From the NCBI GenBank assembly GCA_016187415.1, contig JACPJT010000002.1, positions 1-44,569 on the forward strand: a stretch of DNA of 44,569 nucleotides, given 5' to 3'. The stretch's first letter is position 1. Each line of letters begins with the position of its first letter. This document shows positions 1-44,569 of the stretch, one piece after another. The translations under genes and the position numbers were made by a program. The stretch is from Candidatus Aenigmatarchaeota archaeon (GTDB taxonomy: Archaea > Aenigmatarchaeota > Aenigmatarchaeia > CG10238-14 > SCSR01). Under the pieces are notes generated by a model. That model was not told where the DNA came from and did no database searches. It saw nothing but the letters and a program-made list of their open reading frames with translations.

Positions 1-169
1 ATAGACTTCTATAAGCAGTTATCCGTTTAGCGGCGAACGTAACTATTTTTGCATATTCATTGAAATAATTATCGAGTTCTTTCTTATCGTCGCTATTTTT
101 AATTTCTAATTTTAGTCTAATTCCAGTGATAATTTTTTCAGGCAGATTTTCAGTGTAAAGCGTTTCCAT
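1..169 (-). CDS. N-terminal fragment of a putative TnpB/Cas12-like (type V) CRISPR effector, cut by the window edge
   Basis: An ATG at 169 opens a frame that runs without a stop to the window edge (56 codons). It starts one base after the cas4 stop, so it is the fourth gene of the cas operon. The visible N-terminus reads as a beta-strand around residues 14-23 (TGIRLKLEIK), then an acidic linker and an amphipathic helix (ELDNYFNEYAKIVTFAAKRI). That is the arrangement at the start of TnpB and compact Cas12 proteins, where a strand of the wedge domain is followed by a helix of the E-x4-Y-x2-x-V-N/T-F-A type. The RuvC motifs that would prove it lie outside the window. Known biology: Cas12f/Cas14 effectors occur next to cas1-cas2-cas4 in DPANN archaea. 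The start and operon position are seen; the family call is inference. It could instead be an unrelated accessory protein. Confidence 0.55.
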   Translation of the reverse strand, partial: METLYTENLPEKIITGIRLKLEIKNSDDKKELDNYFNEYAKIVTFAAKRITAYRSL

Positions 170-170
170 A

Positions 171-758
171 TTATCCCCAACACTTACTTTTATAACAACA
201 ATCTATACATCGTTTCTTATATACGGTTGCTTTTGGGAATCTTTCCCCTTCAATTACATCTCTAACCTCGTTCAATAATTCCAATACATCTTTCTTATTA
301 CTAAGGTTGACCTTTACCAAGTCTCCAGATTTTAAGAATTTAATAAAACCGAAAGGTACATTGTATCCCAGACATTCCTTTATAAGAAGGGCCTCCATCA
401 AAAGTTGATTTATTTGACCTCTAAAAAGTTTAGGTGGTCTGTAGCTATATTTTGCTTGTATAGGATAAGCTTCGTTCTTCTCTTTATCTATCATTATAGA
501 ATCTACTATTGTTTTTATTCCTAATCTTTCAGATACTAGATGCGCTTTAAACAACTTCGGTAATTTAGGATACTGTTTAACTACTTTGGTTCTTTTGGCT
601 TTGGTTTGATAATCGTATTCTTTTTCCCTTCCTTTGAATTCCTTCTTTGTAGTAAACTGTGGGTCTCTTAAAACCTCTGTATAATAAATTATCCGTGGGC
701 AGTATGAATAATTCATCAAATCAGTTGCTGTTATGTATTTTTTCTCCATTATAACCAC
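171..758 (-). CDS. cas4: CRISPR-associated exonuclease Cas4
   Basis: RecB-type nuclease of the adaptation module, which trims pre-spacers and helps select PAM and orientation. The 195 residues carry the Cas4 four-cysteine Fe-S signature: C20 near the N-terminus and a C-terminal cluster (C184, C187, C188, C193). The nuclease core is visible as D86 in a beta strand (TIVDSIMID), Q101-x-K103 (PIQAKYS) in place of the usual E-x-K, and Q115 in the helix that follows (QINQLLMEALL). The start overlaps the cas2 end by 38 nt; an internal Met4 at 749 would shorten the overlap to 29 nt. It lies between cas2 and the putative effector in one minus-strand operon. Confidence 0.93.
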   Translation of the reverse strand: MVIMEKKYITATDLMNYSYCPRIIYYTEVLRDPQFTTKKEFKGREKEYDYQTKAKRTKVVKQYPKLPKLFKAHLVSERLGIKTIVDSIMIDKEKNEAYPIQAKYSYRPPKLFRGQINQLLMEALLIKECLGYNVPFGFIKFLKSGDLVKVNLSNKKDVLELLNEVRDVIEGERFPKATVYKKRCIDCCYKSKCWG

Positions 759-1041
759 CTATTATCAGGAAGTCTTTTTTCCTAACCGAATCCTCCTTCA
801 AGATGCCTTCTATTATTTTGCTTCCGAAACATGAGTCGCATGAAGGGAAGATAAACACGCAGTCATTGGAGTCTTTAAGCACTTCCTTGACTTCGATTGA
901 AAGCATCTCAATCCTGTTCCTTGTAACATCTCCCAGAAAAGCACTCTTCTGAACTCTCTTCAAGCCGTAATTCTTGCATATCTTGGAAACCTTTGTTCTC
1001 TTCCCATTATTTGTTATGTCGTATACTACCCAATGCAACAT
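721..1041 (-). CDS. cas2: CRISPR-associated endoribonuclease/integration protein Cas2
   Basis: Small ferredoxin-fold protein that bridges Cas1 dimers in the spacer integration complex. I chose the ATG at 1041, which begins MLHWVVYDITNNGKRTKVSK. This puts the conserved Asp at position 8 of the first strand (VVYD) and leaves 4 nt after the cas1 stop. An upstream in-frame start at 1095 would add 18 residues lying inside cas1 and is unlikely. With this start the protein has 106 residues, slightly longer than the usual 85-100. The second strand region (CVFIFPSCDSC) and a C-terminal strand are present. Confidence 0.9.
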   Translation of the reverse strand: MLHWVVYDITNNGKRTKVSKICKNYGLKRVQKSAFLGDVTRNRIEMLSIEVKEVLKDSNDCVFIFPSCDSCFGSKIIEGILKEDSVRKKDFLIIGGYNGEKIHNSN

Positions 1042-1045
1042 GTAA

Positions 1046-2023
1046 TCACGCTGAAAACTCTCCGTAATATTCTCCTTCAAGCAGTAGCCTGACAAACTCT
1101 CTAGCCCTTTCCATTATGACTGCTTTCCAAGGTAGATTCTTATTTTTGTATTTTATCGTCCTGTTAAGAAGTTCCATTACTTCGTTTATTAATTTCTCTT
1201 TACCCCTTTCACTTAGCATGAAAACGTTTCCAGAACTTTCAAAATCGGAATCTTCAATCTGTTTCCTTGCAAATAAATTTATTACAGCCCTGTCTGCTAT
1301 AGGCTGTCTGAATTGTTCAATGAAATCAAGAACTAAGGAAGGCTTGCCGTATCGGTCGGTATGCATAAAGCCTAGATAAGGGTCTAGGCCAGCTATTATG
1401 CATGATTTCTCGACTTCGGAATACATTATCCCATATGCATAGTTCAGCATCGCGTTGAAAGGGTCTTTCGCTTCATGTTGCCTCTCGCTGAAAGGTAAAA
1501 TCCTAGACAGGCAAGAAAAATATTGAGAACTGGAAAATCCTTCTATCCCCAAAAGTTGCTGTCTTATGTCATCCATATTTCCGACGAGTGTTTCCAAGTT
1601 CTCTAACTGGGCTTCAATAGATTTTATTTCTTCCGAAAAGTCGACATTCTCCCTGGTCTTGCTTAGAGACTTGAGCATGTTTATCTGATTCTTGATCTTG
1701 GACTTTGCTATGTTTTTAATCGCTTCCGAAATTTTTGTTGATAGATACTGGGTAGCCTGCTTTCTTCTAGTCAGTGTGGTACCGCCCAATCTGCATGGGT
1801 ATATTCTGGCATAAGGCTCGCCATATTTGTTGGCGTAAACTATGTCGATGTCTTTGGACATTGCAAGTTTTATCACATTAGCCGAAATAGACGCCCCTGC
1901 GGTTATCAATATTTGCTTGACGTCATCCGCTGAAAACTCGTGTTTCTGATCCTTGGTTACAACAATGAACCTATTTTCTTCTTTCTTTATTACTGACCCG
2001 TACTCGTTAATTACCAGCTGCAT
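1046..2023 (-). CDS. cas1: CRISPR-associated integrase Cas1
   Basis: Metal-dependent integrase that inserts new spacers at the leader end of a CRISPR array. The 325 residues match the usual Cas1 length. An N-terminal beta domain (1-75) is followed by the alpha-helical catalytic domain. The catalytic residues are visible: E161 (LLGIEGFSSSQYF), H221 (YLGFMHTDRYGKPSLVLDF) and the acidic pair D233/E236 in LVLDFIEQFR. It is the first gene of the operon cas1-cas2-cas4-effector. A TATA-like AAATTTATAG lies about 17 nt upstream on the minus strand, with an inverted ATGAAC/GTTCAT repeat around it. No array is seen beside it. Confidence 0.96.
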   Translation of the reverse strand: MQLVINEYGSVIKKEENRFIVVTKDQKHEFSADDVKQILITAGASISANVIKLAMSKDIDIVYANKYGEPYARIYPCRLGGTTLTRRKQATQYLSTKISEAIKNIAKSKIKNQINMLKSLSKTRENVDFSEEIKSIEAQLENLETLVGNMDDIRQQLLGIEGFSSSQYFSCLSRILPFSERQHEAKDPFNAMLNYAYGIMYSEVEKSCIIAGLDPYLGFMHTDRYGKPSLVLDFIEQFRQPIADRAVINLFARKQIEDSDFESSGNVFMLSERGKEKLINEVMELLNRTIKYKNKNLPWKAVIMERAREFVRLLLEGEYYGEFSA

Positions 2024-2116
2024 AAGTTCTCGATGAACTATAAATTTCTTAAAGTTATCATCGGTTCATTTCCCACATCATGACAGATATAAATTGATTG
2101 GTTGCATTATCTATTC
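2024..2116. promoter_or_regulatory. Divergent promoter region between cas1 and herA
   Basis: This 93-nt spacer separates two divergent genes. Toward herA a TATA-like GATATAAATTG (about 2086-2096) stands about 25 nt before the ATG at 2117, as for a leaderless archaeal transcript. Toward cas1 a TATA-like AAATTTATAG is read on the minus strand (about 2038-2048). The cas1 box is flanked by an inverted repeat, ATGAAC at 2033-2038 and GTTCAT at 2064-2069, which could be an operator. Confidence 0.45.
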
Positions 2117-4636
2117 ATGAATGAGATAGGAACTGTAATATCATCCGAGCTGGGACCCAGTAGCCAGGAATTCTGGTTTGTAGTAAATGACAACAAAGGC
2201 GTGCCGGTCAGAAAGGGACAGTTCATACAACTAGAGACTTCCGACGGCCTGCTTGTCGCGCGCGTGGACGAGATAATCAAAACCAACAGGTACTACCAGC
2301 GTGCGGAATCTGTAAGCGAGTTTGAGAAATCCGGAAAACCTTTGACAGATCAATTTCCAGTTGACAGATGGGAATATCTGATAGCTCAGGCGTACCCTTT
2401 GGGCGTATTTTCCAACGGATTGCAAAGAAGGGTCACATTCCCTGTATCGCCAGGAAACAAGATATATCCGATTGATGAAAATATTCTGAATGATGTCCTA
2501 GGTCTTGATGTAAAAAACGGGATTAATATAGGAAAGGTCGAGTTCCACAATACAGATGCTAAATTGAACATAACGCGATTGTTTCAAAAACATTTGGCGG
2601 TGCTCGCAATGTCAGGTGCCGGAAAATCCTATCTGACATCGGTTTTGATTGAAGAACTCTTGAACAAGGAAAGGAATTCTAGACCGTCCGTGATTTTGAT
2701 TGACCCCCACGGCGAGTACGGCGGCTTTGTCAATGATAATAGATATGCGACGTCTACCAAAGTCTACCACGGCGAAGAAATCACAATAGCAACACACAGT
2801 TTATCCGCATATGAATTGTCCATGTTGATGCCGAAGATAACTTCCGTGCAAAGAAGGGAACTGAATCCCATAATTAGAAAACTGCGGGGAGAAAGACCCG
2901 TTTATAACATGCAAGATCTTATTGACGCCGTGCAGAACAGCGACATAAAGGACATCAAAACTAAAACAGTGCTTGTGGCCTGGTTGCATGAATTGGATTA
3001 TACGAAACTGTTCAGCAACAGGGATTACCCGTCTGTGAAGGACTTGGCGTTCCAAGGCAACCTGAGCATCCTTAATTTGTCTGACTTGGTTGATATCAGA
3101 AGGAAGCAGATAATCATCGCGTACTTTGCGAAGAAATTGTTCGATGCCAGAAGACAGAAAAAAATATCGCCTTTCATTTTATTTGTGGAAGAAGCGCACC
3201 AATTCTGTTTAAGTAGCGACACCGAAATTCTTACTCAGAAAGGCTGGAAAAAATACAATGAACTAAAAGTCGGCTATCCTGTATTTTCCTATAATAAAGA
3301 TTCGGATAAGCTTGAAGTTAATCCTATACAAAGACTAATTATAAAAAATTATAGTGGTGAACTCGTAAAACTGTACAATGATGAAAGCATAAACTCTCTT
3401 GTAACTAATGATCATAGAGTTTTATGTTATACTCGAACAACAAATAAAAATCACGAATTCACATGGTCACAACCCAAATTTATTTTGGCTAAAGATCTTC
3501 CGACAGGATTTAAAATACCCATCACCGCTAAAATACAGTCTAATTCGAAATGTAACATAGACAACGATTTGATAAAAATAATAGGATGGATAGTAACAGA
3601 CGGTTATAAACACTTATTTGATAGTGGAAAATATTTCTCCTTCGAGATATCCCAAACAAAAAAGAATATAGTAAAACAAATGATTGATGTTGTAAAGCGA
3701 CGTTTTCCAAAAGCTAGAATATCGTCAAGAAAACGAAAGGATCACTTTTATGATTCTCGTTTCATCAAAGGAAATACAGAGTTTACATTTTACTTTGGTA
3801 AAGAATGCTCAGACGAACTTAAAAAATGGCTGGGAAATAATGCACACAGAATTCCTAGGCAACTCTTAGAGAATGCTTCAATTGATCAACTTAAAATATT
3901 GTTTGACGCACTTGTTCAAGGAGATGGAAATATTTCTTACAGTAAAAAAAATGGCTATAGTTATGTGACATTCTATCCTGGACACGATTCGTATTTGGCA
4001 GACGATTTTCAGGAATTGTGTGTTAAGCTTGGATTCTCTGCGGTAAAAACAAAATCCACGAATGGACAAATAAAGGTATTGGTTTCTTTCAGAAGAAAAT
4101 TTGCATTTATCAGAAAGGTGAAAAAGGAAACATATTCTGGCAAAGTGTGGGATGTAACAGTTAAAAATGGTGCATTTGTAGCACGAAGAGAGGGTAAAAT
4201 CTTTATTACCGGTAACTGTCCTGAAGGTGAAGAACGCGAGAGTGCTCTGTCAAGAGGTATAATAGACCAGATTGCGCGAGAAGGAAGAAAATTCAATGCG
4301 TGCCTTGTTTTGATTACGCAACGTCCTGCCGGATTAGCAACGACTGCATTATCGCAATGCAACACACACGTAATTATGAGAGTTACAAACCCGTATGATT
4401 TGGACCACATCAAGGAAAGTTCTGAAGGAATTACCGGCGGTGTTTTGGATTCCATTCCAGGATTGAAAGTCGGCGAGGCGTATATTGTAGGTGAAGCAGT
4501 GAATTATCCCATACTTGTCAATGTGAGAGAAAGAAAAAGCAAGTCTTCCGAGAAAGGAATGAAACTGGAAGATGAGATTCAGAATTTCAACGATAACAAA
4601 CAAATCAGTGACAAAGATTTGGAAACATTCATGTAA
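2117..4636 (+). CDS. herA: HerA-type DNA translocase/helicase precursor with an in-frame intein
   Basis: HerA is a hexameric FtsK-like ATPase that works with NurA and Mre11-Rad50 in DNA end resection. I use the ATG at 2117; a TTG 15 nt earlier also reads in frame but sits too close to the TATA box. The N-terminal beta-barrel (HAS) domain spans residues 1-100. Walker A is MSGAGKS (about residue 165) and Walker B is ILFVEEAH. Right after Walker B, at ...HQF, the host protein is interrupted by a 337-residue intein and resumes at CPEGEERESALSRGI. The C-terminal part has the sensor region VLITQRPAG and ends near residue 839. Without the intein the protein is about 502 residues, normal for HerA. 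Its 3' end overlaps purD convergently by 8 nt. The mre11-rad50 operon follows purD, but no nurA is visible. Confidence 0.93.
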   Translation: MNEIGTVISSELGPSSQEFWFVVNDNKGVPVRKGQFIQLETSDGLLVARVDEIIKTNRYYQRAESVSEFEKSGKPLTDQFPVDRWEYLIAQAYPLGVFSNGLQRRVTFPVSPGNKIYPIDENILNDVLGLDVKNGINIGKVEFHNTDAKLNITRLFQKHLAVLAMSGAGKSYLTSVLIEELLNKERNSRPSVILIDPHGEYGGFVNDNRYATSTKVYHGEEITIATHSLSAYELSMLMPKITSVQRRELNPIIRKLRGERPVYNMQDLIDAVQNSDIKDIKTKTVLVAWLHELDYTKLFSNRDYPSVKDLAFQGNLSILNLSDLVDIRRKQIIIAYFAKKLFDARRQKKISPFILFVEEAHQFCLSSDTEILTQKGWKKYNELKVGYPVFSYNKDSDKLEVNPIQRLIIKNYSGELVKLYNDESINSLVTNDHRVLCYTRTTNKNHEFTWSQPKFILAKDLPTGFKIPITAKIQSNSKCNIDNDLIKIIGWIVTDGYKHLFDSGKYFSFEISQTKKNIVKQMIDVVKRRFPKARISSRKRKDHFYDSRFIKGNTEFTFYFGKECSDELKKWLGNNAHRIPRQLLENASIDQLKILFDALVQGDGNISYSKKNGYSYVTFYPGHDSYLADDFQELCVKLGFSAVKTKSTNGQIKVLVSFRRKFAFIRKVKKETYSGKVWDVTVKNGAFVARREGKIFITGNCPEGEERESALSRGIIDQIAREGRKFNACLVLITQRPAGLATTALSQCNTHVIMRVTNPYDLDHIKESSEGITGGVLDSIPGLKVGEAYIVGEAVNYPILVNVRERKSKSSEKGMKLEDEIQNFNDNKQISDKDLETFM
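3206..4216 (+). mobile_element. Intein with LAGLIDADG homing endonuclease inside HerA
   Basis: The 337-codon insertion starts with Cys (CLSSDTEILTQKGW, block A) and ends ...KIFITGN before extein residue Cys. This gives a Cys1 / Asn-last / Cys+1 splicing set. Block B is visible as TNDHRVLCY. Two dodecapeptide motifs of a LAGLIDADG endonuclease are seen: LIKIIGWIVTDG (about intein residue 120) and LFDALVQGDG (about residue 233). The penultimate residue is Gly rather than the common His of the HN|C motif. The insertion site is just after the Walker B motif, a conserved ATPase site of the kind inteins favour. The intein is richer in A+T than the flanking HerA sequence, consistent with separate ancestry. 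Confidence 0.93.
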
Positions 4637-5981
4637 ACAGTTTTAATGCTTTCTTACCAATATCAGTTCTATAAATCAAACCGTGAAACCCAGAAAAATC
4701 TCCTCTGCCTCTCAAATAAGATTTACAGACAGCGGAAGATAGTTCGGGGTCACTTGACATAATTCCTAAGACTCTTCCTCCGTTAGTTGCCCACCTGACT
4801 TTATTTCCTTCCATAATTGCTTTCGTTCCACTATGAATTACCATCTGTCCTTCAATTGGACGTTTCAGCTGTCCGTAATCGTCTAATCCATTAATCGGTA
4901 AACCTATTTCTGGTGAATGTGGATATCCAGGTGAAACTAGATTTACAATAGCAGAATAATCATTTGTAACAATTTCTGGTAACATTCCCAATTCTCCTGT
5001 AGCTGTAGCCATCAGATACGGTTGCAATCTAGATGCCATTGAATATAAAACAACTTGTGTTTCTGGATCTCCAAAACGCATATTATATTCCAGCACATAA
5101 AATCTACCGTTTCTGTCAACAGCAAGTGCAGGATAAAGACACCCATTGAATTCGATGCCTTCTTTTATGAAGCCTTCAACCGTGCGTTCTATGACATCAG
5201 AAATGACTTTTCCTCTCAATTCATTGTTAATTGGTATTGGTGCAACCGCTCCCATGCCTCCTGTATTGGGACCCTTATCGTCATCCAAAAGTGATTTGTG
5301 GTCCATTGAAAATGGCAAAAGTCTGTAATCTCCATGGAAACTCTCGTTTTTTCTTCTCACATCGACAAAAGCCATTGCACTCAGCTCATATTCTATATCG
5401 ACAAAATCTTGTATGTTTACTCTCGGGCCACCTAATTTACCATCTATCATTATTGCGTAGAGTGCTTCCGTAGCTTCTTCCAAAGTATGTGGAATTATTA
5501 CGCCTTTCCCCTTTGCCAAACCGTCACCCTTTATTGCAACTTTTAATTTCCTCTTTTTAACATGTCCTACTGCCTCTTGATAATTCTCTGGATTATAAAA
5601 ATCTGGAGTAGGAATTCCATTTCTTTTCATGAAATCTGAAGACCAGCATTTGCTCGCCTCGACTATTGATTCTTTTTTTCTAGAACCAAAGACCATATGA
5701 CCTTCTTTTTGTAGATTGTCAACTGCTCCTACAGCTAACCAATCTTCAGGACCAATCACGATCAGTGAAGGTTTGTACTTATCTGTGACATCAACCAAGT
5801 GCTTGGAATGCTCTCTTCTTAATCCGAAATTCGGAGGCAATGGGATAGTTTGTGCGATTCCCAGCCTCTCCATCCCATCATTGCCTGGTATAGCAATTAC
5901 GCGATAACCTTCATTGTGTAATTTGTAAGCTAGAGTAAATTCTCTTCCGCCAGAACCTATAACACAAATCGGATTATTCAT
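4629..5981 (-). CDS. purD: Phosphoribosylamine-glycine ligase (GAR synthetase)
   Basis: Catalyses ATP-dependent joining of 5-phosphoribosylamine and glycine, the second step of de novo purine synthesis, in the cytosol. The 450 residues are slightly longer than the usual 425-440. The N-domain starts with a nucleotide-fold loop (VIGSGGREFTLAYKL). The ATP-grasp core shows VAIKGDGLAKGKGVII, the substrate loop GPNTGGMGAV and the metal-binding EYNMRFGDPETQ. The C-domain follows. The gene is flanked by herA (convergent, 8-nt overlap) and rad50 (31-nt gap). No other purine gene is in the window, so whether the pathway is complete cannot be judged. Its base composition looks more A+T-rich than its neighbours, which would fit transfer. 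Confidence 0.95.
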   Translation of the reverse strand: MNNPICVIGSGGREFTLAYKLHNEGYRVIAIPGNDGMERLGIAQTIPLPPNFGLRREHSKHLVDVTDKYKPSLIVIGPEDWLAVGAVDNLQKEGHMVFGSRKKESIVEASKCWSSDFMKRNGIPTPDFYNPENYQEAVGHVKKRKLKVAIKGDGLAKGKGVIIPHTLEEATEALYAIMIDGKLGGPRVNIQDFVDIEYELSAMAFVDVRRKNESFHGDYRLLPFSMDHKSLLDDDKGPNTGGMGAVAPIPINNELRGKVISDVIERTVEGFIKEGIEFNGCLYPALAVDRNGRFYVLEYNMRFGDPETQVVLYSMASRLQPYLMATATGELGMLPEIVTNDYSAIVNLVSPGYPHSPEIGLPINGLDDYGQLKRPIEGQMVIHSGTKAIMEGNKVRWATNGGRVLGIMSSDPELSSAVCKSYLRGRGDFSGFHGLIYRTDIGKKALKLFT

Positions 5982-6012
5982 GCAAAGTTAATACCCGTAT
6001 GAATTTAAAAAG

Positions 6013-8379
6013 TTAGTTCAATTGGACAACTTGAGTATATCCGTCACCTGACTTGTCCCTGTCTAATCTGTAACCAGAGCCTGTGATGGCTTCCTCCAGT
6101 CTCGGCTCATGCGTTATGATGAATATCTGATCCAAGAACTCTCCTGTCCTGTCCCTCAATGTTTCAGCCAATTTCGATATGCCATTCTCGTCTAAATTGG
6201 CGGTAGGCTCGTCTAAAACCAGTATCCGCAACTGCGGGGCCAGCACCAAAGAGAACGCTATCCTCAAAGTCAGTGCCGCTATGCTCCTCTCGCCGCCGGA
6301 CGCCACGCCTTCGACATCGAACCATTCGTTCTTCGACTGCAGCTGCAGAACATAATCGCCTTCGTCTACATTCAACCTGACACCGGTGAAATCCTGATAA
6401 GGATACAGTGTCTGCCACAGCTGTTCCATGGAATAATTCACAAGTGTGATGAATTCCTGCCTGAGATGCTTCTGCGTTTCTTCTAGAGCCTTTGCGAAAA
6501 TTCTCAATTGTATGGAAATGTTCTCAAGCTTCTTCACGTCCTCCTTGTCTTTCGTAGACGTTGAAAGCGTCGATTCCAATTCTCTCAACCGGTTCTCGCG
6601 TTCCATTGACAGCTGCTTCAGCGATGATAGTCTTGCAGAAAGGGATTGCTCCTGCCCGACAAGATTGCGCAATTCTGCCTCCACAATAGACAGGTCCTTG
6701 CCGGAAATTGCACGCTCTAACCCTTCCAAATGGCGGCTTATCTCGTCTCTCTCCTTGACCAATTCGCTTATCCGCGATCTTTTTACATCATAATCACGGA
6801 TTTGCGACGCCATCATGATGGTTTTCTGCTTTTTCTCGCGGGTTTCGCTCAAACTCTTGTTCATTCTCTCCAATTCGCTTCTCAGCGATTTTAATTCGGC
6901 TTCAAGCTTAACAGAGGACTCTTCTAAAACGGAAAATACATGCTGTGAATTTTCCAGATTTGTTTTTATTTCGTCGACGTCACCTATGGCTTCCAGCATT
7001 TTGTCGAGCTTGATGATGGAAATTTCCAATTCCTTCAAATCCTGTTCGGTCATTTGTTTTTGCTTCACAGCATTGTCCATCGACTCGCGCAATTCGTGCA
7101 CCTGCATTTTCTTTTGTTTTGTTAAAATTATTTTTCTAGCCTCTGTCAGCTTTGATTCGCAGATGGGGCACACCGCCTTGACAAGCGACAGTTGATCTAT
7201 TATGGCGCCGAGGTCCTCGATCTTTATTCGCAGGGCCTCGATTTCTCCGACATATTTTTCCACAAGCAATTTTTTCTTTTCTAGCGCCCTTTCTTTATCA
7301 GGGCCTACATGTTTCCTTATTCTTTCAGCATCCTTTTGCAACTGGAGCTTCTCTTCAAGTTCGTTTTTTAGCCTTGTTATGGTTTCTTTTCTATAGATGT
7401 CTGCTTCTGCCTTGGCCTTTGAAAATTGATCCACAATTTTTTGGTATTCTGATTGCCTTTCCCTGATCAGTTCTTCCAGCTTTTCACTGACTTCGGACAG
7501 GGATTTCATATCGCCTTCTATCATTTCCTTATTCGCCCCCCTCACAGATTCGTCGAGCTTTTCCAAAGCCGATTGAATTTCATTTATTGCGCTGGAAAGG
7601 CGTATATCGTCCCTTTTCAGAATCTCGAAATTTTCTTTTGTCTTGTAAAGAATCTTCAGTTCATTTTCGAGGTTTGACCTGCTTGATGAAATTTGCTTGA
7701 GCGTCTTTTCGATTTCCGATCTTTCAGAAACAAGGCCTTCGAGCGAAGACTTGAGCACGGCTGCAGTCTGCTGCATGTCTGCAACATTCACTTTGCTGAG
7801 AAGATTCTCCATTGCCGATTTCTTTTCGGAAATTTTATTTATCAGCGAAATTGCATTTGTGCGCGCTTTGTCAAATTTGTCAATAAGCAGCAGCTCGTCA
7901 ATCTTGCGCATCCTCTGTCCTTTTGGTATAGTCAGGAAATAATCCAAGGAATTCTGTTCAGAGTATATTGCCTTGCTAAACAGCTCGTAATCCGCTTTAA
8001 GGGTTTTTTCCACGATTTCATTCACCCTTTGCGTGCTGGGAGCCTCGACCAGCTTGCCGTTTTCCCTGAATTCGGAATATGTCGTGCCCTTCCTCTTTTC
8101 TATTATCCTCTTTACGGAATAATTCTTGCCGTCGATCATGAAGAAGACTTCGACTTCGGCCATGTCCTTCATGGAAGGCTTGTTCATAATCAGCTCGTCA
8201 AGTTTCAGCTTTCTTGACTGAAGTTCCGGCGTTGTTCCGAAAAGACCGAAGCACATGGCTCCCAATATGGAACTTTTTCCGCTGCCCATTATCCCTATCA
8301 AAGCATTGGTTCCCTTGGTGAAATCTAGCGTGGAATTAAGATGAGAGCGCCAATTTTTCAGTATTATCTTGGTTATCAT
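6013..8379 (-). CDS. rad50: DNA double-strand break repair ATPase Rad50
   Basis: SMC-like ATPase that clamps and tethers DNA ends and drives the Mre11 nuclease. Read from the ATG at 8379 (788 residues), it starts with the typical MITKIILKNWRSH strand. Walker A is GIMGSGKSS (about 30-37). Two long coiled-coil arms flank a zinc hook CPIC at 404-407. The C-terminal lobe has the ABC signature SGGERS and Walker B LVLDEPTANLD. A GTG at 8388 overlaps the mre11 stop (GTGA) and is the alternative start, adding three residues. The arms are shorter than in larger Rad50s (about 880 residues) but normal for small archaea. It is the second gene of the mre11-rad50 operon. Confidence 0.96.
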   Translation of the reverse strand: MITKIILKNWRSHLNSTLDFTKGTNALIGIMGSGKSSILGAMCFGLFGTTPELQSRKLKLDELIMNKPSMKDMAEVEVFFMIDGKNYSVKRIIEKRKGTTYSEFRENGKLVEAPSTQRVNEIVEKTLKADYELFSKAIYSEQNSLDYFLTIPKGQRMRKIDELLLIDKFDKARTNAISLINKISEKKSAMENLLSKVNVADMQQTAAVLKSSLEGLVSERSEIEKTLKQISSSRSNLENELKILYKTKENFEILKRDDIRLSSAINEIQSALEKLDESVRGANKEMIEGDMKSLSEVSEKLEELIRERQSEYQKIVDQFSKAKAEADIYRKETITRLKNELEEKLQLQKDAERIRKHVGPDKERALEKKKLLVEKYVGEIEALRIKIEDLGAIIDQLSLVKAVCPICESKLTEARKIILTKQKKMQVHELRESMDNAVKQKQMTEQDLKELEISIIKLDKMLEAIGDVDEIKTNLENSQHVFSVLEESSVKLEAELKSLRSELERMNKSLSETREKKQKTIMMASQIRDYDVKRSRISELVKERDEISRHLEGLERAISGKDLSIVEAELRNLVGQEQSLSARLSSLKQLSMERENRLRELESTLSTSTKDKEDVKKLENISIQLRIFAKALEETQKHLRQEFITLVNYSMEQLWQTLYPYQDFTGVRLNVDEGDYVLQLQSKNEWFDVEGVASGGERSIAALTLRIAFSLVLAPQLRILVLDEPTANLDENGISKLAETLRDRTGEFLDQIFIITHEPRLEEAITGSGYRLDRDKSGDGYTQVVQLN

Positions 8380-8384
8380 ACAAA

Positions 8385-9623
8385 TCACTTGAAAGCCTGC
8401 AATGTGGTCTGCTGCCCAATCAAAATGTTTAGAGCGCTTTCAGTCTGGTCTTCACTCAACAGGTGAAACATTGTGTCATAGTCGAAATCGTTTTTCGCGC
8501 CCAGTTCATCGAGGTTTGTTCTCAGTATGTTCAGGCCGAGCTCTTCTACCGACAGCTTCTGCTCCCTGAGATTCCTCAAGAGTTCTCTTTTTTCGCTCAG
8601 TTCCTGCGACTCTATTTCCTTGACCAACAAGAGAATGGCCTTATCGTTTAATTTGCTTTCAATGTTCCGCAAATCCGCGTCTAATATGCTTGTATCCCTG
8701 CCTTTTAGTTTCAGCTTGACAACGGGCTTCTTGTTGCCATCCGGAAATACTATTTGCGAAAGTTTTCTTTCGACTTGTTCTCTGAGTGTCAGGGACGTCT
8801 GTTCGAGCTCGAGATTTTCGTAGTAGAATTTCCTGTTTGTGCCAAGCGGTTCGAAGTCAACTTTCAAATCGGTCCCGATATCAATGCGACCTATTACTTT
8901 GTCCGATGCCGCCTCGTTCTTTTCAAATTGAGTTATGACAGTGCTTCCGGGCATCATAAATACGCTGCCGTCCAATTTTTCCATGTTGTGGCCATGCAAA
9001 TGGCCGTTTATGATAATATCGAAACCTCTGGGCAGATTCGACAGGCTGAGGCTTGGCGGCTCCAGTGGAGAATATACATAGGGGTCTATGCTCTGGTGCA
9101 ACACCAAGATATTGACGCATCCCTCTATCGGCTTTGGGTTCCATTTGTCCAAGACCTCCTTGGCGTATCTTTCTGGGACGGATGACATCGCATGTACGGC
9201 CACCTTTACGCCGTCTTTTTCGAAAATTATTGTATTGAGGTGCAGATGAATGAGCAAACCCGCATTCTCCAGCGACTCGACCGTGTTTATGTCGCCTTTC
9301 ATAAGGCGTTCGTGATTGCCGTGGATTGCCACGACAGGAATATGGTTGAGGGTTCTCTGGGATATGTCCTTAAGCTGCTTGTCGCACTCGACCATCTTTA
9401 TGCCCGGATTGTCTCTCAGCAATGGCTGTGAAAGAATCTTAAGCGATTTGCCCCATGTTTGTGTTCTCGGCGCTCGTATGTCAAATACGTCCCCGGCTAT
9501 TATTATCAGGTCGGAATCCAGCGCCTTTTGGACGGCCTCGTCCGCATTTTCAAAACTGTCATTCTCCAGTTGCTGCATGTACGAATAGCCGAAGTGCAAA
9601 TCCGACAGAACCGATATTCTCAT
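8385..9623 (-). CDS. mre11: DNA double-strand break repair nuclease Mre11
   Basis: Mn-dependent calcineurin-like phosphoesterase with 3'-5' exonuclease and endonuclease activity that processes DNA ends with Rad50. Metal-binding motifs appear in order: D8-x-H10 (VLSDLHFG), GDVFD (about 44-48), GNHE (IHGNHERL), VLHQS (about 176) and GHLHGH (about 209). The C-terminal third (after about 280) is a capping and Rad50-binding region with heptad-like helices. The 412 residues are normal for archaeal Mre11. It is first in the operon, and rad50 starts at or 5 nt after its stop. Confidence 0.95.
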   Translation of the reverse strand: MRISVLSDLHFGYSYMQQLENDSFENADEAVQKALDSDLIIIAGDVFDIRAPRTQTWGKSLKILSQPLLRDNPGIKMVECDKQLKDISQRTLNHIPVVAIHGNHERLMKGDINTVESLENAGLLIHLHLNTIIFEKDGVKVAVHAMSSVPERYAKEVLDKWNPKPIEGCVNILVLHQSIDPYVYSPLEPPSLSLSNLPRGFDIIINGHLHGHNMEKLDGSVFMMPGSTVITQFEKNEAASDKVIGRIDIGTDLKVDFEPLGTNRKFYYENLELEQTSLTLREQVERKLSQIVFPDGNKKPVVKLKLKGRDTSILDADLRNIESKLNDKAILLLVKEIESQELSEKRELLRNLREQKLSVEELGLNILRTNLDELGAKNDFDYDTMFHLLSEDQTESALNILIGQQTTLQAFK

Positions 9624-9701
9624 ACTGTATGTATCGGGCTAAATTTATTTATGCGTGAAGAAAAGGCATTTAAGTTTTAAAGCTCATTTCTAATTGATTC
9701 C

Positions 9702-10010
9702 ATGGTTCCTTCAGATGGATATAAGGCATTGTCTGATTTGAATCAAGGTGACATATTCCGTTCTGGCGGAAGAGAATATATGCTCGCGCTTGGGTATGAA
9801 AAATGCAGGGAACTGCTGGGATGCGATCCGCCATCACTGCCGATTAAAAGTGTTGAAAGGCGTCCTGATAGATTTGTGGTGGTGGGTGATTTATGGTTTT
9901 TATCTGCGGCATCGGACGTTGCAGTTTCTGAGAAATTAAACCATAATGGGGAGACGATGTCACCAAATGAGATAGATTATTATAAAGGGAAATTTGGTAA
10001 ACCGCCTTAA
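9702..10010 (+). CDS. Hypothetical protein, 102 residues
   Basis: I do not recognise this protein. It begins MVPSDGYKALSDLNQGD and has a beta-rich middle part (DRFVVVGDLWFLSAAS) and a lysine-rich tail. No transmembrane segment, cysteine cluster or known motif is visible. A TATA-like TTTAAGTTTTAAAG lies about 30 nt before the ATG, and the next gene, proS, follows after 29 nt on the same strand. Codon use is compatible with coding and the frame has no rival on the other strand except a shadow. Confidence 0.6.
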   Translation: MVPSDGYKALSDLNQGDIFRSGGREYMLALGYEKCRELLGCDPPSLPIKSVERRPDRFVVVGDLWFLSAASDVAVSEKLNHNGETMSPNEIDYYKGKFGKPP

Positions 10011-10039
10011 TTAAAAATACTAAAACACATTCATTAAAT

Positions 10040-11491
10040 ATGGCTGAACAGGAAGGCATAACAGTAAAGAAGTCGGATGATTTTTCCGAGTGGTATACGC
10101 AGGTTGTGCAGAAGGCCGAGTTGGCGGACATACGCTATAATGTAAAGGGATTCGTGGTTTTCAGGCCATGGTCGGTAAAAACCATGAATAATATGTTCAA
10201 AGTTCTAGAGGATGAACTCGAATCCAAAGGACATATGCCGACACTGTTTCCAGCGCTGATACCAGAATCCAATTTCAAAAAGGAATCGGAGCACGTCGAG
10301 GGATTTCTCCCTGAAGTATTCTGGGTTACAAAAACTGGGAGCGATGTTGAGAAATTGGAAGAGCCTCTGGCACTAAGGCCAACATCCGAGACCGCAATGT
10401 ACAAGATGTATTCAATGTGGGTAAGGAGCTGGAGGGATCTGCCGCTGAAGCTGTACCAGAGATGCCAAGTGTGGAGATACGAAGGAAAGGCGACCAGACC
10501 GTTCATCAGGGGAAGGGAGTTCTACTGGATAGAAGCGCACGATGCATTCGGCACTGAGGAAGAAGCGGTAAAGCAAGTGAAGGAAGACATGGAAACGACT
10601 GAGAATACTATACACAAAAAATTCGGAATACCGTTTATTTTTTTCCAAAGGCCCGAGCATGACAAGTTTGCGGGGGCTGTTCACACATACGCCGCCGATA
10701 CGGTAATGCCTGATGGAAGAGTGCTGCAATTGCCGTCTACTCACTTGTTGGGACAGAATTTCTCCAAACCGTTTGACATAAAGTTCATCGACAAAGACAA
10801 GAGCGAGAAATATGCATGGCAGACTTGTTACGGCCCTGCCGTATCGAGAATCTTTGCCGCTGTAATTGGATTGCATGGAGATGACAAAGGGCTTGTACTG
10901 CCGCCTGAAATCGCAGGATTGCAGATTGTGATCGTGCCGATTTTAAAGGAAGGCGATAAAACTGTCCTAAAAAAAGTAAGCGGATTGTACAAAAAGCTCA
11001 AGGAGAAATTTTCTGTCTTCGTTGACGACAGGAAAGAATACACGCCCGGCTGGAAATACAATTACTGGGAACTGAAGGGAATCCCGCTGAGAATTGAAGT
11101 CGGACCGAAAGATGTCAAAAACAAGCAAATGATACTTGTCAGAAGGGATACCGGGGAGAAGATAGTTGCAAAGGAAACGGATATTAAAAAGATCGCTAGT
11201 GTGATGGGTGACATACAGGGCAACCTGATGAAGAAAGCCGATGAATATTTCAAGAAGAATATGGGAGAGATCAAGAATTTTGATGATTTAAAAAAAATCT
11301 TGGAAGAGAAAGGCGGGCTGATAAAAATAGAATGGTGCGGCAATAAAGAATGCGCCGACGAGATGAAGGAAAAAACTAATGGTGGCGTAATAAGAGGGAC
11401 CGTTTTTGGTAAGGAAGAGAAACCAAAGAGCACATGCATAAACTGCAACAGTAAATCCAAATCGGTTGTGTATATAGCAAAGCAGTATTAA
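10040..11491 (+). CDS. proS: Prolyl-tRNA synthetase, archaeal/eukaryotic type
   Basis: Class II synthetase that charges tRNA-Pro. The 483 residues match the short archaeal-type ProRS without the bacterial insertion domain. Class II motif 2 is visible in RPTSETAMYKMY and FIRGREFYWIEAHDAF; motif 3 is around GLVLPPEIAGLQIVI. The anticodon-binding domain follows (about 285-400). The C-terminal zinc domain retains cysteines (WCGNKECAD and STCINC), and the chain ends in ...KQY, the conserved C-terminal Tyr of this type. It lies 29 nt after an orphan gene and may share its transcript. Confidence 0.96.
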   Translation: MAEQEGITVKKSDDFSEWYTQVVQKAELADIRYNVKGFVVFRPWSVKTMNNMFKVLEDELESKGHMPTLFPALIPESNFKKESEHVEGFLPEVFWVTKTGSDVEKLEEPLALRPTSETAMYKMYSMWVRSWRDLPLKLYQRCQVWRYEGKATRPFIRGREFYWIEAHDAFGTEEEAVKQVKEDMETTENTIHKKFGIPFIFFQRPEHDKFAGAVHTYAADTVMPDGRVLQLPSTHLLGQNFSKPFDIKFIDKDKSEKYAWQTCYGPAVSRIFAAVIGLHGDDKGLVLPPEIAGLQIVIVPILKEGDKTVLKKVSGLYKKLKEKFSVFVDDRKEYTPGWKYNYWELKGIPLRIEVGPKDVKNKQMILVRRDTGEKIVAKETDIKKIASVMGDIQGNLMKKADEYFKKNMGEIKNFDDLKKILEEKGGLIKIEWCGNKECADEMKEKTNGGVIRGTVFGKEEKPKSTCINCNSKSKSVVYIAKQY

Positions 11492-11577
11492 AGTTTCCAA
11501 AACAGCTTCGTTTAAAAGAACTTCGTGTTTTAAATCTCCTAAAGTGTTTAAAAAGTCGGTCGGATATACCTATTAAT

Positions 11578-11802
11578 ATGATTCAAAATGAAATTGTTCC
11601 TTGTCCTGTGTGTGATAAAGAAATTACTGTCAAAGTCAATAGTCCGACTGGGCTAGCTAAAGATACTACTTATTATGCCGTAGAGGACTGTCCTAATTGT
11701 AAAACGTCATCCAATAAGATAGAAAAAATGCTTAATTCCACTACTAAAAGGACAAAAACACCTATAGAAAAAAGTTATATAAAAACTGACCCACGAGGAT
11801 AA
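11578..11802 (+). CDS. Small zinc-ribbon protein, 74 residues
   Basis: This short protein has two CxxC knuckles, CPVC (residues 8-11) and CPNC (about 38-41), separated by about 27 residues. That is the spacing of a zinc ribbon. The tail after residue 45 is basic (KRTKTPIEKS), which suggests nucleic-acid contact. I recognise no specific family. A TATA-like GTTTAAAAAG lies about 30 nt upstream. The downstream HNH gene converges on it with a 12-nt gap. Confidence 0.65.
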   Translation: MIQNEIVPCPVCDKEITVKVNSPTGLAKDTTYYAVEDCPNCKTSSNKIEKMLNSTTKRTKTPIEKSYIKTDPRG

Positions 11803-11814
11803 ATCACATGATGG

Positions 11815-12435
11815 TTATCGTTTCCAGACAATATGCCCGTTTATACCGTTCTTTTCATATACTTCTAAAACTTCTTTGCAGAATCCCAATAACTTTTCGT
11901 CTTTAGTAGATTTTGCGAGTTCGTAAAGCCGGATAAACATCTTTTTACCTGTTTCAGTTTGTTTATAGTTTTTCTTTTGGAAATTGTGTTGGGCACATAA
12001 AGTTTGTCCATTATCTATTGTTGCTTTACCTCCCAAATCTTTCGGCCTAATATGGTCGGCGTGTATTTCAACTCCATCTTTTCTACCCTTACCGCAAACA
12101 ACACAACGATAGTTGTCCCTCTCGAAAATCGCTTCTTTTTGTGTTTCAGTAAAATCCTCAAGTTCTTTGTTTTTTATAAAATTGGAATCGTATTTGTATA
12201 CCCCCTTTGAGATTTTGATTAGTTGACCTTCTTGAGAGAGTTTTCTAATAGCTCTATCGGGGTCTCTGAAAACCGTGCCTGTCCGCTTTTTATATTCTGC
12301 GACAACCCAGTCCACTATTTCGGGGTGTTTGATTTCTCGTTTAGGATGGTTCTTAAAATATTCCATGATTAAATCTGCCTGTTTTGTTTCTTCTGAATTA
12401 TTGGTCATTTTATCTAGCTCTAATTGGGATTTCAT
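11815..12435 (-). CDS. HNH endonuclease with N-terminal winged helix (probable restriction endonuclease)
   Basis: A predicted DNA-cleaving enzyme of the beta-beta-alpha-metal class. The N-terminal part (about 20-82) resembles a winged helix (HPEIVDWVVAEYKK..RAIRKLSQEGQLIKISKGVYKY). The HNH domain follows at about 100-155: paired C111/C114, catalytic H125-x-D127-H128 (EIHADHIRPKDLGG), N142 and C147/H150 (TLCAQHN). It lies next to a DNA methyltransferase gene on the same strand, as in type II restriction-modification systems. The listed start overlaps the methyltransferase by 26 nt; Met10 at 12408 would leave a 1-nt gap and is equally likely. The target site cannot be predicted. Confidence 0.8.
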   Translation of the reverse strand: MKSQLELDKMTNNSEETKQADLIMEYFKNHPKREIKHPEIVDWVVAEYKKRTGTVFRDPDRAIRKLSQEGQLIKISKGVYKYDSNFIKNKELEDFTETQKEAIFERDNYRCVVCGKGRKDGVEIHADHIRPKDLGGKATIDNGQTLCAQHNFQKKNYKQTETGKKMFIRLYELAKSTKDEKLLGFCKEVLEVYEKNGINGHIVWKR

Positions 12436-13039
12436 TTAAATTTTTATCTAGTATTCTGGCTTCTTGAATAATTCGGCTTTTTGCCAAATTACAATATTCT
12501 TTGTCAATTTCAATACCAATAGACTTCCTGTTATTCATAACCCCCGCAATTAATGTTGTCCCGCTTCCCATAAATGGGTCTAAAACGACATCATCTACAT
12601 AACTGAATAGTTTAATGCATCTTTTTGGCAATTCTATAGGAAACGGTGCTGGGTGTCCAACTCTTTTTTTACTTTCACCGCTAAATGTCCATAAACCATT
12701 AGTCCATCCTACAAATTCTTCTTTAGTTATATCAGATTCATGTCTGTTATTTTTTTTCCATTGATTTTTATAAAGAATAATAATCAATTCTACTGGTGCG
12801 ATTACATAAGGTGCAGAAGCACTTAGCCAAGAACCCCATGCTGTCCTTCTGGATATATTTCCTTCGTTCCAAACAACAGTAGAATGGTATTTGAAACCTA
12901 TTTTTTTCGCAATATTAGTGATGTCTGCCCCAACACTTTGCTGGCCGCCTTTATTTATATCCAATGGCACGTTTAGACACAATCGACCATCATCTTTCAA
13001 CCACTCGAAACAACGTGAAAGCCATTTTCTACTAAACAT
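12410..13039 (-). CDS. Truncated DNA adenine/cytosine-N4 methyltransferase (possible pseudogene)
   Basis: The 209 residues are the C-terminal two thirds of a beta-class N4/N6 DNA methyltransferase. A strand reading LKDDGRLCLNVPLDINKGG is followed by SRRTAWGSWLSASAPYV and the SAM-binding motif I DPFMGSGTT at 154-162. In this class the catalytic motif IV (D/S/N-PP-Y) must lie before these. It is missing from this frame, which is closed by TAA at 13073-13075 after 11 further codons. The upstream DNA contains short fragments in other frames but no clear DPPY. With motif IV absent the protein should be unable to methylate, so the gene looks decayed or the sequence has frameshift errors. It is paired with the HNH nuclease downstream. 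Confidence 0.75.
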   Translation of the reverse strand: MFSRKWLSRCFEWLKDDGRLCLNVPLDINKGGQQSVGADITNIAKKIGFKYHSTVVWNEGNISRRTAWGSWLSASAPYVIAPVELIIILYKNQWKKNNRHESDITKEEFVGWTNGLWTFSGESKKRVGHPAPFPIELPKRCIKLFSYVDDVVLDPFMGSGTTLIAGVMNNRKSIGIEIDKEYCNLAKSRIIQEARILDKNLNEIPIRAR

Positions 13040-13377
13040 ATCATCACTTTTTCGATATAAGTACCATAGTTTTTATGATACCGTCATAGTCTAATTGATT
13101 ATAGTTTATATTAAAGTAAGTTCTTCTATTATGATTGTTTAAAAAGTCCGAACTCTTTAAAATATCAAGAGGTAAAATGATTATTCAGCAAAGCTTCCCA
13201 GCAGTACACCCCAAAGTAAAATTTTACCAATCTAGCTTAAATTCTTGAGTTTTAAAGCTAATAGACATGGAATTTGAAAATTAGAAGTGTAAAAACTGAC
13301 TTATTCCTCAATCAAAATTTACCAAATCATAATCCAGTATAGAAATCGTTTTTAAAGGACTTTTAGAACCTAACTCT
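13040..13377. other. 338-nt spacer: decayed methyltransferase 5' region and promoter of the HTH gene
   Basis: No intact gene is seen here. On the minus strand a 46-codon open stretch without ATG/GTG/TTG start (about 13046-13183) ends near the methyltransferase start. It reads INYNQLDYDGII and then a stop, and could be remnant methyltransferase coding sequence in a shifted frame. The rest is A+T-rich. A TATA box TTTTTAAAGG (13348-13357) stands about 25 nt before the ATG of the HTH gene at 13378. Confidence 0.4.
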
Positions 13378-14001
13378 ATGGCACCAAGATTGAATATTCC
13401 ACATGAAATAATAGAACGAATTAGAAGCATGTACTCTGAGTGTGTGAGTAGCTTGGGTATAAGCAAAAGGCTGGGTGTTTCACAGGGTATTGTAATGTAC
13501 TACACAAGAGGCTTGCCTAGGCGAACAAAAAGGCTTACCAAAGAAGATAAGGAGGAGATGGTTAGAATGTGTAAAGAAGGTTATTCCAACATTGAAATAG
13601 GTAAGAAGTTTGGAGTTCATTCGAGTACAGCATATCTTGTGACAAGAGACTTTAGGGGGACTACGAGAAGGGTTTTAAGGAATCTTACTTTGGAGATTAT
13701 TTCACGGCTGTTAGAGAAAGGATTTTTCATAGTTCCTAAAAATGACTATTCATATATTACTGCAATTAGAGATCTGTGTTCTCGCTTCGGTATAAGAAAG
13801 GTTTCTTTGTCTAGAAAAAGGAATCCCGTTACTGTATGTTTTCTACCTGACAAAAGTAAGGAAGCATTGAAAGCTGTATTGAAACAGCTGAAAAAGAAGG
13901 CTACGTCTTATCAGGAATTGAACATCTTATCTCAAACTTTTGGTATTAGATTGTCATCTGAAGAGAAAAGAAATGTGATTATGATAGAGAAAAGTATTTA
14001 A
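13378..14001 (+). CDS. Double helix-turn-helix DNA-binding protein
   Basis: The N-terminal 100 residues hold two homeodomain-like HTH units. The first is at about 8-45 (IIERIRSMYSECVSSLGISKRLGVSQGIVMYY) and the second at about 54-92 (KEEMVRMCKEGYSNIEIGKKFGVHSSTAYLV). These resemble resolvase/transposase-type HTHs that recognise DNA. The C-terminal half (100-207) is basic and mixed alpha/beta, and I do not recognise it; no DDE or Ser recombinase motif is seen. It may be a regulator or a relic of a mobile element. It sits alone with its own TATA box in an accessory stretch beside the broken restriction-modification genes. Confidence 0.7.
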   Translation: MAPRLNIPHEIIERIRSMYSECVSSLGISKRLGVSQGIVMYYTRGLPRRTKRLTKEDKEEMVRMCKEGYSNIEIGKKFGVHSSTAYLVTRDFRGTTRRVLRNLTLEIISRLLEKGFFIVPKNDYSYITAIRDLCSRFGIRKVSLSRKRNPVTVCFLPDKSKEALKAVLKQLKKKATSYQELNILSQTFGIRLSSEEKRNVIMIEKSI

Positions 14002-14092
14002 AATTAGATACGAAGACTAAAATAAAAAATAAATTTTAATTACTTTGAAATCTCATTAACTAAGATTTATAAGATAAAATGGAATAAATCAT

Positions 14093-14695
14093 ATGCAATC
14101 TAATAAAATAGTAAACATCACATTTTTCGCACATGGGACTACAACAGATAACGAAAAGGAATTAGCTTCGGGCTGGGCTGATGCAGAATTGTCGGAATTG
14201 GGAAAGAAGCAGTGTATGCAATTGAAAGAATTGATAAAAAATAAAAAATTTGATTTTGTTTTCTCTTCAGATTTGAAAAGGGCTGTAGACACGGCAAGAT
14301 TAACATTTGGAAATGTCAGGACAATAGAAGATAAAAGACTGAGGGAGTGTGACTATGGAGATTTTACCAGATTACATTCGGATAAAGTGGATTCTGTTAT
14401 TTTAAATTATATAAATAAACCTTTCCCTAATGGAGAAAGTTATAGAGATGTTGAAAGAAGGATTAGAAGTCTTCTAAACGACCTATTTGAAAAATATTCT
14501 GGAAAAAATGTTGCTATTATAGGCCATAGAGCCACTCAACTAGCTTTGGATGTTTTGCTAAAGAGTAGGACTTGGCAACAGGCTATAAAAGAAGACTGGC
14601 GGTCAAAGCAACCTAAAGAATGGAAACCTGGTTGGGCTTATAGATTGGGACGTGTTCTTTCTCCTACAACACGTGCCAAATCGTCGGGTCCATAA
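14093..14695 (+). CDS. Histidine phosphatase-like protein lacking the catalytic Arg of the RHG motif
   Basis: Member of the phosphoglycerate mutase/histidine phosphatase superfamily. The typical start F-V-R-H-G-E-T is here FFAHGTTTDN, so the phosphate-binding Arg is replaced by Ala while the nucleophile His14 remains. Other family marks are intact: ASGWADAELSELGKKQ (about 27-42), SSDLKRAVDTA (about 62-72), the acid/base Glu in LRECDYGDF and the second His in IIGHRATQLALD (about 143). Length (200) is normal. The R-to-A change would weaken phosphate binding, so activity is doubtful. The 3' end overlaps the convergent gene by 58 nt. Confidence 0.8.
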   Translation: MQSNKIVNITFFAHGTTTDNEKELASGWADAELSELGKKQCMQLKELIKNKKFDFVFSSDLKRAVDTARLTFGNVRTIEDKRLRECDYGDFTRLHSDKVDSVILNYINKPFPNGESYRDVERRIRSLLNDLFEKYSGKNVAIIGHRATQLALDVLLKSRTWQQAIKEDWRSKQPKEWKPGWAYRLGRVLSPTTRAKSSGP

Positions 14696-15078
14696 GGAAG
14701 ATGCCTAAAAATTTCATGCTCCAACTCCAATTCTTTTTGAACAGCAGCTTCCCACCATGCGTCTCCCTTGTCAGGATGTCTGGGTAAATAAGTATCTTTC
14801 AGATATTGCAATCTATCCCTGAATGGTATTATTGTAGTAAATTGCACCCTCCAGTCTGCATAATGAACGACTTTTAATTCCATTCCTCCATTTAGGTATA
14901 TCGAATTTCCAGTTGATCCGATGTTGGCGACAAATTCTGAAAATTCTGGAAATATAGGTCTTAAGACATCAGCGGCAACGAGCGTTTCGTGAACACCCGC
15001 GTATCTGGATCTCAGCATTTTCCACATTTCAAGCTCTTTCTTAAATCGTTGTATGAGTTGGCAGTCACATAGCAACAT
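14638..15078 (-). CDS. Divergent HD-domain-like protein, 146 residues
   Basis: Tentatively an HD-superfamily relative. The segment LKVVHYADWRVQFTTIIPFRDRLQYL resembles the last helix of HD hydrolases, where Asp in Y-A-D is a metal ligand and is followed by R-V. An upstream helix has H-E-T-L-V-A-A-D-V-L. The central His-Asp pair that names the family is not clear, so it may be inactive or another fold. It is convergent with the phosphatase-like gene, overlapping 58 nt; both frames look coding. The listed ATG is the first in frame; shorter starts at Met18 or Met21 are possible. Confidence 0.55.
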   Translation of the reverse strand: MLLCDCQLIQRFKKELEMWKMLRSRYAGVHETLVAADVLRPIFPEFSEFVANIGSTGNSIYLNGGMELKVVHYADWRVQFTTIIPFRDRLQYLKDTYLPRHPDKGDAWWEAAVQKELELEHEIFRHLPYGPDDLARVVGERTRPNL

Positions 15079-15287
15079 CTTACGTCAGTTCTAGAAGTGA
15101 TTTGTTTAGAGGTATTTCTAGGGTTCATATTTTTAGAGATAAAAACTGTTCGAGTTCTAAATTCGCCACAAGATTTTCATTAACTAGAAGCCGACTTTAC
15201 CCAATTTTATCATAGATTTAATCTAAATTAGGACTTGACGACATCCTTTAAAGTTTACTTTGCGATCTACTGCCCAGAACAAAACCT

Positions 15288-15299
15288 ATTTAAAGGTAA
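15288..15299 (+). promoter_or_regulatory. TATA box of the psmB-aCPSF1 operon
   Basis: CCTATTTAAAGG stands about 32-42 nt before the psmB ATG at 15330. This is where an archaeal TATA element would give a very short leader. The preceding 200 nt (15079-15287) are A+T-rich and I see no gene in them. Confidence 0.55.
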
Positions 15300-15329
15300 C
15301 AAAATAATTAAGATTAGCTGATTCTTATT

Positions 15330-15977
15330 ATGCCATTGAATGACGAATTAAGTAAGTCTGTCGAAATAAGAAAGACTGGAACGACAACGCTAGGGATTGT
15401 GTGTAAAGATGGTGCCATACTGGCCGCGGAATCCAAGGCTACACTGGGATATCTTATAGCGAGCAAGGAATCCGAGAAGATAATGCAGCTGGAGGACCAT
15501 ATCGCCATGACCATTGCGGGTTCGTCTGGAGATGCCGAATCGCTGGCAAGGTACATGAAGGCCGAGTTGAAAATATTCTCGATCGAGAACCAGAGGAAGA
15601 TATCCGTAAAGGGCGCTGCGACTTTATTGTCAAATATCCTGCAGGGGAGCAAGTACTATCCTTATTATGTTCAGCTGATTGTCGGAGGATACGACAGCAC
15701 TGGTGCTCATGTCTTGACATTGGACCCGCTGGGTTCGATTGAAGAAGAAAGAAAGTTCTTTTCGACAGGATCCGGTTCTCCTATGGCGTTGGGCGTTTTG
15801 GAAGACGCATTCAAAGAAGGAATGTCCGTGGATGAAGCGTCGAAATTGGCGATGCGGGCGATTAAAGCCGCAATTGAAAGGGACATAGGATCAGGCGGCA
15901 AGGCGCTGGACATAGCAACCATTACAAAAGACGGCATCAAGGTTACAAGATACGATCTGGACAAGATTTCGAAATAA
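15330..15977 (+). CDS. psmB: 20S proteasome beta subunit
   Basis: Threonine protease forming the inner rings of the archaeal 20S proteasome. A 17-residue propeptide ends in KTG|TTTLGI; autocleavage after Gly17 would expose Thr18 as nucleophile (mature Thr1). Mature Glu17 (AAESKA) and Lys33 (ESEKIM) of the active site are both present, as are the Ser129 region GSGSPMALG and Asp in IERDIGSGG. Length is normal (215). It is 32 nt upstream of the aCPSF1 gene, a neighbour pairing found in other archaea. The alpha subunit is not in the window. Confidence 0.97.
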   Translation: MPLNDELSKSVEIRKTGTTTLGIVCKDGAILAAESKATLGYLIASKESEKIMQLEDHIAMTIAGSSGDAESLARYMKAELKIFSIENQRKISVKGAATLLSNILQGSKYYPYYVQLIVGGYDSTGAHVLTLDPLGSIEEERKFFSTGSGSPMALGVLEDAFKEGMSVDEASKLAMRAIKAAIERDIGSGGKALDIATITKDGIKVTRYDLDKISK

Positions 15978-16009
15978 CTGGATGATATTTTTCTTAGTGT
16001 GTGAATGAA

Positions 16010-17878
16010 ATGGAAATTCTTGAAAAGGTAAAATCCTTACTGCCGAAAGAAGCAGTCAGCAGAGTAGAGTTGGAAGGTAGTGAGATAATTGTTTACACGA
16101 AGGACCGCGAATTTTTCCGCTCGCACGAGGACACTGTAAAGCAGGTCGTGTCCCAGATAAGAAAAAGAATAGAAGTAAGGCCCGAGAAAAATCTTACGCT
16201 TGACGAGGAAGCGACAAAGGAAATAATCAAACAACATGTTCCGGAAGACGCGAAAATAAAGGACATTTATTTCGAGCCAGAAAGAAGCATTGTCATCATA
16301 GCCGCGCAGAAACCCGGGCTTGTAATCGGAAGAGGCGGGGAAACCTTCAGGACAATTAGGGGCGAAACATTGTGGATGCCGAGAATTGAAAGGGTGCCGG
16401 CAATCAAATCTGACATTGTAGAGAACATCAGAAAGGTGATACACAGTGAGGTCAAGTTCAGGAAAGAATTCCTAAACACGATAGGAGAACGCATATTCAG
16501 CGAGAGAAAGTCCAGCCGCGATTGGGTGAGAATAATCGGCCTTGGCGGCTGGAGGGAAGTCGGCAGGAGCGCCGCGTTGCTGGAAACTCCGAAATCAAAA
16601 GTTTTGCTCGACTGCGGAATAAAGGCGGGCGCGACAAATTCCGAGCTGATACCAATTTTCAATACCAAGGAATTCGATTACAATGAACTGGATGCCGTGG
16701 TAATTTCGCATTCGCATCTGGATCATATCGGCGCCGTGCCTATGCTGTATGAATACGGCTTTGACGGTCCGCTGTATGTAACCACGCCTACTTTGGATCT
16801 GGCCACGTTATTGTGGTTCGACTATGTTGATGTGATGCAGAAGAGCACTACGAATCCAATCTACAGCGCACGAGGGATAAAGGAGGCTGTCAAGCATGCG
16901 ATTACTCTGGATTACGGCGAGGTTTCGGATGTCGCGCCTGACGTGAGGCTGACCTTGCAAAACGCCGGGCACATACTTGGCTCGAGTTTGATACACCTGC
17001 ATGTCGGCGAAGGCCTGCATAACATTGTTTATGCGCTTGACCAAAAGTTCGGCAGGACAACTTTGCTGGATCCCGCATTTACCGATTTCCAGAGGGTTGA
17101 GACACTGATCATGGAATCGACATATGGCGGCGCACAGGACATAATGCCGAATCGTGCTGAAGTCGAAAAGCAACTTATGGATGTTGTCAATGCAACCATT
17201 GAAAGAAGGGGGATAATACTTATACCGAGCTTCTCGGTAGAACGTGCGCAGGAAGTCATGGCTATCCTGGTCGAGCACGGACTCGAATATCCTGTTTATC
17301 TTGACGGTATGATATGGGACGCCAACGGAATATTCACAGCTTATCCGGAATATCTTGGCAGGAATATGCAGAAAAACATATTCCAAGGGAACGATCCTTT
17401 CTTGAGCCCCATATTCAAAAGGATTGCGTCCCAGCAAGAAAGAGAGAAAGCATGGGAAGACAAGCCGTGCGTTATCGTGTCGACATCTGGCATGCTCAAC
17501 GGTGGGCCTGTCATGCAGCACTTGCATAATCTGGCAGAAGATCCGAAGAACACTTTGCTGTTTGTCGGTTATCAGGCTGAAGGCAGCATTGGAAGAAGGA
17601 TCCAGAAAGGCTGGAAGGAACTGCCCGTGCCCGCTGAAAATGGAAGAACTACGATGCTGGAACTGAAAATGCAGGTGGAAACGATAGAAGGCCTTAGCGG
17701 CCACTCGGATAAAAACCAATTGCTGGGATTTGTCGGCCACTTGAACACAAAGCCTGAAAGGGTGATATGCGTCCACGGCGAATCTCAAAAGACTCAGGAG
17801 CTTGCAAGGACGATAAATAGAATTTTCAGGGTGCCTACTGATGCGCCCAGAGATCTAGAATCATTGAGATTAAAATAA
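16010..17878 (+). CDS. aCPSF1, KH-domain beta-CASP ribonuclease
   Basis: Archaeal homologue of CPSF73, a dimeric endo/exoribonuclease that acts in 3'-end formation and transcription termination. Two N-terminal KH-like domains cover about residues 1-150 (GLVIGRGGETFRTIRGE carries the GxxG loop). The metallo-beta-lactamase core follows with motif 2 SHSHLDH (about 233-239), motif 3 NAGHILGSS and motif 4 LDCGIK/ALDQ. The beta-CASP domain spans about 370-550, and ...GLSGHSD plus CVHGE supply the last metal ligands. I use the ATG at 16010 (622 residues) because MEILEKVKSLLP matches the usual beginning; a GTG at 16001 adds three residues. It is co-directional with psmB. Confidence 0.95.
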   Translation: MEILEKVKSLLPKEAVSRVELEGSEIIVYTKDREFFRSHEDTVKQVVSQIRKRIEVRPEKNLTLDEEATKEIIKQHVPEDAKIKDIYFEPERSIVIIAAQKPGLVIGRGGETFRTIRGETLWMPRIERVPAIKSDIVENIRKVIHSEVKFRKEFLNTIGERIFSERKSSRDWVRIIGLGGWREVGRSAALLETPKSKVLLDCGIKAGATNSELIPIFNTKEFDYNELDAVVISHSHLDHIGAVPMLYEYGFDGPLYVTTPTLDLATLLWFDYVDVMQKSTTNPIYSARGIKEAVKHAITLDYGEVSDVAPDVRLTLQNAGHILGSSLIHLHVGEGLHNIVYALDQKFGRTTLLDPAFTDFQRVETLIMESTYGGAQDIMPNRAEVEKQLMDVVNATIERRGIILIPSFSVERAQEVMAILVEHGLEYPVYLDGMIWDANGIFTAYPEYLGRNMQKNIFQGNDPFLSPIFKRIASQQEREKAWEDKPCVIVSTSGMLNGGPVMQHLHNLAEDPKNTLLFVGYQAEGSIGRRIQKGWKELPVPAENGRTTMLELKMQVETIEGLSGHSDKNQLLGFVGHLNTKPERVICVHGESQKTQELARTINRIFRVPTDAPRDLESLRLK

Positions 17879-17983
17879 ATTGGGAAATTTAATGAATCGT
17901 TGTCCAAATTGCGTGTTAATTATCTTGTCCTGCAAATAGTGCATATCCGTTAAAAATTAGGGCACGGCGAGCGGCAACAAAAA

Positions 17984-17992
17984 TTTATAAAG
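17984..17992 (+). promoter_or_regulatory. TATA box of a leaderless orphan gene
   Basis: TTTATAAAG lies 23 nt before the ATG at 18015. With archaeal spacing (start about 25 nt downstream) transcription would begin at or near the A of the ATG, so the mRNA would be leaderless. Confidence 0.55.
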
Positions 17993-18014
17993 TTATCATC
18001 TACAATGATAAGAT

Positions 18015-18440
18015 ATGAATGGGATAATAAAAACAGTGAGAGTTGATATAAATCCTAGTCATGTTTATCTGATACCAGGAAGGAATGTACCGTCTACATT
18101 ATCTTATCTATTCTTGCATTTAGGAGAATGGGGAAACAATTCTCCAGAAATACCATTTATAATATATTTCACTTTGCCCGAATATAGTGGAGAGTTAACG
18201 TATGGGATAAAACCACGAAGATTCTCTTCATGGCGTTCGAGAGAAGAAGCAGAAAAAGGTTTTTATGATTTAATGGGAAGAACCAGCGAAAGCAAATACT
18301 GCCTTGAGATTGCGGGGAGAACTACTCTTGTATTAACTCCAGATACTGGGGATAAAGTTGATTCTGAATGGAGTGATGAGTTGAGATTTTTACGGGAACT
18401 ACAGAACAAGAAACTTATATCGCGAGCCAATTCCATATAA
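18015..18440 (+). CDS. Hypothetical protein, 141 residues
   Basis: Not recognised. The sequence is beta-strand rich near the start (IIKTVRVDINPSHVYLIPG) with a central IPFIIYFTLPEYSGELTYG and charged helices after residue 70. No transmembrane helix, Cys cluster or catalytic motif stands out. It has its own TATA box and is isolated between aCPSF1 and a convergent orphan. Its A+T content is higher than in aCPSF1, like the other orphans in this window. Confidence 0.65.
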   Translation: MNGIIKTVRVDINPSHVYLIPGRNVPSTLSYLFLHLGEWGNNSPEIPFIIYFTLPEYSGELTYGIKPRRFSSWRSREEAEKGFYDLMGRTSESKYCLEIAGRTTLVLTPDTGDKVDSEWSDELRFLRELQNKKLISRANSI

Positions 18441-18525
18441 AATAATCACGATAACTTTCTTTCAGAAAAATGAACATAACACTGATTATACGAAATATTT
18501 TTATACGGTTAATTGGCGCAAAAAA

Positions 18526-19065
18526 TTAGTGTGTTAAAAGCTCTTGCTCAAATTGCTTAAAGGCGTCCTCTAATTTTTGTTTTGGCATTTCAGGTGAAAA
18601 TCTTAAAGCAATGTCAACTAGATAGGGTGGGAGTCGCCTTTCACTTGATGAAAAGGAAAAGTGGGCAGTTGCGGATCTCCAAAATTCTTTACCGCTTTTT
18701 AATTTCTCATTACGATATCTTATGCCGACTGCTATAAATTGGCCAGGAACTTGTTGTCTAATTATATCATAAGGTGTATCTAATGGGAAAGGAAATTCTT
18801 CACATGATTCATCTTCCTTTCTTCGTGTTAAACTTTTAACAATTATCGGTTTATCAGTCAGTGGTCTTTCCAATTGTGCTACAGAACTGTATATTGGCAA
18901 TGAATCTGCGTAACTTACTCCTGTCGGTAAAACAATGTTGAAATATTGTCCTGGTAAATCTCTATCAAAAACCCAAAATTCTACTTGAGTGTCTGGGACC
19001 GTATATCGTGTTATAGACGGGTTGCTTAAAGGACGTAAATTTTCATTTCTTTTTGTCAATACCAT
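18526..19065 (-). CDS. Hypothetical protein, 179 residues
   Basis: Not recognised. Strand-rich segments (QVEFWVFDRDLPGQYFNIVLP; GQFIAVGIRYRNEKL) and a helical C-terminal end (PKQKLEDAFKQFEQELL) suggest a small globular soluble protein. A TATA-like AGATAAATAG on the minus strand (about 19088-19098) precedes the ATG at the usual distance. It lies downstream of the pilus operon on the same strand, but a 107-nt gap and its own promoter make cotranscription unlikely. Confidence 0.65.
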   Translation of the reverse strand: MVLTKRNENLRPLSNPSITRYTVPDTQVEFWVFDRDLPGQYFNIVLPTGVSYADSLPIYSSVAQLERPLTDKPIIVKSLTRRKEDESCEEFPFPLDTPYDIIRQQVPGQFIAVGIRYRNEKLKSGKEFWRSATAHFSFSSSERRLPPYLVDIALRFSPEMPKQKLEDAFKQFEQELLTH

Positions 19066-19172
19066 GATTTCTATTTGATAACAATCTATTTATCTCTTAT
19101 CCGCAGCTCCCGCCACCCAACTGCTTTCATATTGACTCGTTAAAAATACTCTTCAGATCGCCAAGAACTTCT

Positions 19173-20537
19173 TCAAAACGGCTTTCCCACGCTCAAATCA
19201 ATCCTATAGATGTCCAAGATGTCCGTATTATTTACATTTATGTAAGATGTCACCTGGCCTATCTGCTGGAATTTCTGTTTTTGGTTTTTATTCATGACTG
19301 AAAATATGAGCGAGGATAAAAGCTGCCTGTGGTCGTCTCCTGTATTGGCCAGGCCTGTCCTGCTGAAATCTGCGACCCAAGCAGTCTTTCCACTGTCCGT
19401 GCCGTTAAAGATGACTGCGCTTATGGGCTTTTGCAGGTTAATGTCCCAAAAGCCCATCGAAAGCAAACCCTTGCCTTTATCGTCATCTATCGGAAGCAGT
19501 TTGTTGTGGCTCTCATCCGCAACTACAAAATCATTAAACGGATAGGCCGGCTTGAATGAAACTCGTATCTTATCCGGAGTGTCGATATAGTTCATGGTAA
19601 AGTTGGACGATCCTATCAGGAAACTCTGGCCCTGGCTGATGACAATATCTGCCTTGTTGTTTTGCGGTATGCTCGTGTCGAAGTAAGCCTTTCCATCGCT
19701 GCATATCCAAAATTGGAAGTTGTTGTTCTGGATGTTGAAGTTTCCCGTATTGCCGTTGCACGTTATCTGTTGCCCGCCTTCCATCTTGAATGAATTGCCT
19801 TTTCCAGTTGCCGTTGCGGTGTATGGCAAGTGATAGAACGCCTTGTAAGCCTGATAAGCCGCTTGATAGGCGTCCTGCGGTGTCAGAAAATTATCTTGTG
19901 TAATCGATGGGAATGTATCGCTTGTTGATTTCAAGCCGAAAATAAGTTTTTGCGCAACATCATCATCTGTCCCTATGCCATCGACCTTGGCATTCGGTAT
20001 ATCCGCTATCTCGATTATTCCGTTGTTATTGTTGATGAAATCTGTCAGATTGTTCATCGTGTCTTGCGGTGTCAGATCCTTATAGCCCCAAATTACCAGC
20101 GCGTTGGGATATTTTGCGCCAGATCCGCATGTGTTGATTGCCGGCAATGCCGTGCTGCAGACCGTGAAACTTATTTGGCGGTTATTGAATTTCACCGAAT
20201 TAAGTATTCCCTGGACATAATTCATCTGGTCGTTCGTGCAATCGCATGCAACATATGCCACATTGCCGGGGGTGCCTACGGCATCCAGCCTGATTATAGA
20301 ATCATTTACGGAATCCAATTTGCTGATGAACTCGCTGTTGAAAGCCGACAATGAAAACGAATAATCGTACAGTTTGCCCAGTCTGTCGGCTGTAACCAGA
20401 ACATCTCTCCCGTTCATCGAACCGACTGCTTCCTTCCAGTTTGTCTGGTAAACACCGGTGTTTATTATCATGTTGAATGCTATGAACAGCGCGATTGACG
20501 CTACTATCGCCTCTATGATCGACACTTGCCCTTTCAT
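19173..20537 (-). CDS. Large pilin-like secreted protein with class III-type signal peptide
   Basis: Last gene of the pilus operon. Read from the ATG at 20537 (454 residues) it begins MKGQVSIIEAIVASIALFIAF. This is a basic residue and Gly before Gln-x-Ser-x-x-Glu and a hydrophobic stretch, the pattern cleaved by archaeal prepilin peptidase (KG|QVS). This ATG overlaps the upstream stop as ATGA. A large extracellular part follows, rich in Asn/Thr/Gly, with cysteines (CDCTND, CSTALPAINTC) that may form disulfides. The size suggests a tip or minor adhesin-like pilin rather than the main subunit. The binding partner is unknown. Confidence 0.75.
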   Translation of the reverse strand: MKGQVSIIEAIVASIALFIAFNMIINTGVYQTNWKEAVGSMNGRDVLVTADRLGKLYDYSFSLSAFNSEFISKLDSVNDSIIRLDAVGTPGNVAYVACDCTNDQMNYVQGILNSVKFNNRQISFTVCSTALPAINTCGSGAKYPNALVIWGYKDLTPQDTMNNLTDFINNNNGIIEIADIPNAKVDGIGTDDDVAQKLIFGLKSTSDTFPSITQDNFLTPQDAYQAAYQAYKAFYHLPYTATATGKGNSFKMEGGQQITCNGNTGNFNIQNNNFQFWICSDGKAYFDTSIPQNNKADIVISQGQSFLIGSSNFTMNYIDTPDKIRVSFKPAYPFNDFVVADESHNKLLPIDDDKGKGLLSMGFWDINLQKPISAVIFNGTDSGKTAWVADFSRTGLANTGDDHRQLLSSLIFSVMNKNQKQKFQQIGQVTSYINVNNTDILDIYRIDLSVGKPF

Positions 20538-21058
20538 GATCTCCATGCCTCTACAACCAGCTCACCGAATGATGTGCCGTCGATTGAAACGGTCCTGCTG
20601 ACATTGAAACTGGTTTTTTTATTCGTTGTTACAGGCGACTTGCATATCCATATTATGTCGTTGTGTGTTGCGTGCTCGATGAAAGTTATTGATGTTGTAT
20701 TCTTTATGTCCAGCTTCTGCGCAATCGATTGGAAATCCCCGCCCGTTACACAAATGTTCTTCAGCTGGTCCAGCTTTGCCCTCGATATCAGATTCGTGAG
20801 ATTCCTTGATGCATCGGACAGCCCTATTCTCTGCACGTCCGATATTTGCCTTGCATTCCAGTCATTTGGCTGGCCGCCGTCGTTTATCAGCAACTCTGAT
20901 ATTTGATACGCATCTATCCTAAGCGACTCGTCCTTCAGGGTGTTGGCGTTTGCCGGCACTGTCTGGAACATTTGGAATGTTACGTAAGATAAAAATCCGA
21001 TGAAAATAATTAAAGCTACATAAAAGTCCGCTGACAGCTGACCTTTCCTATAGACCAA
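20534..21058 (-). CDS. Minor pilin-like protein
   Basis: The N-terminus MVYRKGQLSADFYVALIIFIGF has the RKG|QLSAD pattern of a class III signal peptide followed by a hydrophobic helix, as in archaeal type IV pilins. The 174-residue protein has a soluble domain with two separated cysteines (NICVTGG and IWICKSP). It starts 11 nt inside the end of the platform-protein gene and ends overlapping the next pilin gene (ATGA), so the genes are translationally coupled. Confidence 0.75.
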   Translation of the reverse strand: MVYRKGQLSADFYVALIIFIGFLSYVTFQMFQTVPANANTLKDESLRIDAYQISELLINDGGQPNDWNARQISDVQRIGLSDASRNLTNLISRAKLDQLKNICVTGGDFQSIAQKLDIKNTTSITFIEHATHNDIIWICKSPVTTNKKTSFNVSRTVSIDGTSFGELVVEAWRS

Positions 21059-21971
21059 GTAGACCCAACCTCACAAATATACTAAATACGCCGAAGGTTA
21101 TACTGGCGAGTATCAGGCTGTGCCTGGCTCCGGATATCAAAGACCCTTCGCTGATCTCGCCCGCTACAAGTCCTGAAAATATGGATTGCATAATGCTCAT
21201 GAAAAAGAACACTGCAGTGTAGTATGCCCCTATGCTAGATGGATTTATTCCAAATATCGCATTCGATGTTGTCGAATACAATGTGCACACCGAGCAATCG
21301 AAACCGAAACATGTGCTGCACGGATTTACAAGCCCGAATTCAACATTCTGCTGCGCGAGGTTGAATATGGGTACCATCAACTTGTTTATTGCGACGACTA
21401 TCGCCAAGAAAATGAAAGCGACCGCATACATTACTATTATATACTGGCTCAAAGATGACGACCTTTCCTTTTCGGTTTCAAGCAATGTTAATTGGGAATC
21501 CGCCACCGAATCCATCGTAGAGACGACATTTCCGCCAGACAGGTATGATTGCAGTATCACCTGCACGCCTGAAGTCATTCTCTTGCTCGGCTTTATCCTT
21601 TCGGCGAATTGTTTCAGAACTTTATCTATGGGCATGCCCCAACTTATCTGGTTGGACATCTTGCTCACTTCTTTCGAAAGGGTTCCGTAATTTATTTTAT
21701 TTGCATTCGCAATTGCCTTATGAAGCGGAAGGCCCGCCCTGAGAGACTCTATCAAATCGCGCAGGAAATTCGGGAAGTTCTCCTCCATCTCTTTCATTTC
21801 CCTGAATTTTTTGTAACGGAAATACAAAATCGGCGTGGCGATTACAAAAGTCGAGATTATAATGGCATTGCCGATTACGCCCGCGTCCGATGTCAGGACT
21901 CCTATCAGTATCAATAATGCGGATATGCCGATTGTCACAAGCAATGTCTTGTTGGTTGTTAGTTTCAGCAT
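21048..21971 (-). CDS. Type IV pilus/type II secretion platform protein (TadC/ArlJ-like), second copy
   Basis: Inner-membrane platform protein that couples the ATPase to pilus assembly. The F-domain signature is visible: ENFPNFLRDLIESLRAGLPLHKAIA (about 65-90) and SQISWGMPIDKVLKQFAER. Transmembrane segments appear at about 8-28, 32-50, 180-205, 245-270 and 285-305. An outside loop holds a Cys-rich segment (CSTCFGFDCSVC), unusual for this family and a possible disulfide or metal site. It follows the first platform gene with a 1-nt gap. Confidence 0.88.
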   Translation of the reverse strand: MLKLTTNKTLLVTIGISALLILIGVLTSDAGVIGNAIIISTFVIATPILYFRYKKFREMKEMEENFPNFLRDLIESLRAGLPLHKAIANANKINYGTLSKEVSKMSNQISWGMPIDKVLKQFAERIKPSKRMTSGVQVILQSYLSGGNVVSTMDSVADSQLTLLETEKERSSSLSQYIIVMYAVAFIFLAIVVAINKLMVPIFNLAQQNVEFGLVNPCSTCFGFDCSVCTLYSTTSNAIFGINPSSIGAYYTAVFFFMSIMQSIFSGLVAGEISEGSLISGARHSLILASITFGVFSIFVRLGLLGL

Positions 21972-21972
21972 A

Positions 21973-22842
21973 CTATTCTCCTATGGGGGACGATGCCCTG
22001 ACCAAAACGATAAATGCTCCCGACACCAGCGGCAGGAAGATGAATATGATCAATGATTGCAAAAGGATTATGTTGCCGCCCACCCCGGAAATTCCTGAGA
22101 ATATCGAAGTGAGAATTATGAAGAATATGGCGCCCAAAACAATCGCCGTCAGATAAACTTCAATAAAAACCGTGATCTTTTTCGAGTATTCGTCCAGGGA
22201 TCTTCTGTAATCTGCCATTTGGCTCTTGGCTTTCTCGCGCAGATAGATGGCTATGTCGCCGCCTGAAATTGATGTGGACATAATTCCATACAACATTTCT
22301 TTCATTTTTTTAGACGGCGTCCTGTCGACGGCTTTTTGCAGGGCTGTATGCACATCCAATCCAAAAACTTCCATGTCATTGTTCATTGTTTTAATCTGCT
22401 GCGTTATTTCGGGGTAATTGCTGTTCTGGGAGAATATTTTGAAAACTTGGTTCAACGGTAGCTTTGTGCCCGCAATAGTCGAAAGGAACAGTGACGCGAA
22501 TGGCAAGAATGTGTCGATCTTTTTTGATTTATCCGATATTATCGTGCTCGGGTATTTTGTAAACAGATAGAAAATTATTATTGTGAGAAGCGCTGAAATC
22601 GTTACCGAGGTTATCAGACTCAGGGCGATGCTTTTTGAGAAAAGGCCGAAAATGAATGAAAGGCCGGGTATTTCCGCCAGAAAAAACAGAAAAGATCCGA
22701 GCAGGCCGTTGCTGAGATATTCCCTCGCGGATATTTTCATCGCTGCCTTTTTGAGATCGTCCTTCAGGTCCGGAAATAAAATCATTAAGCTATCGCTGAG
22801 CCTACCGAAAAGTATGAATGCCAATCTTGTGAAAAAGCTCAC
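21973..22842 (-). CDS. Type IV pilus/type II secretion platform protein (TadC/ArlJ-like), first copy
   Basis: Membrane platform protein with the F domain. Segments LPFASLFLSTIAGTKLPLNQVF and TSISGGDIAIYLREKAKSQM are the cytoplasmic family marks, and hydrophobic helices flank them. An open frame continues upstream to 22950, but that extra part lies inside the ATPase gene. I therefore chose the GTG at 22842 (VSFFTRLAFILFGRLSD), which shares one base with the ATPase stop TAG. This gives 289 residues. It is transcribed directly after the ATPase gene. Confidence 0.85.
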   Translation of the reverse strand: MSFFTRLAFILFGRLSDSLMILFPDLKDDLKKAAMKISAREYLSNGLLGSFLFFLAEIPGLSFIFGLFSKSIALSLITSVTISALLTIIIFYLFTKYPSTIISDKSKKIDTFLPFASLFLSTIAGTKLPLNQVFKIFSQNSNYPEITQQIKTMNNDMEVFGLDVHTALQKAVDRTPSKKMKEMLYGIMSTSISGGDIAIYLREKAKSQMADYRRSLDEYSKKITVFIEVYLTAIVLGAIFFIILTSIFSGISGVGGNIILLQSLIIFIFLPLVSGAFIVLVRASSPIGE

Positions 22843-24587
22843 TAACCGGCACCTTGGATAGTAGACAACAGCCTTTCTGGCTCGCTGTAATAAATTGAAA
22901 ACACCTTGTGAACATCCCGATAATCCAATATGTTGTTCTCTTTCATCCAATCCAATACAACTATTCTCCTCTCAATTTCGTTTTTGATTTCTTTTTCGGT
23001 TATGCCGGTAAAATTGGATATTTTCTTTAGCGCCACGCTCTTTCCCGTAATGTCGAATTTGTCTGTCTGCGGATTCCATTTGTATATCTGATTTACAACT
23101 GGCGTGTTGGTGCTGGCGTCAAAATCCACAAGTTCAACTACCTCGGTGACCTTTCTGACGAATTTATTTTTATATTTCATACGTGCGAGGAACACTACAA
23201 CATCAAGACTGCTGATCAAACCCGCCGGTAAAGATATGGGAGGCGTTGTCAATCTGTCTGTCAATCTCGCCATGTTTTCAGCGTGAATGGTCGCGAGACT
23301 CGGGTGGCCGGTCGCCATTTGCTGAAACAGTATGTATGCCTCCTTTCCTCTGACCTCGCCCACTATAATGTAATCCGGTCTTTGCCTCAGACTTTCTTTA
23401 AGAAGCTCGAACATGTCGACCTCGCCGCTTCCTTCTACGCCTATCGCAGATCTTGCGACAACAGGAACCCAGTGTGGGTGCGGAAGCCTGAGTTCTCCCG
23501 TGTCTTCAATTGAAATTATTTTTTTCTCGGGCCTTATGAAAAGCGACAGCACATTCAGCATGGATGTTTTTCCCGAAGCCGTCCCTCCCGAAACCAGAAT
23601 GCTTCGCCCATAATCCACAGTGAACCAGAGGAACGCAAGAATATTTGAGTCGAGCGTATTGTAGTTTATCAAATCGACGGGAGTGAGCGGCTCTTCTGTG
23701 AATTTTCTTATTGTGAAATTGCTTCCTCTTCTGGCTATGTCGGTCCCCAGCGTGGCCTGTATTCTGCTGCCATCAGGCAGAGTGCCGTCTAGCAAGGGCT
23801 GTGAAATTGATATCGACTTGCCGGACAATTGAGCAAGCCTTATTATGAAGGAATCCAATTCGTCGGAACTATCGAACATCACGTTCGTCGGAACAGACCC
23901 TATGTCAGGGTTTCTATGAAAAATAAAAATGGGTATTCCAACGCCGTCGCAACTGATGTCTTCAATGCCGGGATCCTGCAGCAACGGCTCGATCGTCTCA
24001 AGTCCTGTGAAATCCCTGTCCATATAATATTTCAGAATTTTCTTTTCGCTCGAGCTGATTAGGACATTGAAATACTTCAGCACATCGTCTATCTGTTTGT
24101 CTAGGAAATCATTCGCCTCGATTTTCTTGAGCTTGGAAAAATCTATGTCCAATTTCTGCTCAAGCATTTCCTTGACTTTTTTGTATATTTCTTTCAGTTT
24201 ATCGGAAAGTTTCGGCTCGACGAGTTCGTATATATACCGGTTGCCTGTGGCATCCCAGTATATTCTGGTGTACGCAAAAACGGGTTCGTCCTTTTCAGGA
24301 TGCCGAGGTATTAGCGGATATGTCAAGGAAAGCGGCTGCCTGTTTTGCTCATCTTCCAAAGAACCAATTTTCACCGATTTCGGCCTCTTTGGTATTTCGA
24401 ATCCCGATGTGTCCGTTCGTGTCGATTCCTTTACGATCTGGATTTTTTGTACACTAGTATCTCCGCCGTCTTGTTGCCGTTCAACCGGCTTTGGAATAGG
24501 ATTATCTGGTTGCGGTAGAATCTGGTCTTTTTGCGCGGCCTTGTAACCAGTTACCATTTTTCTCAGGGACGATTTCAGGATTTTCAT
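22842..24587 (-). CDS. Type IV pilus assembly/secretion ATPase (GspE/ArlI/VirB11 family)
   Basis: Hexameric ATPase that powers assembly of archaeal pili. Residues 1-125 form a variable N-part with a Pro-rich stretch. The core has an Asp box, Walker A GGTASGKT (334-341), Walker B YIIVGE (406-411) and the His box GHPSLATIHAEN (about 427-438). Length 581 is normal for this family in archaea. The start overlaps the upstream pilin stop as ATGA, and the two platform genes follow. It is the only ATPase of this type in the window and should serve all the pilins here. Confidence 0.95.
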   Translation of the reverse strand: MKILKSSLRKMVTGYKAAQKDQILPQPDNPIPKPVERQQDGGDTSVQKIQIVKESTRTDTSGFEIPKRPKSVKIGSLEDEQNRQPLSLTYPLIPRHPEKDEPVFAYTRIYWDATGNRYIYELVEPKLSDKLKEIYKKVKEMLEQKLDIDFSKLKKIEANDFLDKQIDDVLKYFNVLISSSEKKILKYYMDRDFTGLETIEPLLQDPGIEDISCDGVGIPIFIFHRNPDIGSVPTNVMFDSSDELDSFIIRLAQLSGKSISISQPLLDGTLPDGSRIQATLGTDIARRGSNFTIRKFTEEPLTPVDLINYNTLDSNILAFLWFTVDYGRSILVSGGTASGKTSMLNVLSLFIRPEKKIISIEDTGELRLPHPHWVPVVARSAIGVEGSGEVDMFELLKESLRQRPDYIIVGEVRGKEAYILFQQMATGHPSLATIHAENMARLTDRLTTPPISLPAGLISSLDVVVFLARMKYKNKFVRKVTEVVELVDFDASTNTPVVNQIYKWNPQTDKFDITGKSVALKKISNFTGITEKEIKNEIERRIVVLDWMKENNILDYRDVHKVFSIYYSEPERLLSTIQGAG

Positions 24588-25003
24588 TCAATCACTAAAT
24601 TGTTTTTGGTTCTGTCGTACGTTAAATCTATGGTCTTGGATGCGCCCGCATCCGGGCCGGTAAAGTTTACGGAGTAATTGAGATTATGAACTGAATTTTG
24701 CAGGGTCTTGTTTTCCGGAGTTATTTTCAATATAATACCGTTGAGGAGCTGGTATACCGGATAGTATCCCGCTATGCTTTTTTGGTCGATTTTAATTGTT
24801 ACATTGTCGCATGCCTTGCAGGAATCCACTACCCTTACCGATGCCGCAGACAATTGGTTAATGGACGTATCTAGCCCTGTATCAAGAATGTCTTGCTTGA
24901 TCACATCCGACTGAAAGCTGAATACGTTGCCGACGACTAGAAAGAAACCCAGCCCTATTATGAAAAATATTACAAACTGAACTATAAGGGAAACCGCTTT
25001 CAT
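24584..25003 (-). CDS. Pilus accessory protein with one N-terminal membrane helix (FlaG/FlaF-like)
   Basis: 139 residues starting MKAVSLIVQFVIFFIIGLGFF, a long hydrophobic helix without the clear K/R-G cleavage site of the pilins. A beta-rich external domain follows with CKAC at about 62-65. Archaellum FlaF/FlaG proteins have a comparable arrangement, so a role as pilus stator or minor pilin is plausible but not proven. Both ends overlap neighbours by 4 nt (ATGA). Confidence 0.65.
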   Translation of the reverse strand: MKAVSLIVQFVIFFIIGLGFFLVVGNVFSFQSDVIKQDILDTGLDTSINQLSAASVRVVDSCKACDNVTIKIDQKSIAGYYPVYQLLNGIILKITPENKTLQNSVHNLNYSVNFTGPDAGASKTIDLTYDRTKNNLVIE

Positions 25004-25668
25004 ATAAGTAGAATTTTAATTTTCTTTGTAATTAACGTTTTGCCGCCTATGGTCTGCTGTGCCGTGTCATCGTATGTTATTTTTACAATGCTGCCTGTAG
25101 ATGTGACAAGTCCTGTAGGGTCTTTCTCCAAGATGATTTGATATCCCTGCGTCGGGGAAAATGGATTGTCATCGACTTCCCTGAACCAGATTTTATATCT
25201 TATTGCGAATGTATCGCCCTGCGTTGTGGCTTTTACGCACACGACCGAAGAACTGTCCTGGCCAAGCGTGCCTGTCGATGGCGATGGCGACTCCAAATAA
25301 GGCGACGTGCCCGTGCACTGGACGCCCGGTGTCAACGACACAGGATTCACCGTGTCGGCCGCGACATTGGATGTTTTGCTCGAGAATAAATACTCGATTG
25401 AATTTTCGGCCACGTTTAATTTCCAAACACCGTTTCCGTTCACTCCGAAAGTCTTCACTCCGCGGTTGCTTGCTACGTCTTCTATTATCTCTGGCAGGGA
25501 GTTCTGGTTTGTTTGTGAGAACAGGTTAAAGACATTCTCCGTGGTCGAGGCTTCCTGCCTTTTTTGTATTAGCGGCGCACCCCATATATAGGCCGTGGAC
25601 GTGAGACCCAAAGCTATGACAACAATCAATGCAGCTGCCACCACTGTCGATATACCTTTCCTTTCCAT
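25000..25668 (-). CDS. Type IV pilin (archaeal)
   Basis: Begins MERKGISTVVAAALIVVIAL. The R-K-G before Ile-Ser-Thr and a hydrophobic helix is the archaeal pilin signal (RKG|ISTV). The external part of about 190 residues is Ser/Thr/Asn-rich with two cysteines (VQCTGT and VVCVKA) and beta-strand character. It is the first pilin of the operon and the best candidate for the main subunit. It follows the coiled-coil gene after 35 nt and overlaps the next gene by 4 nt. Confidence 0.8.
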   Translation of the reverse strand: MERKGISTVVAAALIVVIALGLTSTAYIWGAPLIQKRQEASTTENVFNLFSQTNQNSLPEIIEDVASNRGVKTFGVNGNGVWKLNVAENSIEYLFSSKTSNVAADTVNPVSLTPGVQCTGTSPYLESPSPSTGTLGQDSSSVVCVKATTQGDTFAIRYKIWFREVDDNPFSPTQGYQIILEKDPTGLVTSTGSIVKITYDDTAQQTIGGKTLITKKIKILLI

Positions 25669-25703
25669 AGAAACTTAACAATAAGTTATGTTTTGTTTTT
25701 TAT

Positions 25704-26174
25704 CTATCTTTGCAGCGGCCTTAAAATAGGCGGTCTTGGCGGGAGGGGCGGTCTTAATTTTTTTTCTATGGATTCCAACAATCCGGAGAAGTTGTCATAA
25801 TTCTCATTCATTTTTTTATTCGTATCTATCAGCTGGTCCAGCTTGTCTGCCAGCGGCTTGAATGTATCCGGCGATATTTGCGTCGACTCTTCCACCGCAG
25901 CCGCCCTGATATAAGAAAGAAGTTCGTTCATGTTTCTGGTGACTTCGTCCAGCTTCGGCGGCAACTTTGCCAATTCGATTCTCAACGCGTCGCTTGACTT
26001 GGCAAGCTCGTCGACTATTTCCTGGTTCATTCTGATTATTGCGACGAGTTCGCGGAAAAATTCCCTCACATCGACGCCGCCAGAAGTATTCTCAAGTTTG
26101 TCTATTCTTTTCTCAAGCCTTCTGAAAGGTGACATAGGAACTAGTTCGAACTCATCGTCTTCTCTTTCTGGCAT
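25704..26174 (-). CDS. Coiled-coil protein, first gene of the pilus operon
   Basis: 156 residues. An acidic start (MPEREDDEFELVPMSPF) is followed by helices with heptad character (RRLEKRIDKLEN; EIVDELAKSSDALRIELAKLPPKLDEVTRNMNELLSYI) and a Pro-rich tail (RPPLPPRPPILRP). There is no membrane segment. Archaellum operons carry cytoplasmic coiled-coil proteins (ArlC/D/E) that link the motor to signalling; this may be an analogue, but I see no diagnostic motif. A TATA-like CTTTTATTT on the minus strand (about 26204-26212) is about 30 nt upstream of its ATG. Confidence 0.65.
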   Translation of the reverse strand: MPEREDDEFELVPMSPFRRLEKRIDKLENTSGGVDVREFFRELVAIIRMNQEIVDELAKSSDALRIELAKLPPKLDEVTRNMNELLSYIRAAAVEESTQISPDTFKPLADKLDQLIDTNKKMNENYDNFSGLLESIEKKLRPPLPPRPPILRPLQR

Positions 26175-26289
26175 GGCTACTAATATTATTTGAAGAAAGC
26201 GAAATAAAAGCTTTTGAGATTATTTTGGAAGGGTTGTTATTGTTAGATAATCCTTGTATCAGGCAAAATGTAATATATCGGCATAAAAT

Positions 26290-26303
26290 GTCGCATATGC
26301 GAC
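26290..26303. promoter_or_regulatory. 14-bp perfect palindrome upstream of the pilus operon
   Basis: GTCGCATATGCGAC is a perfect palindrome about 116-129 nt upstream of the first pilus-operon ATG and 58 nt after the receiver-domain gene. It may be a dimeric regulator site. It is also followed on the minus strand by ATTTT, so a hairpin at the end of the receiver-gene transcript is possible. Confidence 0.45.
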
Positions 26304-26360
26304 AAAATTTCAAGATTTGATTTGTAAACCTACATACATATTAACTTTAACTGAAATAAT

Positions 26361-27356
26361 TCAGCTGTCCGGCTGTTCTAGAGTATAACCCACTTCTAAT
26401 CTAAATCTAGCTGCCGTAAATGTTGCTTTATTATTATAGTTTACTTGATTGAACACGTATCCTTTGGACCATGTCCCTACTCTTTTTTCTGCTTCTTCCA
26501 ACTTTTGATCATTATATGAAAACACAGAAATTCTTGGTTTAATGCCTCTCCTTTTTTGGAGTTTATACGCCCTTTCAACAAATTCTATCCCACTCATTTT
26601 ACCTTCTCCGAGCTCAAGGTCAGTTAATATGACATCATAATGCCCGTTCTCCAATGCTTTAAGAGCACTCTCGCAATCGTAGAAAGCTCCTTGCCCATCT
26701 GGTTCTTTAAATCCGACTGCTGTCATTCTACGGTACCACTCTTCGGGATGTTGATCGTCTACCACCATTATAGTCAAGTCCATGGGTTTTGCTTGACCTA
26801 CTTCAACAGTTGCCCCGAAGTAGAATGTTAAAAATGCGAATGAATCGAAGGGCGACATTAAACCGTGACCCAAGTCTACTGTGTAAGTGTTTTTACGAGG
26901 CAAATCGTGAATTGTTTGACCGGCTCTAGTTCTTATTTCTTTCATTAGTTTGTGTAAAGGCATTGAATCTTCTGGTGCAGAAAGCATAAGACCGTTTAAT
27001 TCGTCCCACATTCTGTTATATTCTTCAGGTTTATCATAGAGAGATCCTGTATGATGATTATTAAATCTGTGTTCAACTACTAGTCTTCTAAGAAGAGGGT
27101 ATACCTGTGTTTGTTTCCCTCTCTGAGGACTGAATTGTCCCATTTCTTGAAGAACCCAATTACCAACTACAGGATAAGTTAATAATCCTCTTTCTTGATG
27201 GGGCAATTCGCATACAAAGGCTATATCTGCCAAACTCTCAGCCAAATTCTCCTCATGATCTTGAAACCACCCTTTGACAATTTCATAACTGTCTTTTTTT
27301 TCCATCTGTTTTTCTCTTAACCGACTTAAAACAGGCTGCAGCTTTTCTTCTAACAT
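26361..27356 (-). CDS. Protein with C-terminal response-regulator receiver domain
   Basis: The last ~135 of 331 residues form a CheY-like receiver domain. IMVVDDQHPEEWYRRM carries the acidic pocket D200/D201, DVILTDLELGEG the phospho-acceptor D246, a Ser sits in ISVFSYND, and a Lys in TWSKGYVFNQ. The N-terminal ~190 residues match nothing I recognise; a helix-rich part includes GQTIHDLPRKNTYTVDLGHG, which faintly recalls a histidine phosphotransfer helix. There is no DNA-binding domain. No partner kinase is visible. It is transcribed toward the pilus operon, 187 nt upstream of it, so it may tune pilus expression or assembly. Confidence 0.8.
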   Translation of the reverse strand: MLEEKLQPVLSRLREKQMEKKDSYEIVKGWFQDHEENLAESLADIAFVCELPHQERGLLTYPVVGNWVLQEMGQFSPQRGKQTQVYPLLRRLVVEHRFNNHHTGSLYDKPEEYNRMWDELNGLMLSAPEDSMPLHKLMKEIRTRAGQTIHDLPRKNTYTVDLGHGLMSPFDSFAFLTFYFGATVEVGQAKPMDLTIMVVDDQHPEEWYRRMTAVGFKEPDGQGAFYDCESALKALENGHYDVILTDLELGEGKMSGIEFVERAYKLQKRRGIKPRISVFSYNDQKLEEAEKRVGTWSKGYVFNQVNYNNKATFTAARFRLEVGYTLEQPDS

Positions 27357-27420
27357 ACGTAAAATTCAATTCAAATATTAAACTTAAGAATTTGATTTAG
27401 TCGTGTTTATTGATAGAAAA

Positions 27421-29073
27421 TTATTCTTCGTGGTCGCCCATTCCGGGTGGCATTCCACCGGGCATGCCGCCTTTGCTAAGCCTGCTTGCTGTAATCACAT
27501 CGTCTATCCTTAGAATCATTTCTGCGGCTTCCGAAGCAGATTTAATGGCCTGCGTCTTAACCTTCAATGGTTCTATGACGCCAGTCTCAAAAGCATCCAT
27601 CAATCCGCCGTCGAACACGCTAACACCATACGATATCTTGCCTTGTTCATGCGAAGCCCTGATGCTAACCAAAGAGTCAATCGGATCCAAACCTGCGTTT
27701 TCAGCCAGACACCTAGGCACGATTTCCATGGCGTCTGCAAAGGCTTTTATCGCCAATTGCTCTCTTCCCGAGAATTTCTCGGAGAATTTCCTTATTCTTT
27801 TCGCGACCTCTTCCTCGGGTGCGCCTGCTCCAGGCACGATCTTACCCACTTCGATGGCCGAAGCCACCGCGCCTATAGCGTCTTCAATGCTCCTGTCGAC
27901 CTCGTCGACTACATGTTCTGTCGAGCCGCGAACCAAAAGCGTAACTGCCTTAGGATCCTTGCATTCACGGATAAATGTCATTGCTTCTCCAGCTACCTTT
28001 TTTTCTTCTACGACCCTGGCGTAACCCAAATCTTCCAGTGAAAGATCGTCAAGATTTGACACGATCCTTCCGCCTGTTGCCTTTGCCAAAGCTTCCATGT
28101 CGGATTTCTTTGCCCTTCTGCACACCATGATTTTCTTTTTGGCCAGATAGTGCTGGGCTATGTCGTCTATGCCCTTTTGACAAATAACAACATTTGCTCC
28201 TGACGCGATTACCTTTTCTGTCATGTCCTTGAGCATTTTTTGTTCCTGCTCTATGAAAGCCTGCATCTGGTCAGGCGATGTAATTCTTATTTCTGCATCG
28301 GTCTCTGTTTCCTTTACTTCCAACGCGACATCCAATAGAGCAATCTTTGCATCCTCGACGATTTTCGGCATCGCGGGATGGACAACTTCCTTATCAATAA
28401 CAATTCCCTTTACCAGTTCCGTCTCTTCAGAGCTGCCGCCGTGCTTCTTTTCCCTTTTGATGTTGTCTGTATCGACAGTGACTTTTCCGTCTTTCGTCTC
28501 TGCGACAGTCTTTACCGCCTCTACAACAATATCTGCTAGAATTGGCGACGCCCTTTCAATCGACTTGCCGGACATCGAAGTTATGGCAATCTTTTTCAGA
28601 ACATCCATGTCATTAAGAGTTACTGGCTTGGCGATATCTTCCAAGATCTTCAATGCCTCTTCCTTGGCTATCTTGAATCCTTTTGTTATAACTGTGGGAT
28701 GTATCTCCTGATCCAATAGTTCTTCGGCCTTTTTCAAAAGCTCTCCGGCCAAAATTACGCTTGTAGTTGTGCCGTCGCCGACTTCCTCGTTCTGGGTTTT
28801 GGCGACTTCGACCATCATCTTGGCGGCTGGATGCTCTATCTCCATTTCCTCCAAAATTGTTACGCCGTCATTTGTGATAACTATGTCTCCGATGGAGTCA
28901 ACGAGCATCTTGTCCATGCCTTTAGGACCTAAAGTGCTTCTCACAGCATCTGCAATGGCTTTGGCTGCGGCAATGTTTTGCTTTTGCGCGTCTTTTCCCT
29001 GAGACCTTAAAGTGCCTTCAGGCAGAATCAAAACTGGCTGACCGCCCAAATTTCCAACCATAGCTTGAACCAT
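27421..29073 (-). CDS. Thermosome subunit (group II chaperonin)
   Basis: ATP-driven protein-folding chamber subunit of the CCT/thermosome family. The 550 residues are full length. Visible are the N-terminal [19 protein letters not shown], the ATP-site [15 protein letters not shown] (about 93-107), [20 protein letters not shown], the apical domain in the middle and the Gly/Met-rich tail ([13 protein letters not shown]). Codon use is that of a highly expressed gene. Its promoter is shared with a divergent small gene. Confidence 0.97.
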
Positions 29074-29117
29074 AATTCACCATTTGAATAAAACTATAAG
29101 ATATACCCACATACACA

Positions 29118-29127
29118 TATTTAAATC
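29118..29127. promoter_or_regulatory. TATA-like element in the thermosome divergent promoter
   Basis: The near-palindromic CATATTTAAATC segment can serve as a TATA box on either strand. It lies 45-55 nt upstream of the thermosome ATG on the minus strand and about 60 nt upstream of the small plus-strand gene at 29183. The remainder of the 109-nt spacer holds no other feature I can see. Confidence 0.35.
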
Positions 29128-29182
29128 TTATGGTCGGGGGGTTCTGTTAACGCTTTTAAACCTGACGCAATATGAATTATTT

Positions 29183-29503
29183 ATGATAAACAGAGGATAC
29201 TACTTCCCGGCAGTTGACATAAAGACTCTAAAATCAATGAGGGAGTCGCAACAGGCCGCGATGGAAAAATACGGTTGCAGGACTTGGTGGAGGTCAAGAA
29301 ATCCTTACGTGGTTGTTCACAGGCAGATTGAAGAACCTGTGCTTTTAGTTAATTTTGACCAGCTTCAACAATACCTCGGAGAAGTGCTTGGTAGACCGAT
29401 ATACACTGATGACCTCATATCTAACTACAGACAGCTGAAAAGGGTAGCTAGAAGCATGATAAGCAGACATGTAAGAGAATTTCATAGAACGCATCAAAAG
29501 TAA
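29183..29503 (+). CDS. Hypothetical basic protein, 106 residues
   Basis: Not recognised. I start it at the ATG at 29183 (MINRGYYFPAVDIKTLKS) because the upstream open frame to 29084 runs through the promoter. The protein is rich in Arg and aromatic residues (CRTWWRSRNPYVVV; RRVARSMISRHVREFHR type segments). The strongly basic C-terminal helix (KRVARSMISRHVREFHRTH) suggests RNA or DNA contact. It diverges from the thermosome gene. Confidence 0.6.
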   Translation: MINRGYYFPAVDIKTLKSMRESQQAAMEKYGCRTWWRSRNPYVVVHRQIEEPVLLVNFDQLQQYLGEVLGRPIYTDDLISNYRQLKRVARSMISRHVREFHRTHQK

Positions 29504-29519
29504 AAAGTTTACTGGCAAT

Positions 29520-29750
29520 CTAATCGGAAGATGGTAATGGTTTTGGTTCGGCCATGGACATCGGCATCTTACAGCAGTAGGGGGTGCCTGCTCCTTCCTT
29601 CTTTGCCTTTGTAGTCAATATGCTAGTGCCGCAACCTAAAAATATATCAATGCCATCATGACTGACTGTGCCGTCCTTGTAATCAAGCAGAGTGTTGCCT
29701 TTCTCGTCCTTATATTGGACTGGTTGAGCACATAAAAATCGTTTTCCCAT
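29520..29750 (-). CDS. Small Cys-containing hypothetical protein, probably longer upstream with an in-frame stop
   Basis: From the first ATG it has 76 residues with cysteines at C7, C40 and the pair CC (positions 59-60), and a Pro-rich tail. I do not recognise it. The same frame stays open for 35 codons upstream of this ATG with clearly protein-like sequence (KIIVITDGNRTYEITYERGS). It closes with TAA at 29856-29858, and only three codons before that stop is an ATG (29865-29867). The natural gene may therefore span 29520-29867 with a nonsense codon at position 4, or translation may begin at a non-ATG codon after it. No motif tells the function. Confidence 0.5.
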   Translation of the reverse strand: MGKRFLCAQPVQYKDEKGNTLLDYKDGTVSHDGIDIFLGCGTSILTTKAKKEGAGTPYCCKMPMSMAEPKPLPSSD

Positions 29751-29896
29751 AACTGCGGCATTGCCGCGCCTTACTGCAGTATAAGGATGTTCGCTGCCTC
29801 GTTCATAAGTAATTTCATATGTCCTATTGCCATCAGTAATAACAATTATTTTTGGTTATGAGGTCATTATTACTAGTTAATTAGAAAAGTATTAAT

Positions 29897-30802
29897 CTAT
29901 GTTCTCTCGTCTATGATTTCATGCAAATGCTTTGATGATTGCAACTCCAGCAATTCGGATTCTAGCAATACAGGTATGCCATCCATGTTTTTGCTCGCCG
30001 AGCTTTTAGAGACCAAGATTGATCTTGATGAAAAAATGACGGACAACTGCCTGAGTTCGCCTACGTTATTTTTGATTTCTGACGGCGTGTTTGACAGGCT
30101 TGTTATAATTGAGGAATTGCCTTTGGCTATGATTTCAAACGGCGTGGAATTTACAGAAGAATTATCTATTCCTATTCGGGAGAATTCCGCGCTTACATCT
30201 CTCTGAAAATTGCCTTTCGGCTTGATGTATACGGATTCCGTGTGCTTCATTTCAAATGGCAGCGCCAACTCGGCACCGAGCAACCTTTCCAATCTTCTAA
30301 CGGTATCTTTCTGGGGGTTGACTCTCTTGTTCTCAATTTCATACATGGCTTTTTTCGAAATTCCAACCTGGTCAGCCAGTTCCTCAAGCGTGAGATTCCT
30401 TTCCAATCTTTTTTCCTTCAAAGCGAATGCGTTTATTTCCTGCGTATGCCTGCCCTTTGAGGAATGCGTAACTACCAGATCCTCTTCCTCAAGCATAGAC
30501 TTGAACAATTGAGGCGTCATGACGGAGATGTCAAATCTCGTATAAACCATGTCATCACCCAGATGATCCCGATTGTTCCTCTGCGATATCACAAGCGGGT
30601 ATGCCGAAAGAAAATAAGATGTCGCGCGCAAATCCAATGCATGAGATTCGTCCAGTGCGTCTATATTCAATAAATTCTTGATCAGAAACAGGTGCTCCCT
30701 TTTCGCCACCAAATCAAAAGAGCCGTGCGTCACAAATGTCTCAAAGTCGTTTTCATGCAAGGTGTTGATTATCTTGCCCATCAGGATGTTTTTATCGAAC
30801 AT
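29897..30802 (-). CDS. Archaeal HTH-type transcriptional regulator (MJ0164-like family)
   Basis: The 301 residues fit the archaeal family of putative HTH regulators. An N-terminal restriction-endonuclease-like fold (about 1-105; FVTHGSFDLVAKREHLFLIKNL) is followed by a Cro/CI-type HTH at about 127-178 (LTLEELADQVGISKKAMYEIEN). A C-terminal domain of about 120 residues (SSILVSKSSASKNMDGIPVLLE) resembles the first domain in pattern. It diverges from the tRNA gene; a repeated GGTAT/ATACC element in the spacer may be its own operator. Confidence 0.85.
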   Translation of the reverse strand: MFDKNILMGKIINTLHENDFETFVTHGSFDLVAKREHLFLIKNLLNIDALDESHALDLRATSYFLSAYPLVISQRNNRDHLGDDMVYTRFDISVMTPQLFKSMLEEEDLVVTHSSKGRHTQEINAFALKEKRLERNLTLEELADQVGISKKAMYEIENKRVNPQKDTVRRLERLLGAELALPFEMKHTESVYIKPKGNFQRDVSAEFSRIGIDNSSVNSTPFEIIAKGNSSIITSLSNTPSEIKNNVGELRQLSVIFSSRSILVSKSSASKNMDGIPVLLESELLELQSSKHLHEIIDERT

Positions 30803-30830
30803 ACCATCAATAAATAAATTGGTATGGTAT
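30801..30830. promoter_or_regulatory. ATACCA/TGGTAT inverted repeat over the HTH-regulator start
   Basis: ATACCAT (30801-30807, touching the start codon) is inverted as TTGGTAT (30819-30825), and a second GGTAT follows at once. A TATA-like AATAAATAAATT lies between the arms. Binding here would block both the regulator's promoter and perhaps the divergent tRNA promoter (TATAATCATATAAATG), as in autoregulation. Confidence 0.35.
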
Positions 30831-30846
30831 AATCATATAAATGAAA

Positions 30847-30971
30847 GGGCGGGTAGCTTAGCCTGGTTTTCTCTGTACCAGAGAGAGCAATCGACTTATA
30901 TGTCAGCTGAGCTGAGACATCGATAAGTTAACACTCGATAAAGGTCAAGGGTTCAAATCCCTTCCTGCCCA
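30847..30971 (+). tRNA. tRNA gene with two intron-like insertions, probable anticodon UAU (Ile)
   Basis: The acceptor stem GGGCGGG pairs with CCTGCCC (30964-30970), discriminator A. The T arm is AAGGG-TTCAAAT-CCCTT (30947-30963). The D stem GCTT/GAGC encloses a 25-nt loop that contains the hairpin TCTCTG-TAC-CAGAGA; removing about 16 nt would restore AGCCTGGTT-A. The anticodon stem ATCGA (30890-30894) pairs with TCGAT (30935-30939), with loop CTTATA before an insertion of about 33 nt (30901-30933). This reads anticodon TAT with U33 and A37, and the body resembles archaeal tRNA-Ile (GGGC..GTAGCTTAGCCTGG). The variable region is 7 nt, two more than usual, so the exact 3' splice point is uncertain. 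Confidence 0.75.
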
Positions 30972-30979
30972 TTCTTATT

Positions 30980-31492
30980 TTATAATGGTCCTTCAATCAC
31001 AGAATCCAAATACTGCATTTTATCCGCTTCACTTCTCTTAGATTTTAAATATCGTTTCCATGCATTTTTTTCATGATTAACAATACCCAATTCCCAGATA
31101 CAGAAAGCACCTTCGCTTCTTATGTCAAGAGGTTTGGCTGTATCTAAATCAGGTGCACCAAGTAAACCCTGCCCATAACCGTATATTTGGTTTTTAATGA
31201 CAACCGGATATTTTGTATCCCATCTAGCAACGTTTAACATATCCTCTGAAAGAATGACAAAACCTAGCCCCAAGTACGGTTCTATTTTACCTTGTCGAAT
31301 CTCCTTTTTTAAGAATTCTTTGCTTTGTCGAATAAAGGCGATATCGTGGGGCGGTGTACCATCGACATACATATCATACAATTTCAAAACTAGAGACGGA
31401 GCTGTAACCAATCCGGCAGACCAAACTTTCCTTTGTTTATGTACATATCCTTGTGGAACATTACCTAGTATTTCGTAAACCATCCGTATCAA
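30980..31492 (-). CDS. Hypothetical protein, 170 residues
   Basis: Not recognised. It has mixed alpha/beta content with aromatic-rich segments (QGYVHKQRKVWSAG; PVVIKNQIYGYGQGLLG; FCIWELGIVNHEKNAWKRYL) and no membrane helix or metal site. The central IEPYLGLGFVILSEDMLNVARW might be a strand-helix pair. The listed start and Met4 at 31483 are equally possible. It lies alone downstream of RNase Z on the same strand, 49 nt away, with an A+T-rich leader. Confidence 0.6.
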   Translation of the reverse strand: MIRMVYEILGNVPQGYVHKQRKVWSAGLVTAPSLVLKLYDMYVDGTPPHDIAFIRQSKEFLKKEIRQGKIEPYLGLGFVILSEDMLNVARWDTKYPVVIKNQIYGYGQGLLGAPDLDTAKPLDIRSEGAFCIWELGIVNHEKNAWKRYLKSKRSEADKMQYLDSVIEGPL

Positions 31493-31541
31493 ATGTTACT
31501 TGTTAATAAGATTTATAAGTTCATTCCGACTTCAAAGTCAA

Positions 31542-32462
31542 TCATTTTTTCAATTCAACTTTCATGAAATCATGGGCAATCTTTGTATTAGGAAATACCT
31601 TCTTCGCCCGTTCTTCCATTTCCTTAACATCATCGCGGTTGTACCTTCTGCTGAGGTGCGTTAAAATCAATTCTTTGACATCCGCTTTCTTTGCAATCTT
31701 CGCAGCTTCAGCCACATCTGCATGGTACTTGCCTTGCGACTCGTCTAATTCAAGAAATGTTCCGTCATGTATAAGCATATCCGAATCCTTGGATATCTTC
31801 ACTACGGTTTCGCACGGCTTGGTATCGCCTGTATAAACAACTTTCAGCCCGTCCTTCCTGTTTGCAATATCTGAGAGCTTGATTTTTTTTCCCCTGTATT
31901 CGGCTTCGCCCTGCTTCTTCAGTTTCTCCAGCCAGCTGCCGCGTTTCAACCCAAGATCCTTCATTTTATCCAAGTCTATTCCCCATCTGTCCTTTTCCTT
32001 GAAACAATATGCGACACTCGGAACGGTGTGCAAAGTCGGTATCGACAGCACTTCAAACTCTTCAGAGTCCATAATCTTGGTTATTTCATCGCCTTCAAAC
32101 GGAACGTTTACAGCATTGATGGGAAATCTCAAGCCGAAGTACCCCAGGTCTATTATGTCTGCGACAAACCTTTCCGCTTCAGGACCATATATCGTCAATT
32201 CCTTTTTTCTTTTTTCCATGTTCATTGTTTGTATCAACGGTATCAACCCTGCAAAATGGTCGGCGTGCCAGTGTGAAATGAATATGTTGTCTACGTCCAT
32301 GAAGCTGATTCCCGACATCATCAACTGCTTTTGAGTGCCTTCGCCACAGTCGAACAAAAGCGTGGATTTGATATCAGAAAAATATTCGAAAATAATGGCC
32401 GAGTGATTTCTGTCCTTTGTTGGAATGCCCGACACAGTGCCCAAGAATGTTATTTTCAGCAT
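31542..32462 (-). CDS. rnz: Ribonuclease Z (tRNA 3' processing endonuclease)
   Basis: Metallo-beta-lactamase nuclease that cuts tRNA precursors after the discriminator base. The zinc motif HWHADH is at 64-69 (NIFISHWHADHFAGL). Further ligands are in TLHTVPSVAY, VVYTGDTKP (about 210-218) and ILTHLSRRY (about 266-274). Length 306 is normal for the short form. The CCA-adding enzyme gene lies two genes upstream on the same strand, so the tRNA 3'-end enzymes are grouped; both would act on the intron-containing tRNAs here. Confidence 0.95.
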   Translation of the reverse strand: MLKITFLGTVSGIPTKDRNHSAIIFEYFSDIKSTLLFDCGEGTQKQLMMSGISFMDVDNIFISHWHADHFAGLIPLIQTMNMEKRKKELTIYGPEAERFVADIIDLGYFGLRFPINAVNVPFEGDEITKIMDSEEFEVLSIPTLHTVPSVAYCFKEKDRWGIDLDKMKDLGLKRGSWLEKLKKQGEAEYRGKKIKLSDIANRKDGLKVVYTGDTKPCETVVKISKDSDMLIHDGTFLELDESQGKYHADVAEAAKIAKKADVKELILTHLSRRYNRDDVKEMEERAKKVFPNTKIAHDFMKVELKK

Positions 32463-32474
32463 ATAATATATTAG

Positions 32475-32990
32475 TTATTCTTCTAAATCTAGGTTTTCGC
32501 CCAAATCTGCACATCTAAGGGATTCTATTTTTTTAATAGCTTTAAAATTGTCTTTTGTGACAAGGCCTGAACCGAATTTTCTTTCAAGTTGACGCTTTAA
32601 TCGCGTTGGGCGTATATAACTATAATAAAGATCTGCAACAAAAGCCGATGATGCTATAAGACTCATCATGCCACCTACAACTGATAGGTGTGGTGAAGAA
32701 CTTTGAATGCTGTTATATGTCATATAGACAGCGACTGTAGTGGCTAACCCCAACGAAGGAACTGTAAATCTTCTACCACGTATGCCATTAAAATAGGTAG
32801 ACATCTTCCCATGCGCCTCTAACGCTCTTTGAATATCCGCATCTTCCTCAAATACATTCAATCTCTGTCTGTAGTCATTCCTTAAAGGGCCTATCCTAGC
32901 TTGATAATCTCTGGCCAAAACGCGTGCTTGATTTCTAAATTTAGAAGCCTTTTCTTCCGCAACTCTAATCAGTTCTGGTCTGGCATCCAT
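32475..32990 (-). CDS. Hypothetical membrane protein, 171 residues
   Basis: The first ~75 residues are charged and helical (AEEKASKFRNQARVLARDYQARI). Two hydrophobic segments follow at about 80-96 (SLGLATTVAVYMTYNS) and 104-125 (VVGGMMSLIASSAFVADLYY), then a basic-acidic cytoplasmic tail. This suggests a two-helix membrane anchor with both ends inside. I do not recognise a family. It sits between rnz (12-nt gap) and cca (30-nt gap) and is probably cotranscribed with them. Confidence 0.65.
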   Translation of the reverse strand: MDARPELIRVAEEKASKFRNQARVLARDYQARIGPLRNDYRQRLNVFEEDADIQRALEAHGKMSTYFNGIRGRRFTVPSLGLATTVAVYMTYNSIQSSSPHLSVVGGMMSLIASSAFVADLYYSYIRPTRLKRQLERKFGSGLVTKDNFKAIKKIESLRCADLGENLDLEE

Positions 32991-33020
32991 AAAATAGAAT
33001 CCGTCAGTAAGTATTTATCT

Positions 33021-34448
33021 CTATGATAAACTTTCTTTTTCAAAGTAATTCCTTAAAAACACGCCAAAGTTCTTATCCTTTTTAACCAGTTGCGACAACT
33101 TTTTGGCGTCTGAAATTATGTCAACCTGCTTGCTGACTTGATCCGCTATGTAATTCGGTATTCCTTTCGCCTTTAATATTTCGGCGTTCTTGCTCAGGCT
33201 GTCCACTAGCTTTTCGTGGGCGGTAACGAACTTTCTTTTTATTTCAACTGCCCAATTCACGCCTTCAGAAAAGGGTCCCGTAAGTGGCTTTTTATATTTC
33301 TCCAAGAATCTTGCCGAATCCACGACATCAAAAACGCTGGGTCCGACTCTTTTTTGCACATGCGGCAGCCTGAATATCTCCAATTCGAGCAGAACAACGG
33401 CTGTCTTTACTTCGTCCGAATAGGCGTCCCGTCGTAAAACCTTGAATTCGTACCTGGACTCTTCCAATATGTCCTGCAGCCTTTCTGAAAATCTGTTTAG
33501 CTGCGGCCACAGAATGTCCGGGACGACTTTTGGCGGGGCAAATTTCACCAGTATCAAATCGGTTTTTCTCTGCTGCAACTTTTGGCTCAGTTCCCTGCTT
33601 GTAATAGGTTTCTGCCTTTTCTCTGCGAAATATTTCTCACTGGGCTTGGCCAAAAATTCTTTGGCGAGTTTCTTGAATTTCAGGAAATTTTCTACGGACA
33701 ATGCCGCGACCGTATTTCTATTCTTATCAGTGGGGTCTATTAGTGTCAGTGGGTTGTTTCTGAATTTTTCTTTCAGCTTCTTGAGGTCTTCGTTCTTGTA
33801 GTGATTTTCCACGTCAATTGCTTCGCCTGGTTTCCATCCGGAAGCATGCCTCAAGACTTCAAGGAATCCGCCATAACGAATCGTTAGGATCTCGCATACG
33901 TAACCAGAGAAGCCTTCCGTCTTGGCGTCAGCACCATAAAGTTTGTTCGCTGTGAGAAACTGCTTAAGCAATCTTACTTCATCCGATAAAACCGGCTGTA
34001 ATCTCTTTTCAATATACTTCACGTGAAATGGCGTCCTGTCAACTGCGGATTTTATCCTTTCGGCCGATTCGACTTCATAACAAGGAACTATGTCTATGTC
34101 GATGCCTTCTACGATGCCCGAAGCGTACGGGTGCTGGGCATACTCTACAGAAAATTTCCCTTTCAGTTCTTTGATGACTTCCTTGCCTACCAACAAGCCA
34201 TACTCTTCCAGCTTGCTTTCTGGCAAATCTGGAGAGAATAAGAGAAACACATCGAATTCCTTTTTTCCCGGCAGCCATGTATTGCGCGTGATGCTCCCGG
34301 CTAAAATTGCCTTGGCATTGTATTTCTTTGCCTTTTCTCGTGTAATCTGAAGTGTCTTTTGTGAAAGTGTTGATAATCTTTTTTCTTCAGAAGAAGAAGG
34401 CTTGATTCTCTTAAAAACTTTATTCAAAACCTTCTGATATTCTGGCAT
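33021..34448 (-). CDS. cca: Class I CCA-adding enzyme (tRNA nucleotidyltransferase)
   Basis: Adds CCA to tRNA 3' ends without a nucleic-acid template. The nucleotidyltransferase motif is AGSITRNTWLPGKKEFDVFLLF, with GS at 51-52 and metal ligands E64/D66; a third acidic strand is GIDIDIVPCY (about 115-124). The central domain (LLKQFLTANKLYGADAKTEGFSGYVCEIL) and archaeal tail domains follow. Length 475 is normal. None of the four tRNA genes here encodes CCA, so the enzyme is required. It is the first gene of the cca-membrane protein-rnz group. Confidence 0.96.
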   Translation of the reverse strand: MPEYQKVLNKVFKRIKPSSSEEKRLSTLSQKTLQITREKAKKYNAKAILAGSITRNTWLPGKKEFDVFLLFSPDLPESKLEEYGLLVGKEVIKELKGKFSVEYAQHPYASGIVEGIDIDIVPCYEVESAERIKSAVDRTPFHVKYIEKRLQPVLSDEVRLLKQFLTANKLYGADAKTEGFSGYVCEILTIRYGGFLEVLRHASGWKPGEAIDVENHYKNEDLKKLKEKFRNNPLTLIDPTDKNRNTVAALSVENFLKFKKLAKEFLAKPSEKYFAEKRQKPITSRELSQKLQQRKTDLILVKFAPPKVVPDILWPQLNRFSERLQDILEESRYEFKVLRRDAYSDEVKTAVVLLELEIFRLPHVQKRVGPSVFDVVDSARFLEKYKKPLTGPFSEGVNWAVEIKRKFVTAHEKLVDSLSKNAEILKAKGIPNYIADQVSKQVDIISDAKKLSQLVKKDKNFGVFLRNYFEKESLS

Positions 34449-34551
34449 AATTATAATTGGTATTTTCCATTATAATCTTGAAATTATGCCGGACTGTCAA
34501 ACCGCTTGAAGCGGCTTATTTGTCACTTATAGATAGTTAAACACCATAAAG

Positions 34552-34559
34552 CTTATATA
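34552..34559 (+). promoter_or_regulatory. TATA box that decides the start of the small gene at 34583
   Basis: CTTATATA is centred about 27 nt before the ATG at 34583. An earlier in-frame ATG at 34559 overlaps the box itself and cannot be on the mRNA, so the leaderless ATG at 34583 is preferred. Confidence 0.55.
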
Positions 34560-34582
34560 TGAGTAACTACTATAAAGTGACT

Positions 34583-34771
34583 ATGTCAAATGGATTTAGA
34601 ATCAGTAGAACAGGAAATGGAACTAGCCTGATAGACGAACATAACGATTTTCTTAAAGAACAACTAATGGATGCTCAGCAATCTTTATTTTTCGCCAAGA
34701 GCGTCAAAGAAGCCAAGTTCCTGCAAAGCAGGATCAACTACTTGAGAGAAAGGCTTAAAACGAAGAAATAG
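34583..34771 (+). CDS. Small helical hypothetical protein, 62 residues
   Basis: The protein starts MSNGFRISRTGNGTS and continues as one long amphipathic helix (DFLKEQLMDAQQSLFFAKSVKEAKFLQSRINYLRERL). It is probably a small dimeric coiled-coil protein. The start was set by the TATA box 24-31 nt upstream. I do not recognise it. It leads a run of three same-strand orphan genes. Confidence 0.55.
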   Translation: MSNGFRISRTGNGTSLIDEHNDFLKEQLMDAQQSLFFAKSVKEAKFLQSRINYLRERLKTKK

Positions 34772-34781
34772 AGGTTTTATT

Positions 34782-35006
34782 ATGAATGGTGTAGTGGATT
34801 TATTCACCAAGATTCGGCAATATTGCAGAGATGGTGACAGTACTAAAATTGGTTTTATTCGCTTAGTTCTTATGGAGAACCCTGACAAGACTGTTCATGG
34901 TATAAACTACAAGGAAAGAATTGTTACTGATTATTCAAGTAGAACGCTACCTATCGGAAGACATTATAAAATCCCGCCTGTGATGGCTGGACATGATAGA
35001 AACTAG
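34782..35006 (+). CDS. Small hypothetical protein, 74 residues
   Basis: Not recognised. MNGVVDLFTKIRQYCRDGD begins a helix, followed by a strand segment (KIGFIRLVLMENPDK) and a basic C-terminal part. It lies 10 nt after the preceding small gene and overlaps the next by 14 nt, which supports cotranscription and real coding. Confidence 0.5.
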   Translation: MNGVVDLFTKIRQYCRDGDSTKIGFIRLVLMENPDKTVHGINYKERIVTDYSSRTLPIGRHYKIPPVMAGHDRN

Positions 35007-35427
35007 TCTAGAGTTGGATGAGATGCCTAGCAATTATGAACAAACACTGATTTCTGAAGGATATGAAGAAAGACCTTATGGCTGGAGAAAATCTCTTTCT
35101 GGTACTAGTCAATTAATAGTTATCGAACCGGGAAAGCACACAGGAATAAATGTGGCATCATTAAATACCCAAGGTTTACGCGGGCATCCTGGTGAGATTT
35201 GGGAGCGCGCCATGCATTTGGGTTGTTTGGACGGGACTGATGGCAATGAGTCGCTTTTATACAAAGTTTTAGATGGTAAAGATGTACAAGAACGATCTTA
35301 TCGGAGAGGACAATCGTTCTTTTCTGTATCGCCAGACGGATCAGGCGAGAATAAACCTGGGTATTGGCACATAATGGCAAATAATTCTGACAAGCCGATC
35401 AGATTATTGATTAGATGGAGAAAATAG
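34993..35427 (+). CDS. Hypothetical cupin-like protein, 144 residues
   Basis: The pattern of beta strands with Gly-turns (SQLIVIEPGKHTGINVAS; GQSFFSVSPDGSGENKPGYWHIMANNSDKPIRLLIRW) resembles a small cupin or double-stranded beta-helix, where an H-x2 and a later W-H-x-M could bind metal. The match is weak and the classic HxHx(3-4)E...H motif is not complete. Its stop codon overlaps the 3' end of the convergent tRNA-Gln by 3 nt. The function is unknown. Confidence 0.55.
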   Translation: MIETSLELDEMPSNYEQTLISEGYEERPYGWRKSLSGTSQLIVIEPGKHTGINVASLNTQGLRGHPGEIWERAMHLGCLDGTDGNESLLYKVLDGKDVQERSYRRGQSFFSVSPDGSGENKPGYWHIMANNSDKPIRLLIRWRK

Positions 35428-35497
35428 CCCCGAGCGGATTCGAACCGCCGTCCCGAGAGCCAGAGTCTCGTGTCCTTGACCACTAGACGACAGGGCT
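35425..35497 (-). tRNA. tRNA-Gln (CUG), intronless
   Basis: Acceptor AGCCCTG pairs with CGGGGCT, discriminator A. The D arm is GTCT-AGTGGTCAA-GGAC. The anticodon stem CGAGA/TCTCG holds loop CTCTGGC, giving anticodon CTG (Gln). The T arm is GGCGG-TTCGAAT-CCGCT. The tRNA is 73 nt with no insertion, in contrast to the other three tRNAs of this window. CCA is not encoded. Its 3' end overlaps the stop codon of the convergent gene. Confidence 0.93.
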
Positions 35498-35536
35498 ATA
35501 TCAATATTTGATAAAGTTATAAAAACTATTTAATTT

Positions 35537-36043
35537 ATGAGCAAACGAGCACATAAGTTCGAAATATTTGTCGACTCATTAATTCCTTTGGCAATACTTC
35601 TAATTATATTAGTGACCATAGCCGAGATTTTCTTTTCGAGTTTGACGCAACAATACTACTGGGCCATAGATGCGATGGATTTGTTTATTGTTGTCCTATT
35701 CGGTCTTGATCTACTTTTCAAGTTGAAACATGCAAGAAGCGTACCGAACTTTTTGAAAACGCACTGGATATACATCCTTGCCGTTTTTCCATTTTTTATT
35801 GTCTTCAGGTTGCTTGAAAGGTTTTACAGCGTATCGACAATACCGCCCGGATATACCGTAATTCTTGGGAGGTATGTGACAAGCCTTATACGCGAGATAA
35901 GATTGGTGAGGTTTGCCGAGATTTTTAGCTTTTTGGGACTATCACCCAAGTGGCTGAGAGCCTTATATTTCTATGAGAACCCAAAAATAAGACATAAAAT
36001 AAAAGTAACAAAATTATTGAGAACTGGAATAAAGAGAAAATGA
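35537..36043 (+). CDS. Voltage-sensor-like four-helix membrane protein
   Basis: About four hydrophobic segments: 12-32 (LIPLAILLIILVTIAEIFF), 43-62 (AIDAMDLFIVVLFGLDLLF), 74-91 (HWIYILAVFPFFIVFRLL) and 105-130. The last carries Arg at three-residue steps (GRYVTSLIREIRLVRF), the pattern of an S4 voltage sensor. No pore helix or selectivity filter follows, so it resembles an isolated voltage-sensor domain rather than a full channel. It ends 4 nt before the ThrRS gene and probably shares its mRNA. Function is inferred only from topology. Confidence 0.65.
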   Translation: MSKRAHKFEIFVDSLIPLAILLIILVTIAEIFFSSLTQQYYWAIDAMDLFIVVLFGLDLLFKLKHARSVPNFLKTHWIYILAVFPFFIVFRLLERFYSVSTIPPGYTVILGRYVTSLIREIRLVRFAEIFSFLGLSPKWLRALYFYENPKIRHKIKVTKLLRTGIKRK

Positions 36044-36047
36044 CGAT

Positions 36048-37766
36048 ATGAGAATTTTGCAATCGCATTCAGATTTCATAGAGTTCGAACCTACACAGAA
36101 GGAGATTCCTCAGGCTGAGGATGTGGAAAAAAGGAAATACAGATACGACGACGTTGTCGTGCTGTTTGTTTCTGTAGAAGAGGGTGACAATGAGTCGATC
36201 GCTAAGAAGGCCGTAGATGACGTGAAAGATTTTCTGGGCAAAGTAAAATGCAACAGAATTGTGATATACCCGTTTGCCCACTTGAGCAGGGACTTGGCCA
36301 GACCTTTGGAAGCGCTGAAAATTGTAAACGAGATGGAATCTTATGCCAAGTCATTGAAAATTGAAACGTATCGTGCACCATTCGGATGGACAAAGGCACT
36401 GAACATAAAAATAAAGGGGCATCCTCTGGCAGAAACTGCCAAAATATATTCCAAGGAGGAAAAAGCCGAAAATAATTTGAAATTCGATGAAAAGAAAATA
36501 GTGAGACAAACCAAAAAAATAATTCTTGACAGAACCAAACTCCCACCGAACGATCACAGGATACTTGGACAGAATCTGAAAATATTCACATTCGCCGATC
36601 AGGTTGGTGCGGGATTGCCTTTGTGGTTGCCAAATGGGGAAATTATAAGGCACCAATTGGAAGAATTCATGCGAAAGATGGAAGAAAAATACGGCTACAA
36701 ATACGTGAGCACTCCTGCAATTACAAAAGGTGTACTCTATCACGAGACTGGGCATCTGCCTTATTATCAGGATTCAATGTACCCGCCATTTTCAATCGAA
36801 GACGAAGAATACTACTTGAAACCAATGAACTGCCCGCATCATCACATGATATTCAAACAGCTTGTGAAAAGCCACCGTGACCTGCCGCTAAGACTGGCCG
36901 AAGCCGGGACGACTTACCGAAAGGAATTGTCCGGTGTCACATATGGATTGATAAGGGTTCTTGCGTTCTGCCAGAATGATGCTCACATTTACGTTACCAA
37001 GGATCAATTGAAAGATGAATTTATCAAAGTTCTCCAGTTGTTCAAAGAAGTCTACGAGGTCATGGGAATCAAAGGCTACTGGTTCAGACTTTCCCTGCCT
37101 GATTTCAAGAAGCATCCGGAAAAATACACCGGAGACCACAAGGAATGGAAATTTGCATCGGAAGAAATACGTGATGCTATGAAAGAATTCGGACAAAAGT
37201 TTGTTGAAGGCGAAGGCGAAGCTGCGTTCTACGGACCTAAGATTGACGTTCAGATTAAAAACACCCTCGGTAAGGAGGAGACCGTTGCAACATCCCAGAT
37301 AGACATTGTTGTTCCTAAACGATTGGGACTTGTTTACACCGACAAAGATGGTGGTGAAAAGAATGTCATAGTGATTCACCGCGCTGTTCTTGGCAGCTAT
37401 GAAAGATTTATTGCGTATCTATTGGAGCAGACAAACGGAAACTTGCCTGTCTGGCTATCGCCTGTGCATGTCAAAATATTGACGATATCGGAAGACAATA
37501 TAAAGTATGCGAAAACTGTTGAACGGTCGCTTGCTGAAAGTGGGATAAGAGTCGAAGCGGATTATAATTCGTTGACGATCGAGCATAAAATCAGGAATGC
37601 TCAGATGCAAAAGGTTCCTTATTCTATTGTAATCGGCAAGAAAGAAGAATCAAACAAGACCGTTGCTGTCAGATCAAGAGACGGAAAAGTTAAGTATGGC
37701 ACGAAATTAAAAGATTTTGCGAAACAGATTCATAGTGAGATAGAAGAATGCAAGAAATTTCTCTAA
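36048..37766 (+). CDS. thrS: Threonyl-tRNA synthetase, archaeal type
   Basis: Charges tRNA-Thr. The N-terminal ~135 residues (MRILQSHSDFIEFEP..NRIVIYPFAHLSRDLA) are the archaeal editing domain related to D-aminoacyl-tRNA deacylase, which removes Ser. The class II catalytic core has the zinc ligand Cys in MNCPHHH, motif 2 RLAEAGTTYRKELSG, the second ligand in FCQNDAHIY and motif 3 with VIHRAVLGSYERFIA. The anticodon-binding domain ends the chain (about 470-570). Length 572 is somewhat short for the archaeal form. It follows the voltage-sensor-like gene by 4 nt. Confidence 0.96.
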   Translation: MRILQSHSDFIEFEPTQKEIPQAEDVEKRKYRYDDVVVLFVSVEEGDNESIAKKAVDDVKDFLGKVKCNRIVIYPFAHLSRDLARPLEALKIVNEMESYAKSLKIETYRAPFGWTKALNIKIKGHPLAETAKIYSKEEKAENNLKFDEKKIVRQTKKIILDRTKLPPNDHRILGQNLKIFTFADQVGAGLPLWLPNGEIIRHQLEEFMRKMEEKYGYKYVSTPAITKGVLYHETGHLPYYQDSMYPPFSIEDEEYYLKPMNCPHHHMIFKQLVKSHRDLPLRLAEAGTTYRKELSGVTYGLIRVLAFCQNDAHIYVTKDQLKDEFIKVLQLFKEVYEVMGIKGYWFRLSLPDFKKHPEKYTGDHKEWKFASEEIRDAMKEFGQKFVEGEGEAAFYGPKIDVQIKNTLGKEETVATSQIDIVVPKRLGLVYTDKDGGEKNVIVIHRAVLGSYERFIAYLLEQTNGNLPVWLSPVHVKILTISEDNIKYAKTVERSLAESGIRVEADYNSLTIEHKIRNAQMQKVPYSIVIGKKEESNKTVAVRSRDGKVKYGTKLKDFAKQIHSEIEECKKFL

Positions 37767-37812
37767 GAAAAAGTTTTAATTAAATATAACTAGATAGTAT
37801 ACAATTCAAGAC

Positions 37813-38631
37813 TTAATTCATCGGCTTGGAACTGTTCCATACCATTTTGAACAACGGCTCCAGCAAGCTACCTGCGGCATGCTCGCTCTTGCTCCAGAAC
37901 GCGACATGTTGCGTGTCGTGGACTTTATTGTCTGTCAGTGAGAACACCAACTCTTTGCCGTCGACAACAGCAAACCTGCCTGAAATCGGGACCTCTTTTG
38001 AGGTTAATGATCGTATTTCAGCGACATCATTCAACGCCTTGCAGGCGTCTGTAGACTTTTCAGCGCCTGAAGCGGCTATCTGCACTTTGACTCCCCTGTC
38101 AACTGCTTTCTTCAGGTCGTTATAATGATTTTCATACAGGTCCGTAAGCCCTTCTTGTGTGGTGACAATGTTTATCCTCTTGTTTGCTACTTTGAACATT
38201 GACGAAAGCTGCTGCATAACAGAATATTTTCCTTTCAATGAACCGGTCATCTCTTCTGGAGTAACCATGCTCATTCCTTCTGTAAATATAGAATTCAATT
38301 CCTTCAGCACTTGAGACGACTTCAACTCGTCTATCCTTTCCATGGTGGTGTTCATGTCCTCTTCGACTTTCTTTTTTGCCCTGTCAAGTGCTTCTGCAGG
38401 CTGGACAGCAACATATTTCAACGGCTTGGCGGTCTGCACAACAACAAATCCCTTTTCGGCAAGGCTTTGCAGTATGTCATAGCTTCTGGACCTTGGAACA
38501 TTGGCGATTTCCGATAATTCTCCTGCCGTGGAAGTCCCTCTCGCCAGTAAAGCAACCCATAATTTCCTTTCGTATAGGTTGAGACCGATTCCTTTCAACG
38601 CATCCAATGCTTTTTGTGAAGCTAATGCCAT
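37813..38631 (-). CDS. TrmB-family transcriptional regulator
   Basis: Winged-helix regulator of the TrmB type. The N-terminal wHTH spans about 10-85 (GLNLYERKLWVALLARGTSTAGELSEIANVPRSRSYDIL). A coiled-coil dimerisation segment (about 86-115) precedes a C-terminal phospholipase D-like ligand domain (RINIVTTQEGLTDLYENHY; RGVKVQIAAS). In other archaea such proteins sense sugars and repress transport or glycolysis genes; no sugar genes lie near. The target is unknown. A 9-bp inverted repeat surrounds its promoter. Confidence 0.9.
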   Translation of the reverse strand: MALASQKALDALKGIGLNLYERKLWVALLARGTSTAGELSEIANVPRSRSYDILQSLAEKGFVVVQTAKPLKYVAVQPAEALDRAKKKVEEDMNTTMERIDELKSSQVLKELNSIFTEGMSMVTPEEMTGSLKGKYSVMQQLSSMFKVANKRINIVTTQEGLTDLYENHYNDLKKAVDRGVKVQIAASGAEKSTDACKALNDVAEIRSLTSKEVPISGRFAVVDGKELVFSLTDNKVHDTQHVAFWSKSEHAAGSLLEPLFKMVWNSSKPMN

Positions 38632-38695
38632 ATTATCACGATTATTAAATTCTGGATTACAAGCTTTTAAATGTTATTGTTACTTGGTGATAATA
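38631..38695. promoter_or_regulatory. TATTATCAC/GTGATAATA inverted repeat at the TrmB-type promoter
   Basis: TATTATCAC (38631-38639, touching the start codon) and its exact inverse GTGATAATA (38687-38695) are 47 nt apart and bracket a TATA-like segment (AAGCTTTTAAA on the plus strand, about 38661-38671). A dimeric or tetrameric regulator bound to both arms could repress its own gene. Confidence 0.4.
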
Positions 38696-38720
38696 ATAAC
38701 TGCCGAAAGGTTTAAAAGCA

Positions 38721-40409
38721 TTATCCTTCACGTCCCTGAGACTTGAAAAGAGAGACGACTCTGTCTAATGTATCGGGCTCGGATTTCTCTAAAGTCCTCT
38801 CCCTGATAAACCGCGGAAAGCGCAAAGCGAATCCCGAACTGTAATTTGTTGATTTCTGTATCTCCTGATAGCCTACTTCGACAATAATTTTTGGCCTGAC
38901 AAAAACCGTTCTGTTCTTTTCGCTGACAATGAGATATTTCAACTTCTTTGTCATGTCCTTGTACTGTTCTTCCGTTAACCCGGTGGACATCATTCCGCAT
39001 TCCAGCAACTTTCCAGTATCAGGATCTTCACACGCGAGTATGTAGCTGGTAAGCCACTTCGCCCTAGTGCCTTCGCCCCACGTTGCACCGACCACAGCCA
39101 AATCCAGAGTCTCCATTATCGGCTTTATCTTGTACCAGCCGCCGACATGTCTTCCGAATACGTATGGCGAATCGATTACTTTTAGGAAAATGCCCTCTTG
39201 ATTCGCATTAAGGGCTTCTTGATAGAATTTATCCAATTCCCCAGCATCGCCGCTCACAATTTGCTTGGCAAGTTGGAATTTATCCGAAATTGGCTTGACA
39301 ATTTTTTCCAATATGTCCCTTCGCTCTTTTAACGGCTTTTCGAAAATCGATTTTCCATCGCAATAAACAACATCAAAAAGATTCACTTGGACAGGAATCT
39401 CTTTTGCCATTTTTTCAATGTCGTATTTTCTGTGTATTCTCTGGCTCAGGACCTGAAATTGCACGGGCTTGCCGTTTTTAATTCCCAGTACTTCGCCTTC
39501 GACTATGCATTCATCAGCTTTCAAACATTTTCTTACAAATTCACAAACATCTGGGAATTGTCTAGTCACATCCTCCAGTCTTCTTGTGAAGACCCAAACC
39601 GTGGGACCCCTTTTATGGATTTGGCAACGCATTCCGTCGTACTTGTATTCGGCTATGACTTTGCCGAATTCTCCGGTAACGTCCTCGATTTTTTCTGCGG
39701 CTAATCCCAGCATGACTTGAATTGGCTTTCCCAGAAATGGCATGACATTCTTTAAACTTTCAATGCCTTTCTCTTTGGCCATCTTCGCAACTTCACCAAA
39801 ATCAGACACTATGTTCAAAGCATAATCAACTGCCTTTTTCTTTTCTTCGTCTGTGGATTTGACATCAACTAAAAATGCTTTTACCACCGCGTCTCTTAGC
39901 AGACCTTCAGCTACCCCTATTCTTAATTCTCCCAAAATTGTCCTGACTATGTATTTCGCTTCTTTTGGTTGCGCAGAAATGATCAGTTCCGATATCAAAT
40001 TTAATTTTTTATCTTGGGATCCTGCTCCTGTGATTGTCGCTAATTTCTGTAAATTCTCAAAAACATGATCAGTTGTCAGCTTTTTTTTCATTAGGCTTGA
40101 TTGCTTTCTTATTTTCACGCATTGTTCGGCAGTCAGTCCCAAGTCGCCTGTCTTCTTCAATATGCCTTCCACATTTTCTGTGGAAATGCCGGAAGCTTTT
40201 GAAATGGCTTTCATCATCATCTGTGTTGCTATTCCTAACTCGGATTCTGATGAAGAGGGAAAAACTCGTCCCTGCAGCAAAAGAACGATCTTGGATAACT
40301 GGTCAGATGGCACTAACCTGAAGAAATTTGCAACGATGCCTGTTTTTGCTAATTTTGATGGCACCGATTCCAATTTTTCATACTTGTCAACAAGTGTCGA
40401 ATAATCCAT
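38721..40409 (-). CDS. lig: ATP-dependent DNA ligase
   Basis: Seals nicks in replication and repair. The N-terminal DNA-binding domain covers about 1-205. Motif I is EYKYDGMR with the adenylated Lys at residue 256 (259 when counted from the upstream ATG). Motif III is in AVDYA..VFTRRLEDVTRQFP, motif IV in CIVEGEVLG, motif V in QEGIFLKVIDSPYVFGRHVGGWYKIKP, and the OB-fold domain includes VAVVGATWGEGTRA type strands. The ATG at 40409 is preferred because a TATA box (TTTATAAT, minus strand near 40436) is about 27 nt upstream; an ATG at 40418 adds three residues. At 562 residues, length is normal for the archaeal enzyme. Confidence 0.96.
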   Translation of the reverse strand: MDYSTLVDKYEKLESVPSKLAKTGIVANFFRLVPSDQLSKIVLLLQGRVFPSSSESELGIATQMMMKAISKASGISTENVEGILKKTGDLGLTAEQCVKIRKQSSLMKKKLTTDHVFENLQKLATITGAGSQDKKLNLISELIISAQPKEAKYIVRTILGELRIGVAEGLLRDAVVKAFLVDVKSTDEEKKKAVDYALNIVSDFGEVAKMAKEKGIESLKNVMPFLGKPIQVMLGLAAEKIEDVTGEFGKVIAEYKYDGMRCQIHKRGPTVWVFTRRLEDVTRQFPDVCEFVRKCLKADECIVEGEVLGIKNGKPVQFQVLSQRIHRKYDIEKMAKEIPVQVNLFDVVYCDGKSIFEKPLKERRDILEKIVKPISDKFQLAKQIVSGDAGELDKFYQEALNANQEGIFLKVIDSPYVFGRHVGGWYKIKPIMETLDLAVVGATWGEGTRAKWLTSYILACEDPDTGKLLECGMMSTGLTEEQYKDMTKKLKYLIVSEKNRTVFVRPKIIVEVGYQEIQKSTNYSSGFALRFPRFIRERTLEKSEPDTLDRVVSLFKSQGREG

Positions 40410-40462
40410 ACAATACATTTAATTTGAGAAAATTATAAATTAAGATAAAGGCGTGTTTATCG

Positions 40463-40639
40463 GTGACCATTAGCCACACATATTCATTGAACTGGAGACA
40501 CCCATTTTGTTCGAGTTGCCTAAAGAACTCGCATGCAGAACAAAAAGCTGTTCTTAAGAAGATATTTTCGCCGAATGATGAAAACGTGTGTGAAGAACTG
40601 TTCGTTTGCACGAAATGCGGCTCCACGAGCCGGATGTAA
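40463..40639 (+). CDS. Tiny zinc-binding protein (58 residues, GTG start)
   Basis: A GTG-initiated frame runs 58 codons to TAA at 40637-40639. It contains two cysteine pairs, FCSSC (residues 15-19) and CTKC (about 49-52), separated by a helical stretch (NSHAEQKAVLKKIF). That is a zinc-ribbon-like arrangement with 29 residues between the pairs. A TATA-like TTATAAATTA lies about 25 nt before the GTG (40432-40441), favouring a leaderless transcript. It fills what would otherwise be a 260-nt gap between DNA ligase and the nitroreductase gene. No family is recognised. Confidence 0.6.
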   Translation: MTISHTYSLNWRHPFCSSCLKNSHAEQKAVLKKIFSPNDENVCEELFVCTKCGSTSRM

Positions 40640-40680
40640 AAGGATTTACTCTTAACTTGCGAATTATTCTTTAGGATTAT

Positions 40681-41304
40681 ATGGACTATTTCAATGCTGT
40701 AACTACGCAAAGTACGACAAAAAAATATGAAAAGAAAGGTGTAGAGGACAAGGTCATCGGCGTTGTTTTGTACATGGCCAACCACGCCGAATCAGTCGGC
40801 AATCTTCAGGGGTGGGAATTTATAGTGGTTAAAGATCCAGAAACCAAGAAACGTCTTTCTGGAGCCGCTTTGAAATTAGATGTGGTGAAAGATGCTCCGG
40901 TAGATATTGTTGTTTGTGCCGACTTGAAAAAATTCAGTCTGAAGTATGAAGAAAGGGGTGAATATCTTTATTCTATACAGGACACAGCCGGTGTGATAAC
41001 CATAATGCTATTGACTGCGCAGATACTAGGATTGGGTGCGAATTGGATAAGGGCATTCGATGAAGATGGCGTCAAGCAAATTTTGCAGCTACCAAACGAA
41101 CTAAGGCCCGTAGGAATAATAACTCTTGGGTATCCATTCGAAAAGGTGAAAAAACCGAAAATAAAACAGTTTGAGTATATGACGTGGTCGGACCAGTTTA
41201 AGAAAAAGTATGACATATCCTACCTGTTCCAAGCGGGACCTAAAGAACAGGTTTTCAAACCTATAGTAAACCAGATTCTTGACAAATTGAAGAAGAAGGA
41301 ATAG
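40681..41304 (+). CDS. Nitroreductase-family FMN-dependent oxidoreductase
   Basis: FMN-binding oxidoreductase fold. The N-terminal MDYFNAVTTQSTTKKYEKKGV corresponds to the family start (R-x-S-x-R-x-F), here with Thr/Lys in place of the Arg/Ser residues that touch the FMN phosphate. The family marks NLQGWEFIVVKDPE (about 40-53), DTAGVITIMLLTAQILGLGANWI (about 101-123) and a C-terminal LRPVGIITLGYPFE are clear. At 207 residues it has normal length. The electron donor and substrate cannot be told from sequence. Confidence 0.88.
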   Translation: MDYFNAVTTQSTTKKYEKKGVEDKVIGVVLYMANHAESVGNLQGWEFIVVKDPETKKRLSGAALKLDVVKDAPVDIVVCADLKKFSLKYEERGEYLYSIQDTAGVITIMLLTAQILGLGANWIRAFDEDGVKQILQLPNELRPVGIITLGYPFEKVKKPKIKQFEYMTWSDQFKKKYDISYLFQAGPKEQVFKPIVNQILDKLKKKE

Positions 41305-41341
41305 TTTAATATTAAGAAAAGGAAATATTATTAGTGAACCC

Positions 41342-42781
41342 ATGAGCAAACTCTTTGTTTCTGTCTTTATCATCGCCTTGATGCTTAGTGCGTCTGCCGC
41401 ATTGGCGACTGGTGTAGACGTATCGGCGTCTAAAGGCAGTGTAAACGGCTATACGACAGAGGACGTGTCTGTTGACGTTGTTGTTAAAAACCTTGAAAGC
41501 AAAGCCGACACGTTCACATTGTCCTTATTCCCGCCCCAGTTAGAAAAAATAAGCGCCAGCCTGGGAAACTTTTTGGTTACATTGAACCCAAATGAAGAAA
41601 AGACCGTAAAATTGACATTTTCCATACCGATTGACGCTACACCCGGTGCGATAAAGTTCGAAGTTAGCGCAAAATCGGCTTCCGACGGCTCTGTGAATGA
41701 CACGCAGGATGTCATATTGAACGTCAAAAGGCTGACCCCTGTCTACATACAGAATCTGGACATGGATAAATATTCAGCTAACTCGGGTGACAAAATTAAC
41801 ATAAACGCCAAAGTTTACAACCTTGATGATTTTCGGTCTGATAAATATGTTTTGAAGATAACCATTAGTAAGGGTAACAGCATAGTTAAGGCTTTTGACG
41901 AAAGCTTGGATTCTATAGGAGCCAAGTCTTCGGTTAATGTTGTAGAAAGCTTCAATCTGGATACTTATTCTGCTCCCGGGAGTTATGTAGTCGATGCCGA
42001 GCTGAGGGATATGTCAAACGTACTCAGGCATTCCAAGTCTCTTAACTTTAATGTGAACACAATCACCAAAGACCCGACCGAATATACTCAAAAATCCACC
42101 GCTTATAGCGTTCTCTATTCGAGTGTTGTTATAAAAGTCAAGAACGAAGGGAACATTCCATTGCAGTCATTTACATTAACTGAATCCATACCAAAATTTG
42201 CACAGAGTTTGTTTTCCCCTGACATCGAACCTATTCAGAGCACTTCTGTGGATAACCGTGTCGTATACACATGGTCTGTGCCTTCACTGATTCCAGGGGG
42301 AGAATACACCATTTCGTATAAAATTACAATCTGGAGGATATGGATTGTGATTGGACTGGTAAGCGGGATAGGTTACGGCGCTTACAGATGGTTGTCAAAG
42401 CCGAGAATAAGCAAAATCGCCAAGCACCAGGGCGAATTGACAAAAGGAACAGAAGTCGTGGTGCTTATCGAGCTCAAAAACAGGGCACTGCATGAAATAA
42501 AAGATGTTGAAGTCGTAGATATCATCCCGCAAATAGCAAGAGTCGTAGACCGCTTCGATACTCTAAGGCCGCGAGCGAAAAAAGTTGTGGGCGGGATAGA
42601 ACTTAGGTGGAATTTCGATTCCATGAAACCGGGTGAAGAGCGGGTAATAACATACAGGATTAAACCGGTGGTTGATGTCATTGGCACCTTGAACCTCCCA
42701 GAAGCGCAAATGATTTACATGGACAGGCATAAAGTCAGAAGAACAAGCATATCCAAACAGGCTCTTACAAAAGCTGAATGA
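41342..42781 (+). CDS. Secreted/membrane S-layer-type protein with Ig-like repeats
   Basis: The N-terminal 22 residues (MSKLFVSVFIIALMLSASAALA) form a signal peptide. Three beta-sandwich repeats of the CARDB/NEW3 type follow (VNGYTTEDVSVDVVVKNLE; YSANSGDKININAKVYN; LYSSVVIKVKNEGNIPLQSF). One transmembrane helix lies at about 331-350 (IWIVIGLVSGIGYGAYRW). Beyond it is another beta-sandwich-like domain (VVVLIELKNRALHEIKDVEVVDIIP). Proteins with this layout are cell-envelope proteins in archaea. The location of the last domain, inside or outside, is unclear. It is isolated before tRNA-Tyr. Confidence 0.8.
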   Translation: MSKLFVSVFIIALMLSASAALATGVDVSASKGSVNGYTTEDVSVDVVVKNLESKADTFTLSLFPPQLEKISASLGNFLVTLNPNEEKTVKLTFSIPIDATPGAIKFEVSAKSASDGSVNDTQDVILNVKRLTPVYIQNLDMDKYSANSGDKININAKVYNLDDFRSDKYVLKITISKGNSIVKAFDESLDSIGAKSSVNVVESFNLDTYSAPGSYVVDAELRDMSNVLRHSKSLNFNVNTITKDPTEYTQKSTAYSVLYSSVVIKVKNEGNIPLQSFTLTESIPKFAQSLFSPDIEPIQSTSVDNRVVYTWSVPSLIPGGEYTISYKITIWRIWIVIGLVSGIGYGAYRWLSKPRISKIAKHQGELTKGTEVVVLIELKNRALHEIKDVEVVDIIPQIARVVDRFDTLRPRAKKVVGGIELRWNFDSMKPGEERVITYRIKPVVDVIGTLNLPEAQMIYMDRHKVRRTSISKQALTKAE

Positions 42782-42822
42782 ACTGCAAAGTTTTAATATT
42801 AACAATTTATCTATTCTATTAA

Positions 42823-42951
42823 CCCCGCTTAGCTCAAATCCGAATAGGAGAGCAATGGTGGAGCGCGCCGCTGTAGCCTAGTACTATAGTGCTAGAGGTC
42901 AGCACTCTACCGGATACGGTGAGGTTGGGAGTTCAAATCTCTCAGCGGGGA
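42823..42951 (+). tRNA. tRNA-Tyr (GUA) with an anticodon-loop intron and a D-loop insertion
   Basis: Acceptor CCCCGCT pairs with AGCGGGG (42944-42950), discriminator A. The T arm is GGGAG-TTCAAAT-CTCTC. The anticodon stem CGCCG (42866-42870) pairs with CGGTG (42917-42921). The loop starts CTGTAG, giving anticodon GTA after U33 and followed by G37. A 39-nt insertion (42877-42915) sits at the canonical 37/38 position and contains the hairpins CTAGTACT/AGTGCTAG and AGAG/CTCT. The D stem GCTC/GAGC (42832-42835 / 42861-42864) encloses 25 nt instead of about 9. Removing roughly 16 nt gives a normal AATC-TGGTG loop. A decoy GAGC lies inside the insertion. Confidence 0.85.
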
Positions 42952-42998
42952 TTCGACTCATAAAGCTTTTAAGGTATCTAGTACATGATAATCTTATT

Positions 42999-43110
42999 GA
43001 CGACCAAAGCGGATTGGAACTACCTGTTCCCATTTCGAACACAGAAGTAAAACAATCCAGCGTAGTGCTTCGTACTATGGCAACCGCCATGGGAAATGCA
43101 CCACGTCGTC
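42999..43110 (+). rRNA. rrf: 5S ribosomal RNA (solitary)
   Basis: 112 nt with terminal helix GACGAC/GTCGTC. The conserved loop B/C region is present (CCTGTTCCCATTTCGAACACAGAAGTAAAA, written here as its core CCATTTCGAACACAGAAGT), as is the loop E side GTACTATGGCAACCGCCATGGGAA. A TATA-like CTTTTAAGG is about 28 nt upstream (42967-42975). No 16S or 23S rRNA is within the window, so the gene is unlinked on this scale. It is preceded by tRNA-Tyr (47-nt gap). Confidence 0.93.
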
Positions 43111-43118
43111 AGCTTCTT

Positions 43119-43787
43119 TTACTTATTTGATAAGAAGTCCGTAAGTTTTCTTATTTTATGTTCAATTGTCATTTCAGGTAAAATATATTTCTTAATAAAA
43201 TCTCTGGTTTTCTTAGATACCACAAATTCCATACAATACCATTTTCCTACAATTTTTCTATCACCAAGCATACTAACTCCTGATCTATGAGTAATAGTGA
43301 CACCACATTTCAACATCTCTTTCACTGCTTTCTGAAGAAAAATCTGAGCTTTTCCACTTGTAATTCTTACAACGCATTGCGGATATTTTGACCTTTTGAT
43401 TCTAACATCACCGTCACCATCAATTAAACCCGCCAAATACGCCCCGAACTTTGTATAGTCAGCCGAAACCCAAACAGGTGGTCTCGGAGGGTCTCTTGCA
43501 TCTATATCTAACCTCTCAAAAATTGGTATCAATTGGCTTACACCTATAGAAAATTTAAATTTTCCCGAACCTAATTCGAAAATCTTTGCTTTTCTGTCAA
43601 ATATTAATTCGGATAATTGAGAGAACTTCTTTACCATTTCCAAAGATTTTGGAGCCACTTCAACTTTAACGATTATTTGACTCTTTCTATCCCTATATTT
43701 TCTTGTAGTTAAACAACCGTCACTTTGTAATACGCCCATCCAATATGCCAATTCTACTGACGGCATTATTTCTAATTTCTGCTCCAT
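43119..43787 (-). CDS. Free-standing LAGLIDADG homing endonuclease
   Basis: The 222 residues hold two dodecapeptide motifs, LAYWMGVLQSDG (13-24) and GAYLAGLIDGDGD (115-127). This is a complete monomeric two-motif enzyme with catalytic Asp at each motif end. Basic DNA-contact loops follow each motif. Unlike the HerA intein, there are no splicing blocks, so it is not an intein. It lies on the opposite strand between the 5S rRNA (9 nt away) and tRNA-Asp. In archaea such genes usually sit in rRNA or tRNA introns; this one is outside any visible intron. Confidence 0.9.
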   Translation of the reverse strand: MEQKLEIMPSVELAYWMGVLQSDGCLTTRKYRDRKSQIIVKVEVAPKSLEMVKKFSQLSELIFDRKAKIFELGSGKFKFSIGVSQLIPIFERLDIDARDPPRPPVWVSADYTKFGAYLAGLIDGDGDVRIKRSKYPQCVVRITSGKAQIFLQKAVKEMLKCGVTITHRSGVSMLGDRKIVGKWYCMEFVVSKKTRDFIKKYILPEMTIEHKIRKLTDFLSNK

Positions 43788-43889
43788 TTAAATCCAGTAG
43801 TATTTGCAGTATCATAATTATCCTGTTTTTGAAGGAGGTCATTTCCCACATTGAAGTTTTATAAATAACTAATCTATATTATCTCATGT

Positions 43890-44014
43890 GCTTGGGTCGT
43901 CTAGTGGCCTAGGATAAAGATCGAAAGATTATAACCCTGTCAAGGTCACCACAGAGCGGCTTCGAATGAGTAAAAACTCATGGGTATACGCGGGTTCAAA
44001 TCCCGCCCCAGGCG
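43890..44014 (+). tRNA. tRNA-Asp (GUC) with two insertions
   Basis: Acceptor GCTTGGG pairs with CCCAGGC (44007-44013); discriminator G fits tRNA-Asp. The T arm is GCGGG-TTCAAAT-CCCGC. The D arm is GTCT-AGTGGCCTA-GGAT (43899-43915) and is complete. About 16 nt with the hairpin ATC-GAAA-GAT separate it from TAACC-CTGTCAA-GG, which reads anticodon GTC (43939-43941). A second insertion of about 38 nt starts near 43946 and ends near 43985. Joining GGT to TATAC would complete the stem TAACC/GGTTA. It holds the hairpin ATGAGT/ACTCAT. The splice points in the anticodon stem or variable loop are not settled, and a variable loop of 3 nt would be short. Confidence 0.75.
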
Positions 44015-44015
44015 C

Positions 44016-44023
44016 TTTTTTTT
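44016..44023 (+). terminator. T-run terminator after tRNA-Asp
   Basis: Eight consecutive T follow the discriminator base of tRNA-Asp with one intervening base, as in archaeal oligo-T termination of RNA genes. No hairpin is needed. Confidence 0.6.
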
Positions 44024-44070
44024 GAATCGAGTTCAGAAAGGATTTAAAGATTTAAGATTAATCTATTACT

Positions 44071-44364
44071 ATGTCTGAGTACGAAACAGGCGGATTTTGG
44101 GCTGATGATATCAGTAAAAGAGGACATTGCTACAAAATAATACCTAAAGATATAGCTCAAGATTCTAGACAAATGACAGTTCATGGTTTTGAAAGGGTTT
44201 ATCAAGCTCTTGGAAAACTAGGTTACATGTTTAGGGATGCAGGACATGACTCCAGTCATATTGTTGTTTCTTTAAATAAACCGATAAGTCAAAGGCATTT
44301 AAGCCGATTGATGAAGACATTTTATATAGAGCAAGGTACTAGAGCAGAATTAGCGTTTGTTTAA
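44071..44364 (+). CDS. Hypothetical protein, 97 residues
   Basis: Not recognised. A strand near the start (RGHCYKIIPKDIA) and a helix-strand-helix pattern (GFERVYQALGKLGYMFRDAG; HIVVSLNKPISQRHLSRLMKTFYI) suggest a compact alpha/beta domain, perhaps RNA-binding like a small ferredoxin-type fold. This is a guess from secondary-structure pattern. It follows tRNA-Asp with a TATA-like GATTTAAAGATTTAAG about 25 nt before the ATG. Confidence 0.6.
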   Translation: MSEYETGGFWADDISKRGHCYKIIPKDIAQDSRQMTVHGFERVYQALGKLGYMFRDAGHDSSHIVVSLNKPISQRHLSRLMKTFYIEQGTRAELAFV

Positions 44365-44539
44365 GACCTGAAAACTGAGAAATAGTAGTGCGGTTGTTTA
44401 ACCCATAAATTTAAAAGCTTATGAGGTCCTAATATAGGATATCCAATCGGCCTAGTGGGGATAATATTTCAATTGAAGACAAATTGCTGTTCTTCAGTTC
44501 AGTATGTATATCTTCCAAGCCTGTGGTATAGGGTGTTAA
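44365..44539 (+). other. Spacer with promoter and possible structured leader or small RNA
   Basis: A strong TATA-like CATAAATTTAAAAGC (about 44405-44418) points to a transcript start near 44440, about 100 nt before the ATG at 44540. That leader is unusually long for this genome. It contains the hairpins TATCC/GGATA (44440-44463) and TGAAGA/TCTTCA, and a segment CGGCCTAGTGGGGAT that recalls a tRNA D arm. No T arm is found, so it is not a tRNA in itself. It may be a small RNA gene or a regulatory leader. Confidence 0.35.
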
Positions 44540-44569
44540 ATGAAGGAAGTAGACATAACGAAGAATGAA
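44540..44569 (+). CDS. Start of an unidentified gene, cut by the window edge
   Basis: The ATG at 44540 opens a frame of ten codons (MKEVDITKNE) to the window end. The sequence is too short to assign a family. It has a long structured leader and no clear ribosome-binding site except GGTG at 44532. Confidence 0.4.
   Translation, partial: MKEVDITKNE

What the first reader, a model, noticed from the sequence alone, without database searches (positions are those of the whole stretch)
30847..30971. tRNA with probable UAU anticodon and two insertions
The body is tRNA-Ile-like and the loop reads C-U-UAU-A before the intron. Most archaea read AUA with a CAU anticodon modified by TiaS; UAU is rare and has been reported in a few reduced or deep archaea. 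The D loop also has a 16-nt hairpin insertion.
Basis: partly seen in the sequence, partly recalled or inferred. Interest (0 to 1): 0.65.

Follow-up and report, generated by a model that had tools for sequence, protein, structure and literature searches.

The report
Three-intron isoleucine tRNA reading AUA codons
A tiny uncultured archaeon reads the isoleucine codon AUA with an unusual UAU-anticodon tRNA whose gene is broken by three introns, and relatives keep the middle intron in a shared fold that may help set how the anticodon is read.

Summary
Window 30847-30971 (+) is a tRNA-Ile gene with anticodon UAU. It carries three introns, not two: 15 nt in the D loop, 18 nt at 37/38 and 17 nt at 43/44. 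[quoted passage not shown] The genome (a DPANN archaeon, Aenigmatarchaeota by its relatives) has no detectable TiaS (0 of 156 phylum genomes over the cut-off) or TilS. Its three CAU tRNAs look like Met tRNAs. AUA is the commonest Ile codon here (349 of 720). So this tRNA is very probably the AUA reader. UAU-reading archaea are already known (N. equitans, K. cryptofilum, ARMAN-2). What seems new: tRNA-Ile(UAU) in 42 of 57 class relatives, all with a 37/38 intron. In 39 of 42 that intron pairs over 6 bp or more with the D arm (6 of 35 control introns), and its start pairs with exon 30-32 around a hexaloop holding UAU. I infer, without biochemical evidence, that this fold serves a step on the anticodon before splicing. 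Against: 3 of 156 phylum genomes have a UAU tRNA without this intron, and no TruA/Pus1-family gene was found.

The parts
30847..30971 (+). pre-tRNA-Ile(UAU) gene, 125 nt; mature tRNA 75 nt
30897..30899 (+). anticodon T-A-T (UAU), nt 34-36; loop CUUAUA|A
   Evidence: CTTATA found in 42 genomes
30869..30883 (+). intron 1, 15 nt, in the D loop; BHB central helix CTGG (30863-30866) / CCAG (30878-30881), bulges TT|T and AG|A
   Evidence: the same BHB logic fits the differing D-loop inserts of G003, G014 and G009 (read)
30901..30918 (+). intron 2, 18 nt, at 37/38; BHB central helix CTTA (30895-30898) / TGAG (30913-30916), bulges TA|T and AC|A
30925..30941 (+). intron 3, 17 nt, at 43/44; BHB central helix ATCG (30919-30922) / CGAT (30936-30939), bulges AT|A and AA|A; inner helix AGT/ACT
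   Evidence: G015 has the same intron with a one-pair longer inner helix (AGTT/AACT)
30906..30912 (+). intron-2 element GCUGAGC, complementary to D-arm GCUUAGC (30856-30862)
30902..30904 (+). intron-2 element GUC, complementary to exon nt 30-32 GAC (30893-30895); closes hexaloop UUAUAU
29897..30802 (-). divergent neighbouring gene of a helix-turn-helix-like protein (name from reading, not searched); a similar gene start lies beside the orthologues in G001, G003, G009, G014 and G015
   Evidence: read directly from the flanks

Best explanation
This is the AUA-decoding isoleucine tRNA of an Aenigmatarchaeota archaeon. It carries U34 in the gene, instead of a C34 that TiaS turns into agmatidine. 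The transcript contains three BHB introns that the splicing endonuclease (one PF01974 gene in the genome) would cut out, giving a standard tRNA-Ile(UAU). Shown from sequence: anticodon, introns, missing TiaS and TilS, heavy AUA use, conservation in the class. Inferred: that it is spliced, charged with Ile and reads AUA. The middle intron is not just any BHB intron: across the class it pairs with the exon beside the anticodon and with the D arm, giving a non-cloverleaf precursor with UAU in a hexaloop. My preferred, unproven reading is that this fold is a substrate for a step on U34 (or sets the order of splicing) before the intron is removed, so that the finished tRNA reads AUA and not AUG. 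I put tRNA identity and three introns at about 0.9, the conserved fold at about 0.8, and the U34-step role at about 0.3.
For: Exact BHB-guided splicing gives tRNA-Ile(tat). TiaS FLD domain PF08489: 0 of 1 own genome, over the cut-off in 0 of 57 relatives and 0 of 156 phylum genomes, while 4 control archaea score. TilS family TIGR02432 not found in the own genome. AUA 349 of 720 Ile codons in 19 window ORFs. UAU orthologues in 42 of 57 class relatives, all with a 37/38 intron. D-arm:intron helix of 6 bp or more in 39 of 42; mean score 16.5 against 14.2 when introns are swapped between genomes (0 of 2000 reach it) and 10.3 for shuffled introns (maximum of 1000 is 11.3). Control: 6 of 35 non-UAU introns, mean 10.4. 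Exon 31 and intron +3 can pair in 41 of 42; swapped mean 30.5, 0 of 5000 reach it. D13 and its partner: T-A 10, C-G 12, T-G 1, C-A 3, Fisher p = 0.001. The D-arm:intron pairing is in the MFE of 32 of 42 precursors; for this one the MFE is -48.8 against -29.3 kcal/mol for a cloverleaf with the BHBs of introns 1 and 2.
Against: 3 of 156 phylum genomes have a UAU tRNA without the 37/38 intron (a lower bound, since the pattern asks for TAGCTYAG): G151 and G152, which keep a T-arm insert, and G132, which looks bacterial to me and may be a contaminant. So the intron is not indispensable. The enzyme that needs the intron in yeast (Pus1) has no relative found here: PF01416 absent. Per-genome dinucleotide shuffles were weak (15 of 32 at p <= 0.05). 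Relatedness of the genomes inflates the permutation tests. In some genomes one intron stretch serves both the BHB and the D-arm pairing. No UAU tRNA was found in 15 of 57 relatives. There are no RNA or modification data.
Confidence: 0.82

Rival explanations
1. The D-arm pairing is a by-product. The BHB needs an intron strand TRAG to pair with CTTA of the anticodon loop, and the D arm happens to contain CTTA or CTCA, so the same strand pairs there as well. The intron is then an ordinary BHB intron with no further role.
For: In G006, G013 and G028 one stretch serves both. D arms are much alike among tRNAs. Three genomes have a UAU tRNA without the intron.
Against: In the own tRNA, G003, G014 and most family-6 genomes the D-arm complement is separate from the BHB strand. 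Some genomes instead pair with the 3' D strand (for example G002, G018, G024, G040, G048, G053, G054) or in a shifted register (G039, G052), and G043, with a hairpin insert in the intron, keeps the complement. Swapping introns between genomes lowers the score (0 of 2000). The 31:+3 pairing is not part of the BHB.
Confidence: 0.35
2. Two introns only: the D-loop intron and one long intron of 33 nt (30901-30933) at 37/38, the tRNA keeping a 7-nt variable loop.
For: The second TCGAT also pairs with ATCGA, and CTTAT pairs with ATAAG inside the stretch; ARAGORN also accepts this product.
Against: It leaves a 7-nt 3' bulge and a 7-nt variable loop (AAAGGTC). Orthologues without intron 3 have 5-nt loops (AGGTC, CGGTC). 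The three-intron model gives 4-bp helices with 3-nt bulges at every site, and G015 keeps intron 3 with a one-pair longer inner helix.
Confidence: 0.08
3. A modified Met-like CAU tRNA reads AUA and the UAU gene is minor or dead.
For: There are two elongator-like CAU genes (L010, L018) besides the initiator (L033), one more than strictly needed.
Against: No TiaS or TilS found. Both CAU tRNAs begin GCYGRTG, not GGGC as the Ile tRNAs do. The UAU gene has intact stems, intact BHBs and orthologues in 41 other genomes of the 57 examined.
Confidence: 0.04

Closest known systems
Archaeal tRNA-Ile3(UAU) of Nanoarchaeum equitans and Korarchaeum cryptofilum (PMC8450103, PMC6000648, passages read)
   Same: UAU in the gene, reported without tRNA-Ile2(CAU); the K. 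cryptofilum gene also has an intron that its tRNA-Ile(GAU) lacks
   Different: Three introns here; TiaS not found across a whole phylum sample; an intron pairing with the D arm is not mentioned in the passages read
ARMAN-2 (Micrarchaeum) pre-tRNA-Ile(UAU), an in-vitro splicing-endonuclease substrate (PMC12397907, passages read)
   Same: DPANN archaeon, UAU anticodon, intron-containing precursor
   Different: Its endonuclease is of the epsilon-2 type; here the single PF01974 protein is about 190 aa with one match to the domain
[quoted passage not shown]
   Same: Same isoacceptor, three introns including D arm (12/13) and 37/38
   Different: Eukaryote; third intron at 53/54 instead of 43/44
Yeast tRNA-Ile(UAU), intron-dependent pseudouridine 34 and 36 by Pus1 (PMC4090602, passages read)
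   Same: UAU tRNA-Ile with a 37/38 intron that could serve an anticodon modification
   Different: No TruA/Pus1-family gene found here; no modification data
Multi-intron tRNAs of Thermoproteales (recalled; reference titles seen in PMC4090602 and PMC8450103)
   Same: Several BHB introns at non-canonical positions in one tRNA
   Different: Different phylum; here the 37/38 intron is conserved across a class

Membership tests
archaeal tRNA-Ile3(UAU) | mature anticodon UAU in an Ile-type tRNA body | tested here: met
   ARAGORN tRNA-Ile(tat) on the spliced sequence; GGGC acceptor, A73 and ATCGA/TCGAT anticodon stem shared with the own tRNA-Ile(GAU), L021
archaeal tRNA-Ile3(UAU) | no TiaS | tested here: met
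   PF08489 absent in the own genome and over the cut-off in 0 of 156 phylum genomes; 4 control archaea positive
archaeal tRNA-Ile3(UAU) | no tRNA-Ile2(CAU) | tested here: met
   Three CAU tRNAs seen: L033 initiator type (AGCGGGA...CCGCTA), L010 and L018 elongator-Met type; assembly 93.9% complete, and tRNAs with several introns could be missed
archaeal tRNA-Ile3(UAU) | charged with Ile and reads AUA only | not testable with these tools
   needs biochemistry
BHB tRNA intron | 4-bp central helix with two 3-nt bulges at the splice sites | tested here: met
   read directly for all three introns; exact products checked
BHB tRNA intron | splicing endonuclease in the genome | tested here: met
   one PF01974 match, 2.6e-28; relatives of known structure; one expected catalytic Lys looks replaced (see Noticed in passing)
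BHB tRNA intron | excision seen in RNA | not testable with these tools
   no RNA data
intron-dependent Psi34/Psi36 (yeast type) | UAU anticodon with a 37/38 intron | tested here: met
   42 of 42 UAU genes found among 57 relatives; but 3 of 156 phylum genomes have one without the intron
intron-dependent Psi34/Psi36 (yeast type) | Pus1/TruA-family enzyme | tested here: not met
   PF01416 not found in the own genome (12 of 14 controls positive)
cis box C/D guide intron (tRNA-Trp type) | anticodon-loop complement ahead of box D and a C-like box | tested here: not met
   1 of 42 UAU introns has a C/D-like string, made by its CTGAGC element; the own intron has none

The most novel reading that the evidence does not exclude
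The 37/38 intron of tRNA-Ile(UAU) in Aenigmatarchaeota is a cis-acting licensing element. It refolds the precursor so that UAU sits in a hexaloop held by exon-intron pairing, a U34-modifying enzyme unrelated to Pus1/TruA acts on that form, and only then does the precursor refold into the BHB form and get spliced. This would be an archaeal, independently evolved counterpart of intron-dependent anticodon modification in eukaryotic tRNA-Ile(UAU), and would explain how a U34 tRNA avoids reading AUG without TiaS.
Probability: 0.27. Interest if true: 0.85.

Novelty: new variant of a known kind. Interest (0 to 1): 0.66.

Why it matters
How an archaeon without TiaS reads AUA with U34 and avoids AUG is an open question; I recall, but did not read here, a study in which a U34 version of a halophile tRNA-Ile also bound AUG. 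This phylum sample offers at least 42 UAU genes with a structured intron, plus a few natural losses of the intron, so the idea that the intron is needed for anticodon modification becomes directly testable. The recurring link between UAU tRNA-Ile and introns in yeast, a red alga, K. cryptofilum, ARMAN-2 and now this group is suggestive. For annotation, such genes are missed by the tRNA finders used here.

Tried and rejected
Single 33-nt intron (rival 2), disfavoured on bulge size and variable-loop length. Bacterial TilS pathway, not found. Box C/D guide role for the UAU intron, rejected. H/ACA guide in cis: considered on paper only; the guide strands would be in the wrong order. Per-genome dinucleotide shuffles had little power on 13-25 nt introns, so I moved to swaps between genomes. 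A CTCATA scan of the own genome gave 251 sites and was not used. Rows dropped: 5 of 40 control tRNAs (L006, L108, L134 and L145 could not be segmented by my rule, L120 had too short an intron); many controls were hits of the UAU model, which if anything favours them. In one search, 3 of 8 endonuclease loci (L075, L076, L077) did not pass my motif filter. 15 of 57 relatives gave no UAU gene (G010, G012, G016, G021, G033, G034, G036, G037, G041, G044, G045, G046, G049, G050, G056); I cannot say whether it is absent, unassembled or hidden by introns. In one search, four further pattern matches (L149, L150, L157, L159) were judged not to be tRNAs on reading them. In one search, two of six matches (G006, G143) were judged from the printed string only.

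Full report
What is there. The stretch 30847-30971 on the + strand begins GGGCGGG and ends CCTGCCC-A, a 7-bp acceptor stem with one G-U pair. The T arm is AAGGG-TTCAAAT-CCCTT and the anticodon stem ATCGA/TCGAT. ARAGORN and Rfam do not call the locus, and it is not among the 37 tRNA-model matches in the own genome. The RNA folded alone is unusually stable (z = -3.9). The window lies in a 735-kb genome, 93.9% complete. So the host is a DPANN archaeon, very probably of Aenigmatarchaeota.

Three introns. The first five orthologues show what is exon. In G001, G003, G009 and G014 the anticodon stem is followed at once by AGGTC or CGGTC. Here and in G015 extra sequence follows it. Reading BHB motifs (4-bp helix, 3-nt bulges, cut after the second bulge nucleotide) gives three introns: 30869-30883, 30901-30918 and 30925-30941. 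The joined product is 75 nt and ARAGORN calls it tRNA-Ile(tat). A model with one 33-nt intron at 37/38 also gives UAU but leaves a 7-nt variable loop. The anticodon does not depend on the choice.

Is it the AUA reader? TiaS (PF08489) is absent in the own genome. It is over the cut-off in 0 of 57 relatives and 0 of 156 phylum genomes (one match below the cut-off, in G028, in a frame with two stops), while four control archaea score. TilS (TIGR02432) was not found. Three CAU tRNAs were seen: an initiator with large inserts (L033; 5' end) and two elongator-like genes (L010, L018); none has the Ile-type GGGC acceptor of tRNA-Ile(GAU), L021. In 19 window ORFs AUA makes up 349 of 720 Ile codons. An AUA reader is needed and this is the only candidate found. 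That it is charged and used is inferred.

Conservation. A covariance model built from six precursors was run on 57 class relatives, own genome included. Reading the matches gave 32 genomes with CTTATA in a tRNA-Ile body. A pattern that does not ask for an intron, run on the other 25 genomes, gave 10 more. Total 42 of 57, all with an intron at 37/38 (13-78 nt). To look for the opposite I searched 156 phylum genomes for the form without that intron: six matched, and of the four I read in full three are tRNA-Ile(UAU) without the 37/38 intron. These are G151 and G152 (one genus, T-arm insert kept) and G132 (no insert, bacterial-looking). The other two matches, G006 and G143, I judged from the printed string only not to be tRNAs. 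So the intron is the rule, with exceptions.

A shared fold. The MFE of the own precursor is not a cloverleaf. The intron strand GCUGAGC pairs with D-arm GCUUAGC, and GUC at intron +2 to +4 pairs with exon 30-32 around a UUAUAU loop. Across the 42 genomes the 30-32 pairing is possible in 40, in the forms GTC/GGC, GAC/GTC, GCC/GGC and GTC/GAC; nt 31 and intron +3 can pair in 41 of 42 against 30.5 after swapping (0 of 5000). The D-arm helix is 6 bp or more in 39 of 42; the mean score beats swapped introns (0 of 2000) and shuffled introns (0 of 1000). Of 35 other tRNA introns from the same set of genomes 6 reach 6 bp. D-arm nt 13 and its intron partner vary together within families f1, f4 and f6: over all families T-A 10, C-G 12, T-G 1, against C-A 3 (f10 twice, f19 once; in f10 a shifted 8-bp pairing exists instead) (Fisher p = 0.001, relatedness not corrected; 16 of 42 introns lack the CTNRGC form and were not in this count). 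The D-arm:intron pairing is in the MFE of 32 of 42. For the own precursor the MFE is -48.8 kcal/mol; a cloverleaf with the BHBs of introns 1 and 2 is -29.3. Dinucleotide shuffles one genome at a time were weak (15 of 32 at p <= 0.05).

How it may work. The secure part is ordinary: transcription, removal of three introns by the splicing endonuclease (one PF01974 gene), ligation, and use as the AUA reader. The open part is why one intron keeps this fold. In yeast the same isoacceptor needs its intron for pseudouridines 34 and 36 (PMC4090602, passages), and in C. merolae it has three introns and complex intron effects on pseudouridylation (PMC9602550, abstract and passages). By analogy I suggest an anticodon step before splicing. 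The enzyme cannot be a TruA/Pus1 relative if one search is right, so the analogy is one of logic, not of parts. The main rival is that the D-arm match is a side effect of BHB sequence needs.

What is known. UAU in place of CAU is reported for N. equitans and K. cryptofilum (PMC8450103, PMC6000648, passages), and ARMAN-2 has an intron-bearing pre-tRNA-Ile(UAU) used as a splicing substrate (PMC12397907, passages). Full-text searches listed no paper whose title or abstract start describes UAU tRNA-Ile in Aenigmatarchaeota or an intron:D-arm fold; the library holds open-licence papers only. Hence a new variant of a known kind.

Noticed in passing
L010, L018, L029, L036, L008 (own genome); L113, L114, L118, L121, L100 (relatives): 37/38 introns of elongator Met, Leu, Lys, Arg and Trp tRNAs look like cis box C/D guides: a complement of the own anticodon loop, then a box-D-like YYGA, then a GATGA- or ATGA-like box C. 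In 9 of 10 introns that I picked, the fifth nucleotide upstream of the D-like box pairs with nt 34 (C34 or U34), as expected for a 2'-O-methylation guide. Known for tRNA-Trp and suggested for N. equitans tRNA-Met (PMC3491384, passages); the wider set may be new.
   Followed up: partly
L073:1237-1806: The splicing endonuclease reads NIRAT where M. jannaschii, M. kandleri and ARMAN-2 have SVRK; the Lys there is the catalytic one by recall. Relatives L071 and L074 read NIRAK. It also has four residues more than M. jannaschii EndA near the place of the ARMAN loop (YGKPLPEEEPN).
   Followed up: partly
L003:2808-2946 (-), own genome: The initiator tRNA-Met gene seems to carry large inserts near the 5' end and D arm (AGCGGGATG ... 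GGCTCATAACCCGG), so it too is missed or under-scored by tRNA finders.
   Followed up: no
L010 and L011, own genome C6:211184-211369: A second elongator-like Met tRNA lies 8 nt before a second, unusual tRNA-His (TCCCGG..., TTCGATTC) near a contig end; another tRNA-His is L017. Possibly acquired genes.
   Followed up: no
window 43890-44015: Another insert-bearing tRNA gene in the window: ARAGORN reads a tRNA-Ser(CGA) with an intron only when introns are allowed, while L028 is a second Ser(CGA) candidate. The identity is unsure.
   Followed up: no
window 171-2023: ORFs that look to me like Cas4, Cas2 and Cas1 lie together at the start of the window (names from reading the translations, not searched).
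   Followed up: no
L137, L152, L153, L154, L155, L156, L158, L161, L166, L167: Several relatives carry a further insert in or next to the T arm of tRNA-Ile(UAU), as C. merolae does.
   Followed up: no

Follow-up and report, generated by a model that had tools for sequence, protein, structure and literature searches.

Short tRNA introns in an Aenigmatarchaeota genome and a conserved 37/38 class as candidate guides for wobble methylation

On average about 15% of archaeal tRNA genes contain introns, with about 48% in Crenarchaeota (2014 review, PMC4090602). Why archaea retain these introns is an old question, and besides the tRNA-Trp intron few have an assigned function. In Euryarchaeota (Haloferax, Pyrococcus sR50), the tRNA-Trp intron is located at 37/38, has a median length of about 65 nt, and carries two box C/D guides, directed against nucleotides (nt) 34 and 39 of its own tRNA. 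It was termed a unique example (PMC4090602), and in the literature examined intron-borne wobble guides were previously described for this one archaeal tRNA only. Nt 34 is also targeted by stand-alone C/D sRNAs, in case of Leu CAA, Leu UAA, and Met in Pyrococcus and of Gln UUG in S. acidocaldarius, which obey the N+5 rule (PMC7994747, PMC7668247). Among archaeal tRNAs, those of Met, Trp, and Gln are known to carry Nm34 (PMC7668247), and for Leu CAA/UAA its guidance was predicted (PMC7994747). According to passages in PMC6770171, with references therein, and in PMC8413462, archaeal C/D RNPs are reported to require two juxtaposed C/D pairs.

Multiple short introns at non-canonical sites with relaxed bulge-helix-bulge (BHB) motifs are known from the Thermoproteales and from ARMAN (Micrarchaeota), and are likewise found in the 735-kb Aenigmatarchaeota genome (DPANN) analysed here. 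Furthermore, this genome contains a class of introns that shares with the euryarchaeal tRNA-Trp intron the position 37/38, a box C/D-type guide, here a predicted one, directed to nt 34 of the own tRNA, and Trp as a host. It differs from the latter by a length of 34-40 nt, the presence of a single guide with one C/D pair, and its occurrence, relatives included, in eight isoacceptors. The targets of this class overlap those of the stand-alone C/D sRNAs, and the N+5 rule is common to both. Whereas the latter are encoded by separate genes of 50-70 nt, possess two C/D pairs, and act in trans, the candidate guide described here is situated inside the intron of its own target.

tRNA genes of the window

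The window, i.e., the whole stretch of 44,569 nt that was analysed, contains genes for tRNA-Ile(UAU) (30847-30971, plus strand), tRNA-Tyr(GUA) (42823-42951, plus strand), and tRNA-Asp(GUC) (43890-44014, plus strand). These are real, complete tRNA genes in which both the acceptor arm and the T arm are perfect, and their lengths of 125, 129, and 125 nt are those given in the first-pass annotation. Introns were called by enumerating every removal that leaves a canonical tRNA and by scoring the junctions for BHB motifs. The earlier description of one short and one long insertion per gene had to be revised: eight introns are distributed over the three tRNAs, most with BHB junctions, and the supposed single long insert of tRNA-Ile and of tRNA-Asp consists in each case of two separate introns.

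In detail, tRNA-Ile carries three plus-strand introns in the D loop (30869-30883, 15 nt, with 13-nt alternatives close by), at 37/38 (30901-30918, 18 nt, central BHB pairs 4/4), and in the variable region (30925-30941, 17 nt). The two of tRNA-Tyr lie in the D loop (42838-42855, 18 nt, plus strand) and at 37/38 (42877-42915, 39 nt, plus strand). In case of tRNA-Asp, all three junctions score high for BHB motifs. Its first intron is situated in the anticodon stem at 29/30 (43920-43934, 15 nt, plus strand) and not in or beside the D arm as previously assumed, followed on the same strand by introns at 37/38 (43943-43956, 14 nt) and in the variable region (43965-43987, 23 nt). Due to the multiple introns, ARAGORN and Rfam overlook or misassign these three tRNAs, with tRNA-Tyr being reported as Leu. 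The gene of tRNA-Gln(CUG) (35425-35497, minus strand) is indeed intronless, whereas its copy in a sister genome contains two insertions of 13 and 14 nt. Inspection of the 37/38 introns of tRNA-Tyr and tRNA-Ile revealed no guide elements, and none of the introns of the window, including the 39-nt intron of tRNA-Tyr, belongs to the guide class.

The syntenic locus of a same-genus genome (L060) contains the exact joined sequence for the D-loop intron of tRNA-Tyr and for the anticodon-stem and 37/38 introns of tRNA-Asp. These three precise empty sites match the predicted joints exactly and are an independent check on the intron calls. Furthermore, the tRNA-Ile of this locus has a length of 112 nt and lacks the third intron, with a D-arm sequence identical to that of the window. 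The 37/38 intron of tRNA-Tyr is kept, and an insertion occurs at the same place as the third intron of tRNA-Asp. Given such clean presence and absence between sister species, gain and loss of introns are recent.

Introns in the tRNA genes of the genome

tRNA genes were located via the Rfam model, T-arm patterns, and flanking stretches, and T-arm pattern matches without an acceptor partner were discarded; no split tRNA halves were apparent among those inspected. Short introns split about two thirds of the tRNA genes found (28 out of 41), with at least 37 introns in total, many of them at non-canonical positions. Except for Val and Cys, removal yields canonical tRNAs with BHB or relaxed BHB junctions; for Val(CAC) and Cys, the enumeration of removals gave no confident placement. 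This search recovered neither of the tRNA-Lys genes and no gene for Thr(GGU) or Val(GAC); these are perhaps located in the missing 6% of the genome or possess unusual T arms. LAGLIDADG genes are situated close to several tRNAs.

From the window alone, active intron spread had been proposed, an idea to be dropped if the remaining tRNAs of the genome were mostly intronless. With introns in 28 out of 41 genes this is not the case, and both this pervasive occurrence and the clean presence and absence between sister species are in agreement with the proposal. Its copying component fared less well. In an all-against-all comparison of 703 intron pairs, convincing similarity was confined, with few exceptions, to members of the 37/38 guide class and to the Glu D-loop pair. 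As most introns lack a common sequence, spread by copying is not supported. For the introns that are conserved in this genome, a function as wobble methylation guides is a better explanation than spread.

The conserved 37/38 intron class

The guide class comprises introns of 34-40 nt at 37/38 of the tRNAs of Met, Trp, Leu(CAA/UAA), Gln(UUG), and Glu(UUC), and in relatives additionally of Lys(UUU) and Arg(UCU). In each, a segment able to base-pair with the anticodon loop of the same tRNA is followed by a box D-like motif and then by a box C-like one. Before any model was built, the anticodon complement, both boxes, and an N+5 position on nt 34 were recognised in all seven guide introns of the genome (six isoacceptors and a Met copy on contig C8). 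Model R1 detects the class in 33 out of 37 relatives, with many matches below 1e-6, and also recovers the isoacceptors Lys UUU and Arg UCU, which were outside its training; in 21 bacterial genomes, used as a negative control, the best E-value was only 4.6e-4. Among 107 introns, N+5 lands on nt 34 in every case, a count that is not independent of model R1, since the model itself includes the pairs of nt 32-36 and the spacing. The anticodons of these introns are limited to CAU, CCA, CAA, UAA, UUG, UUC, UUU, and UCU.

Shared sequence could also reflect common descent of a functionless mobile family copied among tRNA genes. The mutual similarity of the guide introns, the fast turnover of introns overall, and the LAGLIDADG genes near several tRNAs would fit such an origin, but the guide of each intron fits its own anticodon, the class occurs in most genomes of the order and in the same few tRNAs, and the remaining introns are unrelated to it and, with few exceptions, to each other. 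We therefore regard a mobile family as extremely improbable. A search of phage records with the 37/38 intron of tRNA-Met gave no match.

Covariation was analysed in 87 aligned sequences. The guide helix is paired in 100% of them, compared to 26-46% in slid controls, with 38, 46, and 40 double changes at nt 34, 35, and 36, respectively. Pairs outside model R1 behave similarly: nt 31 pairs in 84% vs. 62% of shuffled sequences, and pairing of nt 37, intron nt 1, and intron nt 2 exceeds that of the shuffles. Only guide positions 2-10 pair above the shuffles or are invariant, and neither position 1 nor positions beyond 10 do so, in agreement with a duplex of 8-10 bp as given in PMC7089733. The partner of guide position 9 is intron nt 1 (63% vs. 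39%, 0 out of 5000 shuffles) and not exon nt 38, which argues for the unspliced precursor as the substrate.

The splicing structure covaries as well, with nt 35 pairing with the 3' intron segment in 84% vs. 47%. It may thus be asked whether the motif is a splicing signal only, the anticodon complement and a 3' AAGAA serving as BHB parts for EndA. A central BHB helix between nt 32-35 and the intron 3' end does exist and covaries at nt 35, but its partner is a separate downstream segment, and the anticodon complement upstream would compete with the BHB motif. Moreover, neither the fixed spacing of boxes D and C nor the N+5 register nor the restriction to NNR split boxes, Met, and Trp is predicted by a splicing signal, and for the remaining 37/38 introns of the genome, which lack the guide elements, splicing is predicted nonetheless. 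This explanation appears quite unlikely.

Box D occurs as TTGA (74), CTGA (13), or TCGA (11) among the 107 introns, and box C as AGATGA (76) or GGATGA (7), the remainder being degenerate. Both boxes are recognisable, yet looser than the consensus of archaeal guides (RUGAUGA for box C and CUGA for box D, forming the sheared G-A pairs of a K-turn or K-loop): box D is frequently UUGA, and the second nucleotide of box C is mostly other than U. The boxes are separated by 4-5 nt, and a K-loop is predicted from these motifs. On inspection, each intron contains one D and one C box and no second pair, and the 40-nt Trp intron has no second box D at its 3' end that could guide to nt 39. In some cases, e.g., Met, the minimum free energy fold differs from the guide hairpin. 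Genes encoding fibrillarin and Nop5 are present and adjoin each other; L7Ae is expected as a ribosomal protein.

The anticodon-intron hairpin, with a loop often of 2-6 nt, might alternatively be recognised by a protein modification enzyme, comparable to eukaryotic Trm4 acting on C34 of tRNA-Leu(CAA). Such loop sizes and the existence of intron-dependent wobble modification by proteins (PMC4090602) are compatible with this idea, which leaves the conserved C/D K-loop and the register unexplained and disregards the encoded fibrillarin and Nop5; we consider it very unlikely.

Taken from sequence data, the 37/38 class most probably represents old, functional minimal C/D guides for nt 34 within a set of small BHB introns that otherwise turn over fast and are removed by one EndA. 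In tRNAs reading NNA/NNG in split codon boxes, and in Met and Trp, the complementary segment would pair with the anticodon loop and the first intron nucleotides of the unspliced precursor, a K-loop bound by L7Ae, Nop5, and fibrillarin would form from box D (NTGA, in most cases TTGA or CTGA) together with box C (predominantly AGATGA), and the N+5 rule would direct the 2'-O-methyl group to the ribose of nt 34 (Cm34 or Um34), perhaps in cis. Subsequently, the anticodon loop would re-pair with the intron 3' end into the BHB motif, from which EndA would excise the intron. As only a single C/D pair is available per intron, the second domain may be provided by another intron, arise via circularisation, or be dispensable; the introns suggest that an archaeal guide can act with one pair, contrary to current biochemistry. 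Intron-guided wobble methylation would sharpen the reading of NNA/NNG, and a whole class, set by decoding role (NNA/NNG and not NNC/NNU, plus Met and Trp), appears to be retained for guiding. The full combination of a single-domain C/D K-loop acting in cis before splicing in eight split-box isoacceptors, selectively maintained introns, and an EndA without catalytic lysine is proposed tentatively, its chance of holding as a whole being somewhat below even.

The splicing endonuclease

In agreement with the first-pass annotation, no endonuclease gene is located in the window. The sole EndA match of the genome (PF02778 and PF01974) is situated at C6:109708-109986 and belongs to a single alpha-type protein of about 189 aa, with the N and catalytic C domains and the approximate 180-aa size of the alpha4 type; an additional divergent beta subunit may exist. 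The broad-specificity enzymes of Thermoproteales and ARMAN are of the (alpha-beta)2 or epsilon-2 type, with a Tyr-His-Lys triad and CSL or ASL loops (PMC12397907, PMC6379350), and thus differ from the one alpha-type gene found here. The loop of the latter differs from that of the narrow-specificity enzyme, and a broad-specificity splicing enzyme, as suspected earlier, would be the natural inference. The stretch from the catalytic Tyr to the His contains additional residues, which were considered as the ARMAN/crenarchaeal loop. According to the residue numbers of PMC12397907, that loop sits further upstream (GYGKPLPEEEPNR region), and we do not assert homology. Of the catalytic triad, Tyr and His are present, whereas Lys156 of M. 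jannaschii aligns, with no gaps, with Ala. In sequences from three families, this position is occupied by Ala in 12 out of 13 cases and by Thr in the remaining one, and the protein would therefore represent a natural case of a Tyr-His enzyme without the lysine.

Introns in the tRNA genes of the window

Using Rfam and ARAGORN, only tRNA-Gln and one mis-called Leu were reported for the window. tRNA-Ile(UAU) (30847-30971), tRNA-Tyr(GUA) (42823-42951), and tRNA-Asp(GUC) (43890-44014) are complete, with perfect acceptor and T arms. The insertions described for these three genes in the first-pass annotation are real, but their division into one short and one long insertion each is wrong. All deletions of one, two, or three segments giving a canonical tRNA were enumerated and the junctions scored for a bulge-helix-bulge (BHB), which yielded three introns in Ile (15, 18, and 17 nt), three in Asp (15, 14, and 23 nt), and two in Tyr (18 and 39 nt). 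None of these eight introns belongs to the guide class, i.e., introns of 34-40 nt at 37/38 with an anticodon complement and box D- and box C-like motifs.

The best single check on the predicted joints is sequence comparison with L060, the syntenic locus in Candidatus Aenigmatarchaeota archaeon NC_groundwater_115, whose genome was tied to that of a same-genus relative (G001) by identical matches at identical coordinates. In case of the Tyr D-loop intron and two Asp introns, L060 carries the joined sequence at the exact predicted joints, and the third Ile intron is absent from it. Insertions present in L060 and absent from the window are located in tRNA-Gln (two) and the Asp D loop (one).

tRNA-Ile(UAU) seems to decode AUA codons; apart from the initiator and elongator Met, no distinct Ile(CAU) tRNA turned up in the genome. 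Elsewhere in the window, the frame of a HerA-type ATPase (PF01935; 2102-4636, plus strand) appears to be split by an intein, the insert starting with CLSSDTEILTQKGWKKYNEL and ending with VKNGAFVARREGKIFITGN.

Intron content and turnover in the genome

In the 735-kb genome (93.9% complete), 41 tRNA genes were found by a tRNA covariance model, T-arm patterns, and an intron-aware search, two further genes on the small contig C8 not being counted. At least one intron occurs in 28 of the 41, and the objection that the other tRNAs might be mostly intronless thus does not hold. The introns (at least 37 in total, 10-40 nt each) interrupt the D arm, the anticodon stem, the variable region, and position 37/38. 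Intron-containing tRNA genes amount to approximately 15% on average in archaea and 48% in Crenarchaeota (2014 review, PMC4090602). The active spread of introns proposed in the first-pass annotation gives way to rapid gain and loss: small, unrelated introns come and go, against which the putative guide introns stand out as a conserved background. The clearest likeness among non-guide introns is that between the similar D-loop introns of Glu(CUC) (L035, region of C2:7321-7381; ATCGGTGCCGAT) and Glu(UUC) (L041, region of C4:69609; ACCCGTGCCGAA).

A LAGLIDADG-type ORF of 222 aa (43119-43787, minus strand) lies between the 5S rRNA gene (42996-43114) and tRNA-Asp, a position where L060 has a short gap only. 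Further LAGLIDADG matches adjoin the genes of tRNA-Phe (C6:108993), initiator Met (C6:150352), and His (C8:3295 and C8:3610), and a link of these genes to intron turnover is possible. Contig C8 (4.8 kb; L017, L018) holds another Met(CAU)-His(GUG) tRNA pair, has a flank similar to the end of C6, and is probably a stray contig from a related species.

Proposed guide introns at 37/38

In this genome, introns of 34-40 nt at 37/38 with guide-class features are hosted by Met, Trp, Leu(CAA), Leu(UAA), Gln(UUG), and Glu(UUC). In each, a complement of the host tRNA's own anticodon loop is followed by NTGA (mostly TTGA or CTGA), 4-5 nt, usually AGATGA, and, at the 3' splice site, an AAGAA-like sequence. 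R1, a covariance model built from the seven such introns of this genome and then run on relatives, matched 33 of 37 related genomes and, at E<=1e-4, 51 of 145 genomes from the phylum, most of them belonging to the same order and class; no score below 4.6e-4 came from 21 bacteria or 15 other DPANN genomes. A simple rule linked 74 of 80 fetched matches to acceptor and T arms, and the remaining ones have the same type of anticodon arm. Lys(UUU) and Arg(UCU) were found although absent from the training set.

With 20 more introns from the class beyond those first fetched, the set comprises 107 introns, in all of which the N+5 nucleotide is nt 34, and since the spacing and the nt32-36 pairs are built into R1, figures on these are not independent of the model. 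Evidence free of this dependence comes from the seven introns that were seen first, the newly found isoacceptors, and those pairs that R1 does not contain. All 107 host tRNAs are NNR readers of split boxes, Met, or Trp; the chance of eight random isoacceptors all falling among the approximately 13 such anticodons of 46 is about 5e-6, a rough figure for a class defined post hoc.

Against shuffles, which take no account of sequence relatedness, nt31 is the partner of guide position 2 in 84% (62% shuffled), and pairing at positions 8, 9, and 10 is above the shuffles, that at position 1 and positions 11-12 is not. This profile fits the length of 8-10 bp given (Yang et al. 2016, as cited in PMC7089733) for the guide duplex in archaeal C/D RNPs. 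The partner of position 9 is the first intron nucleotide (63% versus 39%, 0 of 5000 shuffles), with no pairing signal for exon nt38 (34% versus 37% shuffled), which argues for the unspliced precursor as the substrate. Since the BHB helix covaries as well (nt35, 84% versus 47%), selection seems to maintain two mutually exclusive folds of the precursor, one serving the guide and the other splicing.

For the steps beyond the sequence evidence, we infer that the anticodon loop of the precursor would pair with the guide segment, L7Ae would bind the K-loop of the intron, and Nop5 and fibrillarin (adjacent genes, C6:22350) would methylate the ribose at C34 or U34, whereupon the loop would re-pair into the BHB and the splicing endonuclease EndA remove the intron. 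Nm34 is known in archaeal Met, Trp, and Gln tRNAs, where a role in limiting wobble is discussed (PMC7668247). The hairpin loops, often of 2-6 nt, favour action of the guide on its own molecule; action on a second copy, which has been reported for the Haloferax tRNA-Trp intron (PMC4090602), would be the alternative.

Guides within tRNA introns are established for tRNA-Trp, a case termed a unique example in the 2014 review (PMC4090602). Pyrococcus sRNAs directed at nt 34 of Leu(CAA), Leu(UAA), Met, and Trp are known, with only Trp named as an intron (2021 review, PMC7994747), and for tRNA-intron guides besides Trp no report was found in the open literature, most subscription journals lying outside this coverage. 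In contrast to the Trp guide, the class described here differs in size, has a single C/D pair, and occurs in eight isoacceptors. Archaeal C/D RNPs are reported to require two C/D pairs (PMC6770171); the class would act like a C/D guide but lacks the two-domain feature.

The splicing endonuclease

A single EndA-type gene (catalytic domain C6:109708-109986) was detected in the genome, coding for approximately 189 aa with an N and a catalytic C domain. Its active site keeps Tyr and His, and the catalytic Lys156 of M. jannaschii aligns with Ala. Of 13 sequences sampled in three families of the order, 12 carry Ala and one carries Thr at this site. Across the EndA loci L031 and L132-L148, two architectures occur within this one order: families f1, f3, and f6 have alpha-type enzymes of about 190 aa without the catalytic Lys, and f2, f4, and f5 a longer, epsilon-like EndA with it (approximately 400 aa for complete frames). 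From its substrates, a broad specificity is predicted for the enzyme of this genome. Compared to M. jannaschii its Tyr-to-His segment is approximately six residues longer, and a conserved GYGKP loop is located upstream.
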